A stretch of DNA of 64,000 nucleotides from assembly GCA_963930775.1 (NCBI GenBank), contig OZ005689.1:6239569-6303568 (forward strand), given 5' to 3'. Shown in pieces: positions 1-64,000 of the stretch; the first letter of the stretch is position 1, and every line of letters begins with the position of its first letter. Made by a program: the position numbers and the translations under genes. The notes beneath the pieces are model-generated. The model saw only the letters and a list, made by a program, of their open reading frames with translations. It was not told the DNA's origin and made no database searches. The DNA comes from Cliona cf. orientalis. Lineage: Eukaryota; Porifera; Demospongiae; Clionaida; Clionaidae.

Positions 1-1450
1 ATGCTCAAACTTAGTCTCGAATTCAGGCCCCTTGAAAATCAGCCTGCGTTCAAGGCTTCTTTGGCCTAATCTCTCAGTTGTGGAGCTATGATCATTATCA
101 AGTCCCTCGTCCCCAGCTCCGTATGCTTGAAAGGGGGCTGGGAATGAGACTATCCTTCACTGCATCCGAGTATCAACTTGATGCCCAATGCCCTGAGGAG
201 ATGCACCCTTCACCAATTTTCCAAGGGAAATAATCAGCTCTACCTCTACAAATACAAGCAGCTCCTTAGTACATTCATAGCACATTCTATCGGCCTCCAA
301 CGCAACAGAGTTTATTGTTGGAAATGGTCGTCATCGCCCAGCGCATCAGTCCAAAATCGAGTCAAAATCTCAGTCCACAGTCCAGTCCATGAGTCCAGTC
401 CAGAGTCCACAGTCCAGGTTTTACACCAACCCATTATTAACCCTCCTCTGCATGCATTGAATCACTCTATACTTACTGAAAAAATAAACAATAACTAGTG
501 AGTCTCCAATGAACTTTCAATTGTTATGTTGAAATGAATTCAAATTGAGATACATGTAACCAACTATTATTGGGTTAAACTGACTGTTTATTATATACAT
601 AATATATTATATATAATACAAGCTAGTGGTGACTCAAAATAATATCTGTCCTTTCAGAATGGCAGCTTGGATTAGGGTCACAAGCAGCGTAAGGGTGCAT
701 CTCTCCCAAAACTCCCCCCTCCCCCCCCCCCCCCTCCTCAGCCCTCCCCTTCAGTCAGTAGCCAACTTTGGGTTACTAGCTATAGTGGTGATGAAATCAT
801 CTGTGTGGGGTGAGCCTTCATGCAAGTCAAAAGATTCATTTGAGGATTCATCATGCTCATGGTATATAGACTACCATCATGATCACATGCATGCCATTGG
901 TGGCACGGGGCTGGTGTAGTGGCGTCTCTAGGTAATTTCTACCTGGGTGCAAGTAAACAAAGGAAGTGAATGCACAAGGATAACAGATATTTACAACAGC
1001 ATAACATTTCCTACTGCAGTAATAGCGTAAGAGGTACTATTCCATATAGACAGTCTTGTTACTGTCTACAGCAGTGTAGTATAAAATTAATTGACAATGT
1101 GTTCATAGCTATATTTCGTTCAATATAAATCTATAAACACAAGTATGTTTAATGTCACAATCATGGGATATTGTGGTTAGTATGCATGCATCGTACTTAT
1201 TAATAATAATATATTAAAACATACTGTTAAGTATACACATAATAATATTATAATTACGGCAGATACAATATTATTATAACAAAATTGATGCTGCATTTCT
1301 TGGATAGAAACTCTATAAAAGTCAGGGTTAATTGCAGCCGATGGACACACTTAAAAGGAGCATAATGCCCATTAATTGGTGCAGCCATCAATTATCATTT
1401 CTGGAAAGGCTTTAACTTAAACACTTCATTTCCTATATTGAAATAACATT
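1..1450. other. Intergenic, repeat-rich, no gene seen
   Basis: I see no supportable coding exon here. Positions 12-152 are bounded by TAGTCTC and GAGACTA and are partly palindromic (AGGCCCCTTGAAAA near the left, CTTGAAAGGGGGCTGGG near the right). They resemble the TAGTCTCG-ended elements elsewhere in the window, but the flanks do not show a 9-bp duplication. Positions about 355-425 are a degenerate CAGTCCA short-unit repeat, and 718-735 is a C tract. The rest is AT-rich. Open frames at 178-498 and 626-919 are low-complexity translations of these repeats. Confidence 0.6.
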
Positions 1451-2498
1451 ACGTATCCATCTCTGTTCACTGCTGCAGTGTTTCTGATGCTAATCCACCT
1501 TCGTGGTGCCAGTTCTCAGGATGGGGGAACATGCACTACTGAGGAAGTAAGGAGAGGTCTTATAGACGGACAACTGGCAGCTCAAGGCTGTGAGAACTAT
1601 ACCTGTGGTAAGTGACATTAATTTTATTAAACTTCACTGTGACAGTGTTGATTTTATGCCGATCCTCTAGTATATAGGCAAAACCAGAAAACTGGGGTAA
1701 ATGCTTAACTCTTGTGCTGAGATTCTCCGCAATAATTCCAATTCTCCATCTGGCTACTATTGGCTTCAGTCTACTAATGGTTCTGCTATTTATGCACACT
1801 GTGACATGACCCTGACCTGTAAGGGAGTCAGTGGAGGGTGGATGCAGGTGGTCAACCTGGACATGACCAACACCAGTCACCAATGTCCACCTGGTACCAC
1901 ACTAAGAACTGATCTACCCAATCGTGTGTGTGGAATCGGCATTGGTACTAATGATTTGGGGTGTTCATCCACCAATTTTGACTTGTATGGAATTGCATAC
2001 AGCCAAGTCTGTGGGAAGATTATTGGATATCAGGACAGCACTCCAGACGCATTCGGCTAATTGCAAACACGCACACAATCAATTGATGGAGCCTATGTTG
2101 ATGGTATTAGTATCACTCATGGCAGCAATCTCCGCCAGCACATCTGGACTTTTGCAGCAGCCCTTGATGAAGCTGGTACCGTTCCCTCATTGAACTGTCC
2201 TTGTACGATTAGGAATTTAGCCTCCTCTGCCACACCACCACCAGATTTTGTTGGAAACGATTACTTCTGTGACACTGGCAGTGCAGGCCATGCTCAAATT
2301 ACTTTCTATGGTGATGATCCACTATGGGATGGAGCAGGTTGTGGACCAAATAGCGACTGCTGTATCTTCAACGATCCTCCGTGGTTTCGCAAGCAACTGC
2401 CATCCACCACGACTGACAATATTGAGATGCGTTTATGCCGTGCGGGTGCTCCCGATGAAGATACCCCTGTAGAAATCATTGAAATTTATATTCAGTGA
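1451..2498 (+). pseudogene. Pseudogene of secreted fibrinogen-like cysteine-rich protein (left copy)
   Basis: This is a broken paralogue of the gene at 62693-63745. Exon 1 (about 1451-1607) aligns with the signal-peptide exon of the right copy and ends in a consensus donor (GGTAAGTG). The start codon has become ACG at 1451-1453; the next in-frame ATG is at 1487 and would halve the signal peptide. Exon 2 has an in-frame TAA at 1698-1700, just before the conserved SCAEIL start. A second TAA lies at 2058-2060, where the right copy has CAA (Gln). After that stop the frame continues to 2498 with every family motif present: HIWTFAAALDE, FVGNDYFCDTG, DPLWDG and the IEIYIQ end. With three separate lesions, a functional full-length protein is unlikely. 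The high similarity to the right copy points to a recent duplication or gene conversion. Confidence 0.85.
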
Positions 2499-3277
2499 AT
2501 GGAAATACCTTTATTCATGCATGTGTGCTGTAGATAATTACTATTGGACAGATATTAATGAATTCAACATAGCTGATCATTTATAGCTATATTATTTGAG
2601 TCTAGTGACACTGCAAGGGTGTAGACAGGTGGGGGCTTGGGGGGAGGGAGGGGCTTTAGCCCCCCCCCCTCCCCCCACTTTTTGAGCAATAATTTATGTA
2701 CTAAAGTTAGATGAAATTCTAATAGTTGTATTCACTGTAATCATAGTTGGATAGCCAACAAAGTTGGGAAATAATTTGCTGGGAATAGCTGCTTTTAATG
2801 CATTTTTAAGGTTCTGGACACAATAGGATCAAAAATTTTCGCGCGCAGTTTTCACAAAGCCCCCCCCACTTTGAAAATTGTGTCTATATGCCCTTGCACT
2901 ATATATGTACATTAATTAGTTGCTGTAGCTTATAGATCTACTATATGCTACATGTATGTCATGCAAGTTCAGTGGATTAGGTTGCTGTGTTTTTACACTG
3001 CATGAATTAATCATAATTATAATTATTATGATACACATTACTCAGAGAAAATGGTACTGTCAATATATAATTAACTGCGCAAGAGTCTGGTAGTCGACTA
3101 ATTATTAACAACCTTTACCTATATATATACAAAGCAAATAATTATCGGCATTTCTCCCTATACATGCAGAACCTAACTCTTGAAATATTGTGGATATACT
3201 AGTCTAAGACTATTATTACATTGTGATAAATCACTGTTTCTAACACAGTGTACCATGATTCTACAATACAAATTATC
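2499..3277. other. Intergenic with a small G/C-tract inverted element
   Basis: No gene seen. About 2611-2897 is bounded by GCAAGGGTGTAGACA and TGTCTATATGCCCTTGC, with long G and C tracts inside each end. This suggests a ~285-bp MITE; I could not establish a target duplication. The remainder is AT-rich. Confidence 0.4.
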
Positions 3278-3945
3278 ATAGAGTCGGTAGACTCTATAAG
3301 TAGGGATGGCCCGGATATGCCATATATGTAATACATTACAAATACCCAAATATCTCAAAATAGGTGATTTTGTGAAATTTCTAAGTGTGAAAATCAGAAT
3401 CTCCAGCAAATTGTGCATCTAGCAAGACCAAGATCACTCATCAAAACAATTGTACATGCCAGAACCAGATGTTTGAAAAATAGCCCATTTCTCATTCTTT
3501 CTTTTTCATTAGCTATCAGGGCTAACTCAAGACTGTCTGGACCGCTCGCCTTAGTTCTCGTATAAATCCACTCTATTTTTGTAGCGCGCAGGTCCATGGC
3601 ACGTTCGTTTGGCGTTATCTCGACAGCTATACGTAATTGTGGGTGTGTACGGCACATTAACTAGTGGGTGTGTCTGATACGCCATTTTGTCCTACAATGC
3701 GCATGCTCGGAATATGTTGCCATGGTGAAATCATGTGACTATGGTCGGGGGCGCGGCACGCGCAAGGCAGCATGAACCGCGTACCGGACCGCGTATATAC
3801 AATGTAACTGGCCTGCCTCGAGCTCGATCGCTCAGCGCTCAGACACTCGCGGCGCTCGTTAACTAGGCCAGTGCGAGCTGAGTGGTATACAGTGAACTAG
3901 GTATCAAGAGGCTCCCGGCCTCAGCAGTCAGCATAACAGCCACTT
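3278..3945. repeat. Dispersed ~1-kb repeat, copy 1 (second copy at 25525-26640)
   Basis: The stretch beginning CATAGAGTCGGTAGACTC recurs at about 25525 in the same orientation and stays alignable for several hundred bases, including the shared ATGGTGAA(A/G)TCATGTGACT segment. This copy lacks the MITE found inside the 25.5-kb copy, so it shows the empty site. Its right end is interrupted by a TTAA-type element starting at 3948. Open frames on the minus strand here are shadows of the repeat. Confidence 0.7.
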
Positions 3946-3947
3946 AA

Positions 3948-4192
3948 GGTACCATTTAATTGCGTGGGCGTGAGCGTCAGGAATGGCTAATTCAATTAGC
4001 GAATCGTGAAGGGGCGTGGCCGAAGAGGCCATACGAGTGCTTTTGGTCGAAGGTGGGCGTGTCCAGAATCGGCCAGGGATGATTATGCGCGTGTAATTAG
4101 CGACCGGAAGTGGCCCCTGAAGAAAAGGCCGGTAATTGCCCACATCAAAGCAAGATCAAAGCATTCTTGCTTAACTATTAACCGCAACGACT
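3948..4192. mobile_element. TTAA-flanked element, left part only (same family as 41849-42866)
   Basis: The left terminus GGTACCATTTAATTGCG follows TTAA (3944-3947), and the next ~245 bp match the left part of the element in the RecQ gene almost base for base. The match stops where the other copy has its poly-A tract; here it runs into the ACACTAAGTAGAAAA end of a different MITE. The right half and right terminal repeat are absent. Confidence 0.8.
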
Positions 4193-4196
4193 AAAA

Positions 4197-4400
4197 ATTA
4201 CACACTAAGTAGAAAAAAAAACAATATTTTAAATAATTAATTCAGGGGGGAATTGGGAGCACTTGGGGACATAATTTTTGTATGGGCACGCAGAATGGAT
4301 TAAATCTAGAGATTTGACCTTTAGGAATTTTGATTCATGCCTTAGAATTAAAGTTACGGCCCTTTAAAGACATAGCACGGTAGACCCAGCTCTGACACAG
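4197..4400. mobile_element. AACACTAAG-family MITE, partial, reversed
   Basis: It starts with ACACTAAGTAGAAAAAAA and continues as the reverse complement of the 3' part of the ~390-bp family seen at 5434, 5857, 8140, 8536 and 25757. A shared stretch reads GGCACGCAGAATGG. Similarity is lost after about 4400. Confidence 0.65.
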
Positions 4401-5433
4401 ATCCAAGCAAACCATGCGAGTCATAGTTGCTGTGTGCCTGCCCTATAGTCCCCTCCAAGTAGTGGTATCTATTCTCTCTGGCAATTGGGTGCCGTTGATG
4501 CCACTTGACCCTGGCAACTTGTAGACAGCCACCCGGCGATGATAGCTGTCTGTGTTGTACAGTCTCAGTGAGCTATCTCGAGCGCCTTCTTAGCCGCTCC
4601 TCGCGCTGACTGGGATGGACGACGAGCTCTGTCCTCCTTTGCAGCCTTACTTTTCTCTGACTTACACGTGGCCGTGGTTCGTTCATGATGATCGATGCTG
4701 CATGCATGGTCAATGGCGATCTGCAATTCGCTAAATTAGAACGGCACATATACGGCCCGTAAGTCCACGTCAGGCATGAGAATGCGCAGTAGAATATTTC
4801 GCGCTTATGTCCAATAGAGCCATGCTAAGGATATAATTTCGTGTGACCGACGTACCATAATATATGATAATAATATATAATATATAGCGAACACTGACGA
4901 ACCGTTTATGTGGGGCTCGCTCAGGCTCGCCCCAAATAGCGGACGGCCAGGAAGCCACACCCCTTTTCGCGGCCAGTGACGTAATCATGATAGCCTAGCC
5001 AGGCCCTTCCCCCTTTGTAGGAGGGGTGCTATCTTGAAGGTGGGTCTGGGGCAAGACTAATGCATCAATGCATGATACAATTAAAGTGTATACACAGATT
5101 GAAGCAGACTCAAATCCAGCTCATATCCTGCTTTCCTGTTGATTCTTTCTCCAGTCACCTCTGCAAATGCTAACTAGCTATATAGCTATCATAATGTGTA
5201 GACTATATTATATTAGTATGTAAATTGTCTCCGCTTCTATAAAGGGACAACTTCCATATAAAGGACAAAAGGCCTGCTCCCAAGGTGTCCGTTATTCGGA
5301 AGTTCTACTGTATTGCAAAAAAAGGGGGCTTATTTTCGGGAGGATACAGTACTACAATAATATTATCATAATACACCACTGGGAAGGACCACATCACTAT
5401 AATACCATATAATCTGGTTTTTTTGGTTTTTTT
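4401..5433. other. No gene identified; decayed repeats
   Basis: No exon can be supported. Positions about 5310-5345 (GGGGGCTTATTTTCGGGAGG) match the right end of the CCGTATCC TA-flanked elements at 6216 and 9719, so a solo end is present. The 4560-4680 block has several short open stretches on the minus strand but no recognisable domain. Confidence 0.4.
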
Positions 5434-6212
5434 TCAAGGAGACCAGAACACTAAGCAGAAAAAAAAAATTGTCCGGAAACAGCCACATAGTCAAGCTGGA
5501 CACTTAGTAGAGCCATACAATGTAAGCAGACAGCTTATATTGCGATTTTGACCAAATTGGGTAAAGGTCGTCACATCTCTGAGCGCGCGTGGCCCCGCCC
5601 CTCACGTAGCGCGTGGGCGGAAAACATTGCAAATGCATGGCTTCCTATACAAACATATGGGGAAACTTCAAAGGGCCGTAACTTTAATTCTAGGGCGTGA
5701 ATCAAAATTTTCTCATGTCAAATCTCGTGTTTCGACCCATTCTGCGTGCCGGTATAAAAATTATCTCCCCAAGTGCTCCCAATTCCCCCAAACATTTTTC
5801 GCGCAGGAAATCTTTTTTTTTTTTTCTACTTAGTGTTTAATTAGTGTTTAATTTTCAAGGAGACCAGAACACTAAGCAGAAAAAAATTGTCCGAAAACCA
5901 CCACATAGTCGAGCTGGATGCATAGTAGAGCCATACAATGCAAGCAGGCAGCCTTTACATCAATTTTGACCAAAGTGGGTAATGGTCGTCACGTTGATGT
6001 GGCCCCGTCCCTCACGTAGCGCGTGGGCGGAAAACATTGCAAATGCATGGCTTCCTATACAAATATATGGGGTAACTTCAAATGGCCGTAACTTTAATTC
6101 TAAGGTGTGAATCAAAATTCCCCAGGGTCAAATCTCTAGTTTCGACCCATTCTGCGTGCACATGTAAAAATTATCTCCCCAAGTGCTCCCAAACCCCCCA
6201 AACATTAATTAA
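5434..6212. mobile_element. Two adjacent AACACTAAG-family MITEs (about 5434-5838 and 5857-6212)
   Basis: Both copies begin with AAGGAGACCAGAACACTAAG followed by CAGAAAAAA and share a ~350-bp core that includes TGACCAAA.TGGGTAA.GGTCGTCAC and CGACCCATTCTGCGTGC. The first ends with TTTTTCTACTTAGTGTTTAA, so the termini form an inverted repeat AACACTAAG(C/T)AGAAA. The second is cut off at 6212 by the TA-flanked element starting at 6216. No open frame of significance is carried. Confidence 0.75.
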
Positions 6213-6215
6213 TTA

Positions 6216-8102
6216 CCGTATCCTCCCGAAAATAAGCCCCCTTCGAAAATAAGCCCCCTCCCCTCTTTGACCGTCAGGTTCTTGCACAGGTATGTTTGCC
6301 TCGATTATAAGCCCCCTCCCATCAAGTAGAGTGCACACGTACACGCATACACACGTGCATGCGAGCGCAAACGTACGTACGTTCTAAGCCATTCCCCATA
6401 GAGAGAGGGATTAGACAGGGTTCAGTGTTGTCTCCTGTCCTTTTCAATCTGGTGATGGATCCACTGCTGAAGGAAATGAAGTCAAGAAAGCTCGGCCTTA
6501 GTGCTAACGGGCTCTACCTTGGTGCTTTTGCGCATGCTGATGATATCCGCACAGCATCAACCAATGCCACCGATGCTACAGATCAAGTAAAGACTGAAGA
6601 CCGGTTTGCAGAGAAGAATGGCCTCCAGCTCAGCCTGGAAAAGTGTGGCATTGTCATCACTGGGACAAGAGATTACCCAAGTATGAGCACCCTGGTGGGC
6701 CTCCCAGTTGAGAACTCCGTGAAATGTCTGGGGGTGTGGTGGAGTTCTAGCGGCTCTAGTCACAAGAGCATAGAGGAACGCATCAGCAAAGCTCGTGGGG
6801 CCTTCTTTGCTCATGGTCAGCTGGGCTCCTTCCATGGCCAACTGAATCCACTTTCATCTAGAAGCCTCATTGAATCCTGTGTAATGCCTGTCTTGATGTA
6901 TGGATCTGAGTTTTGGCACCTAAACACCACCTTGCTGTCTCGCCTGGAGTCTTTCCAAGCCGAGCTGGGGAAGAGAATCCTGCGATTGCCAAGAACTACT
7001 GCAAATAGCATCCCCTTGATAACTCTGGATTGGCCATCTATGAGATGCCGCTGTCTCTGTGCAAAGCTGTGCTTCTTGTTTCGAGCCTGCTCTGGAGATT
7101 CAAATACTGACACATTGAGGGAAGAGGTGTTCAAGTCTCTAAGCTACTCTGATGTAGAGGCACTAGACCTTGTCAAGCAATGCCGTCTCCTTGAGCTTCC
7201 CTATTCCACAAACTTCACCAGCGAAGTATTGTCAAACTCAGCTGGATCTCTTAAGGGTCTGAAAAAGCGAATTATCGAAGTAGATCGCTCCTACCAACTG
7301 AAACAGACTCTGAATCATCCATCTCAGAAACTAGTCACTCGAGTTGCTATGGCTGTTGGCTGGCTGAAAGTCTGGGACGAGGCACTGGACCGCGGTCCCA
7401 CAGGCATATTGGCCTCACTCTCCATTCTCAAGCTGCTATGTAAAACTGTGTTTGCCGACAGAAAATGTCCTGTGGAACTATGCAGTGAAACTATTCCATC
7501 TGACCACGCACTGAACAATCACTTTTTAACCCAGCACACCGACCTCAACGTGGGTATTGACTCTCTATTTGACACTATTTGTTCATGTTCCGAAGAACTT
7601 TTTACTATTGGTTTAAAATTAAGTAAATTTGTGTAATTTTCTATCATAGTATAAGTATATCTACACTGTATTGTGTATCCTGTTTGGGCAGTAAATATGA
7701 ACTTTGACTTTGACCCCGCCCTTCAATTGACTACGAGTACAAAGAGGAATTTTTTGTACAGCTATGGTGGTGGCGTTTAGAAAGCCTGTCTTGAAGTCAT
7801 TCTGTTATGATGGCACTTCTAGCTTGGCGAAGACACTTATGAGCCGATCAAGATGTTTTTGCTTTCCTCTGAAGACGTACACACATGGAACAACAAGTCC
7901 TTTCCCCACCGCCGATTGTCGTCTGTTGCCGTCTACTTGGCAGGTCATCTCGCTGCCGCTCTTAGCTACAACAGCTAGTAAACCACTGGCCATGCAAGGG
8001 GCTTATATTCGAGGGAAAGTGCATATTCGAAAATAAGCCCCCTCCCCAGTCTAGGTCATGTCTATTGCAAAAAAAGCGGGGGCTTATTTCGGGAGGATAC
8101 GG
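6216..8102. mobile_element. TA-flanked palindromic element (CCGTATCCTCCCG ends) containing a LINE fragment
   Basis: The left end CCGTATCCTCCCGAAAATAA and right end GGGGGCTTATTTCGGGAGGA followed by TACGG are inverted repeats. TA lies immediately outside both ends (6214-6215 and 8103-8104), so the apparent target duplication is TA. Without the LINE insertion (about 6383-7713) the element is close to the 553-bp copy at 9719-10271, which fixes the insertion boundaries. Confidence 0.85.
6383..7713 (+). mobile_element. 5'-truncated non-LTR retrotransposon (LINE) 3' part
   Basis: The open frame 6383-7636 encodes the C-terminal half of a LINE reverse transcriptase: IRQGSVLSPVLFN (palm), AFAHADDI with the catalytic Asp pair, then thumb and connection, and a terminal Cys/His motif (CPVELC with trailing H residues) typical of LINE C-termini. 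The N-terminal palm and any endonuclease are missing. The 3' end carries an ACTTTGACTTTGAC tail. The sequence interrupts the TA-flanked element 6216-8102 exactly where the sister copy at 9719-10271 is continuous. The first residues of the open frame upstream of 6383 come from the host element and are not LINE. It is a dead, 5'-truncated insertion, with no stop inside the remaining frame. Confidence 0.85.
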
Positions 8103-8139
8103 TATATAAATCTTTTTTTTTTTTCTACTTAGTGTATAA

Positions 8140-8940
8140 CAAGGCGACCAGAACACTAAGCAGAAAAAAAAATTGTCCGAAAACCACCACATAGTTGAGC
8201 TGGATGCATAGTAGAGCCATACAATGCAAGCAGGCAGCCTATACATCAATTTTGACCAAAGTGGGTAATGGTCGTCACGTTAATGTGCGCGCGTGGCCCC
8301 GCCCCTCACGTAGCGCGTGGGCGGAAAACATTACAAATGCATAGCTTCCTATACAAACATATGGGGAAACTTCAAAGAGCCGTAACTTTAATTCTAAGGC
8401 GTGAATCAAAATTTTCTCATGTCAAATCTCGTATTTCGACCCATTCTGCGTGCTGGTATAAAAATTATCTCCCCTAGTGCTCCCAATTCCCCCAAACATT
8501 TTACGCGCAGGAAATCTTTTTTTTTTTCTACTTCTTCAAGGCGACCAGAACACTAAGCAGAAAAAAAAATTGTTCGAAAACCGCCACATAGTTGAGCTGG
8601 ATGCATAGTAGAGCCATACAATGCAAGCAGGCAGCCTATACATCAATTTTGATCAAAGTGGGTAATGGTCGTCACGTTAATGTGCACGCGTGGCCCCGCC
8701 CCTCACGTAGCGCGTGGGCGGAAAACATTGCAAATGCATGGCTTCCTATACAAACATATGGGGTAACTTCAAAGGGCCGTAACTAATTCTAAGGCGTGAA
8801 TCAAAATTCCCCAGGATCAAATCTCTAGTTTCGACCCATTCTGCGTGCCCATGTAAAAATTGTCTCCCCAAGTGCTCCCAAACCCCCCATGAATTAGATT
8901 ATTTATTTAAATTTGCTTTTTTTTTCTACTTAGTGTTTAA
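8140..8940. mobile_element. Two adjacent AACACTAAG-family MITEs (about 8140-8533 and 8536-8940)
   Basis: Each begins AAGGCGACCAGAACACTAAG and the second ends with TTTTTCTACTTAGTGTTTAA. A reversed terminal piece at about 8113-8135 precedes the pair. Head-to-tail pairing, also seen at 5434-6212, suggests repeated insertion near family ends or local duplication. Confidence 0.75.
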
Positions 8941-8966
8941 CTTCTTCTTCTTCTTCTTCTTCTTAG
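8941..8966. repeat. (CTT)n microsatellite, likely (AAG)n 3' tail of the minus-strand LINE
   Basis: Eight or so CTT units sit between two copies of CTTAGTGTTTAA. On the minus strand they read (AAG)n at the point where the LINE 3' UTR would end, which fits a simple-repeat LINE tail. Confidence 0.5.
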
Positions 8967-9109
8967 TGTTTAAAATTTGTCTATAATATTTCTTGCTTCT
9001 TAATAATAGCAAAGGATACACAATAGCCAGAAGTATATATTACGAAATGCTAAACTAAGACTAATCGAGTGTGCACCCTGGTACATAAATACAGTGACAG
9101 AAAGGAATA

Positions 9110-9561
9110 CCGTAGTGCTAGAAATAAATGCGCGCTATTAATTAATGCGAAAAATGCGAGTTGCTGAGTGATCGCATTGTTTAATATCGCAATGATTTCA
9201 ACAACGCATTTTATTCCAATTGGTGCCCGCCCACGTTAGTATGCAACACAAGGCGAGTGTACTATAGAAAAAACTGGATCTGAACAGGAAGAATAGTTTG
9301 CCGGTGAGTCAGATGACTTTAGATTCTGAAAAATTATCATAAATGTCTATGCATGGCGAACTTAGGAGCACTAGACAGTGGCAAGGCAGCCTGGGCTGAA
9401 AGCTTCATGTGCATGATGTGGCATGTCACTGTCAGTGATGCTAGAATGTTACCTGGACTCAGGACAAACTCGCATTATTAAAATTCGCATTGCTAAGAAA
9501 AATACTGAAAATTTAAAGAATCGCAATGTTTTTATACACGCATAAATTTCTAGCACTACGG
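9110..9561. mobile_element. TA-flanked palindromic MITE (CCGTAGTGCTAGAAAT ends), 452 bp
   Basis: Ends CCGTAGTGCTAGAAAT and ATTTCTAGCACTACGG are inverted repeats with TA on both outer sides (9108-9109, 9562-9563). The interior contains GAAAAATGCGAG and AATTCGCATTG motifs in both orientations. No coding content. Confidence 0.85.
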
Positions 9562-9601
9562 TATATAAAAACAGGTATAGCTAAACATAATAGTTTAAAA
9601 G

Positions 9602-9844
9602 TCAAGTTGGGCTACTTTTAAGAGCCAGCTTAAATGACTGGAGACTTGGGGTAAGTACTAGGTCCTCCTCTAGCGAGTTCCAAGCTCTGATGCTACTGGG
9701 GACAAATGAATTATAATACCGTATCTTCCCGAAAATAAGCCCCCTTCGAAAATAAGCCCCCTCCCCTCTTTGACCTTCAAGTTCTTGCACAGGCATGTTT
9801 GCCTCGATTATAAGCCCCCCTCCCACCAAGTAGATAGACTGCAC
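9602..9844 (-). pseudogene. LINE ORF2 C-terminal piece
   Basis: The minus-strand frame ending at 9602 carries RYYNSFVPSSIRAWNSLEED, the conserved C-terminal signature of many animal LINE reverse transcriptases. Only the part downstream of the MITE insertion (below about 9718) is LINE; the residues above it translate the MITE end. Confidence 0.8.
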
Positions 9845-10271
9845 ATGTACACGCGTGTGAGCACGTACGTACGTACGTAACCCCGCCCTTCAATTGACTA
9901 CGAGTACAAAGATAGTGCTGGCTTTTAGTTTTGAAGTCATTCTGTTATGATGGCACTTCTAGCTTGGTGAAGACACTTACGAGCCGATCAAGATGCTTTT
10001 ACTTTCCTCTAAAGACGTACACACACGGAACAACAAGTCCTTTTCCCACCGCCGATCCTCGTGTTGCCGTCTACTTGACAGATCATCTCGCTGCCGCTCT
10101 TTAGGAGAAAAGACAAGCAAACTCTGGATATTTCCCGTGGTACATGACCAACGATGGTGGCTAAGGGGGGCTTATATTCGAGGGAAAGTGCATATTCGAA
10201 AATAAGCCCCCTCCCCAGTCTAGGTCATGTCTACTGCTGAAAAAGGGGGGCTTATTTTCGGGAGGATACGG
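9719..10271. mobile_element. TA-flanked palindromic MITE (CCGTATC ends), 553 bp, inside the LINE
   Basis: Same family as 6216-8102 but without the inner LINE. Ends CCGTATCTTCCCGAAAATAA and TTATTTTCGGGAGGATACGG, TA outside both (9717-9718, 10272-10273). It splits the C-terminus of the minus-strand LINE: FARTNYY upstream and NSFVPSS downstream. Confidence 0.85.
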
Positions 10272-11278
10272 TAATAGTTAGTTCGTGCAAAGGGACAGTG
10301 CAGAGTTTGTGCCCTGGCCAGTCTGCTTGAATGTGCCAATTGGATTTGTAGAATATCATCGGGAAAGTCACACAATCCATGAAGAATCTTGTAAACTTGC
10401 ACAAGCTTCAAGTGTAGTCTCCTCTCGCTCAGCATGGAGACATTTACCAGCCTACTTAGCTCCTCATAGCCTGCATCCCAGTGGTGAGAAACGAGTTTCA
10501 AGGCAAATTTCTGGACTGACTCGAGCTTATTGACATCGTTCTGGGTGTATGGATCCCAGCGCTGACAAGCGTACTCCAAGTGGGGCCGAACAAGGCTCAA
10601 GTAAAGCTGCTTCACCGTCGAGGGAGAGGAGTGGTTATAAAATTGTCTATAAATCAATCCAAGAATTTGTTTAGCTTTGTTGCAAATGCCCGAGATGTGT
10701 TCAGACCACGTCAAGTGTTTATGGAGAAGAACACCCAGGTACTTGAAGGATTCCACCTCTCCAAGAGTTGTTCCTCCGAGATGTAGGACACAATCACCGA
10801 GATTTGTTCTGCACTTCTTTGAAATAATCATATACTTGCATTTGCTTGGATTCATCTGCAACAACTGTTCTTCAGACCACTTTTGCAGCTCGTTGATATC
10901 TGACTGCACCATGTGAATATCTTCCTCTGGTATCGATACCCCACGGTACAACAAAACATCGTCAGCATAGAGAACACGGTAAGAGTTTGCTGAAATGCTA
11001 ACTTCGGTAATACCATTAATGTAGATTGAAAAGAGCAAAGGTCCCAGCACCGAGCTCGAGCCTTGAGGAACACCTGAGGCGACTGAACATTGGCTGGAGG
11101 TTGCTCCATCCACAATAACCTGCTGCTTTCTGAGAGTTAAGTAGTCTGAGATCCACGCTAGAAGATTTGTAGGCAACTCCATATCCTGCAGTTTCCTCAT
11201 CAGGGGTGCATGTGGCACACTATCAAATGCCTTACGATAGTCAAGGAAGACAGCACAAACATCCTTACCAGACTCCAT
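10272..11278 (-). pseudogene. LINE reverse transcriptase palm/thumb segment
   Basis: Contains VFLDYRKAFDSVPH, SDYLTLRKQQV, a GVPQG...LGPLLF block with a small Ser-rich expansion (SSS), LYADDVLLYRG with the catalytic YADD, and SFKYLGVLLHKHLTWSEH. This is the usual order of LINE RT motifs. The preceding fingers segment (11265-11606) is in a different frame because of a single-base shift around 11290. Confidence 0.85.
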
Positions 11279-11743
11279 TAACTGCAGCCAGTGATGTATT
11301 GTCAGAAGAAGAGCAGATAGCTACTGTAGACCGACCATTTCGAAAGCCCCACTGGGAGTCGGAAAGTGGATGGTGCTGTTTCAGATAACTGAAAATTAGG
11401 GCATGGATATGTTTCTCCAACACTTTACTCAGAATGCTAAGCAAGGATATTGGTCTGTAGTTGTCAGGTGAATGAGACCTTCCCGATTTGGGAATAGGTA
11501 CAACTGATGATAATTTCCAGTCCCTAGGTACTCTGCCACTGCTGATGGACAAGTTGAAGAGCTGTGTGACAGAAGGGGTAATGCTTACTGCAGTATATTT
11601 GAGCATCTTAGCCGAAATCCCGTCTGGGCCACTCTATAGATTTGGAGATATCCAAACCAGTCAAAAGCTCACATATTGTATCTTCATTGCAAAGAATCTC
11701 GTCTGGAGGGTTATCAGGGAGATCAAAGTCACTTTCAGACCAG
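11265..11743 (-). pseudogene. LINE reverse transcriptase fingers segment
   Basis: Minus-strand frame with FNLSISSGRVPRDWKLSSVV, PIPKSG, DNYRPISLLSILSKVLEK and SQWGFRNGRSTV, the classical N-terminal RT signature of LINEs. It runs up to the CACTA-like insertion at 11744. Upstream of the insertion the same frame resumes at 16495, confirming that the two pieces were one ORF. Confidence 0.85.
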
Positions 11744-12287
11744 CACTGTAAAAAACGATGAGTATACGCAGCCTTATTACTGGCTTAAAACTGTATTATA
11801 TCATTAGATTAAGACTGGTTTCCGCTGGGCTTATACCTCTGTAGGTCGGTTGCTTATATGTGCGTATTCGGGCTTAAGGATATCGTTTAAGCCTTGGCCG
11901 TATAAGCGCGCTTATCCATGTGATATACATTCAACTTATTCGGTCTTATACTAGGGCGAATAACGCTCTATACCAGATGTATACCAAAGCTTATACGCGT
12001 CGATTGCGCGCGCGCGCATAAATGCAATTACGTAATGCATCCTATGCGGCCGGCCTATGAGCGTGCGGTTAGCGAGATAGCCATGAGGAATGTATATTAA
12101 CCGCACTAGCGAGCTGTACTGCCAGCGCTATATATACGCACTTGATCAATGGCGTCACTATGATATAATAATCATGTATATATATAGCATATAGCCATAA
12201 ATGGTTAAACGGCCAAAATACACCAAATCAGTTTAAAAAACAATAGAATGTCCAGATGGCATTTGCTCATCAGATCTGCAGAATGAC

Positions 12288-12289
<2 letters not shown>

Positions 12290-12336
<47 letters not shown>

Positions 12337-12340
12337 CGAG

Positions 12341-12395
<55 letters not shown>

Positions 12396-12480
12396 GGGAG
12401 GGAGAGAGAGAGAATGGTGAATGAGCGAGAGTAAAACGAGAAAGAGAGAGGATGGTGGGGTAAGAGAGAGAGTGTATGAA
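12290..12480. repeat. (GA)n microsatellite
   Basis: A nearly pure GA tract from about 12291 to 12412 with a few CGAGAG and GGAGAG variants, then a looser GA-rich tail. Serine/leucine-rich frames on the minus strand are translations of this repeat. Confidence 0.95.
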
Positions 12481-12984
12481 TGGAAGGTCTGTATGCAATA
12501 TGTTACTAGTTGCAATATCTACCTGTAGTGACCGACACATCAAGATTGGTGTTGGATGCAGTGCCTCGATCCAAGGTTTATACTTCAAGCCTGATTAAGA
12601 AAAGATAGTCATTTATGAGACACATGATTATTCTATTAAATTTTATATACCTGAGTCAATCCAGAGGGTTTGAATAACATCATAATTGCTACAAAGTCCT
12701 CGCCAGCTACAGTACATGTAGAGATTGGTAAAATTATGATGCTAGTAGCAATCATAATACTTGTTTAAATATACCTGAGTTTTTTTCCAGATTTCTTTTA
12801 CACTGAAACCAATTCAGATTGCCACAATGTCATACCTATATTTACATGATCATCATAGTGACAGCAGGTGTTGTATACCCTGGCCAAATTGACCTACCTT
12901 CAAGTAACATCATACTACAGGTAAAACCCTCGAACCAGGCTTGCACATTGCTGCCAAATATATATACAGATGGGCCTACATGAT

Positions 12985-13645
12985 ATGTAGATACCTATAG
13001 CAAGAAAAAAAACGAGTGACAGCCTGGTAGTCACGTTATCAGCCACTTACAGGGTTAGCCTGGCACACGGTGTTGAAATCTTTACGATCCAACATGAGAT
13101 ACGCACTGGGAATCCAGTCTGTTGAAAATAAAACTGTACGCTACACATATTATGTAGATACCTGAGCAAGAAATAAACAAGTGACAGTCTGGTATTCACG
13201 TTATCAGCCACTTACAGGGTTAGCCTGGCACACGGTGTTTAAACCTTTACGATCCAACATGAGATACACACCAGGAATCCAATCTGTTGAAAATAAAACT
13301 GTACGCTACATATATGTAGATACCTGAGCAAGAAATAAACGAGTGACAATCTGGTATTCACGTTATCAGCCACTTACAGGGTTAGCCTGGCACACGGTGT
13401 TTAAACCTCTACAATCCGACATGAGATACGCACCAGGAATCCAGTCTGTTGAAAATAAAACTGTACGCTACGTATATGTAGATACCTGAGCAAGAAATAA
13501 ACAAGTGACAGTCTGGTATTCACGTTATCAGCCACTTACAGGGTTAGCCTGGCACACGGTGTTTAAATCTCTACGATCCGACATGAGATACGCACCAGGA
13601 ATCCAATCTGTTGAAAATAAAACTGTACGCTACGTATACAGTAGT
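12985..13645. repeat. Tandem array, about 4 copies of a 162-165-bp unit
   Basis: The landmark CAGCCACTTACAGGGTTAGC occurs at 13040, 13205, 13367 and 13529. Each unit also contains GAATCCA(G/A)TCTGTTGAAA and ACTGTACGCTAC. Unit-to-unit divergence is low. The array lies inside the CACTA-like element. Confidence 0.9.
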
Positions 13646-14674
13646 TTCCTCGCTAAACACCGGCCGGAGAGATAGCTACCGGTCATGGTCGATCACAGAG
13701 ACTCAGGGCCAGAACAGCCACCGACCTGGTCAGCTTTGTCAGAAGGATTTGAATCCATGTAGTCACGTGTCGTATTGCACGTATTATATTAATGGCCGGC
13801 CGGCATGGCAGCGCGCGCCGTGACAAGACTGCAAAATTTGGCGCGAACTTGTGACCGCGAATCCTAGATCCTCGACCCGAGCATGATGCTCGAGGACAGA
13901 TGATATGGGTGCCTCTAAAGGAGTCCGGCGAGAAGAGAGCGCGAAATAGTATCAAGCAGGGACTACCAAAGACAGGAGAACGAAGTTGAGCAAGTTTCAC
14001 AATAATAATAATTATGAGTAGTTCGGGAGCTTCAAGTGTGTAGCTATACAGTGGCTGTATGATCATGTGTGTAGCATCCTTGTTGTATACCAATGTTAAT
14101 TATTATGCCCCACCCACCTACACAGGAAACTTGCAAGTGTACCAAACCAAGTACGCTTCATGAAAGTTCTCTCCTAGCATGAAGTTTATTGTCAGAGTTA
14201 TGTATTATATTCCTTGGCTACATGCATTAGTAGTGATGATAGTGGCAAAATTATGCTAGCTATGACAAAATGTTGTGCTGAACATTCACAATGCATTGTG
14301 TAAGGGTAGAGAGAACAAAGTTAAACATGTTCAGTTGACAACAGCAGACTCTATTGCTTGTCCGTGGAACAGCAAAATGCTACACCAAATATTACCCCCA
14401 AATAGCACCCGAGGTCGACGTCAGGAGGGGGGTGTGCTATCATCCGCCAGTGACATCTATGCATAGGCTATCCTGTCGAGTCCTGCAAAAAGAACATCAT
14501 CATCCTTACTTAGTATTTTAAGTGGAGGCCTAGGGTTGTACTTCTTTATTTTTATACTGACTCGCACATATAACTAGACACCAAATTATGTGCAACAAAA
14601 ATCCTAGGGTGTGCTTTATTTTGAATTTATTTACGGAATGCTATTACATAATATGAATGTGCCTAGTATTACTA

Positions 14675-15310
14675 GCACTGTGGTTGGCTGAAACGGGTTT
14701 GGACAATAATCTTTGAACCTGTGTACGGCTGACTACATGCTGGTAATCATAATATTTCCTAGTACAGTATGGGCAGCGTAGGGTTGATTCATATAAAGTG
14801 AGGTGTGTGAGGGATGTGAATTATAGGTAACGAACTAGCAGTATAATTGGCTGAAACGGGTTTGGACATTATGATAGTCTTTGAACCTGTGTACGGCTGA
14901 TTACATGCTGGTATACGCCTGTAATTTCCTGGTACTGTGTGTGTGTTTGATTTCATACTGATATTATAGAGGGTGATTAAACCATAGGTACGTCGTGGCT
15001 AGTTAATTAAATCTAATAATAAGCTTTTATGTTTAACACTAGCACTGTGGTTGGCTGAAACGGGTTTGGACAATAGTCTTTGAACCTGTGTACGGCTGAT
15101 TACATGCTGGTATATGCCTGTAATTTCCTGGTACTGTGTGTATGTTTGATTTCATACTGATATAGAGGGTGATTGAACCATAGGTACGTCTGACTAGTTA
15201 ATTAAATCTAATAATAAGCTTTTATGTTTAGAACTAGCACTGTAGTTGGCTGAAACGGGTTTGGACAATAGTCTTGAACCTGTGTACGGCTGATTACATG
15301 CTGGTAAGCC
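14675..15310. repeat. Tandem array, about 4 copies of a 165-203-bp unit
   Basis: The landmark GGCTGAAACGGGTTTGGACA recurs near 14686, 14849, 15053 and 15249. It is followed each time by TTTGAACCTGTGTACGGCTG or a close variant. Unit length differs because of an indel block. The array is inside the CACTA-like element. Confidence 0.9.
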
Positions 15311-16250
15311 TTTTGGTAGAATTAGAGTGGCTCAAACCAGGATGAATGAATGAGGGCCCCCCTCCCATTAAATGATAATAATATGCTGTATATGTTTCAA
15401 AATGCATAAATTATTAGTGTTTGTGTTTTCAGACTGCCATTCGTACTTCTCTATAGGCACTGAATATGTGACACTCATCTGGGAGAAAATGCCTCTCATT
15501 ATTAAAATCTTGTTAGCACTGGAGGGTGATAGTGGGGGGACTCGGTTAACAAGTCACATAAATTTATCCAATGATTGGGATCTGTATGATCTCAGACAGT
15601 GATTATTAAAAAAGTACGCTGGCTTGTCATTACCTAATTGGCTCATCTGAGTGCACTACAATAAATACTGGTATACTATATAATTCTACATACCATGGAG
15701 ACTGGAGTCTCAGATGATCTGTTCGACAATATCCAGGGAGAGAATAATCATCTTGCAAAGCAGGGACAGGTACTCAGTGGGTATTTCTATTAAGAGCACA
15801 CCTATTCACAATAAGATGGCATACTAAAACACTTAATGCATGTAATCAGCCGGCTTTCCGGCGAATCGGGATGGATCGTACCGTCATTGACGCCTTCATG
15901 GCCGGGATATCATGACAATGGTTGGTAGACGTAGCTCAAAACATGGGGCGACTCGGGGTATGTACTCAGGCGGGATCGAGCCTGACTCGGCAGAGCAGCC
16001 GCGTGATTAGCTGAGCCTCACTGGCGGTGATCAGATATCATCTCTGTGATAGTCTGACTGACATCGACAGTACTTGTAGCGTCAATGCAAGAAAGATCTT
16101 CGTGAAGGTATTAATGTCGAGTTTTAATGATGTCATAGCTCCACGATGAAATTATAACCTAGCCCCACCCCCTCCCAGCTGGAGAGAGAGGGAGGGGCTA
16201 GGACCAGCAGGGAATGGGAGGGGCAGGTACTGATAGTAAGTAAGGGTTTG
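15311..16250. other. Internal CACTA-like sequence, possible short exon
   Basis: At 15694 an ATG starts a short frame (METGVSDDLFDNIQG...) that runs to a CAG|GTACTC potential donor at about 15768. It could be the first exon of a decayed element-encoded protein. No domain is recognised and no following exon is found. A 76-codon frame at 15372-15602 has no recognisable homology. The rest shows no gene. Confidence 0.25.
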
Positions 16251-16494
16251 ATATAAGCATATATTTATAGCAAGCATATACCATATGAGACTGAAATAAG
16301 AGTGTTATTGACTCCAGCTTATACCCTCTAACAATATAAGAGTGTTATTGGCTCCAGCTTATATCCTTCTAACCATATAAGCTAGCTTAAAACAAGCTTA
16401 TGTCACTATCACATATAAGCGGACTTATAACAGCTGAATAACAAACATATAGTACCATACATATACTAGCTTATACTGCCAGTTTTTTACAGTG

Positions 16495-16880
16495 CAGGCT
16501 TCCAGAGGTGCACTGCGACGATTAAAACATTTGGAGAAAAATTTATTGAGCATATCTGTCTTTTGAGCACCAGTAAGAGCCTCGTTACCACCCTCATCCA
16601 TTAAAGTAGGGATTGAGGATTGTTGTTTGCTGAGGTACTTTACTGCCCTCCAGAATTCCTTGGGTTCCTTTGGATTGATTTTCTGAAGATATGACTTCTT
16701 GGCTTTTCGCAGGTCACAAGTGACTTTATTTCTCATCAGTTTATACCTGGATAGATTTCCTGATACTTTTCCTCGCTTATATAGGAGATTTCTACGCTTA
16801 ATCGAATTAACTAGACCTTTTGATAGCCAAGGAAGATTTTTACGTTTGGGTAGTATCTTTGTAGGGATGCATTCACGCAT
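16495..16880 (-). pseudogene. LINE ORF2 linker/N-terminal RT segment
   Basis: Minus-strand frame with RECIPTKILPKRKNLPWLSK, RRNLLYKRGK, PKEFWRAVKYLSKQQ and MLNKFFSKCFN, the usual connector between LINE endonuclease and RT. It is bounded by the TA-flanked MITE upstream (16882) and by the CACTA-like element downstream. Confidence 0.85.
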
Positions 16881-16881
16881 A

Positions 16882-17099
16882 CCGTATAGCCGGAAAATTT
16901 GGCGGGGAATTAAATTTGGCGGTTTGGCGGTCTATTATTACAACCGCCAAATTAAAATCCGCCAAAATTTCCTACTCATATATATACGTATGGCGATCCC
17001 GTACCGAACCGCCAAATTTAAATCCGCCAATATTCTTTCAATAGCGATTTTGGGCTCAACCGCCAAATTTAATGCCCGCCAATATTTCCGGCTATACGG
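16882..17099. mobile_element. TA-flanked palindromic MITE (CCGTATAGCCGG ends), 218 bp
   Basis: Ends CCGTATAGCCGGAAAATTTG and TATTTCCGGCTATACGG are inverted, and TA is duplicated (16880-16881, 17100-17101). The interior is built from GGCGG/CCGCC-AAATTT modules. Removing the element with one TA rejoins the LINE frame between FLTI and RECIPTK. Confidence 0.9.
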
Positions 17100-17101
17100 T
17101 A

Positions 17102-17960
17102 ATTGTGAGGAACTGTTCGCACCATTTTGTCCACGATTCATTCACATCATTTGACAGTAGAGAAGACCAGTCAAAACCATCAATTAATGACATTGCTCTA
17201 TCCCAGTCGGCTTGATTGTAACACCAGATAACACGCCCTTTAGAGTTATTTGCACAGTTGTGTCGAGAGGTCTGTTTCCACTTGCACTGCATGTGAATGC
17301 CCTTGTGATCAGAGTTTGCTAAAGGAGGAATTACATCACAAAAATTAGTCAATACATTGTTTGATACAAAAATTAGATCAATAAGACTAACAGAGCCGTT
17401 GTGATGCATGTGTGTCGGCTCACTAACAATTTGTTGAATAGAGTAGCTATAAATGTGACAAAGATCTTAGTTTAGAAAATAAAGAGCTATTATAGCAACT
17501 ATGACTAATAAAATTAACATTAAAATCGCCTAATAAAATGTAGTTAGAATACTGATGAACATTAAGCAACTCAATGTAATTACAAAGAGAATCTAAGATA
17601 AGGGGGGAAGAACTTGGGGGTCTATAGAAAAGAGAAACACATACTTTACAGAAACCATTAGAAATAACAATAGAAAGCAATTCCAGACCATCACACTTAG
17701 GTAGCACAGAACAATGAAGATCAGTGGAGACATAAAACAAAACACCACCCCCATTACGATTTCTATCTAATCGTACTAGGAGGTAACCTGGTATGGATAA
17801 TTCAACATCTGTTATTTCAGAGTTTAACCATGATTCTGTGACACAAATGACAGAAGGGGAATACGCTTTAGCTAATAACTGTAATTCACAAAACTTAGGA
17901 AATAAACTTCTTGCATTGTAATATAAAATATTTAGACTACCATTTGGTGAAGAGCCTGAG
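17102..17960 (-). pseudogene. LINE endonuclease (EEP) domain segment
   Basis: From about 17940 downward the minus strand encodes NARSLFPKFCEL, VICVTESWLNSE, GYLLVRLDRNRNGGGVLFY, LLSIVISN, VSLFYRPPSS and LLGDFNVN, the motif order of apurinic-like LINE endonucleases. A frameshift near 17455 separates it from SDHKGIH, which holds the C-terminal Asp-His pair, in the 17092-17409 frame. The 5' limit of the LINE near 17990 is approximate. Confidence 0.8.
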
Positions 17961-18045
17961 CTCCTCAGGGTACTCCCTCTGGCAAGTCAATCTTGGGAGG
18001 GAACGGGATTGGACGTATTGTTATCATTTGGGGGCGAGATGGATA

Positions 18046-18864
18046 ATTCAACTGGTTAATAAGCGCATGCGCTTATGGCGATAAACGGAACGACAGTATG
18101 CGCTTAAAGGCATTGTGTCATGCTATAAGCGCTGATTGCCTGCTAATTGAAGCCGCACGCGCCCACGCGGTAAATGAACATTGGGCGTGGCGGATGGCTG
18201 ATAAGTTCGCGTGTACATTCAAATCTGTCCGCTGAGGCTCGCTCTGCTGGGCGTTCGACTTTCTAGGCGTCGTGTAGGCTCTCGATCCTATACTTATCAG
18301 TTTTCTTACTCTTTAGCTGTCCATAACCGAAGATTGCAGGCTTCTCAACTCAAACGTCTTTTGCGCTGCACGTGTTCGATCTCCGCGTACATCCGTGGAC
18401 TATACCGTGATATTTGGCGCGCCCGTACTTCCTGTGCCCACTTTAATTGAATTTTTGAACTAATGAGCTCATTAAGAAGCAATTAGGCCTTATGTATGGA
18501 CACAATGCCTTTAATAAAGGATATGCGCTTGTATGGCACATAGCCACGCCCACAAACGTTTGGGCACGTGATGGACGAGAGGCCCGCTCGCGCTCGCGCT
18601 AGTGCTAGCTGGCTCGATCGCTTTAGCGTTTACAGCTGCCGCTCAAGACGACCAGTGCTGGCGATTTGTCTGAAACTCGATCTTCTTGCACGATATGGCC
18701 ATCATTTCTCCAAAGATATCTGGACTACACATACTAAGACTTAGTAACTTTCACCAGTCGGTCAAGGTCAGGTTCATAGAACGCCACGCCTATTAAGCGC
18801 ATGCGCTTAATAAGCAATAGCTTGTACGAGAAGAGAGCATGCGCTTAATAACCAGAGTTTACGG
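18046..18864. mobile_element. TA-type palindromic MITE (GGTTAATAAGCGC ends) with a nested TTAA element
   Basis: The right end (ACCAGAGTTTACGG|TA) and the core match the 430-bp element at 60500-60929 in reverse orientation, including CGCCCACAAACGTTTGGGCA and GGCGATTTGTC. The left end is eroded (ACTGGTTAATAAGCGCATGC without a clear CCGTA). The 403-bp piece 18108-18510 is an internal insertion, since the 60.5-kb copy is continuous there. Confidence 0.75.
18108..18510. mobile_element. TTAA-flanked MITE, 403 bp
   Basis: Inverted ends AGGCATTGTGTC and GACACAATGCCT are each bordered by TTAA (18104-18107 and 18511-18514). Deleting the element with one TTAA restores continuity with the related copy at 60.5 kb. 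TTAA duplication is typical of piggyBac-, Kolobok- or Sola3-type elements. It carries no transposase; the 79-codon frame within it has no recognisable domain. Confidence 0.8.
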
Positions 18865-19130
18865 TATTTATTATTCCTTTATGATTGCATAATGAGCCTA
18901 GTACATGCATCGTACATGTAGCTACTTTCTCACAGATGTAAACCCCTTTCCCTATACTAAAATGACCTTTACCAGCAAACACAGGGAGGGTATAATAATA
19001 TTCTAAATATTATAGACAAACTGACAAAAGTACCAAGAAAAATTAATATTATCATTGCAGTAATTACCTCTTATCCACATACACTTTGTATTATTGCAGT
19101 AGAATGATGCCATCATAATCAAACAAACAC

Positions 19131-20054
19131 TCAAAATTGTAAAAAAGTTGTAATTATTTCTTGAGCAGAGGGGCGATGGACACTCTCTTCATTAAGACAC
19201 TGCCTAACTAATGTAATAAATGTGGGTCGTTCCACAGAGATTTTAAGAATCTGTTCATGACGATCTTTCTTCCCTGGCAGCTCATTGGTCAGCATCTCTG
19301 CTAGAAGAACACCAAAGCTGTAGATGTCCATCTTTGCTGTCTGAAGCCTTGGATATTCAGATTCAGGGGCTGCATAGAAGGGATTCCCAGGATGAGCTGT
19401 GGTCAGGTGCTGGAGAAGATTGACTGAGCCATAATCAGAGACTTTGGCTTTCCAGCAGTCCTCTGGGAGTGGGTCAAGGAGAATATTACTGCTGCAGATG
19501 TCTCGATGGACGATGGGATATGGCTGCATCAGGTGGAGGTAGTTGAGGGCTCGAGCTATGTCCAGGCTGATGGAGGTGATATGGGCCTTACTAAGTGGTC
19601 CACGGTGCATCAGAGCTCCCAGGCTTGTCGTCATCAGCTCAGTCACAAGAATCAGCTCTCTCTCCATTGAAGCTCCAATGAACTGGACCAGGTTGGGGTG
19701 GCGAAGACGAGTGGCCATGTTGATCTCACGACGAAACAGTCGAAGGTTGTGCTCAGAGACAAGAATTTCACAGTAGTATTTAGCAGCAACACGAGTTCCT
19801 CTGAACTTGGCTACCTTGACTTTCCCCCAAGATCCCTGGCCCAATTTCTCCTCACTGAGCTCAATCTCACTCCTTGGAATTATCCAGTGTGTCTGGACTT
19901 CACGTAGCTCACGTTCGGCCTTTTCGGCTCTCACTTCAGCATACTCCAACCTCCCTTGGGATTGCTGCTGCTCTTGCTCATACTCTAGTTGACGTTGCTG
20001 CCACTCATGCTGGGATTGCTTGTGCTCTGTTAGAAGTTGCTCGTATTCTTTTTG
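19131..20054 (-). CDS. Exon 4 of the Death-domain kinase gene: kinase domain
   Basis: It begins after a TTTTTCAG acceptor in phase 0 with QKEYEQLL (end of the coiled coil). Kinase motifs: GQGSWGKV glycine loop, VAAKYY with the ATP-binding Lys, FRREI with the helix-C Glu, HRDICSSN catalytic loop, VSDYGS (DYG in place of DFG), YAAPES, DIYSFGVLLAEM and RPSAQEI. The catalytic Asp, Asn and metal-binding Asp are present. The Lys usual two residues after HRD in Ser/Thr kinases is Cys here, so activity should be tested and not assumed. Real coding starts at the splice acceptor; the TTG at 19949 is internal. Confidence 0.9.
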   Translation of the reverse strand, partial: QKEYEQLLTEHKQSQHEWQQRQLEYEQEQQQSQGRLEYAEVRAEKAERELREVQTHWIIPRSEIELSEEKLGQGSWGKVKVAKFRGTRVAAKYYCEILVSEHNLRLFRREINMATRLRHPNLVQFIGASMERELILVTELMTTSLGALMHRGPLSKAHITSISLDIARALNYLHLMQPYPIVHRDICSSNILLDPLPEDCWKAKVSDYGSVNLLQHLTTAHPGNPFYAAPESEYPRLQTAKMDIYSFGVLLAEMLTNELPGKKDRHEQILKISVERPTFITLVRQCLNEESVHRPSAQEIITTFLQF

Positions 20055-23000
20055 CTGAAAAAGATAATAAGCTACATGTGATAATATCCTTTTTGTGCCC
20101 CTCGCCCCTCCCCCAAAATGAAACCCTGCTTTATAGCAACAAAGAACAAACAGCTCTAGTTATCAATGGCGATATTTGAGTTTATAGCTTCACCTTCAGT
20201 GTTCATTTCAAACAGCTCTGCCCTAGGCCCATTTTAATTAATAAATCCTAGATTTCCAGCTCACATGTGCACGTAGTATACCGAAAATAATATTATGGTG
20301 TGCATGCCTTTAGACTGTAAGTTCATTTTCTGCATGTGCTTGTAGAGTGATCATGAATACTGGGTAAGTGTACTATCTCAGAAGAGAAATATATGAGCTG
20401 TCTCAAACTTTGCAGATAGTTCGCTATAATAATTATTATGGAGCCTATCAAAGATACATCAAACTTGAAAATCTCATACTGTTTTCCCATAGACAGTCAC
20501 ATCTACAGCCCCATTTGGGCATACAAGTTAACCCAAGCACTTTAACTAGAGCTCTCTCGAGTACAAAACCCTTGGCACATCGCATGGCATTAGCTAAACA
20601 TTTGAGTGTTGCACACAGGAAGTAGTCTCGCCCCACTCAGCCATTATGTTATAGTAGTCTCAGACTACTATAACATTAAGGGCTGGGGATGAGGCTAACA
20701 TTAGCAGTGCTGTTCAAGACTCAACGGTTCACAGCGACAATAACTGGTATGTTGCATTGAACTCTGCACTGCAGACATCAAGTCAACTTTCCTCAGTGGC
20801 ACAGTAGCCTCCGATTCTTGGGGGCCATTGATATTGATATTAGCAAACTTCTTCAAAATATCTTGAACAACTATATGTGACCGTCCACGAGAAAACCATG
20901 CATAATGCGCTAAAAAATTTTTTTGCGTTAAGGCCACCATTACCAACTACAACCTTTGAACTATTGCTCCAGCAAATTTGAAGTCTCTAGCCCGTGTAGT
21001 CATGGAGATATGAGCAAAAATGTACCCGGATCGCCCGTACTCGAGTATTGCAAAAAAATTGCAATAAACATTGCTACGTACGTTGCACGCGGAAGTCCGT
21101 ATACTCGCCGTTTATGGTAAATACGTGGCCCCGCCCACAAAATCAATCAGCTAGCTGGCTGCCAAAACGCTCCAACGAGAGCAGCAGCCAACGTTTCGAT
21201 GGAAAGAACAAGAAGACAAGCGTGTCTAAAGATCGTTAGTACAAAAATTCGAAGAAAGAAGTGACTGGAGAGTTTTTTCTGTGCAGCTGCCGTGCTTGCC
21301 TACCTGCAACTATGGCAACGGCTCCGTATCATGGACGGCCAATGTTAGCTACACGGCCGACTTCTTCGAGCCATAACTCAGTAAGTATAGCGTTCTAGAA
21401 GCTACGAAGCAGATTTTTGTGTAGAGGAATGATTCCTCTATCGATCCATACAAAAAAGTGAAAATCGATAGTTATCACCACAGGTGACTATTTTGGCCTG
21501 TATCTCAGATTGATATCCAGCGCATTATGCATGGTTTTCTCGTGGACGGTCACATATGATTATGATGCAAAACCTTGATGCAAGACTGAAGTGCACTGAA
21601 CAGTATTGCATATCCAATAATAATTATTATTATCACTGCAAGTTACTCACTTGGGTCCACGCAATGCCATGCATGCATACATGCTTAGCCATTATAACCA
21701 GAGAGTCAAAGGGTAGTTACTACAATAATGCACATGCATGGCATGGCAACTAAACTTAGAATTGACAAGAACGCACTGTCATCCCATGATCGCAGCGAGG
21801 AAGGTGGTGGCAGTGATCATCGTTGATTTTTGTAACCGTATACCTAAAGTGCATGCGCTGAGGGTTAATAATACGTACATACCATATGTGACCCTCCATG
21901 ACAAAACCAACCATATTGCGCTGGATATCAATCTGAGATACAGGCCTATTTAGTTGCCCAAGGTGATAATCATCATTTTTCACTTTTTGACATAGATCGA
22001 TAGAGGAATCATTCCTCTCCACTTCGTAGCTTCTAGAACACTATACTTACTGAGTTATGGCTCGAAGAAGTCGGCCGTGTAGCTAACATAGTCTCGTCCC
22101 CAGACCCCACCCCCAAAAGGAGGAAAGGGTCTGGTACACATCGAGCGCTTTTTGGGTCTTGCTGACTTGGCATGTCTGAATTCTGTCACACCAATCAGAT
22201 TCACGCCATGTGGCTTGCATGTGATTATCATGTGACCCCGCGCGCTAGCCGCCTATTGCTGCACGTGAGAGCCGCTGATGTGTTGCCATGCCTATATGAT
22301 GCGTTGTCATGACGATCACATGACCTGCTGCATCCTGTGCGCCCCAAAAAGCGCTCGATGTGTACCAGACCCTTTCCTCCTTTTGGGGGTGGGGTCTGGG
22401 GACGAGACTATTGCTAACATTGATCGTCCATGATACGGAGCCGTTGCCATAGTTGCAGGTAGGCAAGCACGGCAGCTGCTCAGAAAAAAACTCTCCAGTC
22501 ACTTCTTTCTTCGATTTAATGTGCTAACGATCTATAGACACGCTTATCTTTTCGTTCTTTTCCATCGAAACGCCGGCTACTGCTTTCTTTCCAACGTTTT
22601 GGCAGCCATGCATCTATCTCTTTGACTTAGTGGGCGTGGCCACGTATTTTGCATAAACGGTGAGTATACGGACTTCCACGTGCAAACGTACATGTACGTA
22701 GCAATGTTTCCTTATGCTTGTTGAGCATTCTTATTACGGGCGATCCGGGTACATTTTGGCTCATATCTCCATGACTACATGGGCTAGAGACTTCAAATTT
22801 GCAGGAGCAATAGTTCAAAGGTTGTACTTGGTAATGGTGGCCTTAACTAAAAATCGATTGTCAGTGCAATATGGTTGGTTTTGTCATGGAAGGTCACATA
22901 TATAGTGCGCACCACACAATGTTTTATTTATAAGTCTTGCTATCACTTAGTCAAGAAGCTTAGAATCTGCAAATGATACCAAAACTGGCAAATAAAGTGT

Positions 23001-26000
23001 TTTCTACATGATTGATGCATTTGGAATGCCATAAGGAACCTTAATTATAACACTGTACTTCGGACTCGCAAACAAGGTATGTAGCACTAGCTAGCAGATA
23101 GACGGACACACAGACTACCATATAACCCCTGCGGCACATCCGCTGAGGGTTAATCACGTTTAAATACATGATACTAATCCAGCTTACGTTAGTGATTCAA
23201 GCTAGCTTAAAGCGTCTCGTAGAAAGTTAGTAGGTATAGCAGCATGTCCTAACTGGTTTCCAATCACCTCTTTAGGTATGGTTCACACAACCGATTTGAA
23301 TAGTGAACTTGGAAAGCAGTTTTAATTAGCATGTTTACATGAAGCCAGCATTTAGCCTTGTGATGTCATTCCTTTCAATTTTCACTGTGTGCATAGTACT
23401 TTAATTGCATATAAATATAAATTGATGATGGTGTACATGTACTTGTCAATGACTAATGTTGTACAAAATTAATGCATACATACACATGTGTTCATGTTTG
23501 CCTCACCTTTTGCTCTTCATTTTTGTTGATCTGTCTGACCTGCTCCTGGTAGTATTCAAGTTGCTGCTCATATTCGGCTATCTTAGCCCTCTTATCCTTT
23601 AGTTCAGTTGTCAAACCATCCACTTTAATACGGAATTGTTCCACATGTTTGCTATACTGCTTTACTTGTTGTGTTTTGGCTTGACAATCACCTCTCCAGG
23701 CTGTAATCTCCTCATTACCTCTGGCAATTTGCTGTTGTAGTTCAGTTTTCTCAGAGTGTAGCTGCTGAAGCTGATCTTGCAGTTCATTAACTTTATGGTC
23801 ATGATTTGTTCTTGACTCCTGCAGCTGGTCTTCTAAATCAGATTTGTGGGCTAGTGCCTTCTCAAGGTGAGCTTCTTTTTCTCGATATTTATCATCCAAT
23901 TTAGAGAGAATCTCTTCCAGGCTTTGCTTCTCAGTAAGAGCAACATTTAAAGCATACTTGTCCTGATCACTCTGCTCTTGGACCTTTCTCAACTCAGCAT
24001 TTAATGTTTGAATCTGCACTTCCAACTTTGCACACTCTCCTTTCATTGTCTCTTTTAGCTCAACCTCAATCTTTAAACCTTCAATTTGTTGTTTCAAACC
24101 ATCAACAAGATGCACATGCTGTAGAGTCATAGCAGCTTTCTCATCTTCATATGTACTAGCCTGTACTTTTCTTTCCTTTCGCTCATTCTCAAAATCCCCT
24201 TTGTATGTTTCAGCCTAAAGAAATCATGACGGTATGGGAAGATATGCATGTTTTAGAGTAGTTTACCACTTATCTGATAGTACCAAATATTATATTGGAC
24301 CTAAAATACATTATTTTTTTTATTTTAGCATAATTTGCCTCTAAGGAGCAGGACAGTACCAAAAAATTGGTAATGGTCGTCAATTCCTAGTGGGCGTGGC
24401 AAGTCAATCTCGATGTTGAAAAGATAGCAAGGTCTACAAAACAAAAGTTTGATGCATATAGTCTAATGCTAAACTCTGAAGAACCTTGCCTATGTTCATT
24501 ACATGCTTAGCTACTCTGGTTTATCCATGGCTGGTGCTCATTTAGTAGTCTATGCTTATATTATATATTTCAAGCCAGTTCAAAAAGTCGTGACAAATTA
24601 AAGGCAAGGCGGGACAGCGGGACAAGCAGTCAAAAGTCGTGAGTGTCCCGCTTAATTCGGGACGGTTGGCACCTATGTTTTAGAGCCATGCCCAATCAAT
24701 TATTTGCTAGCATACAAAGTATATGTACATGTACATGTATTTGCTAATCAATCTCCTTTTATCATTACTTTTCGTCATAAAGGTGTGGCAGAAGGTGGAT
24801 TAAGAATGTGCTTCACACATGTACAGGCATGCAAATGGAATTTTGACATCATGAATGTCCTAATGCAATGTAAGTGGCAACCAGTTTCAAGTTTTTGGAA
24901 ACTGGTCAACCTTCTAATCAGGCCAGACATGTCACTAGCAATGCTGTCAAGGGTAGCCATGGTCACAACTAGATACTACCATGTATACTAGTATGAAGAC
25001 CTTCACTATGAGTATCAAAACTAGAGCTCTGGAGAGCACGTACTAAGTGTGTGCATACATTGTAGCGTGACGACCTTTATCTACATATTATTATGCTACA
25101 GATTAAGTGCATGAGCAGATCAGAAAGCACATGGCCTGCTGTGCAGTACGTAGTGATAGGCGTGGTCAATAAAATGCAGTATTTGCTATGCTTCTGGGGC
25201 TTAATTATCAAATGATTAGAAGCATGATCATTTTGACAGATATTGTCGTGATTGTGAGTTGCTTAGATACATGTATCTCGATGGCCAGATATGGCGACTT
25301 TTGAGTTAACAGATGATGACGGACAGACAGACACAACTGATTACATCACCCCTTGTGCATACGTGCAGGGTAATAACCATACAAGGAAAAGGTTTAATAT
25401 ATAGAGCTACAGAACTGAGAAGAGTAATTATCAAAGAGGAAAACATTATGATTATTGTTTGCTACTGATAACTGTGCAACTGTGAATGAGTAAAACATGA
25501 GATTGTACAGCATGGACTAGTATCATAGAGTCGGTAGACTCTATAAGTAGGGATGGCACGGATACTCCATATATGTAATACATTACAAAAATCCAAATAT
25601 CTCAAACCAGATAACTTCTTGAAATTTCTAAGTGTCAAAATCAGAATCTACATCAAATTATCTATCCAACAAGACCAAGATTATCTATCAACTCAATTGT
25701 ATATGCCAGAACTAGGTGTTCAAAAAAATAGCCATTTCTCATTCTTTCTTTTTTTTTTCAAGGCGACCAGAACACTAAGCAGAAAAAAAAATTGTCCAAA
25801 ACCACCATATAATCGAGCTGGATGCATAGCAGAACCATACAATGCAAGCAGGCAGCCTAAATTTCAATTTTGTCAAAAAGTTGGTAAAGGTCGTCAAGTT
25901 TATGTGCGCGTGGGCAGAAACATTGCAAACGCATGGCTTCCCTGTACAAACATATGGGAAACTTCAAAGGGCCGTAACTTTATTTCTAAGGCATGAATCA

Positions 26001-29000
26001 AAATTCTTTCAGGTCAAATCTCTAGTTTCGACCCATTCTGCGTGCCCATGTAAAAATTATGTCCCCAGATGCTCCCAAATCCCCCACGAATTACATTATT
26101 TAAGTTTTGTTTTTTTTTCTACTTAGTGTTTAATTTCTTTCTTTCTCATTTCTAGGGCTAACTCAAGACTTTCTGGACCTCTCACCTTGGTTCTCATATA
26201 AATCCATTCTATTTTGTAGCGCGCAGTGCAGTGGCTCGCTAGTTTTGCGTTATCTCTACAGTCACATAATGGTGGGTGTGTACAGCGCATTAAGGATAGC
26301 GGGGTGTGTCTGATGCGCCACTTTTGTCATCTAATGCGCATGCTCATAATGTGTTGCCATGGTGAAGTCATGTGACTGTAGTCAGCGGTGTGCGCCACCG
26401 CCGCTAGCAAGCCAGCTAGCTAGCGCCTCGAACCAAGCTAGCTTAGTCTAGCTAGCCATAGCTAAGCGCCAGGCTCTCCTGCGCGTGCGCGATAAAGCGA
26501 ACCTAGCTAGAGACTAGCGTGTGCAACGCTAATACTGCGCTGGGATATGGAGACTCGAGGCCTCAACGTACGGGCGTGGCACGGCCCTCTGCAATCGGTA
26601 TAACAGCCAGCTCAGTACTCAGTGTCAGTAGTGACAAAGATAGTCGACAAAATCTATAATAGCTATACTAGTACTAGAGTCTCATCGGCTCTATCGGCTA
26701 TGCGCTAGGCGAGTTAACGAGGGGTGTGGCTACTACTTTTACGTGCACGTGCGAACTTCGGCACCTCCCATCTATACTTAATGTATATAGTTGCACTCAT
26801 GCAATAAAAAAGAACAGAAACAAGGGTAAAAACAATTGAATAAAATTGAAGGATGAAGTAGGGATGGCAATACCCCAAAAAGCATACAAACAAGATTTTT
26901 AGGGATAAGAGATAATCACAACCACTATACATACCTACTCTTGCTTTTTGAGTAGCATGGGGATCATAAATAATCAATAATAATATACAAATTATGGATA
27001 GGGAGAGCATTATTTTTTCCCACATGCAAGTCAAGAATACTCCAAGGATAGCATGACATCAATATTATAATCAAGAAAAGCAAGTGTAGGGATGTATAGT
27101 GGTTGTGATTATCTCTTATCCCTAAAAATCTTGTTTGTATGCTTTTTGGTATTACCATTCCTACTTCATCTTTCAATTTTATTCAATTGTTTTTACACTT
27201 GTTATAATAGTAGACAGTGGTATTGCCAGTGGGGGTTGCATATCGGTTCAACAGCACCCTTCTCACATCTGAATTCCTTAACTAGCAGTGACATCTCAGG
27301 CATGACCACTGAAAAGCTCAGAGTATAGACACCACCTGATTAGAAAGGATGTCACAATCATGGTACAGCTCAAGAAATTTTCTTTTTTAAAGGTTAACTT
27401 GAATGCAGAGAAGGTTTTTAATTGTGCATGGCTCTTGGTATACCACTACTAGACAGTATTCCATGAAATGTTCATGAATTAAAGGTATATATAGGAAATT
27501 AAACCCTATGAACTCATAAAATGATACCATGAAACTCGTGTCATAGCCAAATCCTAGGATATTCATGGCACATGAAAATCCCATGAAATAATTTCATGGG
27601 ATTATATGAAATACCTATAATTTTACCAATAACCTATGAAAATAAAAATCATAGGTTTCAACAAACCTATGAAACAGTACAAAAGCTATGAAATTAATTT
27701 CATGGGATTATATCGGATATGAAAATGCCATGAAATAATTTTCATGGGATATGAAATATCCATGGAAACAAAAGTCATAGGTTTTAACGAATCTATGATA
27801 AAGATTTCATGGGATTTTCATGGAGACGACTGTGCACATGCATTATATTATGTGACATAGCTAGGTGCAGTGGCAGCTGCTTCTATTTTAAATCCTAGCT
27901 CACAATAGTTTAAGATGGCAGTTCAGTAGAACAGCTAGACCAAGTTCCTAGAGCCTAGCTATCTTAGCTTAGTTGGCTGTGTCAGTGGTGAATCATCTAT
28001 AGTACTGTGTGTCTGGACATCCCTATCCAAAGTACACTACTGAACAGCTGCCAGAATGAAAGAAGAAACTCCAAGTCTTCAGATGCTAAGGGATTTTCCT
28101 TGGAAGAATTAGCATGCAATGCGGAAGCAATAAATTAGATTATTAGGTCTAAGAGTTGGTTGTGAGCAAGCCTATTAATGGGTATTGGGTTATCAAGTCA
28201 ATAACCTAAGGGAAGTGAACCAGTTATGAAACATGTACCAGTTGTGAAACAAAATAAAGAGCTAATTAGATCTAATTTCATCTAAAAGTCAGTTATTAAC
28301 TCACAGTTTCATAACTGGAACTGTTTCATAACTGGTTCATTTACCTTATTTAAACTGCTTTATCAGTGTGTATTAATTTTGATCATAGCTGTAACATACT
28401 GTGATTCAATTGGTCTGGAGGAGGTGTTTATTTCTCAAAGATATGTGTACCTATAAAATTCATAGCTTGAAGCTTGACACCAAGCTTGGTTCTTATACTA
28501 TAATATCTTTCCTATCAATAGTCTGGTGGTAGATTCAACATTCAAACCAGTCGTCATTATGCTAGCTTAGTGGCAGCTGCTGTTGGTCAGCTGCAGTGAG
28601 TAGTGTGGGTTAAAGTTTGTGCCGTATCACACTGTACTCACGGGGACATGTGGTTAGGGAGATAATACGGTTTACATTAAAATTTTTATCTGAGCATTTA
28701 TTCTTGGTATCAGCGATATTATCCCACACTTGTGACTTGTATCCATGGATACAAGAAAAAGACAGCCTTGTTGAGGCACCTATATCCAAGTACCTGTGGT
28801 TGAACACACAACCACAAACCACTCACAGTACGCAACCAAGGTTAAGTCCGTTTGGCACCTGCTGTAGAGAGCTATAATATTGTAGCAAGTTCACCTAAGA
28901 AGCGAAGGTAACAGTGACTTACCAGCATTATCTTGTCTGTTAATTAACTAAACTATATTCGTAGTACTACTAATAGCAAAAAATTCATAGCATTTGGTAA

Positions 29001-32000
29001 ATCATAGGTATATCATGACAATATATACCATGAAGACTCCATGAAAATCCTAGCGTTTTCATTGGTAAAATTATGCTATGAAACCCCCATCAAATTATCC
29101 ATGGTTTCATAGGTTGGAGTTTCATGGGGTTTTCATGGCTTTTGGTAGATCAAAAATTTCATAGGTATTTCATTGGTCTATGTTTCATGGTAAAATCTTA
29201 GTATGTTCATGGTATATTCATGAGTAAGTGACCCCATGAAATGTTAACGTTTCCTAGGGTTGATGGTCATGAAAATAACATGATATGAACATGAAATTAT
29301 TCATGTAAATTTCATAGGGATTTCATACAAATTAAATACGTCTACTAGTGTACTCTAGATCTAGGATGGATTCATAACACATGATCTTAAAACATAATAT
29401 TATCATCATACAATCAGGATAAAACTGATGTCGTGGCTTAGTTACATGTACTACTGCAGCTAATGTATAATTATTCCTTCATTACCACCAGCCACACCAT
29501 ACAATAAGCCATAAAGTTAAACTATCGTCTTCTGCTCCGGAAATCGATCAGTAGCTTCTTGGCTGCTAGCTGTCTCACTGCTCAATACAAAACATATGGA
29601 GAGCGAGCATGTGCACGCTCGTTAATGATATGCAAATTAGATGCGAATGATATTCATGAGCGGAAACAGCCGATATACCGTATTTCCTCGAATAAACGCC
29701 TCCCTCGAATAAACGCAGGCCCCGTTTATACGCCGGGGGTATAAGGCGCCGTATACGTAATAAACGCCGGGCCTCAAACAAACGCCGGGTCATTACGGAG
29801 TGGGCGTGGCGCGAAGCAAACAGGGCTACGTGTACGCTTGTGGGTGTGGCGATGTGCTAAGTCTAAGTATAGTTTCGGTATCTGGCTACATGTACGATGG
29901 CGCAGCAAAGAAAAAAGGTGCTCGTACGACCTAAGCTTTAAGCTTAAAGCGATCGAGTCGGCCGAAAAGACATCTAAAGAAGCAGCTGCTCGTCGGTTTG
30001 GCCGGTAGACGCACCGTAGAACCCACGAGTGGTGTGGCCAGAAGACCATTAAACGCCGGCCCCGATTTAACGCCGGCCCCGTTTTAACGCCGGGTCAAAG
30101 AACTCTGTTAATAAATAAACGCCCGGGCGTTTAATCAAGGAAATACGGTACACAAAATTGTACTCCCATGCCTTAGTTAGTGTACCTGAGCATGTGAGCG
30201 CAATCTCCGTACATACTCAGCACTAATAATATTATAACTAGAGCTCTATAGAGCACATACCCCACGCGCACATTGCGCAATCTATAGAACTGCTTTTGTT
30301 GCTGCTTGGTTGTATCAAGAGCTTATAGACCCCATAAACCCTTGGTTGTACAATATAGGGCTCTTGGTGATATCAGCAAAAACATGATATCAGCAAAAAC
30401 ACCACTAACTCTCTCTGCACCAGATCTAGATTAGGTAGATATTGGTATCTTACATTCTGATTCGATGGGGCTTTGCATTCCAGTCTGCGAATAGCTACTA
30501 GCCAAACATGTGCCACTAGCATTATTGACGACCTTTACCTGTCCATATTATTCAATGTTATGCGCATGAGCAGAAAGCACAAGGCCTGCATGCATAATGC
30601 ATTGAGTGGGCACTGTCGATAGGCGTGGTTATGAAGGTTAACAAAAAGGCACTATTTGTGGTGCTCGTTGACCATATCCCTCGATTCGAAACATACTGAA
30701 GCCCGTTTTTCGCCAAATGCGACTGATTCATTGTGCTTACACTAGTCGCTCAGGTGCCTAAATCTCGAGATAAGGCGATTTTTCTGCTAACGACAACGAC
30801 AACGACGACACGACCAATTACTTTACCCCTTGCACATGCGCGCGGGGTAATGACTAGTATGCTATAGCTGTACATGTAGCTACCGGCTTATAGGGGTTTA
30901 GATGCAAGATAAAACCTACCTACATGTATGCAGGAATTCAGGCTAAAACTGCAAGGGGGAGCTTATACTGTGAAACTTTTGAGGGAATGGGAAGCAACTA
31001 ATCATAATAATACCGTACCCTCACGAAAGAGGGCCCACTACGGAATGTCGGCCCACCCCCCACTTGGTTCAATTTCCTAAGGTCTAGTGTTTACTCGAAT
31101 ATGCGCCCATGTGTAGCTGCCCTTGAAAACGCAGCTCAAATGGCTGGTTTATGAGGACTGAACTTTGAATAGTAGTCGATGTAAGATGGATAAGTAATGT
31201 GCTAAATAGCCGTAAAACTAAGCCTAGCTAGCTTTATGCCACATTTCAGCAGAAATAAACTATCATACATGGCTAGCGATCGTAGCCATGCCCACTTAAT
31301 ATGGCTACAATCAACGACACACGGTGAAGTATTGCGGCTGCCCTTGCTCTGGATTGGTAATCGTGCTTGAATAAGGCTGAAATCAATAGCTACTATTCAA
31401 ATTATGAAGATAGCGTGGGTAACTTAATTACCTGGGCTCTTTCGCGTATAAATGCGATACTGATACCTCATATATCGGCCCATTCCCCAATCTTGGCCCA
31501 ATGAAAGGTGCACGGCCCATGGGCCCTCTTTGGCGAGGGTACGGTATTATTGTAGTGGTTGTAATAGCAAGTTCGTGCATGGCCAATACCTGTAACTCAG
31601 CCCCTATATCATCTGAATCTCTAATCTAAGGCCATGCATGCATGTATAGTAAAATCTAGGTTATTTATTTTTCATCCCCGCCCGTGTGTACTTTTGTAAA
31701 CCTGCGTCTACTTCTGATATTGGGAAAATAATATTATACATGATTAGCTGTCACTTAAATAAGTCATGTTAGCTCTAAAGACAAGTAAAAGGTTCGTTTT
31801 GGCTCTAATAGCAATATCAAATTTAATATCAAAATCATCCACCTCCCGTGTGCACTTTATAAACCTCTATATATAGGATGAGAAATAGAACATTTGTGTG
31901 GCCTAAGTATCAAAATTATACACGTATATATAGCAGGAAACTTTGGTGAGAGCTTTCCGTTGGTGATTGAATTGGTGAATTCGGCAGACATCACCAAATT

Positions 32001-35000
32001 TAAACTCCCAATACCAATGAAGAGCCATTTTGCTAAATTTAATGCTCACCAAAGAAGTTATATAGGCCTTACCAACAGTATATAATAGAGAGAGAGGAGA
32101 GTATCCTACTCCAGTACAATACAGTGTAACAGCCATTAGGCAAGGTTATGACTTTTACAATCATAATATACATGCCTGTGGGAAGCCATGCGCGTAGTCT
32201 ATCGAGCTAGACCCTTCCTTGCACTTGTATTGTACGCGCGGGGGGAAGGGTCTAGCAAAGGTCACGTTTGGAATGCCATTAATTAAAACGCAGAAAACGT
32301 GAGCAGCAAAACCATGACAATGGCAAAGTTGGCAGCAGTACAGAGAACTTCTCAATGATCGCCGAAATATACAGAGGTAGCGAGTAGATTTTGAAGGTGC
32401 TCCGCTTGTCTGACCTGGCTGGGACAGTGATCAAACACGGCACTATCAAGTTGAACGGACTCTTTCGCTCCCGTTTCAATGATTGACTATACCATGACAA
32501 TGGCAAAGTTGGCAGCTCTTCGCTGGTACAGAGAACTTCTCAATGATCACCGAAATATACAGAGGTAGCGAGTAGATTTCGAAGGCGCTCCGCTTGTCTG
32601 ACCTGGCTGGGACAGTGATCAAACACGGCGCTATCAAGTTGAACGGACTCTTTCGCTCCCGTTTCAATGATCGACTATTCCCTGGCAGCTCTCAAAAAAT
32701 GGCGACGAACGGTTTTCTGAATTGTCCGCTATTGCCTCTGTAGTACTAGTACTCGAGTGCCACACAAATGATCCAAGCGAAAAGCAACAGCTAGCTCCCA
32801 ATCGCGAATAAGCACTGATTGCGAGTGATCACCCACGCATAAATTGCTATCCAGAATTTGAATAGTTGAATCTGATTGGTCAGCTGAAATTCAATTAAAC
32901 GTGACCTTTGCTAGACCCTTCCCCCCCGCGCGTACAATACAAGCGCAAGGAAGGGTCTAGCTCGATAGACTATCATGCGCGGTGCTAGCATGCACACTAC
33001 ACCATATGTGACCCTCCACGAGGAAACCAAGCATAATGCGCTGGATATCAATCTGAGATACAGGCCAAAATAGTTGCCCAAGGTGATAATTATCGTTTCT
33101 CACTTTTTTGATATAGATCGATAGAGGAATCATTCCTCTACACAAAAATCTGCTTCGTAGCTTCTAGAGCGCTATACTTACCGAGTTATGGCTCGAAGAA
33201 GTCGGCCGTGTAGCTAACATTGATCGTCCATGATACGGAGCCGTTGCCATAGTTGCAGCTAGGCAAGCACGGCAGCTGTACAGAAAAAACTCTCCAGTCA
33301 CTTCTTTCTTCGATTTTGTATACTAACGATCTATAGATACGCTTATCTTTTCGTTCTTTTCCATCGAAACACCGGCTGCTGCTCTCTTTCCAACGTTTTA
33401 GCAGCCATCTGGCTCTTTGACTTAGTGGGCGGGACCACGTATTTACCATAAACGGCGAATATACGGACTTCTGCGTGCAACGTACGTAGCAATGTTCAAT
33501 GCAATTTTTTGCAATACTTGAGTACGGGCGATCCGGGTATATTTTTGCTCATATCTCCATGACTACACGGGCTAGAGACTTCAAATTTGCTGGAGCAATA
33601 GTTCAAAGGTTGTAGTTGGTAATGGTGGCCTTAACTCAAAAATTTTTTCCAGCGCATTATGCTTGGTTTACTCGTGGGGGGTCACATATAGCAGACAGGT
33701 TGTGTAAACTGTACGTTAGATATGAATATGATTATAAAGGTCACATACATGTAACCTTGCCTACACTGTACTATACTGGAGTAGGATACTCCGTTGCCAG
33801 AAATGCGTGGCCATCCCATAGTTGGAATAGTGCAAATGTTTCATAATTCATTTAATTGGATGTGTACATTCTCTATGGGGATAAACCAAAACAACAAGCT
33901 ACCCAACTTCCGATCATCGATCTAGACTTCTTTGATACAATAAAAGGAAGCTCCTGATGATTTACGACTGTCCATACTGCATGCACTGAATTTACTATTT
34001 TAGCAAACATACTTGATCAACTTGTCCATAGACAGCAATACATTTTTGCTGAAGTGCCTATAAACTAGCACAATTTTGCATCAGAGATATTTCTATAAAA
34101 ATTTGAATCTTCTAAGATCATTTGATTGTATAATATCACACTTGGCGATTTGGCAAATTCAGTATAGATCGCCAAATTAACTTAATACACACACATTTTT
34201 AAATGATATCAATGGCCAGAGTTTATTACGAATAGCTCAGATGCCTATAGATCTCCAGAGCTGACAATTTTCATGTACAAACAAAACCAAAATTTTTTTA
34301 CCCCTTGCTGTGCATGCACGCACGCACGCACACGCACACACACCACAGGATGGCAATGAAATCTTCAATATTGGTCTTGGCATAAAAGTATGATAAAAAA
34401 TTAATGCATGTACATGTAGATAGGATATAGAATTAGCTTCTATAAATTCCTGCTACCATGTATGGCATAGTAATATTGTAATACATACTCTAATTTTAAA
34501 AAGTATACTTACATGAGTAAATGCTGATAGAGGCCCCTCAGCTGATGATGTCATACATTCAGCTGCTATGTTCCTCTGATACAGTGTCTTCTCACCCAGC
34601 GACAGCTCAAGAATTTGTTCACTCTGAAGAAATGCAATATCCATGTGGCAAAATGCTACTAATAACTCCTGGACAGCCACAGTAGGGATAAACCACACAG
34701 CAATGAATGAGTTGGTAGACTCCACCAACATAAGGATAGACACGGTAACAAATTCTGAACGTCGTATTTTGCCATAGAATCGATTTCGAAAGGAATCCAG
34801 CTTCTCTAGTGTGTATGACTTGGGATCACCTGCAAACTTTGCTCTCAATATTTTGTAGTCAATCGGTGGTACTTCCAGGCCTGGCCAGCAATCTATTAGT
34901 TCACCGATAGTTGTGACCTTCTTGAATAACTGCACTTTTTCTGTGTATGATGTCATTTCTTGTTTTAACTCTTGGCTACCGAATTTTGAAACTAGATGCT

Positions 35001-38000
35001 GGAGCAGTTCATAATCAATGAACGTGAAGAGAGGATTGAGGCGATAGAATAGATTATCAATAACTCGTCTCTCTTCTAATTCGGGTAACATGCTCTGTAT
35101 TTTACTTTCATACTCCGTCTTGAATGTGAATGGCAACCTTGTCAATGCTCGCAACACTTGCTTCACAGGAGTACCTCCTTCTGAGACTTCATTCACCAGG
35201 CGTTCATGAAGGCAGTCAAACTCCTCTACCAATGTCTTAATCCACAAGGGCACATCCAGGGGGGACACTGCATGGATAATGCATATGTATCAAGTTTATG
35301 TGATCAGACAGTGAGGTCTTTGCACTTACGCATATCAACGTTTATTCTTAACGGGAGGTGACATTCAAAAGCATACCTTTTGACAAACTATTCTGTCCTC
35401 AAACTATTATTATGTAGAGTTCCGTACAGTGCATCTACATCCCTGTAGTACATGCATCTGCACAGAGCTGTGGCACTTGTTGACGACCTTTAAACCTACC
35501 TACTATGCTACGGTAGGTTGTGCGAAATCACAAGGGGGTATGGTCCATAGCCTTGATCAAACCAGTTAAAGGCACAGGTGCGTGGTTGGAGGAATGAAGC
35601 TAAGGGGGCACTTCCAAACTACTTTTTGGAAAAATATAGTGCCATTATGACATTAGGGGGGAGGGGGATTGAAGTCATGCACAATAATACCGTAGAAACT
35701 GGTTGAAGCGCTGCTCGCTGTTAAGCGCATACTTTTTATTAAGCGCATAGTTTTGTGCGAGCTTTACCGCTCCTTGTTAGGCGCATACGCCCAGCAAGCC
35801 AGCTGAACGATGAGCGATCGGTTACATGAGCCCAGAAAGAAGGCTAAAAGTAGGCTGGAGAAGAAAACGTCGAGAATTACGCTCTCTGGTCGCTTCTTGG
35901 CCACCGTTGTAGGCCTTTCAACCCTCGACACCTTCTTTACGCACGCCCCACCTACCGTGTTTTAGCACTTTTAATTAAGTGCCTGCTTCCTGTTAAGCGC
36001 ATACTTTTTGTTAAGCGCATATTTTCTTGCTGCCGCGTGTTATAAGCGCATGCGCTTAACAACCAGTTTCTACGGTATTATTACACTAAATTAAGTATTA
36101 TAATAGTCTAGTATAAATTGTAGTTAAATGCTAGCAATAATTGTAGAGGTTCCAAATGATACCAACAATAATCTTGGGAGCATCCTCAGAATGTTGGGGG
36201 AAGTGGGGATAAAAGTTAACATCATGCACAATGATGTTAAATATAGTGAAGTGCCCTGAAGAAGGTGAGCAGCAAGCCACTGAGAGCTAAGGGGGCTTGT
36301 CCAAAGTCCTTGTGGAAAAATTAACGTCATTATGACGTTAGGGGGGGAGGGGGTCGTGGTCTATGACGTTTTACAACTGCATTGTCAGCAGATTTTAGCT
36401 TGAGTTGTGATTATGCATTCTTGTGGTTGAACAAGTCTAGACACACCTCCAGCAGTGTCAAAATTTGCGTTCACATAGCTACAGGCAAGCAAGAAACTGT
36501 TAAAGAAGCACAGATATACAATGAATCCATGAATACATAGCTTAGCCTCGTCCCCAGGCGCCCGATCTTTTCAACTGCACGCGAGAAAAGAGGGGGAGCC
36601 TGGTAAAATTTATCACGTGCATGACGTCAGGTGGAACCAACTTCCATATATGGCACAACAGCAAGTTGGCCGGCTTGACGCACAGAATTTCTCATCAAAA
36701 GTTCGAGTTTTTCGATCTGAACGTTACAATCAGCTATGAATCAGCAAGCCAGGGCCCTTCAGTCCCTTCGCTGGGTGTCAAAAGCCACGATTTGCATGGT
36801 AAACTCGATCATGCCAACGTCCAAGTCGGTTCCATCTGACCGTGGACACGATTGAGTTACCATGCAAATCGCAGTTTTTGATACATAGCGAAGATGCTGA
36901 AGCATCTCCTCTTGCTGATTCATAGCCGATTGTAACATACTGATTGAAGAACTCGAACTCTCGGCTTGATCTTGGCCAACTCGCTGTTGTGCCATATATG
37001 GAAGTTGGTTCCACCTGACGTCACGCACGTGATAAGTTTTACCAGGCTCCCCCTCTTTTCTCGCGTGCAGTTGAAAAGATCGGGGCGCCTGGGGACGAGG
37101 CTATACATAGCTAGCACTGTAGAATACAAGTGAATGCAGAATGTGTAGGCTAAATGGAGCAGAATCAGAGTTTCAGTATTGAATCTATGCTGAAATGCCT
37201 TTAGGCCATACATGTACCAAGTTAATTTTTTGTTTCTTGGATTCGGCGGGTCTGTTTTTGGCTGATTTAAAAAAAATAAAAATTTAAATATTCCTCACAT
37301 TATAATAGTGATAGGCCAGGAGTACTCGTTAGAAAGAGCACTCTTTGTCTGCTACTGATAGTGCTGTAAGCTAAACGATCACCAAAACTGCTCTAGAATG
37401 CAAGTAATCACTACTAAAATAATAGCTGGCTGTCTGTGGACTGATGATGCTCACGGCCACACCTCCTGTTAATTATTTTTTTTTTATTTTCATGCCGACC
37501 ACCCGGGTCTGTTTCCAGCTCCTGTGTGTCCGAGAAACAAAACATCAATGGCCTTACATTAAGAGGGGAGGGGGGGGGGGAGGGGGGGAGGGGGGAAAAT
37601 GTTAATATCAAATAATGACGTTAATTTTTCCACAAGGACTTTGGACAAGGCCCCTAAGGCCACTCCAAATTAATTCATTGTTTCTCATCCCCTCTGAGCC
37701 CAAAAACTGATGCAGGCAGGCAGCTGGAAATGGTCGTTTAATCATAAGTTTGATGGGAAATGGTCGTCAAAATCATAAGTTTAGCAGTCCAAAAAATCGA
37801 GGTGATATACTTTTCGGGCAAGTGGAAAAGGAAAACAGAAACAGGAAAACTGAAGCGGAGAGCGGAAACAGAAAAGCTGAAATTGGTAGTGGTCGTCAGA
37901 AATATAAACGATATTAAGCATGCATTGAGCTAGTATCTTTGATATTTGGCCATGCATAACAGGGGCGTAGCCAGGATTTATAGAAAGGGGGGCTGAGTAT

Positions 38001-40897
38001 ACAAAAGAAGTGCGCGCAAAGCACGCTAAAAAAATTTCCGATTGACCACGCCCACTAATTATGTCACGTGACCATAGCTTATTGCTAGGCTCGTTATTAC
38101 AGTATACTAGTATAATAGTACTGCAGTTGACCATGCCCATCGTTTGACCTTTCGAACTCCTGTATCTTGGAGTGGTAGCTGCCTCGCTTAGCATCTATGT
38201 GTCTGAACGAGCTTAAAATAGTAAGTATAGAAACCTTATCCTTAGCGTTCTTTATCATTTTAGTTACAAATTTTATATAGTTTGTCATGCAGCTTCAGCT
38301 TGTCAGGCCAAGCTATTGTATATCCATAGACAGTGGGCCCACTCACTGAGCCCACTACGGGAAGACAAAGGGCCTGGGGCTCGAGCCCGCTGAGCCCTAT
38401 GCTAGCTACGCCCCTGCATAAGAAAATAATTAATGAAGGTTGATGTATTATTCGTTCCCTGCAGCTAACGACCCTGATATCAATATAGGAGTCCAGTAGT
38501 AACACGTCGCCAGGCCCCTAGGGACGAGGCTAGTAGTAACATTGACTAAATTTTTGCTACAATTGTATGGTGATTATTATCATGACCCTCAGATCACCGA
38601 CAATACAGTAGCTAATGTCACTTGGATGTTTATAAGGTCTTCACACTGACTCAGTAAGTGCTCCACTGATATCCAGTTATGATTCTAGAGTACAGCTACT
38701 TTGTGAGCCCTCAGGCTCATCAACAGTTACTGTGATAAATTGAATAATGATAGCAGATTTTGAGCCACTTTTGACCTTGAACATGGGCCACCTCTAAGCC
38801 ACTGAGTACTGATATTTAGTTTGTCACTGGACTTCCTTCACCAACTTAAAACTTCTACTGCCTGGTTTAGCATTCAGCATTTTGTACTCTGGCCCAGAGT
38901 CTGGGTGCCATACAGGAGTCTTCCTGTTGTTTGTAGTAACTACTCACCCATAGGAGGTGTTGCTAGCAGCCAACAGTGAACTAGACCTCTACGTCTCGTC
39001 ACTATAACCGGAAATGTGCTGCGTTTATTACACGAACCCATAGGTCTGAAATAGAAACGTACGTTTTTCTTATATACGTACGTTTATTACACAAATCCAT
39101 AGGTAGGTCTGAGAAGAGAAACGTACGTTTTTCTTGTGAACGTAAGGTCCAGGAAAAAGACGTACTTTTGTGGTTGGAACGTGAACTAGCGGATGAAAAC
39201 CTACGTTTATTGTTGGAAACTAAGATCCAAGGGTATAAACGTACATGTATACGTTTGGTCCAATAACGTATACGTTTATTGTGTGAAGGTCCAATATGTA
39301 GCTGTAATAATATTATTATTATAGATTGTGTTGTCTATCAAGTGCAGCCAAGAGAATAAAGGGTGTGGTTTCCGAGATCACATAGTACATTGAAGGAGTG
39401 ACTTCCGGTTCAGTTGCTGTACTGTACTAGTATCTCAAGAAATTGAAGGGTGTGACTTCCAAGCTAGAAGGGTGTGGCTATAATATAGGCTTGCAAGATT
39501 CCTGTACAGATATATACAAAGCTCCAAACGACTTAATGCATACTCAGTATATTTGTGATTGCAAGATCCATATTGCCATTCTAGTTCCTCGAGGAAACAC
39601 CCTAATAACTCGACTTGTTAATAATGCACACCTTGAACCTTGAACTATACTGGAGTCTTGCAAGCCTATATTATTATAGCCACATCCTTCTAGCTTGGAA
39701 GTCACACCCTTCAATCTCTTGAGATACTAGTACAGTACAGCAACTGAACCGGAAGTCACTCCTTCAATGTACTATGTGATCTCGGAAACCACACCCTTTA
39801 TTCTCTTGGCTGCACTTGATAGACAACACAATCTATAACAATATTACAGCTACATATTGGACCTTCACACAATAAACGTATACGTTATTGGACCAAACGT
39901 ATACATGTACGTTTATACCCTTGGACCTTAGTTTCCAACAATAAACGTAGGTTTTCATCCGCTAGTTCACGTTCCAATCACAAAAGTACGTCTTTTTCCT
40001 GGACCTTACGTTCACAAGAAAAACGTACGTTTCTCTTCTCAGACCTACCTATGGATTTGTGTAATAAACGTAAGTATATAAGAAAAACGTACGTTTCCAT
40101 TTCAGACCTATGGGTTCGTGTAATAAACGCAGCACATTTCCGGTTATTTACGCACCTTATTAGTGAGTGACGTAACGATTCTTTGGGACGTATTTTTGAA
40201 TCATACGGCTTGCCATAAGATCGCGCATGCGCAAAAGGTGCCATTAGCGCAACGAATGTTGACGACCATTTCCCAATTTCAGCTTTTCCGTTTTTGATTT
40301 CCGCTTCAGTTTTCCGTTTCCACTTGCCATACTTAGTTCAGATGGAAATACATGCGGGTGGAAATCAAGGGGGGATGAGAAACAACTATTTGATTTGGAG
40401 TGGCCTAAGTGCCAGTGTGTACATAATTTAGCACTTCACTGCTTCACTCTCGGAGACGGCTGAAAATGCTGACCTTGAAGTTGTTGATCATTTCCAGAGG
40501 GCATTTCCAAACTGGTCACGGTTCCACACCGTGGTACTAGGGTCAAGGTGGACTTGAGCTTCATGCACAGAAGATCCACGAGATCTCGACGCTTTCGTCG
40601 ATGGAAGGCTCGAGCTAGCTTCAAGAAAGTGGCTCCTCGTCCTTCTCTTTTATGCCAGGCGTCCAGTAGGGACACTCTGCACATTTCCTGGCTGCTATTT
40701 TCTTGACTTATGTCCCGTACCTCGTCCGAGGAAAACTCCAGATAACAACCAATCATCTCCCAGTCCGCGCCAAGTTCGACAGCGATATCATATCTGATAT
40801 CTCGTGGGCACTCTCTGTCTAGGTCTTTTTCTTTGAAGCTGTGTCGCGACAAAATCTCTTCCAAAGTAGGGCCGGTTTCGCTCGGAATTGCTGCCAT
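19131..40897 (-). CDS. Death domain - UBAN coiled coil - TKL/RIPK-like protein kinase, 4 exons
   Basis: Four exons join in phase on the minus strand: 40897-40474 (ends phase 1), 35267-34513, 24214-23507 and 20054-19131 (stop TGA). All introns start GT and end AG, and the total is 936 codons plus stop. Residues about 30-113 form a Death domain. Residues 142-393 are a sponge/cnidarian-type middle domain (FIDYELLQHL, DCWPGLEVPP, LSLGEKTLYQR). Residues about 394-665 are coiled coil opening with AETYKGDFENERKERK, like the UBAN/CC2-LZ ubiquitin-binding motif of NEMO and optineurin. Residues about 695-936 are a kinase. By family this would be a cytosolic innate-immune or cell-death signalling kinase, analogous to RIPKs; that role is inferred. 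The exon 1 to exon 2 junction (CAAG|GTCAGC donor) is the least certain, and an extra small exon in the 10.3-kb intron 2 cannot be excluded. Confidence 0.75.
20055..20872. other. Intron 3 of the kinase gene, right part
   Basis: No exon seen. Positions 20623-20697 are bounded by TAGTCTCG and GAGGCTA with a perfect central palindrome (TAGTAGTCTCAGACTACTA). They look like a small relative of the TAGTCTCG element family, but no 9-bp duplication is visible. Confidence 0.5.
20873..21557. mobile_element. TATGTGACC-family MITE, copy 1 (~685 bp)
   Basis: Inverted ends TATGTGACCGTCCACGAGAA and TTCTCGTGGACGGTCACATA. The body (GCCACCATTACCAACTACAA ... CTACACGGCCGACTTCTTCG) recurs at 21884-22900 and 33004-33688 in opposite orientation. 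No transposase. Confidence 0.85.
21884..22900. mobile_element. TATGTGACC-family MITE, copy 2, containing a TAGTCTCG element
   Basis: Reverse orientation to copy 1, with ends TATGTGACCCTCCATGAC and TCATGGAAGGTCACATA. The 322-bp element at 22089-22410 is inserted at TAGCTAACA; copies 1 and 3 are continuous across that site and provide the empty-site control. Confidence 0.85.
22089..22410. mobile_element. Non-autonomous TAGTCTCG element (AcademH-like MITE), 322 bp, 9-bp TSD
   Basis: Ends TAGTCTCGTCCCCAGACC and GGTCTGGGGACGAGACTA. Inverted similarity extends ~60 bp inward to CGAGCGCTTTTTGGG. The flanks are TAGCTAACA (22080-22088) and TTGCTAACA (22411-22419), a 9-bp duplication with one mismatch. 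The terminal repeats match the type seen on the RecQ/DUF6589 transposon at 41421-49411. Confidence 0.85.
22901..23506. other. Intron 3 of the kinase gene, left part
   Basis: AT-rich, no exon or clear repeat end identified. A consensus donor GTGAGG at 23506 begins the intron on the minus strand. Confidence 0.6.
23507..24214 (-). CDS. Exon 3 of the Death-domain kinase gene: UBAN-type coiled coil
   Basis: Acceptor TTTCTTTAG|GCTGAAAC at 24214 and donor AAAAG|GTGAGG at 23507, both phase 0; 708 bp. The first residues, AETYKGDFENERKERKVQ, match the core pattern of the UBAN motif of NEMO/optineurin/ABIN, which binds linear ubiquitin. The rest is a long heptad-rich coiled coil (KQQIEGLKIEVELKE, QLQQLHSEKTELQQQ, YEQQLEYYQEQVRQI). 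The ATG at 24130 is internal; sequence from the acceptor to that ATG is open and conserved-looking. Confidence 0.85.
24215..25524. other. Intron 2 of the kinase gene, right part, with a dispersed repeat
   Basis: No exon seen. Positions about 25018-25380 (ACTAGAGCTCT..GAGCAC to TACATCACCCCTTGTGCAT) belong to a dispersed family also present at 30236-30855, with a shorter relative near 34200-34330. Confidence 0.5.
25525..26640. repeat. Dispersed ~1-kb repeat, copy 2, with a nested MITE
   Basis: Same sequence as 3278-3945 (CATAGAGTCGGTAGACTC start). An AACACTAAG-family MITE (about 25757-26133) has inserted in the TTTCTCATTCTTTCTTT tract; TTTCTTTCTTTCTCATTT follows the MITE, consistent with duplication of the target tract. 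Confidence 0.8.
25757..26133. mobile_element. AACACTAAG-family MITE, 377 bp, nested
   Basis: AAGGCGACCAGAACACTAAG at the left and TTTTTTTTCTACTTAGTGTT at the right. The empty site is preserved at 3278-3945, so the limits are well defined. Confidence 0.8.
26641..27399. repeat. Intron 2: inverted repeat pair 26826-26935 / 27077-27200
   Basis: AAACAAGATTTTTAGGGATA in the left arm is the reverse complement of TATCCCTAAAAATCTTGTTT in the right arm, and the match extends ~110 bp around a ~140-bp spacer. The two open frames with shared protein sequence on opposite strands arise from this symmetry and are not genes. Confidence 0.75.
27400..29345. repeat. Intron 2: CATGAAA-rich degenerate repeat blocks (27400-27835 and 28975-29345)
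   Basis: Short motifs such as ATTTCATGGGATT, CATGAAAAT and TTTCATAGG recur in both orientations at irregular spacing. Between the blocks, 28218-28345 contains an inverted repeat (CAGTTATGAAAC with GTTTCATAACTG). No coding signal. Confidence 0.6.
29678..30148. mobile_element. TA-flanked element (CCGTATTTCCTCG ends) with a pogo/Tigger-type HTH remnant, 471 bp
   Basis: Ends CCGTATTTCCTCGAATAAAC and TTTAATCAAGGAAATACGG, TA on both sides (29676-29677, 30149-30150), interior full of AACGCCGGGCC modules. On the plus strand about 29905-30050, one frame reads SYDLSFKLKAIESAEKTSKE followed by AAARRFG, a stop and THRRTHEWCGQK. This is the pattern of the N-terminal DNA-binding domain of pogo/Tigger-like (Tc1/mariner) transposases, broken by a frameshift after MAQQRKK and by the stop. 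Confidence 0.8.
30149..31012. other. Intron 2: dispersed repeat (about 30236-30855), no exon
   Basis: Shares ACTAGAGCTCTATAGAGCAC, GACGACCTTTA.CT and ACTTTACCCCTTGCACATGC with the repeat at 25018-25380. No exon seen. Confidence 0.55.
31013..31544. mobile_element. TA-flanked palindromic MITE (CCGTACCCTC ends), 532 bp
   Basis: Ends CCGTACCCTCACGAAAGAGG and CCTCTTTGGCGAGGGTACGG with GGCCCA just inside each; TA at 31011-31012 and 31545-31546. No transposase. Confidence 0.85.
31545..32194. other. Intron 2: no exon seen
   Basis: AT-rich. The 31920-32065 stretch has AAACTTTGGTGAG and CTCACCAAAG in inverted orientation around GGTGAATTCGGCAGACATC, so it may be another small MITE. I did not find matching flanks. 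Confidence 0.4.
32195..32972. mobile_element. Non-autonomous TAGTCT element (AcademH-like), 778 bp, 9-bp TSD
   Basis: Ends TAGTCTATCGAGCTAGACCC and GGGTCTAGCTCGATAGACTA with ~75-bp inverted repeats running to AGGTCACGTTT. Flanks CCATGCGCG (32186-32194) and TCATGCGCG (32973-32981) are a 9-bp duplication with one mismatch. Inside is a direct duplication of ~185 bp (about 32309-32488 and 32491-32676). Confidence 0.85.
33004..33688. mobile_element. TATGTGACC-family MITE, copy 3 (~685 bp)
   Basis: Same orientation as copy 2, uninterrupted. Ends TATGTGACCCTCCACGAGG and CTCGTGGGGGGTCACATA. Confidence 0.85.
33689..34512. other. Intron 2 of the kinase gene, left part
   Basis: No exon seen. A GCACGCACGCACGCACACGC simple repeat lies at about 34315-34342. 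The consensus donor GTAAGTAT at 34512 (minus strand) opens the intron. Confidence 0.6.
34513..35267 (-). CDS. Exon 2 of the Death-domain kinase gene: middle domain
   Basis: Acceptor CCATGCAG|TGTCCCCC at 35267 (phase 1) and donor ACTCAT|GTAAGTAT at 34513 (phase 0). The encoded ~250 residues (TRLPFTFKTEYESK, LFYRLNPLFTFIDYELLQHL, SKFGSQELKQEM, DPKSYTLEKLDSFRNRFYGK, LSLGEKTLYQR) match a domain I recognise from many sponge and cnidarian signalling proteins; I do not know a formal function. No start codon lies within the exon, so it must be joined upstream; the phase fits exon 1 exactly. Confidence 0.85.
35268..35689. other. Intron 1 of the kinase gene, right part
   Basis: No exon. The 35590-35680 block (CACTTCCAAACTACTTTTTGG ... 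GGGGGGAGGGGG) is a diverged relative of 36290-36365. Confidence 0.5.
35690..36075. mobile_element. TA-flanked palindromic MITE (CCGTAGAAACTGGTTG ends), 386 bp
   Basis: Ends CCGTAGAAACTGGTTG and CAACCAGTTTCTACGG, TA outside both (35688-35689, 36076-36077), TTAAGCGCATAC modules inside. Related to the AAGCGCA elements at 18046 and 60500. Confidence 0.9.
36285..37660. repeat. Inverted repeat pair around a TAGCCTCG element
   Basis: GTCCAAAGTCCTTGTGGAAA at about 36300 is the reverse complement of TTTCCACAAGGACTTTGGAC at about 37627. Similarity covers ~60-70 bp, including the G-rich tract. The 561-bp element 36543-37103 and a G-rich tract (37564-37598) lie between the arms. Confidence 0.65.
36543..37103. 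mobile_element. Non-autonomous TAGCCTCG element (AcademH-like), 561 bp, 9-bp TSD
   Basis: Ends TAGCCTCGTCCCCAGGCGCC and GGCGCCTGGGGACGAGGCTA, with inverted similarity running ~150 bp to GGCACAACAGC. The flanks TACATAGCT (36534-36542 and 37104-37112) are a perfect 9-bp duplication. Interior arms contain TCGAGTTTTTCGATCTGA-like palindromic sequence. No ORF. Confidence 0.9.
37960..38416. mobile_element. CAGGGGCG-ended MITE, 457 bp, 5-bp TSD CATAA
   Basis: Ends CAGGGGCGTAGCCAGG and GCTAGCTACGCCCCTG, with CATAA at 37955-37959 and 38417-38421. Same family as 45650-46003 and 57401-57755 (shared GACCACGCCC and GCGCGCAAAGCACGC-type motif). Confidence 0.85.
38417..39004. other. Intron 1 of the kinase gene: no exon identified
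   Basis: A solo TAGTAGTAACA/GACGAGGCTA-like end is at about 38505-38535. No ORF or domain seen. Confidence 0.45.
39005..40146. repeat. Large palindrome (foldback), 1,142 bp with ~490-bp arms
   Basis: The left arm from TAACCGGAAATGTGCTGCGT is matched by the right arm ending in ACGCAGCACATTTCCGGTTA. Inverted identity continues almost without gap to CTATAATATAGGCTTGCAAG (left, about 39478) and its inverted partner CTTGCAAGCCTATATTATTATAG (right, about 39656), around a ~165-bp spacer. Each arm carries several ACGTACGTTT and AATAAACGTA motifs. It lies in intron 1 of the kinase gene and would fold into a long hairpin in a transcript or in single-stranded DNA. Confidence 0.9.
40474..40897 (-). CDS. 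Exon 1 of the Death-domain kinase gene: Death domain
   Basis: ATG at 40897 opens a frame with WEMIGCYLEFSSDEVRDI, SLLDAWHKREGRGATFLKLA and RRKRRDLVDLLCMKL, a clear six-helix Death domain pattern (residues about 30-113). The frame would stop at 40436 if unspliced. A CTTCAAG|GTCAGC donor at 40474 leaves phase 1, which matches the phase-1 acceptor of exon 2. If that donor is not used, a free-standing 153-residue Death-domain protein is the alternative. The 9-bp duplication of the large nested insertion lies only 18-26 bp upstream of the ATG. Confidence 0.8.
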
Positions 40898-41649
40898 GTT
40901 TTGGGGGATAGTACAGTACTAGCGTAGCATGCGTAGCCTCCTACGAACCCAGGCTCACTTTCGTGGGGGCCGGGGGAGGGGAAAGAGAGCCTGGTACACA
41001 CTGTCTGCGCATGCGCAAAGTTTACGGAGCAATTTTTAGTACCGTATAGCGGGAAACTTTCGAGGGAGAAAACTTTCACGAATTTCGCGATTTTTCAGCC
41101 ATCCGCGAAAGTTTTCTCCACGAAATTCTAGGCATGCCACACCCGTTAGCGATTTTTTATCTGACGTACACTTTTCGAACTTAACCGCTCACTAGACCGT
41201 TTTGCGCACGCCGCTAATGTGAAATGAATGGGAGTGGCCTCTTTCGATCATGTGACTGACCACTGTAAGTATGTTTATTGTTGATATCGCGTGTCAATTG
41301 TTCAAAGAAGTATAGGTAAGATTTACGCTATACTATTGTACTGAGCATGATACGATCGATAGTTTTAACTATTAGATTCACTGAAGAGAACGCTGGTTGC
41401 ATCTGCGTCATTGAAACATGTAGTCTCGTGTACCAGACCACTCCCACCTCCCCAGCTCTGGATGTATTGCATCACCAGCGCGGGGAGAGGGAGGGTCTGG
41501 CCACTGTTGCACGGTTTCCGTGGCACAGGTCGGAATGTGGATATGACCAATGAGATTTCAGTAGTCACATGCAGGATTAATTATCGAATTCCTCAAATAC
41601 CATAACGTGCGCGCGCGCCTAGCGCGTGCGATTAGTCAATCGAGTGAGC

Positions 41650-44041
41650 ATGATGGAGTGGACAAGCGACAACATCGAAGCTGCTATGACAGCGTCAGTT
41701 GAAGCTCTGGGGTACGATAAACTCACGAGAAACCAGAATAAGGTGTTGCGGAGCTTTCTTTCAGGATCAGATGTGTTTGCGAGTTTGCCGACTGGAAGCG
41801 GGAAATCGTTGTGCTACTGGGTTCTACCGGGTGCTTTCGATATATTAAGGTACCATTTAATTGCGTGGGCGTGAGCGTCAGGAATGGCTAATTCAATTAG
41901 CGAATCGTGAAGGGGCGTGGCCGAAGAGGCCATACGAGTGCTTTTGGTCGAAGGTGGGCGTGTCCAGAATCGGCCAGGGATGATTATGCGCGTGTAATTA
42001 GCGACCGGAAGTGGCCCCTGAAGAAAAGGCCGGTAATTGCCCACATCAAAGCAAGATCAAAGCATTCTTGCTTAACTATTAACCGCAACGACAAAAAAAA
42101 AAAAAAAAAAAAAAAAGCCTTATTCGGCCTAATTAAGCATGTGGGCGTGTTCCTGGCACTGTGTGGAGTGTGTGCGTGTGCGTTAATGCAGGTTTTATTG
42201 CTTCCGATTGGGCGTGGCTTCACGGGCCAGTGCTTGGATATCGGCGCCTGGGACTTGGCCTCGGCGATAGGTGGGCGTGTCCCGGAAGCGGTGGTGACCT
42301 TTGAACCCCGCGAGGAGGCTTTGGGGGCGTGGCAGGAGGTCAAAGGTGAGGCCATGTCAGTTAATGAGGCACTGTACGCCGGTGCGATCGAGGGGCCTGT
42401 ACGGCTGGACGGAAGCTGACGATGGTTTGAAGCGGATGTGGTTGCGATGACGTGTTGTTACTCCGCCCACACAGGAAATGAGGTGAGCTCTTGCGTGGGC
42501 GGTGTGGCAGAACAGCCTCCAAGTGTTTGTGTGTGTGTGTGTTTTGGCCTTGAGGAAGCTGTGTGTTTTAATTGGGATTGATTGTGGGCTTCCGGTGGAC
42601 ATCCGGTGGTTAGTAGGCACTTGATTGAGAATGGTGGTCCTTGGGGAACAGGGTGGGGCTGTTTTGGGCGTGGCCTGGCCCCTCCCTTCCGGCTCGGCTT
42701 CCGGTCCATGGAGGATATTAAATGAACACTTCCGGCTCTAGCAGCCACACCCCTGAGACCTGTGCAATTAAAAGGGCGTGGTTACACAACATGCACCTCA
42801 CTAATGACTTTGATGTGGTTTAGGTGTCATATCCCCCACCTCACGCCCACGCAATTTAATGGTACCTTAAGGAAGACAAATACCTCTATTGTCCTGGTTA
42901 TCAGCCCATTGATAGCTCTAATGAAGGATCAGGTGGAGCGCTTGAAAGTTAAACGGATGAAGGCTGTATACGGAGGCGATCAGTGTGAAATGGATCGAGT
43001 ATATGAAGGGCATTACCAGATGATATTTCTAAGTCCAGAATCGCTGCTGACCACCAACAAGTGGAGAGATATCTTACTTTCTGACGTGTATCAACGAAAT
43101 CTTATAGCAGTAGTGATTGATGAAGCACACTGTGTGAAGAAATGGTGAGTGGCAAATTTTGTGTTAATTTTCAGAACATGCATAATTTAATTTTATTCTG
43201 TGCTGATACATGTAGGGGTGAAAGTTTTCGAAGAGCATTTTCCAGGCTCTCTGAAGTTCGTAGCATCATTCCAAATAGCGTGAAACTGATGGCCCTCACT
43301 GCAACTGCTACCACAAACACAAGAAGGAGTGTGTGTCGAATATTAGGTATGGTTCAGCCTAGCATTGTGGCCTTGTCACCAAACCGTGTGAACATACACT
43401 ACTCGGTTCACAAGAAAGAAGCAACTATAGAAAAGACTTTCTCTGAGTTGGTGAATGAGCTGCGTGAAAAAAGGTTGCAAACTCCCCGTACTGTTATATT
43501 CTGTCGTAGTTATGAGGATGTCGGCTACATATACTCCTTCATCACTCGTTCCCTAGGGGCCAAGTGTGTGGAACCTATCGGAGCTCCTAACATTGCTTGC
43601 TTTCGTTTGGTTGACATGTTTACTGCATGTACAGAACAGAAAGTGAAAGATGTAATCATCTGCAACTTCACACAGAAAGAGGCTCGTCTAAGAGTGGTCA
43701 TTGCTACTGTGGCATTCGGCATGGGACTTGATAGCCCTAATATAAGAAGGATTATTCATTGGGGAGCTCCTGCTGACATCGAAGGCTACATACAAGAAAC
43801 TGGTAGGGCAGGGAGAGACGGTGAGCAATCTCTAGCAAAACTTTATTATGCACCTGTAAACCTCCACCCTTGGTACACTGAAGAGAGTATGAGGCTGTAC
43901 TGTCTAAATAATGAGACTTGCCGACGACAGGTACTACTACAAGACTTTGATGTAGATGATGAGGTAGTGTCCCCCTCTTCTTTGTGTAGGTGTTGTGATG
44001 TTTGTGATAAGACTTGTAATTGTGATGTGTGTGCAATATGA
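41650..44041 (+). CDS. RecQ-like DNA helicase of the transposon, coding exon split by a TTAA element
   Basis: Exons 41650-41849, 42872-43144 and 43216-44041 join in frame to 432 codons plus stop. Motifs in order: ASLPTGSGKSLCYW (Walker A), SPLIALMKDQVERL (Ia), VIDEAHCV (DEAH box), ALTATAT (III), TVIFCRSYEDVG (IV), IATVAFGMGLDSPNIRRIIH and QETGRAGRDG (V/VI), then a Cys-rich Zn-binding tail (CRCCDVCDKTCNCDVC). It unwinds DNA 3'-5' by family; WH and HRDC domains are absent, so this is a minimal RecQ. Intron 2 is conventional (ATG|GTGAGT to TGTAG|G). The first interruption is a 1,018-bp transposon whose junctions form GT and AG and whose removal restores the frame. Whether it is spliced decides if the gene is alive. 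ATG at 41653 is an alternative start. Confidence 0.85.
41849..42866. mobile_element. TTAA-flanked DNA transposon, 1,018 bp, forming a GT-AG intron in the RecQ gene
   Basis: Inverted ends GGTACCATTTAATTGCGTGG and CCACGCAATTTAATGGTACC, flanked by TTAA at 41845-41848 and 42867-42870. The host reads ATATTAAG|GTACC at the left and GGTACCTTAAG|GAAG at the right, so positions 41850-42871 are bounded by GT and AG. Excision or splicing leaves the same restored codon (AGG). A 25-base A tract (about 42093-42118) lies inside. Related partial copies are at 3948-4192 and 60349-61530. Its 170-codon and other frames are not recognisable proteins. Confidence 0.9.
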
Positions 44042-44904
44042 AGAAATTTAATTTGTAAGTAATAGTTATATCACGGGCGCGAGGGATGTATGGCATTTAT
44101 TGCACCGAAGCACGAGGGCGCGAAGCGGCCCGAGGGCTGAGTGCAATAAATGCCATACATCCCGAGTGCACGTGATATAACTATTTTATATCCCGTGGGC
44201 ATTAGCTACCATGGACACTGAAAAGAAGAAGAAAGAACAACTCATCTTGGTCGTATCAGACTACTAAGCCGCTCTCTGAGTCAGTTCTCGAACGTCGATC
44301 GTTCCTTAGAGCGCCTCGTGACTGAGGGGTGTGGTCAAATCGACACTAAACTCGATCGCGTGACAAGCACCATCGAGTTCAGAATCTGATATTCGTCGCT
44401 CAAGCTGTTGCCTAGCACAGAAGCGAATACCTATTGCCATGCCAAAGCTTTTACGTGATAAGCTTACCTTGGTATGTCTCTAGCTCTCTCAGTCTGTGTA
44501 GACTTGCGATCGACCGACCGATCGACGATACGACTCCGCCCATCGCTTCGACGCTTTGTGCTTTCTCCTGCCATTCTTCCCGCTACACGCTCCATTGATA
44601 TAGCTTTACAGAGCCCCACAGAATCGCTGAAGAAGCGGCTAGTTCTTTGATCCTCGGCAATACTTTTTGCCTGAAGCGCGTTTGACAGTGCAATATGAGT
44701 TTGCGGTTAGTGCAATATCGTTGCGGTTAGTGCAATATGAGTTTGCGGTTAGTGCAATATTGCATATATTTTACTTAGCAACAACATAGTAACGGGATAT
44801 AATTTATAATTATTAATCACACTCAATCAATTATTAATAATTGATCTTGATTAAAATTAAATGATTGACAGCATGTACATTTTTAGTGTTCAGTGAAGAG
44901 ATAA
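44042..44904. repeat. Intergenic part of the transposon: palindrome and short repeats
   Basis: GGGATGTATGGCATTTATTG and CAATAAATGCCATACATCCC (about 44087-44162) form a hairpin just after the RecQ stop. From about 44186 to 44800 a possible MITE runs from TATATCCCGT to ACGGGATATA. A ~23-bp unit (GTTTGCGGTTAGTGCAATAT) repeats three times at 44696-44762. No gene. Confidence 0.6.
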
Positions 44905-45649
44905 TTACTGATACATAATCAACTTTTTTATTTGTCCATCCATCCACTCTTTTAATTCTCTCTTGTTGATGGCCTTGCAAGGATTGCTTGCAAAGTTTTT
45001 GAAATGCAAATGACAACGACCATCTTGGAACTTAAAAACTTTCGACTTTCTTAGCTGATCTACCATCATTGTTACATCTTTGTGCTTAGGTTTTTTTGTG
45101 TGGTAGTCCGATGGTGTGGGTACATTGTTGTCCACATCAAACCGACGGCTCAGGTTTGACATGCCACCAACAGTCTTGCCAATTCTCTCAACTGATTTCT
45201 CAGTGATGTTGGAACTTAACCCTCCAAGAGCATTTTTGGCAACTCGATTCAGATGTTCCAAATGGAGGTCGCATGAGATATTCTTACCAGTACGTCCATG
45301 TGTGTTGATTGTCCTGCTCCATGCTAGCTGTACTGCCATTCTAGGCGAAAAAAGGTAGTGATATTGAGCCAGGAGAGTTACCGCTTCGATGGAGTAGTTG
45401 GTACGTTTTGTTGACTTAAACAATGGAAGTAAAAATTTCCAGCATCTGATAATTCTATCACCATCACCTTCCCTGATAGAGTCATTAAACTCCATCAATA
45501 GCAGGCCGAGAACTAGTGTGTCCTTAGCATAGTCGTGAACACCATCATGCAGTTGTTTAGGTGTACCCTTCTTACTTTTCTCCACATATTCTGGTATTTT
45601 CAGATCTACATATTTTTCAATCAGCTGCTCTGTAGCAAGGAGTAGGATG

Positions 45650-46003
45650 CAGTGGCGTATCCAGGATTTGAAGGAGGGAGGTGCTAGGTTGATCGCGCGC
45701 GAAGCGCGCGCGCAAAATTTTTAGCCACACCCCCAAAACATTGACCACGCCCCTCATTTACGCGTTCTTGAAGATAGCTGGCTGACAAAGAAGGCTATTT
45801 TAGGCGTAGTGACGATGAGAAAACGCTGTTTAAGGAGCGAATTTTAGAGGCCAGTAAGTTTATTGTTGGTAGGAGCTGCCAGTTATCGATTATCATTGAC
45901 AATATTTGTGCTGAGGTACCGCTGAGGTAGGCTGAGCTGGCTGTTGTGCCAGAGCTGAGGGGGGTGCTCCAGCACCCTGAGCTCCATGCTAGATACGCCA
46001 CTG
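45650..46003. mobile_element. CAGTGGCG-ended MITE in the DUF6589 gene, 354 bp, 5-bp TSD GGATG
   Basis: Ends CAGTGGCGTATCCAGG and GCTAGATACGCCACTG, GGATG at 45645-45649 and 46004-46008. Contains GCGCGCGAAGCGCGCGC. Insertion is between RRDI and the following residues of exon 6; the frame is restored on its removal. Confidence 0.9.
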
Positions 46004-48029
46004 GGATGTCTCGTCGCTGAAGAGAATCTAGCTCATTAGATCCTTCAGGAAAGTACGTAGTTGAAGGGGTATCCGTCAGAGAATCCATATCAAACAACTC
46101 CATGGCAGCTGAAAGAATGTGGGCTTCCGTAACCGTGACCATGAAATCTTCACAGGCAGCTGCATTTTCTTTAGGCTTGCTGACTACGTTACGTCTGTTC
46201 ACTAAGGTACGCAACTGATACATCGTGCCACCATCCATCACAGATGCTCCAGTGTACAATCGCCGCCAAATGACCTATGATAATTATGAATATTAATTGA
46301 GATATTCCAATAAAGCAGAAAATAGACACACAGTTCTGATCAAGGAAAGCACCTGCACACACTCAGGGGGATTACATCATTGTTGCCCAATACCCTTGAG
46401 AGATTCACCACTCATTAATTAAACATACTACTATTTTTTTGCATACCCCAAGGAGACAGAGTTTAGCATGCCAGTCTTCACACACTGGTTTTAGTCCCTC
46501 CAGCCTGTCTTTGCCACGCTCCGAGTTCGTTCGGATTCTTTGGCTGCCACGTGCCCGAGCGGCAGTCATCTGATCCCCACCAAACAAGACTGTATGGAGT
46601 GTGTCTTCAACAATCTCTACTTCTTCATCACTATCCGGAACAGTGTGCTTGGTGATTGACGTTTTAGTTGGAATATACTGGTGGAGATTATTCATGATAT
46701 CTACCATGTCCTCATAGTTGCTCTCACTTTTTTGCAAAATTCCAAGTGGCACCTACATTGATTCAGAAGTGTACACAATAATTAATGATAATTATGCATA
46801 CTTTCGAGATAGATTATAGCAATTTGTGGGGTCTGTAGTCAGGCCATGCATAAATTTCTAAGAGAATGTGACGTTGTTGTATAAATGGAATTAGGGATAG
46901 TAGCTGAGCCAATAGACTTTAAAATTCTTAACTGAGAAATACTAAAGATTAACTTCGGATTTTTGACCCATTTCCTCATAAAAATTGTGTCGAATGTGTT
47001 TTTCAAGACCAGCACCAAACTTCTCAAAAAAGGCATATACTGCTTAAGAACTCTCGCTACCAGGAAAGAAAAATTTTTGGTTAATTCATTGTGGTCAGAT
47101 TCGGATGGTAGCAATCGAGTTGAGTCCATCTTTGATTCATCTATCACAGGAGGTGTGTCATCATAAGAGGTGAGGTCAATCCTGTCTCTCACTGCATACG
47201 TCTGGAAATAGTGTAGCGACTTAGTCTGACTATCAACTCGGACATCAGATGGCTTGACATTTTTGTCGACGTTGTCACCAACCAGCTTGAAGGTCTTCAA
47301 TGAGAAGGAAGTCGGTGCGTACGAAGTTTCTGGACCAAAGATAGCTTGAATCTCTCTCTCGAAGGATGAACAAGAAGAAGAAGAGCTAGTGTTGGAAGAA
47401 TCACTGCTACTAGATGGTTCACTACTGCAGCTGCCATTTTCATCCTCAGAAGTTGACTGAGAAGAGGAGGAGGGTTCATTCTCATCTGAACTACTCTGCT
47501 GGCCAGGAGGCACACTTGGTTGGGTCACTATCAAAGCTTGTTCACTGCTCCCTTCAACTCCAGATTCCTCGTTCACCTGAAGATACATATGATACATATG
47601 ACATGTGACACTGATAATAATATACTGTGTCACCAGTGCAAATCATATTTCTCAAGTGAAAATGAATAATTATTTCTTATCACATAGGATCATAATAGAG
47701 ATAAACACTATTGTCAATGGTGATTTAATTACCACATACCTGTGCATCAAACTTTCTCAGACAGATATCATCTCTCCACTTCAACACTTCCTTATCATGG
47801 TTCTGCCCCATCTTGTCAACAAAGGCAAGAGTGCTCTTATGAGACAGACATAGTAGTAGCCTATTCAATCTTCTGTACAACTAAAATCATAATTTTTATG
47901 ACATACTGTATGATAACTATTGCCAGCAAACCTGCTTTGGTGCATGACTCGTATAAAGCAACATCGAAATCATCCGTTGAACAAGATTCATCCGCAGACT
48001 TCTGGCACGTAATAACACAGCAAAGCCTT

Positions 48030-48493
48030 GAACTCCTCCAAGGCACTGACAGAAACATCACGAAAGTGGGAATTGACTTTCTTTGAAGATAGACGAGCCA
48101 ATTCTTTTGATAGCAACTTCCCCATATGTTCTACAATCTTCTTCCTGATCCTGGAATCTTTCATCACATGGCGGGCAATAGATGCAATGGCTGTATCTTC
48201 ACTGGGCAGACGACGAGCACTCCTTCCTCCTTTTCCTTTAGGTTGATGGCCACGTCGTTTGACATGAACACACTCCCTCAGAAAAGAAAGCATGACTGGT
48301 GCCTCCGTACCTATCTCTTGAAGCAAGCTTTCCCAGGTGAACTCCTCCAAGGCACTGACAGAAACATCACGAAAGTGGGAATTGACTTTCTTTGAAGATA
48401 GACGAGCCAATTCTTTTGATAGCAACTTCCCCATATGTTCTACAATCTTCTTCCTGATCCTGGAATCTTTCATCACATGGCGGGCAATAGATG
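48030..48493 (-). repeat. 155-bp direct duplication within DUF6589 exon 2 (offset 309 bp)
   Basis: 48030-48184 and 48339-48493 appear identical by eye and encode RHVMKDSRIRKKIVEHMGKL and the following residues twice. The 3' copy on the minus strand interrupts the junction between EDTAIAS and AVLLRARSLRMN expected for the family, so it is the added one. Confidence 0.85.
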
Positions 48494-49411
48494 ACCTGTT
48501 TCTTCGGCCAACACTCCTGGCTAGTGGCTTCAGTGAATGGGTGAGATGAAACACTCGAGCTCGACTTTGTTTCTTCACAAGAACCTATTGCATAAACAGC
48601 AATGCTATGAAATTTACTAAGCAATCATAAGATGAAGAACAATCACTTACTGAAACAGATGGTGTCTCCGGTGCATGTACTTGGCGAATTATTCTACGTG
48701 TTGGAGTGTCAGGTGCATGACGCTTCTTTGGAGGTCCTGCTGGTGAGGATGACAGCAACCTTGAACGTTTTCGATTCGATCTAGAGGGAGTAGGAGGTTC
48801 ATCTTGCTGAGTATTTGCTCTCAATTCAACAAACTGCTTCAGTTTCAGAAATCCACCCTTCAGTGTCTCTTGTACCTGAGATTTGTCTTTTTCCAATCTT
48901 ATAAGCTTCTCTAGGTGTCTGAAACACTTCATACAAATGAATATATCTTCCTTGGATTGAGCGGACTGAAGAGGCGGTAGCAGTTGGTCAACATCTTCAG
49001 ATAAGTACTCCTCTCTCAGTAAGCCAGATAAAATGGGAAGAACGTGCCGCGTAGACTCACTATACAGCTTTCGACGGTGTGCTATACCTCGTTTCAGTTC
49101 ACAAGCGCACCCAGCGCATCTTTCCTCCATATCAACAAACGAAGAAACGAGTCCAATCGCTCGACGATCCGACGCGCTTGCGCGCTCCTACGATCAGGCT
49201 AGCGCTCGCGCTTGCGCGTAGTCTTGTCCTGTCCCCAGACCCCACCCTCAAGAAATTCCGTGCGGTTGAATGGTCATGTGACAGCATAATTATTGACATT
49301 CCGCTGTGCCACGGAAACCGTGCAACAGTGGCCAGACCCTCCCTCTCCCCGCGCTGGTGATGCAATACATCCAGAGCTGGGGAGGTGGGAGTGGTCTGGT
49401 ACACGAGACTA

Positions 49412-50643
49412 TGAAACATGGTGGAGTAACCTGAAAATAGCCAGGTAAATAATGTACTAAAGCTGACAACAGTTTTCACAAATTTATGTTATATATGAGT
49501 AAATGCATGTTAGGTATACGCACAGTGCTCAGCAGAATTCCGTGGATGATTTGATCATTGAGTACTTGACTTATAAAACATAGATGATAAAAGAAAATTT
49601 GATAAAGTTTGAGCATCATTACAGTAAACTTTTGTAGCTACATGTACACTGTAACAAAGCCTTGCACTGCTGACAGTATATATGAAGGGGTCAGTGGAAA
49701 AAGGGGATAAGTCATGTTTTTGATAAAATGGAGTTTTGCATGCTGCTACTAAGGTCAACTCATCTACTATTCGCACGCAATGTTTTAGGCACGCACACGC
49801 AATCTTTTTGGGTGATCCGCAATAATTATTTGAACGCAAACTTTTCAAATCGCGTAATTTTTACCCGCAATGCGTTTATGCAAGTGACGACCATTTCCAA
49901 ATATTCGAAAACGGATTGAAAATCCCATTACTTACAACACTAGAATACTGTGTGTGCAATGCTCTGTATCTAAAACAGTTTTTAAAAAGTTTTATTGCTC
50001 CAAAACAGAGATACAGGCAACAATGTATGTCCATACTTAAATGCCTGTTTTCTCAAAAGTACTAAAATATGACTTATCCCCTTTTTCCACTGACCCCTTC
50101 ATATGTAAATGGGTATATAAATGGCTGTTTGATCCAGAGTTGTGATTCAAATTGTAGCCTATGGTCGATACGGATGATCGAACGCACACCAATCCACCCT
50201 GACCCTGAGCCACCACTTCCACAATGATGGCAGTGAGGGCAATAGCTTTTGAACAGCCAATAATTATTTATGAGAGATACATGTAGATAAATCCTCGAGA
50301 TGGTGGTAATGGTCCAACGATGTCGGAGTGGATAATTTAAGTAAAAGTGAGCATCTGGGGTCAACACGGGTGACGAACGTCAAAATTGATATCAGATCAA
50401 GCATATCATAAGGTGACAGGTTTCTGAGTGGTATGTTTCCTGGGGTGGGAAAGTCTGTGTATACGTAAGAGCAAATCTGTGCACGAGTGGCTTAGATGAA
50501 ATGGGAGACTACACCCCTAAAACATACGCTGCCCATGCAACGATTAAAGTGTGCTAGACGTACATGTATTATGTACGAACGAACATAATCTGAGTAGCAG
50601 AACACCAAGTGTTGATTATTTAACTACACATCCAGGAAGTAAA
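49412..50643. other. 3' side of the Ulp1-MULE element with a GAAGGGGTCAGTGG MITE
   Basis: No gene. 49681-50104 is a MITE with ends ATGAAGGGGTCAGTGGAAAA and TTTTCCACTGACCCCTTCAT; inverted similarity covers GGGGATAAGTCAT. Target duplication is unclear because flanks are AT-rich. Confidence 0.65.
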
Positions 50644-52092
50644 TTAGTGGCCCTTGCCATGTTTATGATGGTTTGTTTGATTCAGTTGTTCATTTAATCG
50701 TAAATTTTGTTTTCTTTTTATGTGGTCAGGTCGGCCTCTCTTCGTTTGGACGTTAATGTCACAGTCAGTGAGTGGACGTTTGGGGGGTCTGCCGCTGGGT
50801 GCCATCTTACTCCCCTTTGTGATTCCTTCTCGTCTTCTCGATATGGCTGTGGGCTGGACGTGCATACGTCTTGTACCAGCTACTTGAGTTGCTGATGAAG
50901 ACGGCTGAGAGAAGTAAGTATGTAGTAGTGAAGAAAGTTTTGGAGTAGCTGAAACTGCTGGTTCTGTATTTTTTACGGTATCCATGTAAACTGTAAAGAA
51001 TTTTTTTAGTCCTGTGAGGTATTGAATGTCCATTTGCCCCATTCTATCCTGAACGTCTTCAATAAAAGCATTTCCTAGTGTTAATACGTCTTGTTTTAGC
51101 TTGTCTTGTTCGTCCATAGCGTTAAGTATCAGGTCAAGATTTTGTTCCCCCTCATCATAGATTGTATTATTGGTGGTTTGATCTCCCATTGTATCACAGT
51201 CCATTGTATTATTACTTGTGTTGTCTACCATCTCAACCGAGTCAGTGGGATTGCATGTTGATGCTGTTTCTTTCATATCAGCGTAAAAACTCTTATCTCC
51301 AACTCTAAGTGGTCCTACGGCAATTAAAGCATGCAAATAACGTCCATCAGCATTGAAATAAGGAAGTAGGTTGGGGGCTGTTATATTAAGTTTATTTGCT
51401 ACTGCATGTTGATGTTTGCACGGTTCACCACTAGGATATCCTGTCCTACCAACTGTACAAGTGCATGTCCATTTTTGAGTGTCAACTTCATACTCCTTAT
51501 CTGCATAACAAGTACTCTTTACAAGATACACATGACCAGCTGTTGTAGATTGGCGTATGCTTTCCTGGTTTATCTTTGTTACTCCTAAACCTTTGTATCT
51601 TAATGATATATACCTATCCATTCTGTTATGTGCCACTGCTAGCAGACGGCGTTCATAATACAGTTCAAATGTTACTGTTAAGAAATCAAATAGCTGAACG
51701 AGGTTATACGCCTTGACTCGATTGAAAACTATATCTTTTAGAATTCTAATCCCTGACTCAGCGTAGTTGTTTGTGTTTATCCCTCTCATAGTTTCACCAT
51801 TTCTAAAGCATATTGCCCAGTCATTTCTACGTTTCCAGTATCCCTCCATATGTGCCATGAAATTTGGATATTGTTTTGCTACTGTATTACTTTTGAATTG
51901 GTGATATTCTGTATTTAGTTCGGTTTCTTTTTTGGCGTAAACCAACTTCCTTACTAAGTTCATCAAGTATTGCCGTTCATCTTTATGTATGTTATTCTTA
52001 CTGCACAAAAGCCATCGCCACATGCTCTGTAGAAAGTGAAATGTGCACATGAAGATATTAGAGCTTGGCCAAGTTTGATGTAAACCTTCACG
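50644..52092 (-). pseudogene. Main exon, C-terminal part: second half of MULE core and SWIM finger
   Basis: Open from just after the TAA to 50644. Carries REGLHQTW, MCTFHFLQSMWRWLL, TNNYAESGIRILKD with the putative catalytic Glu, and the SWIM motif. The C-terminal tail is basic and proline-rich (PSGRPPKRPL, KRGRPDHIKRK), suggesting nuclear localisation. Confidence 0.8.
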
Positions 52093-52095
52093 TTA

Positions 52096-54558
52096 AGCTA
52101 GTGAATCATCTATCATAATATTAGCGGGGTAGCCGTTTCCATAAAATGCTGATTCTGGAAATAATTCCTTTAAAGTTGTCATTCCTTTATGTATCACATC
52201 AGCACTCTCCGCTGATGTAATGACTATGCCTAGAGGAAGACCTCCTGCCGCTGATGAAGTCGACATGACAAAAAGTGGATTATTAAAATCCTCGAATGAG
52301 GAAGATGCATCTACAAACACTAGTTCTTTAGATTGGTGAATATGTTTATGAACCCTAGACATCAGTGGTGTACAGATAGCCAATATTAATGGTTGTTCAA
52401 CTTCCTTATCAGCTGTATCTTTAATTTTACTACCTTTACAAAACCTGTGTACTATTGCCTTCCCTCCTATATGGTTATTGGAATCATTGTAGATGTTAGC
52501 TCTATGTTCAAGTTCCGTAAACATCTGTTTTCCTGTTCTGACACCCAGATTAGATTTCCTCCATTTGTTAAACAAGTTGTATACATCACTTATCTTAGGA
52601 TTAATGTGTCTATCAGCAAGTAGCTGAGTATCCTTGTATGTCAATTGGGTTTCATACTCAAGGTGGGCACTAGATGGAGAGTGACCTTGTCTGAAAAGGT
52701 CATAGTACTTTTCTTTTGTACTCTCAGAAACTGGTCTGAATCGTAGAGCATCTGCAACATCGACCAAATGATTATGTGTGTGCTTTAATGTTACAGCTAC
52801 ACAAAATCCATCACGGGTGTTTGGTGGAAGTAATGTTACAATAATTTGTGCAGGACAATCCGTATTTTTGTTGTTGTGCTGTTTGTGTGTAGTTTTTAAG
52901 GCTTTGTTACTTTTTGTGTGTTTTCCAGTCTGCCTTTGCTTATGCTGACAACGTAAGTACAATTTTTTAATAACTCTTTTTCCACTTTGGTTTTTACAGC
53001 ACTCGTACACCATGGTTTCCTTAGTCTTTTCGTTATATTCCGCTACCCATTTTCTCGCACTTTCTTCAGTTTCTAAATTTATTTTTAATTCACAGTTAAA
53101 TGAGTCAAGATCCTTGAAGTGTGTGACTGATACCATCTTGTATGTATAACCTTCAGGGAGCATACTTAAAATTAGGGGCTTTCCAACCTTTTCTGATTTT
53201 ATCAACTCATCTTCCGAGTCACTATCCTTTTCTAAGGTAGATGGGTGCTTGCTCATTCTCTTGAAACTGGTTGGCACAAAATCATCGTCACTATCTGCAT
53301 GCATATGAGTAAGGGGATTATCAACTGTTTTATCTTGTGATTTAGTAGTCTGAGTATTGGTAGTGGATTGAGTATCACTTTTGCCTTGACCGTCACTAGT
53401 ATTATTTTTCTTGATAATAGGAACTAGATTACTTGTGTTAGCACTGTCATTCACAATCCAGGACATTACTATTAATCTTAGTTGCATACTGTTTATTGAT
53501 GGCTTTGACAGCAATGGTACATGTACTGTCTCCATTTTACTTCCACAAGTAAGCCACAAATCCCGATGGTCACAAAGTACAGCACACATACACACCACAA
53601 TCACACCACACACATCTGAACATGTCTGTAGTGGGTAAAACCACATGCCTGAGTCAGAATCATTACTTGTATCACATGATAATTTGTTTATGATAACAAC
53701 TTTATTAAGAGCAGACATGATGTTGATCCCAAGGTCCCCCTCCATTCGTTTCAAGTTTGATCCAACTGTATTAGTTAAGTTACTAGGTAGGGGCCAGCCA
53801 AGTGAATCACCATAGTATGTGACACCATTTTTCAAGTCTATTGCAAGCATAGCCCAGTGAGCCCCTCGTCGCTTTTCATCAGATACATAGCATGTGCCAG
53901 TATCGTCACGTCCCACATTCAAGGCTATGAGGACCTTAGAAACAGTAATACCATTTTCTTGGATATTTCGCACTTTCTCATTTAATCTCGCAGATGAATA
54001 CATAACTCTAGTGGGTTTACATACAAAACAGATTGTGTCATTGTGCTTCATATTTATGGTATCAAATACACTGTCTATGATATCATCAGTTAGCCATCGC
54101 TTACCCACTAAATTACGTATAGAAGTAATCGGATTGAAACTAGCAGTGGACCACACATTATCTTTGAAATGTTGATTGATTTTGTCAATATTAATCCCAA
54201 GACCTTCACACTTTTGTTGTGCCTGTTTAAGCCAAGCTTTTTCTTCAGCAACCTTTTTCTTAAGTGCTATGTATTCATGATATTTTTGCAGCATTTGAAG
54301 CCCATCATAATCTATCATTCCGAAAGGAAATTTTACGTACGAAAATTTATCAGGATGCTCTTCCTTTTGTTTGTACAGCTTACTAATGGCCTGTCGTACT
54401 TGAATCTCGGACGGTATTTCAACTAATTTACCGATGTCAACTACCTTTACTCTTTCTGAGAGACCAACAATTTCCATTGGAAGGAACATGCACACAGTAA
54501 ACCTCTTTCCGTTGAATGGATCGGCCATGTCTTCATCGTCAGACCCTGGTCCTCCTCC
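52096..54558 (-). pseudogene. Main exon, N-terminal part: Ulp1 protease, zinc finger, first half of MULE core
   Basis: It follows a TTACTTTTCAG acceptor at 54558 and is open to the TAA at 52095. Ser/Thr/Asp-rich linkers (SDTQSTTNTQTTKSQDK) separate the protease from the zinc finger. The ATG in EDMADPF at about 54528 would be an alternative start if the upstream exons are not used. Confidence 0.8.
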
Positions 54559-55295
54559 CTGAAAAGTAACACAAATGACTACCAGCACATAGTCACTATA
54601 ATATATTATTTTATTTTGATCGTCACTGATTAGTACCTTGTACATGTATATTGGACGTTTATTATTGTGTTTTTGAGACCTGCAGTACACAGTTTACATG
54701 ATAAGAATTCACTGATTGCCTTATAAAATAACTTACGTAATGATAAGATAGCCGTAGAAAATCTTGAGAAAGCCAAGCAGGCAAACTGATAGCACAAAGG
54801 ACTTTGACAAGTCATACAGCGACTCAGAAAGCTCCTGACAGGTAGCAATACTCAAGAAAAGCCCAGGATCAGGTAGGACCCTTCCTCTGGATTGTGCTGA
54901 AAAGCACAAGGGCAGACTTGCCCCTGGATCCAGAATCAGAGCCCTACCAGGTGGAGCTGAAGAATCACTCCTGGACGTGACCAGCAGAATAAGCAGCAGC
55001 ATCTTTCTCGAGAACACAGTGAACCTTTTGAACGCCATCACGGACAATTAGTAATAATTGAATAATTCCCGCCAAACGCGCCATACAAAAACCCAAGTCA
55101 CATGGAGTTCGCGCATGCGCTCTAGGTGAAACGTACGTTTCCAAAACTGACCAAGTTTGAAAAGTGTACGTCAGATAAAAAATCGCCACCCGTTATCCGA
55201 TCAGTTTTTGCATTCCGCGAAAGTTTTCTCCGCGAAATGCTCCTTTCCTACCGATCCGCAAAAGTTTTCTCCCTCGAAAATTTCCCGCTATACGG

Positions 55296-56246
55296 TATAA
55301 GGCCATGAAAAAAAAATATTTAGTTTCTCAGGCCCGCCCGCATCAGTTTTTGGCTGCTGGGCCCTTTTTTTTTTTAATTAAGTGGGTGTGGTAATTTAAT
55401 TATCGTCGTGCTTACCGCTCGATCTCTTTGGCTGGCTGTGCTTGAGCATCAGCCTTGACACTCTCTAGTAGGCATCTGACTTCTCAAAATCGCTTCTCTG
55501 ATGGCTATGCTATAACAAATTATAGATTAACTAAGACTTGCAAATTCCAGTTACTTTCAGCCAAACTTCAGCTCGAGGTATAATATAGGCCGTATATGGG
55601 CGTGGTTAAGGGTGGGCCACGCCCCAAAAAAATAAAAAATAAAATAAAAAGCCGCCCGCCCGCATCATTTTTTGGCTGAAAAAGCCTGAGAAACTAAGAA
55701 TTTTCTTTTCTTGGCCTAATTCGCCGGACACTATCGCTACCACGCGGTCGGACATGTACGGACAAGGTATACTAAGCAGCCGAAGTCGGTGAAGCTTAAA
55801 GACTCAATATTTCTCTAGACTATTGTATGCAAGACTTCCTTCGCTCTCATCTCACTTTAAGCGAACCTTCACGAGCTTCAAAGACCTGACAAAGTCCTTT
55901 CGTTGCCGTTGAACAACCGCTTGTATTGACAGTCCCGGTTATTCACCAAAAAACTTTCACTAAAAGTGAGTAGAACTCCTTCTCGTAGCTTCTTTATTCT
56001 TCCTCTATCAATGTTGCTCGCTTATGACAGCTAGACTTGTCGCAACAAGTGTCCTTAGCCCGAATCGCGGCCAAACATAGACGATTTTTAGGCATACTTG
56101 TGGGGTCAAGGTTCACGTTTACGGATAGATAAACGGACAAAAATACGAATTCCCAGGATTTCTGGGAATTTTGGCACATGCGCAGACAGTGTGTACCAGG
56201 CTCTCTTTCCCCTCCCCCCCAGAAAGCGAGCCTGGATTCGAGGCTA
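55296..56246. other. Right part of the outer element with a TTAGTTTCTCAGGC hairpin block
   Basis: TTAGTTTCTCAGGC (about 55320) and GCCTGAGAAACTAA (about 55698) delimit a ~380-bp MITE with GCCCGCCCGCATCA in direct arrangement near both ends. The rest holds no gene; 56165-56246 is the right terminal repeat of the outer element. Confidence 0.55.
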
Positions 56247-56281
56247 AGTACTAGCGGTACACTTCGTGCATCCTCGCTCAG

Positions 56282-56645
56282 CTCGGAAATTAGTCTCGTG
56301 CCCAGACCCCACCCCCAAAAAGAGGGAAAGGGGGTGGGGTCTGGGCACGAGACTACTCGGAAATTATCTAGCTAGCTAGCAAGTCGGCTGGTGCGCATGC
56401 GCAATTAAAAATCCACGTGACATTAGGGACTCTCCCTTGCAATTGACCTAGTCAATACAGAAACTTAAATTTAGTCTCGTGCCCAGACCCCACCCCCAAA
56501 AAGAGGGAAAGGGGGTGGGGTCTGGGCACGAGACTACTCGGAAATTATGTAGCTAGCTAGCAAGTCGGCTGGTGCGCATGCGCAATTAAAAATCCACGTG
56601 ACATTAGGGACTCTCCCTTGCAATTGACCTAGTCAGTACAGAAAC
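56282..56645. repeat. Tandem duplication of a 181-bp unit that contains a 65-bp palindromic element
   Basis: Units start at 56291 and 56472 and are nearly identical (shared GTCGGCTGGTGCGCATGCGC and CCACGTGACATTAGGGACTC). Each contains one copy of the 65-bp TAGTCTCG hairpin. Confidence 0.9.
56291..56355. mobile_element. 65-bp TAGTCTCG micro-element, 9-bp TSD CTCGGAAAT
   Basis: A perfect 26-bp inverted repeat (TAGTCTCGTGCCCAGACCCC plus ACCCCC) around a 13-base loop. CTCGGAAAT flanks both sides (56282-56290 and 56356-56364). The second copy (56472-56536) arose by the tandem duplication and keeps only the right-hand 9-mer. Confidence 0.85.
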
Positions 56646-57019
56646 TTTTGCAGGCATAGATTTTACAAAAGTTTCAATAGACTGACACTGGTGATAGACT
56701 TACTTAGAACTAATAGTTAGCGAGTGCATACCCATCACCTTTTGCTACAGTTGGTGAAAGCAATATACCTGGCTTAATTTGGGGCAAAAATGGTTGAATT
56801 TTTGTTCATTAAAACCGGTCTTTTCGGTATTTGGCTTCAGATGCTAGTCTGGTACATAGTGCTAATATAACCTAGCCTATGACCTTTAAATTTAGTAGGG
56901 TTCTATATGTATGCATAAACCATGTAAGTTAACCTGATTGAACAGGTAATTATTTACAAAAATTATGTATTCAAACAACACTGCAACTAGTACATGTATG
57001 AATATAGCTACTTCATATC

Positions 57020-57310
57020 AACTAGAGGTCTTAGCATGATTTAGAGGTATTCAATGTAGGATTTAAGCGGTCTTAACAGGATTTTAGAGGTCCTAGCAGG
57101 ATTTTAGAGGTTTTAGCTAGTAGCTAGGTCTCAGCAGGATTTTAGAGGTTTTAGCTGGCCTCAGCAGGATTTTAGAGGTTTTAATAGGAAACGATTTCAG
57201 AGGTCTTAGCAGGATTTTAGTGGTTTTAGTAGGACTTAGTAGGATTTTAGAGGTTTTTGTAGGTCTCAGCAGGATTTTATAGGTTTTGTAGGTCTCAGCA
57301 GGATTTTAGA
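57020..57310. repeat. AGGATTTTAGAGG minisatellite, block 1
   Basis: Degenerate tandem modules of about 19-40 bp built from AGCAGGATTTTAGAGGTTTT and AGTAGGTCTT. Contains frequent TAG stops, so it is non-coding. Confidence 0.9.
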
Positions 57311-57400
57311 ATATAGTTGTAACAAATTCAGCAATCTGATTGGTCGGTTGGAGGTCCATTATTTCACTTAGAGACCTCTCAATTTACTTATATACCTCTT

Positions 57401-57755
57401 CAGGGGCGTACCCAGGATTTAATACAGGGGGTTTCTAAGTAGTTGCGCGCGAAGCGCGCGCGAAAAATTGAGCGACCACGCCCACTTTTGGGGGGCCACG
57501 CCCTCTAATTAACGATCGCCGTTTAGCATGTTTTAGTAACAGTTTGCCAGATTCTCGAAGATTTTAGCAAAGAAACACAAGGAAAAACACCAGAGAAGAG
57601 TTCTAAGCTAAGTTTTAAGAGATTTTAGTGCCTGCAGATGGAATCTGGAAACCAAGGGGGTTTCCTATAGCAGCTAAGTCATACTAAGATAATGCTGAAT
57701 CTGACTGCCAAGGGGGGTTTCCGGGCAACGAGGAAACAACTAAGGTACGCCCCTG
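57401..57755. mobile_element. CAGGGGCG-ended MITE, 355 bp, 5-bp TSD CTCTT
   Basis: Ends CAGGGGCGTACCCAGG and AAGGTACGCCCCTG, CTCTT at 57396-57400 and 57756-57760. Interior GCGCGCGAAGCGCGCGC followed by GACCACGCCCAC. It lies between the two minisatellite blocks. Confidence 0.9.
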
Positions 57756-58016
57756 CTCTTAGAGAGGTAGGTCTATTATTGAGCTGCCAAGGGCAAAGAA
57801 AGATGCACAGTGCAACAGTAGCCTAGTCCCCAGGCTAAATGTCATGGTTACAATTGCTATATTCTAAATCAGTTAGAGACCTCGTCCAATGGTCTCTACG
57901 CTTTTAAGAGACCCTCAGGCCCTTAGTAGCACCCTCGCTTTCGCTCGGGATGCTACAGCCCAGGGCCTTTGGGTCTCTTAAAAGGCGTAGAGACCTTGGA
58001 CTCGGTCTCTAACTAT
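57756..58016. repeat. Short palindromic segment between minisatellite blocks
   Basis: Contains GTTAGAGACCTCGTCCAATG with an inverted partner (GGACTCGGTCTCTAAC) and a central GGGTCTCTTAAAAGGCGTAG / CTACGCTTTTAAGAGACCC pair. Looks like another small inverted element; limits approximate. Confidence 0.6.
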
Positions 58017-58815
58017 TATTTAGAGGTTTTAATAGGATTTCAGAGGTCTTAGCAGGTGTTTAGTGGTTTTAGTAGGCCTTAGCAGGATTTTAGAGGTCCT
58101 AGCAGGATTTTATAGGTTTTGTAGGTCTCAGCAGGATCTTAGAGGTCCTAGCAGGATTTTAGAGGTTTTAATAGGATTTCAGAGGTCTTAGCAGGAGTTT
58201 AGTGGTTTTAGTAGGCCTTAGCAGGATTTTAGAGGTCCTAGCAGGATTTTACAGGTTTTTGTAGGTCTCAGCAGGATTTTAGAGGTTTTAGTAGGTCTCA
58301 GCAGGATTTTTACAGGTTTTAGTAGGTCTCAGCAGGATTTTAGAGGTTTTAGCAGATCTCAGCAGGATTTTCCAGGTCTTAGCTGGATTTTAGTAGGCCT
58401 TAGCAGGATTTTAGAGGTTGTAATAGGATTTTTGAGGTCTTACCAGGATTTAGAGGTTTTAGTATATATTAGCGGGATTTTAGAGGTTTTAGGAGGTCTT
58501 TAGCAGGATCTTAGATGTTTTAATGGGATTTTAGAGGTCTTAGCAGGATTTTAGAAGTTTTAATAGGATTTTCGAGGTTTTAGTAGGTCTTAGCAGCATT
58601 TTAGAGATTATAATAGGATTTTAGATGTCTTGGCAGGATTTAGAGGTTTTAGTAGGTCTTAGCGAAATTTCAGAGGTCTTAACAAGATTTTAGAGGTTGT
58701 AATAGGATTTTAGAGGATTTAGAGGTTTTAGTAGGTCTTAGCAGGATTTTAGAGATTTTAGTAGGTCTTAGCGGGATTTTACAGGTCTTAGGATTTTAGA
58801 GGTCTTAGAAGAATT
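58017..58815. repeat. AGGATTTTAGAGG minisatellite, block 2
   Basis: About 800 bp of the same modules as block 1, with higher-order repetition (TTTTAGTAGG(C/T)CTTAGCAGG). Non-coding. Confidence 0.9.
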
Positions 58816-59810
58816 TTAGTAGCACTTTATAGGAGTATAGCATCGATCTCCTATAAAGAACAAACAAACCCTGGAAACTAACCCTACCATATTATTATTA
58901 TACTCTAACCCTGATAAAAACAGTTTTACTCAAAACCCAACCCCTAGCCTGATCCCAATAGCCTTGTCTGTCTTTGTGGGATTTTCAAGTAGGATTTGGG
59001 ATCACTAGAAAAAACGATCGAGTAATGAATGGGCTAGATAAAGTAAGGTCTATTAAAACTTACTTAAAACCAATTATAAAAACCTGTAAAACCTAAAAAT
59101 CATGAATCTCTCATAATATTAATTTTTTCAACATAAAAATCAGTCAGATAAAAATCATAGACGTGCATGATTGAGACCTTAGTAGTAATGTTGGAGTAGT
59201 CAATCCTAGTGATGTTGTGGCCTAATTGCAGTCCAGTCTAATATGTGCACAGTGTTAAAACCTTAAAACCATAAAGACTAGTTTTATAAGCAAATAATTC
59301 AAGTAAGTAGGCCCCATATCAAGCCACAAATGGAAAGCAAAGGACCGAGCAGGTTCAAGTCTAGGGCCTGGGGACGAGGCTAGCTCAAGCCAAGAACGAG
59401 CGAAGATTTTAGACGTCGTGAAAATGAGTTCAATGGGAGAATGGAGTTCGGCGATACTACAGCGATGTGGCAGCTGTGAAAGTTCCAAAAGATAGAAAAC
59501 CATGTTTGATGCCTGTTACCACCAAAAAGAGTCTAACACCAATGTTCACCGAGAAGGGCGACGATTTAAGGTTGACGTACAAATTTTCTTGGTGGATCAT
59601 TGAGGGTTATGTACATTTTGGCGTAAATTCACAAATATTGCCTTTATACCTAAAGGGAAGATTTACGCCATTGATGCCTTTAGGCATAAAGGGAAGATTT
59701 TACGCCATCATTCCCGTTCTGTACCTAACAGGAACATTTTACGCAAAGAATTTCAGCGCATATTCCCTTGTGTGCAATCAATGTAATGTGTGCATATAAA
59801 GGGAAGATTA
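58816..59810. other. No gene identified
   Basis: AT-rich to 59330. A solo CCTGGGGACGAGGCTA end is at about 59367-59382. A short ATG frame at 59427 (MSSMGEWSSAILQRCG, 23 codons) and a 110-codon frame at 59467-59799 have no recognisable domain; the latter overlaps GGGAAGATTTTACGCCA repeat units. Confidence 0.4.
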
Positions 59811-59980
59811 CCGTGTTTATGCTAATAAAACGCATGATCTAATTAGCGCAAGAAAATTCGTGTTCTACGATTTTTCATAGTGCATCTTAATGGAGCGCGT
59901 GACGACCTTTACCAGAAAATCGCCCAAAATTTAAAATCGTAATTATTTTTTTAGCTTGCGTTCTATTAGCATAAACACGG
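59811..59980. mobile_element. TA-flanked palindromic MITE (CCGTGTTTATGCTAATA ends), 170 bp
   Basis: Ends CCGTGTTTATGCTAATA and TATTAGCATAAACACGG, TA outside (59809-59810, 59981-59982). Confidence 0.85.
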
Positions 59981-60344
59981 TAATTTTTATGCCAACTTCA
60001 TTTTCGGGATATTTGCTATATTAACACAATGGGAAGATTTACGCCAATTACATGGCTGGCGTAAAATCTTCTCATTATAACTGTACACAGTCACAAGGAG
60101 CAGATAATACGTCGTCACAGTTTCTTCAGGTAAATCAATTTATATTTATTAGTAGGGTCCTACCCCCTCCCCTGATGTGGGATATGTATAGCTAACACAA
60201 TGGGAAGATTTTACGCCAGCCATGTAATCGGCGTAAAATCTTCCCATTATGACTGTATACACAGTCACGAGGAGCAGATAGTACGCTGTTAAGAACTTTG
60301 AAAGGAGTCGAGTACCACAGATTTGCAGTATGACCTTTGCCCTT
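59981..60344. repeat. GGGAAGATTTTACGCC hairpin repeats
   Basis: Two copies (about 60026-60110 and 60188-60290) of an inverted module, ATGGGAAGATTTTACGCCAG with GGCGTAAAATCTTCCCATTA, each followed by ACACAGTCAC(A/G)AGGAGCAGATA. Related units lie at 59630-59760. Confidence 0.75.
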
Positions 60345-60348
60345 TTAA

Positions 60349-61530
60349 GGTACCATTAAATTGCGTGGGCGTGAGGTGGGGGAAATGACACCTAAACCAC
60401 ATCAAAGTCATTAGTGAGGTGCATGTTGTGTAACCACGCCCTTTTAATTGCCCAGGTCTCAGGGGTGTGGCTGCTAGAGCCGGAAGTGTTCATTTAATAC
60501 CGTAAACTCTGGTTATTAAGCGCACCTCGCTATTAAGCGCACATTATTTATTAAGCGCATGCCCTCTTCTTATCATAAGCTATTGTTTATTAAGCGCATG
60601 CGCTTAATAGGCGTGGCGTTCTATGAACCTGACCTTGACCGGCTGGAAAGTATTTGGAGTCAGGTATCTTTGGAGAAATGATGGCCACGAATAACGTTAT
60701 CATGCAAGAAGATCGACAAATCGCCAGCACTCGTCATCTTGAGCGGCAACTGTAAACGCTAAAGTGCTCGATCGATCGAGTGCTAGCGGGCCCGGGCCTC
60801 GCATCCATCACGTGCCCAAACGTTTGTGGGCGTGGTTATGTGCCATATAAGCGCATATCCTTTATTAAGCGCATACTGTCATACCGTTTACCGCTATAAG
60901 CGCATGCGCTTATTAACCAGAGTCTACGGTATCCTCAATGGACCGGAAGCCGAGCCGGAAGGGAGGGGCCAGGCCACGCCCAAAACAGCACCACCCTGTG
61001 CCTCAAGGGCCACCATTCTCAATCAAGTGCCGACTGGCCACCGGATGTCCACCGGAAGCCCACAATCAATCCCAATTAAAACACACAGCTTCCTCAAGGC
61101 CAAAACACACACAAACACTTGGAGGCCGTTCTGCCACACCGCCCACACAAGAGCTCACCTCATTTCCTGTGTGGGCGGGGCAACAACACGTCATCGAAAC
61201 CACATCCACTTCAAACCATCGTCAGCTTCCGTCCAGCCGTACGGTCCCCTCCATCGCACCGGCGTACAGTGCCTCATTAACTGACATGGCCTCACCTGTG
61301 ACCTCTTGCCACGCCCCCAAAGCCTCCTCGCAGGGTTCAAAGGTCACCACCGCTTCCGGGACACGCCCACCTATCGCCGAGGCCAAGTCTTAGGCGCCGA
61401 TATCCAAGCACTGGCCCGTGAAGCCACGCCCAATCGGAAGCAATAAAACCTGCATTAACGCACACGTACACACTCCATACAGTGCCAGGAACACGCCCAC
61501 ATGCTTAATTAGGCCTAATTAGCTTTTTTT
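60349..61530. mobile_element. TTAA-type element, reversed copy of the RecQ insertion, with a nested MITE
   Basis: It starts after TTAA (60345-60348) with GGTACCATTAAATTGCGTGG and follows the reverse complement of 42866-42100. A TA-flanked MITE (60500-60929) interrupts it at a TA in the TTTAATATCC context. Similarity ends in the T tract at about 61525, where an AACACTAAG-family fragment begins; the left terminal repeat is missing. The long open frames at 60826-61393 are translations of the element. Confidence 0.85.
60500..60929. mobile_element. TA-flanked palindromic MITE (CCGTAAACTCTGG ends), 430 bp
   Basis: Ends CCGTAAACTCTGGTTATTAA and TTATTAACCAGAGTCTACGG; TA at 60498-60499 and 60930-60931. 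The uninterrupted homologue at about 42710 supplies the empty site, which has a single TA. Confidence 0.9.
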
Positions 61531-61533
61531 TTT

Positions 61534-61640
61534 TTCAAGGCGACCTGAACACTAAGCAAAAAATTTTTTTTTCAAAAAACCACCATATAATCGAGCTGGG
61601 TGCATAGTGGAACCATACAATGCAAACAGGCAGCCTCGGA
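61534..61640. mobile_element. AACACTAAG-family MITE fragment
   Basis: CAAGGCGACCTGAACACTAA followed by GCAAAAAATTTTTT and CATATAATCGAGCTGGGTGC, the first ~105 bp of the family only. Confidence 0.7.
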
Positions 61641-62360
61641 CGTGACCTTCACCTGCCATGTGCTAGACTGAATAGGGAAATCCCCCCGAGTGCGTGCTAG
61701 CCAAAGAAAGCGAACTGGGAGAATCGCCATATCTCATCGATAGTCCACGATCTCTTCTACGCTAGGTTCGAATTCTGGGTCCCAACACCCTGTCATGCGC
61801 GCTAAATATTTTGAAGCAGTTTTCACCCCAATTTCATCATAGGTTTCATCATCATTTCATCATATTTCATCATCATTACCTCATCGAGCGGCCGAATCGA
61901 TTTGTTAATTGGGACTCTGGACGTATTAATGAACAACCTAGAGACTAACGTCCAGAGTCCCGCACGAATACGCCGCCATAAATTCGAACCAGGACACATC
62001 GACAAACTGCGCATGCTCCGTATACGCGTACAATATTGGGGCGCGCGGCTTGAGCCGGTTGACCTTCACCTGCCATGTGCTCGACTGAATAGGGAAATCC
62101 CCCTGCCCTAAAAGCGAGCTCGCTAGAGAAAGCGAACTGAGAGAAACGCCATAATGATATCATCGGATAGTCCACGATCTCTTCTACGCTTGGTTCGAAT
62201 TATGGGTCCCAACAACCTTTCATGCGCGCTAAACATTTTGAAACAGTTTCACAGCAATTACATCATAGGTTTCATCATAGGTTTCATCATCATTTCATCG
62301 TAATTTCATCATAATTACCTCATCGCGAGGCCGAATTCTTTTTTGCGAATTGGGACTCTG
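61640..62360. repeat. Direct repeat, two ~300-bp units with a pol-III B-box-like motif and TTCATCAT tail
   Basis: Units at about 61640-61925 and 62060-62365 share GTGACCTTCACCTGCCATG-like starts, CTACGCT(A/T)GGTTCGAATT, TGGGTCCCAAC, a (TTTCATCAT)n stretch and AATTGGGACTCTGGACG. GGTTCGAATTC is one base from the tRNA T-loop/B-box consensus. Reversed GGGACTCTGGACG/CGTCCAGAGTCCC pieces sit between the units. A tRNA-like SINE is possible, but I cannot identify a convincing A box. Confidence 0.5.
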
Positions 62361-62692
62361 GACGTAATTAGCTGAAATGAGTACATTAATTCAAGTAACC
62401 TCTAAAATTATTGTTCTTACAGTGATGCATGCATTGATCATGTAAACAGGGTAGTGTGCAACCGACACAACCCACCTTTAGACGAGAAGAACCACTTTCA
62501 GTTTTCACTTAATTGTACTAGTATGTATTATTAAGAAGACTGCATGCTCTTTAAAAGGCCATGAAGGGTGCTAGATTTTGTCAAGGGAGTAACAAAAAGT
62601 AGTGCCTATTAGCTAGTAGCTACGCAGCCATATTATTACATAAATCTTCATTCTGAAAACACAGCAAATTCTTCATTCCAGAACAGCTAGCT
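62361..62692. other. Upstream region of the lectin-like gene
   Basis: AT-rich, no gene. Presumably contains the promoter of the gene starting at 62693; no unmistakable core promoter element recognised. Confidence 0.4.
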
Positions 62693-63745
62693 ATGTGTCG
62701 ATTCCTGTTCACTGCTGCGATCTTTCTTATGCTAATTCACCTTCATGGAGCCAGTTCTCAGGATGAGGGAACATGCACTACTGAGGAAGTAAGGAGAGGT
62801 CTTGTAGACAAACAACTGGCAGCTCTAGGCTATGAGAACTACACCTGCGTGTGTAGCTAAGTGACATTGAAATTTATTCTGCATATCATTTTCTTTAGAC
62901 AATAGCATAGCTCTTTAATTACTTTAGTGTGGCAAATTGGATTAAGTGCAGATCTTCCAGCAATGTCTTGTGCTGAGATTCTCCGCTACAAAACCAATTC
63001 TTCATCTGGCTACTATTGGCTTCAGTCTACTAATGGTTCTGCTATTTATGCATACTGTGACATGACCCTGACCTGTAAGGGAGTCAGTGGAGGGTGGATG
63101 CAGGTGGTCAACCTGGACATGACCAACACCAGTCACCAATGTTCACCTGGTACCACACTGAGAACTGATCTACCCAAGCGTCTGTGTGGAAGTGGCATTA
63201 GTAGTGGTTTGGGGTGTTCATTTACCATTTTTGACACGTATGGAATTGCATACAGCCAAGTCTGTGGGAAGATTATTGGATATCAGGACCGCACTCCAGA
63301 TGCATTTGGCCAAGCACAAGGCCAATCAATTGATGGAGCCTATGTTGATGGCATTAGTCTCACTCATGGCAGCAACCCACGCCAGCACATCTGGACTTTT
63401 GCAGCAGCCCTTGATGAAGTTGGTACTACGTACCCTGAGTATAACTGTCCTTGCACGAATAGGAATTTATCCTCCTCTGCCACACCACCACCAGATTTTG
63501 TTGGAAATGACTACTTCTGTGACACCGGCAGTGCAGACGAGTTTCAGTACATTTTCTATGGTGATGATCCACTATGGGATGGAGCAGATTGTGGACCAAA
63601 TAACGACTGCTGTGACTTCAACAATCCTCCGTGGTTTCGCAAGCAACTGCCATCCACCACAACTGATAATATCGAGATGCGTTTATGCTGTTTTCATTGT
63701 GATGAAGATACCCCCATAGAAGTGATTGAAATTTATGTCCAGTGA
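62693..63745 (+). CDS. Secreted fibrinogen-like cysteine-rich protein (right copy), 2 exons
   Basis: Exon 1 (62693-62852) encodes a signal peptide (MCRFLFTAAIFLMLIHLHGASS) and a short CTTEEVRRGLVDKQLAALGY segment. Exon 2 (62928-63745) starts after a TTACTTTAG acceptor; both sides are phase 1, giving 325 codons. The mature part opens with SCAEILR..SSSGYYWLQS and YCDMTLTC, which resembles the start of fibrinogen-C/intelectin-like domains, then HIWTFAAALDE, CPCTNRN, FVGNDYFCDTG, DPLWDG and the end IEVIEIYVQ. Cysteine content and the signal peptide indicate an extracellular, perhaps lectin-like, protein of a family expanded in sponges and cnidarians; ligand unknown. The donor (TGT|GTAGCT) is weaker than in the left copy, where GGTAAGTG is kept. 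Confidence 0.8.
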
Positions 63746-64000
63746 ATTGAGTATAGCTATAGCTACCTGGCTTTGTTTATTCAGTTGTATTATGTATAGC
63801 TATATTTTTTTATAACGGACATTCACGAGCAGAGTGTATAGCTTTATATTCTCTCATGATAATGACACTGTATATTAGATGCTGCATGGTGCTATACTAG
63901 CCAGTGTATTATTATTCCTATATATGCCACAGTTAACTGCTCAGTACATTAATTAATTGCCATCATATCAATAATGAATGCACTGGAGTGCAGAACCCTC
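63746..64000. other. 3' flank of the lectin-like gene
   Basis: AT-rich, no other gene. No clear AATAAA close to the stop codon. Confidence 0.4.

Follow-up and report, generated by a model that had tools for sequence, protein, structure and literature searches.

The window, a 64,000-nucleotide stretch of contig OZ005689.1 from the sponge Cliona cf. orientalis, contains a 7,991-bp element (41421–49411, whole-stretch coordinates) with two genes between long terminal inverted repeats (Table 1). The genes are convergent, as a sequence-only reading of this DNA had stated: Pfam matches to DEAD and Helicase_C lie on the + strand and a match to DUF6589 (PF20231) on the − strand. An open reading frame (ORF) with a Pfam Death domain lies near the element and points to an animal source.

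Table 1. Features of the element and its flanks, in whole-stretch coordinates
Feature	Position	Strand	Remarks
Left target-site duplication, TGAAACATG	41412–41420		Read in sequence; single in empty site L067
Left terminal inverted repeat	41421–41528	+	108 nt; starts TAGTCTCGTGTACC
RecQ helicase, first coding part	41650–41855	+	Walker A region; frame uninterrupted in L009; limits inferred
Nested non-autonomous element in helicase gene	41849–42866		1,018 bp; ends GGTACC...GGTACC; TTAA at 41845–41848 and 42867–42870; absent from L009
RecQ helicase, second coding part	42871–43143	+	DEAH box; PF00270 in ORF 42762–43148; splice limit inferred
RecQ helicase, C-terminal part	43214–44041	+	P0001; TIGR00614, E 1.3e-44; best solved match WRN
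Extra sequence between genes	44075–44799		~725 bp; 45-nt inverted repeat inside; absent from L009; probably nested insert
DUF6589, last coding part	44905–46274	−	Candidate E codon 45256–45258; PF20231, E 9.4e-22; limits and codon place inferred
Nested MITE in DUF6589 gene	45650–46003		354 bp; CAGTGGCG...CGCCACTG; GGATG both sides; relative to L009
DUF6589, part with GGDQ	46446–46752	−	Candidate second D codon 46573–46575; PF20231, E 9.9e-11; limits inferred
DUF6589, part with GDNVD	46945–47576	−	Candidate first D codon 47274–47276; limits inferred
DUF6589, short inferred exon	47740–47880	−	Splice-like limits
DUF6589, upstream coding part	47930–48584	−	156-nt block twice (48029–48184, 48338–48493), frame lost after; limits inferred
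DUF6589, first exon	48651–49130	−	ORF; CxxC...CxxC region, putative zinc finger
Right terminal inverted repeat	49304–49411	−	108 nt
Right target-site duplication, TGAAACATG	49412–49420

Inverted ends, target duplication and empty sites

The two arms of the window element, whose end sequence is TAGTCTCGTG, are complementary at 100% over 108 nt (identity re-checked), bearing out the ~110-bp near-identical inverted repeats noted earlier. The 9-bp target duplication, which the same reading had called perfect, is present as TGAAACATG on both sides and has empty counterparts elsewhere in the genome. With the flanks joined so that TGAAACATG occurs once, a genome search returned eight rows, two of them the window's own flanks and five uninterrupted across the junction. 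In letter-by-letter alignment, the best empty site (C18:5298360–5298505, 99%) has a single TGAAACATG and no gap, and a second (C1:29294181–29294322, 97%) has three bases missing at the junction; a third lies at C1:36793816–36793958 (95%). Because the genome has these uninterrupted sites, the duplication is not a matter of chance.

The element ends were matched at at least 40 places in the genome (40 of 410 candidates were scored), and they are common to the window copy, numerous short copies and two more copies that hold coding sequence. The genome thus has further copies with these ends, and its RecQ–DUF6589 pair is multi-copy, the opposite on both counts of what the sequence-only reading had named as refuting a transposon.

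A coding-defective copy

Inserts and lesions of the window copy were read against the sister copy L009. Besides the inserts listed in Table 1, its DUF6589 gene has a duplicated 156-bp block followed by a frame change, a frameshift near 47030, where the length of a T-run differs from both L009 and L010, and bases missing at an exon end. The description of the element as complete, at 8 kb, therefore holds for its ends and fails for its coding capacity, given the nested inserts and lesions; and what had been proposed as a good type specimen is a poor one, because the helicase gene has a 1,018-bp insert and the DUF6589 gene several lesions. The window copy has defective coding sequence and is a family member that is either dead or mobilised in trans.

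Each of the three coding copies examined in the window family has damaged frames, so the family's short copies were mobilised in trans, or earlier than the damage arose. Such damage would also fit an alternative in which some other protein mobilises the element, with DUF6589 and RecQ as passengers or genes of the host, a reading to which the distribution of the pair is relevant (below).

A short RecQ-type helicase

In L009, ORF 6392–6919, which holds the first part of the helicase, matches PF00270 and TIGR01389. TIGR00614 was the top NCBIfam match in four of four C-terminal exons, with E values from 5.2e-39 to 1.5e-46, single exons scoring below the whole-protein cut-off. The RecQ zinc-binding family PF16124 exceeded its Pfam cut-off in two of three relatives (L059 and L062) and fell below it in the window copy (E 0.52). 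A RecQ-type helicase core and a zinc-binding region are both found.

Known RecQ helicases include domains named RQC, HRDC and exonuclease. The transposon protein has the helicase core with DEAH box in common with WRN, BLM and bacterial RecQ, but differs from them in its length, about 450 residues as inferred from its exons, and in that none of the RQC, HRDC and exonuclease domains is among its Pfam matches.

DUF6589 and its candidate catalytic residues

PF20231 scores 77.7 and 41.4 bits in the window against a curated cut-off of 27. It was matched by 22 of 22 C-terminal exons scanned at an E value of 1 or better (best 1.4e-40), and DUF6589 is the sole Pfam family found in all 22 members scanned. 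Upstream, the CxxC...CxxC region of the first exon gave no Pfam match over cut-off, nor did the part with GDNVD match Pfam when taken alone; the cysteines of the former are present also in L009, L059 and L061.

The sequence-only reading had pointed to plausible D, D and E residues in DUF6589, and in alignments built exon by exon (A3, A4 and A5) the candidates are invariant or nearly so. In A4 (20 rows), at least 90% of rows have the first D candidate, D119; the second, D60, is invariant together with G59 in A5 (20 rows); and the E candidate, E246, is invariant in A3 (22 rows) along with D242, H247 and N249, all in the motif DLhxEHxN. DUF6589 thus has three conserved acidic residues, D, D and E, as in DDE/RNase H-fold transposases, the choice of E being a proposal because other conserved acids are present.

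A search of solved structures by sequence with A3 returned nothing resembling DUF6589 and one chance match (E 0.94). Scans with the DUF6589 C-terminal alignment gave 26 pattern matches in IMG/VR contigs and four in GTDB genome contigs, all short peptide patterns and none confirmed by tblastn, and DUF6589 had no match in 14 control genomes; from these negative scans, no link of DUF6589 to viruses or prokaryotes is seen. None of the papers searched mentions DUF6589, and PF20231 occurs in a single, unrelated one.

The helicase–DUF6589 pair recurs and co-diverges

Across the genome, DUF6589 places number 122 rows by profile and 150 by protein. A convergent RecQ match lies within 3 kb at 94 of the 98 best places and at 2 of 43 weaker ones, and a convergent clade-B helicase lies within 4 kb at 33 of those 43. 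In union, 129 of the 141 places compared have a convergent helicase within 3–4 kb; none was found near the other 12, and every pair found is convergent.

The two proteins also co-diverge. Over 20 non-redundant loci, the distance matrices of DUF6589 and RecQ correlate at r = 0.81, a value reached in 0 of 10,000 permutations; against this, nearest neighbours agree between the proteins at 14 of the 20 loci. Comparison between families shows constraint on both genes: among 15 pairs compared, the 7 between families have saturated dS and a dN of 0.19–0.47 in both genes. On single copies the constraint is weak, since omega reaches 0.79 in younger pairs.

These results bear on the passenger reading, as does the setting of the pair: in each of the three families or clades with ends read (the window copy, L009 and L010; L061; and the clade-B copies on C18 and C1), it sits within elements bounded by inverted ends and duplications. 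Against the damaged frames that would suit passengers stand the recurrence of the pair, this setting and the constraint on both genes between families, and no third gene is obvious among ORFs of at least 90 aa in L059–L061. We consider it very unlikely that another protein moves the element.

Related families and classification

Among 17 elements with both ends found, 14 have a 9- or 10-bp duplication with at most one mismatch, and a clear duplication was not found in the remaining three. Both copies examined of the diverged clade B have a 9- or 10-bp duplication; the clade-B end sequence is TAGCCTCGTC, and in the C18 copy the inverted ends match at 97 of the first 97 nt. L061 has inverted ends of 61 nt at 98%, with end sequence TAGTCTGGCG. 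No inverted ends with duplication were found in the L059 sequence examined, and the ends of L060 lay outside the sequence first searched for inverted ends.

Academ elements have terminal inverted repeats, and the nuclease of AcademX is XPG. In the passages on these lineages, AcademH is described as having a helicase and 9- or 10-bp duplications, AcademX as having 3- or 4-bp duplications and a nuclease in place of the helicase (PMC10045372), and the AcademH helicase as having DEAD and Helicase_C domains (PMC10799480). The title of the paper on the AcademH lineage gives animals and fungi (Kojima 2020, Mob DNA 11:15). The duplication length, the DEAD and Helicase_C helicase and the terminal inverted repeats are all found here and, with several copies and empty sites, give good support to the earlier assignment of the element to a helicase and DUF6589 transposon of AcademH type. 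No difference from AcademH emerged, and the AcademH passages of PMC10045372 and PMC10799480 name neither DUF6589 nor RecQ. DUF6589 is presumably homologous to the published AcademH transposases. AcademX, which would share a superfamily with this element given a correct AcademH assignment, does not fit, as the duplications here are 9–10 bp; XPG was rejected as a partner, none of the four XPG_I places in the genome being near a DUF6589 place.

Another helicase-bearing superfamily deserves comparison. KolobokH, as characterized in the relevant part of PMC9587614, likewise carries a RecQ helicase beside a DDD/E transposase, and one red-algal Kolobok has its helicase on the complementary strand. 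But in the same account Kolobok duplicates TTAA, as against duplications here of 9 or 10 bp that vary in sequence, and KolobokH has its helicase downstream of the transposase and is reported from fungi only (PMC9587614). Given also that DUF6589 is the only Pfam family common to the scanned members, membership of a superfamily such as KolobokH is highly improbable, and for families with ends read, the length of the duplication led to the rejection of Kolobok.

Proposed mechanism

We regard the element as an AcademH-type DNA transposon in which DUF6589 is most likely the DDE transposase and the RecQ helicase its constant partner (probability roughly 0.8). That DUF6589 is the transposase and RecQ an accessory factor, as first suggested, is the best reading of a pair that is nearly constant and co-diverging, with conserved candidate D, D and E residues. 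DUF6589 would probably adopt an RNase H fold and act catalytically: it would bind the long inverted ends, perhaps through its N-terminal CxxC...CxxC region, cut at the 5′-TAG ends and join these to the target at positions staggered by 9 or 10 bp, the source of the duplications. RecQ most likely acts by unwinding DNA at the transposon ends, in the strand-transfer product or at the donor gap, which would let repair or replication complete the event.

We take the movement to be cut-and-paste. The same element could instead move by copying, through a helicase-driven replicative or copy-out route, and the clade-B copy on C1, in which 148 bp of the right end are repeated and the duplication lies beyond the outer repeat, would fit template switching. 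Copying would also fit the near identity of some copies (L059 and L037, located on separate contigs, share 3,642 bp at 99.97%) and the presence of a helicase, which most DDE transposons are not known to require themselves. Repeated ends and short copies could equally well come from abortive gap repair that follows cut-and-paste, however, and neither excision nor a copying intermediate is visible here, so that we hold copying to be rather unlikely. Also tentative, and on balance doubtful, is a stronger form of the DUF6589 transposase proposal: a two-component helicase–transposase machine possibly moving by helicase-driven copying, of which RecQ is an obligate subunit, maintained by selection across families whose dS is saturated.

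The transposon type is already known and the window element is a new member of it; the useful addition is the likely function of DUF6589. A family filed as of unknown function gains a likely role as a transposase, and genes annotated with DUF6589 should accordingly be suspected first of being transposon genes. A further question can now be tested: what makes a RecQ helicase of its own seemingly indispensable to one transposon lineage, and whether the 9–10-bp duplication or a copying route is set by this helicase.

Element boundaries and related copies

The element spans 41421-49411 and is closed by perfect inverted repeats of 108 nt, with TGAAACATG on either side as its target-site duplication. 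A genome search with the two flanks joined around one TGAAACATG returned an uninterrupted empty site at C18:5298360-5298505 (99% identity; C18 and C1 denote contigs) and four more junction-spanning places, one at 97% that lacks three bases beside the site and one at 95%. Because uninterrupted empty sites match the joined flanks, the boundaries are exact, bearing out the sharp limits described in the sequence-only reading. Other copies with the same ends were also found: the best 40 of 410 candidate places were scored, and the 20 places fetched (L009–L028) include two further coding copies, L009 (6,547 bp) and L010 (4,395 bp), and 12 short two-ended elements, 11 of 378–487 bp and one of 848 bp.

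Genes and their condition

Domain matches on both strands confirm two convergent genes. The + strand encodes a RecQ-family helicase with DEAD and Helicase_C domains, which matches TIGR00614 (E 1.3e-44) and, among solved structures, WRN best. The - strand encodes the DUF6589 protein (PF20231), a putative DDE transposase, in about six exons with limits predicted from the sequence. Its first exon holds a CxxC...CxxC pattern, as do L009 and the other-family relatives L059 and L061; a Pfam scan of this exon gave no match above a cut-off. The suspected D, D and E residues hold up in alignment, with the candidate catalytic D of GDN conserved at 90% or more and that of GGDQ invariant (20 aligned rows), and the candidate E of DLhxEHxN invariant (22 aligned rows).

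The proposal that this copy is a good type specimen fails, since none of the three coding copies examined in the window family looks intact from its sequence. Compared with L009, the window copy has a TTAA-flanked insert within the helicase gene, about 725 bp extra between the two genes, and a 354-bp MITE and a doubled 156-bp block within the DUF6589 gene, with the frame lost thereafter; bases are also missing at one exon end. In L009 the helicase contains a stop and two DUF6589 exons are separated by additional sequence, and L010 lacks its middle part. A T-run is 6 letters long in the window copy, 8 in L009 and 7 in L010, differences that assembly error could also produce.

Features nested in or neighbouring the element
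Feature	Window position	Ends or flanks	Context or match
Non-autonomous element, 1,018 bp	41849-42866	TTAA at 41845-41848 and 42867-42870	in helicase gene
MITE, 354 bp	45650-46003	CAGTGGCG...CGCCACTG ends, GGATG 5-bp direct repeat at edges	inside DUF6589 gene
65-bp element, two copies	56291-56355 and 56472-56536	inverted ends TAGTCTCGTGCCC...	
Death domain ORF	40436-40897 (-)	-	PF00531, E 5.8e-11
468-aa ORF	50644-52050 (-)	-	weak, sub-threshold match to a SWIM zinc finger (E 0.085)

The 1,018-bp element, with ends GGTACC...GGTACC, has TTAA duplications in all six copies read, the window's included, and at least 33 nearly full-length copies at 97–100% identity among the best 40 of 1607 candidates scored, some of them head to tail. 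Where it adjoins the helicase gene the sequence is AAG/GT...AAG/G, so that the insert might be spliced out exactly, in the manner of an introner. Its RR...YY termini fit Kolobok over piggyBac, going by PMC9587614. With a 10-bp duplication, CTCGGAAATT, and almost nothing besides a pair of inverted ends, the 65-bp element resembles an AcademH-type MITE of extremely small size; its second copy lies 181 bp on, within a tandemly repeated stretch. The Death domain ORF suggests that the host is an animal. The 468-aa ORF is transposase-like by impression.

The gene pair across the genome

A protein query with the C-terminal part of DUF6589 gave 150 genome rows, from which 141 places were compared. A RecQ match lies within 3 kb of 94 of the 98 best places, always convergent and at a median gap of 248 bp, and of just 2 of the 43 weaker ones. 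One weaker place, L060, holds a diverged helicase with a DEAD match, and with this as query a convergent helicase was found within 4 kb at 33 of the 43, not counting the previous two. In all, 129 of 141 places have a helicase partner, every pair convergent, and 12 have none within these distances. Simple arithmetic puts the share of the 217 Mb covered by the 110 helicase rows, each widened by 3 kb in both directions, at about 0.3%. The pair is not single-copy and other copies share the window element's ends, which goes against both refuting outcomes named in the sequence-only reading.

The weaker group forms a second clade (clade B), built in the same way. The copy on C18 carries identical 97-nt ends, beginning TAGCCTCGTC, and a 9-bp duplication, ATAGCAACA. 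In the C1 copy (L077/L060, C1:6148885-6155157) the right end recurs 148 bp further along; because the 9-bp target duplication, GCTACATGC, lies outside the outer repeat, the extra end seems to predate or to have accompanied insertion.

Target-site duplications and classification

Among L009–L028, 14 have both ends and six, with one end not clear, were left out; adding the window copy, L061 and the window's 65-bp element gave 17 elements. Allowing one mismatch, duplications are 9 bp in eight and 10 bp in six, and three (L017, L018 and L024) have none. L024 has two mismatches across 9 bp; L017 and L018 have flanks in common, as though both stem from the duplication of a single stretch.

PMC10045372 gives AcademH duplications of 9 or 10 bp and AcademX duplications of 3 or 4 bp, tied to a helicase and a nuclease, respectively. 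The window element and its kin have the helicase and 9–10-bp duplications of AcademH, unlike AcademX; XPG_I matched four genome places, none near any DUF6589 place when compared by eye. KolobokH also carries RecQ, but Kolobok duplicates TTAA (PMC9587614) rather than 9–10 bp, and we rejected this identity. AcademH is therefore the fitting name by duplication length and helicase, and to that extent the earlier assignment stands. DUF6589 is absent from the literature searched, and PF20231 appears there in one unrelated paper only; most subscription papers fall outside this literature, so novelty is not proven.

Probable mode of movement and signs of activity

Most likely, the DDE enzyme would cut at the TAG ends and transfer strands with a 9–10-bp stagger, as the ends, duplications and conserved acids suggest. 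RecQ would most likely unwind the ends, the product of strand transfer or the donor gap, a role suggested by its near-constant presence and conservation. Movement may also follow a copying route; the repeated right end of the C1 clade-B copy fits template switching under cutting and copying alike.

L037 and L059, on separate contigs, are 99.97% identical across 3,642 bp, and some families have therefore recently moved or been duplicated. L061 has 61-nt ends at 98%, a 10-bp duplication and an empty site at C1:1204391-1204561 (99%). A small inverted-repeat sequence surrounds this element (L061 1-85 and 6145-6230) and occurs at 90% identity or more at at least 40 places (best 40 of 295 candidates scored), which made the empty site easy to find.

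Co-evolution of the two genes

We compared distance matrices for the two proteins at the 30 best DUF6589 places and a few fetched by place, excluding L010, L050, L060 and L063 (too little of both proteins) and, as repeats, L029, L038 and L059. The matrices correlate at r=0.92 over 30 rows in which coverage of both proteins is good, and which include one place twice (L009 and L030), and at r=0.81 over 20 non-redundant loci, values reached by 0 of 10,000 permutations; 14 of the 20 loci have the same nearest neighbour in both proteins. In codon comparisons of 15 pairs, seven have saturated dS, with dN of 0.19–0.47 in both genes, and omega in younger pairs, where defined, is 0.19 to 0.79. Selection has kept both DUF6589 and the helicase across the divergence of the families, while single copies decay.
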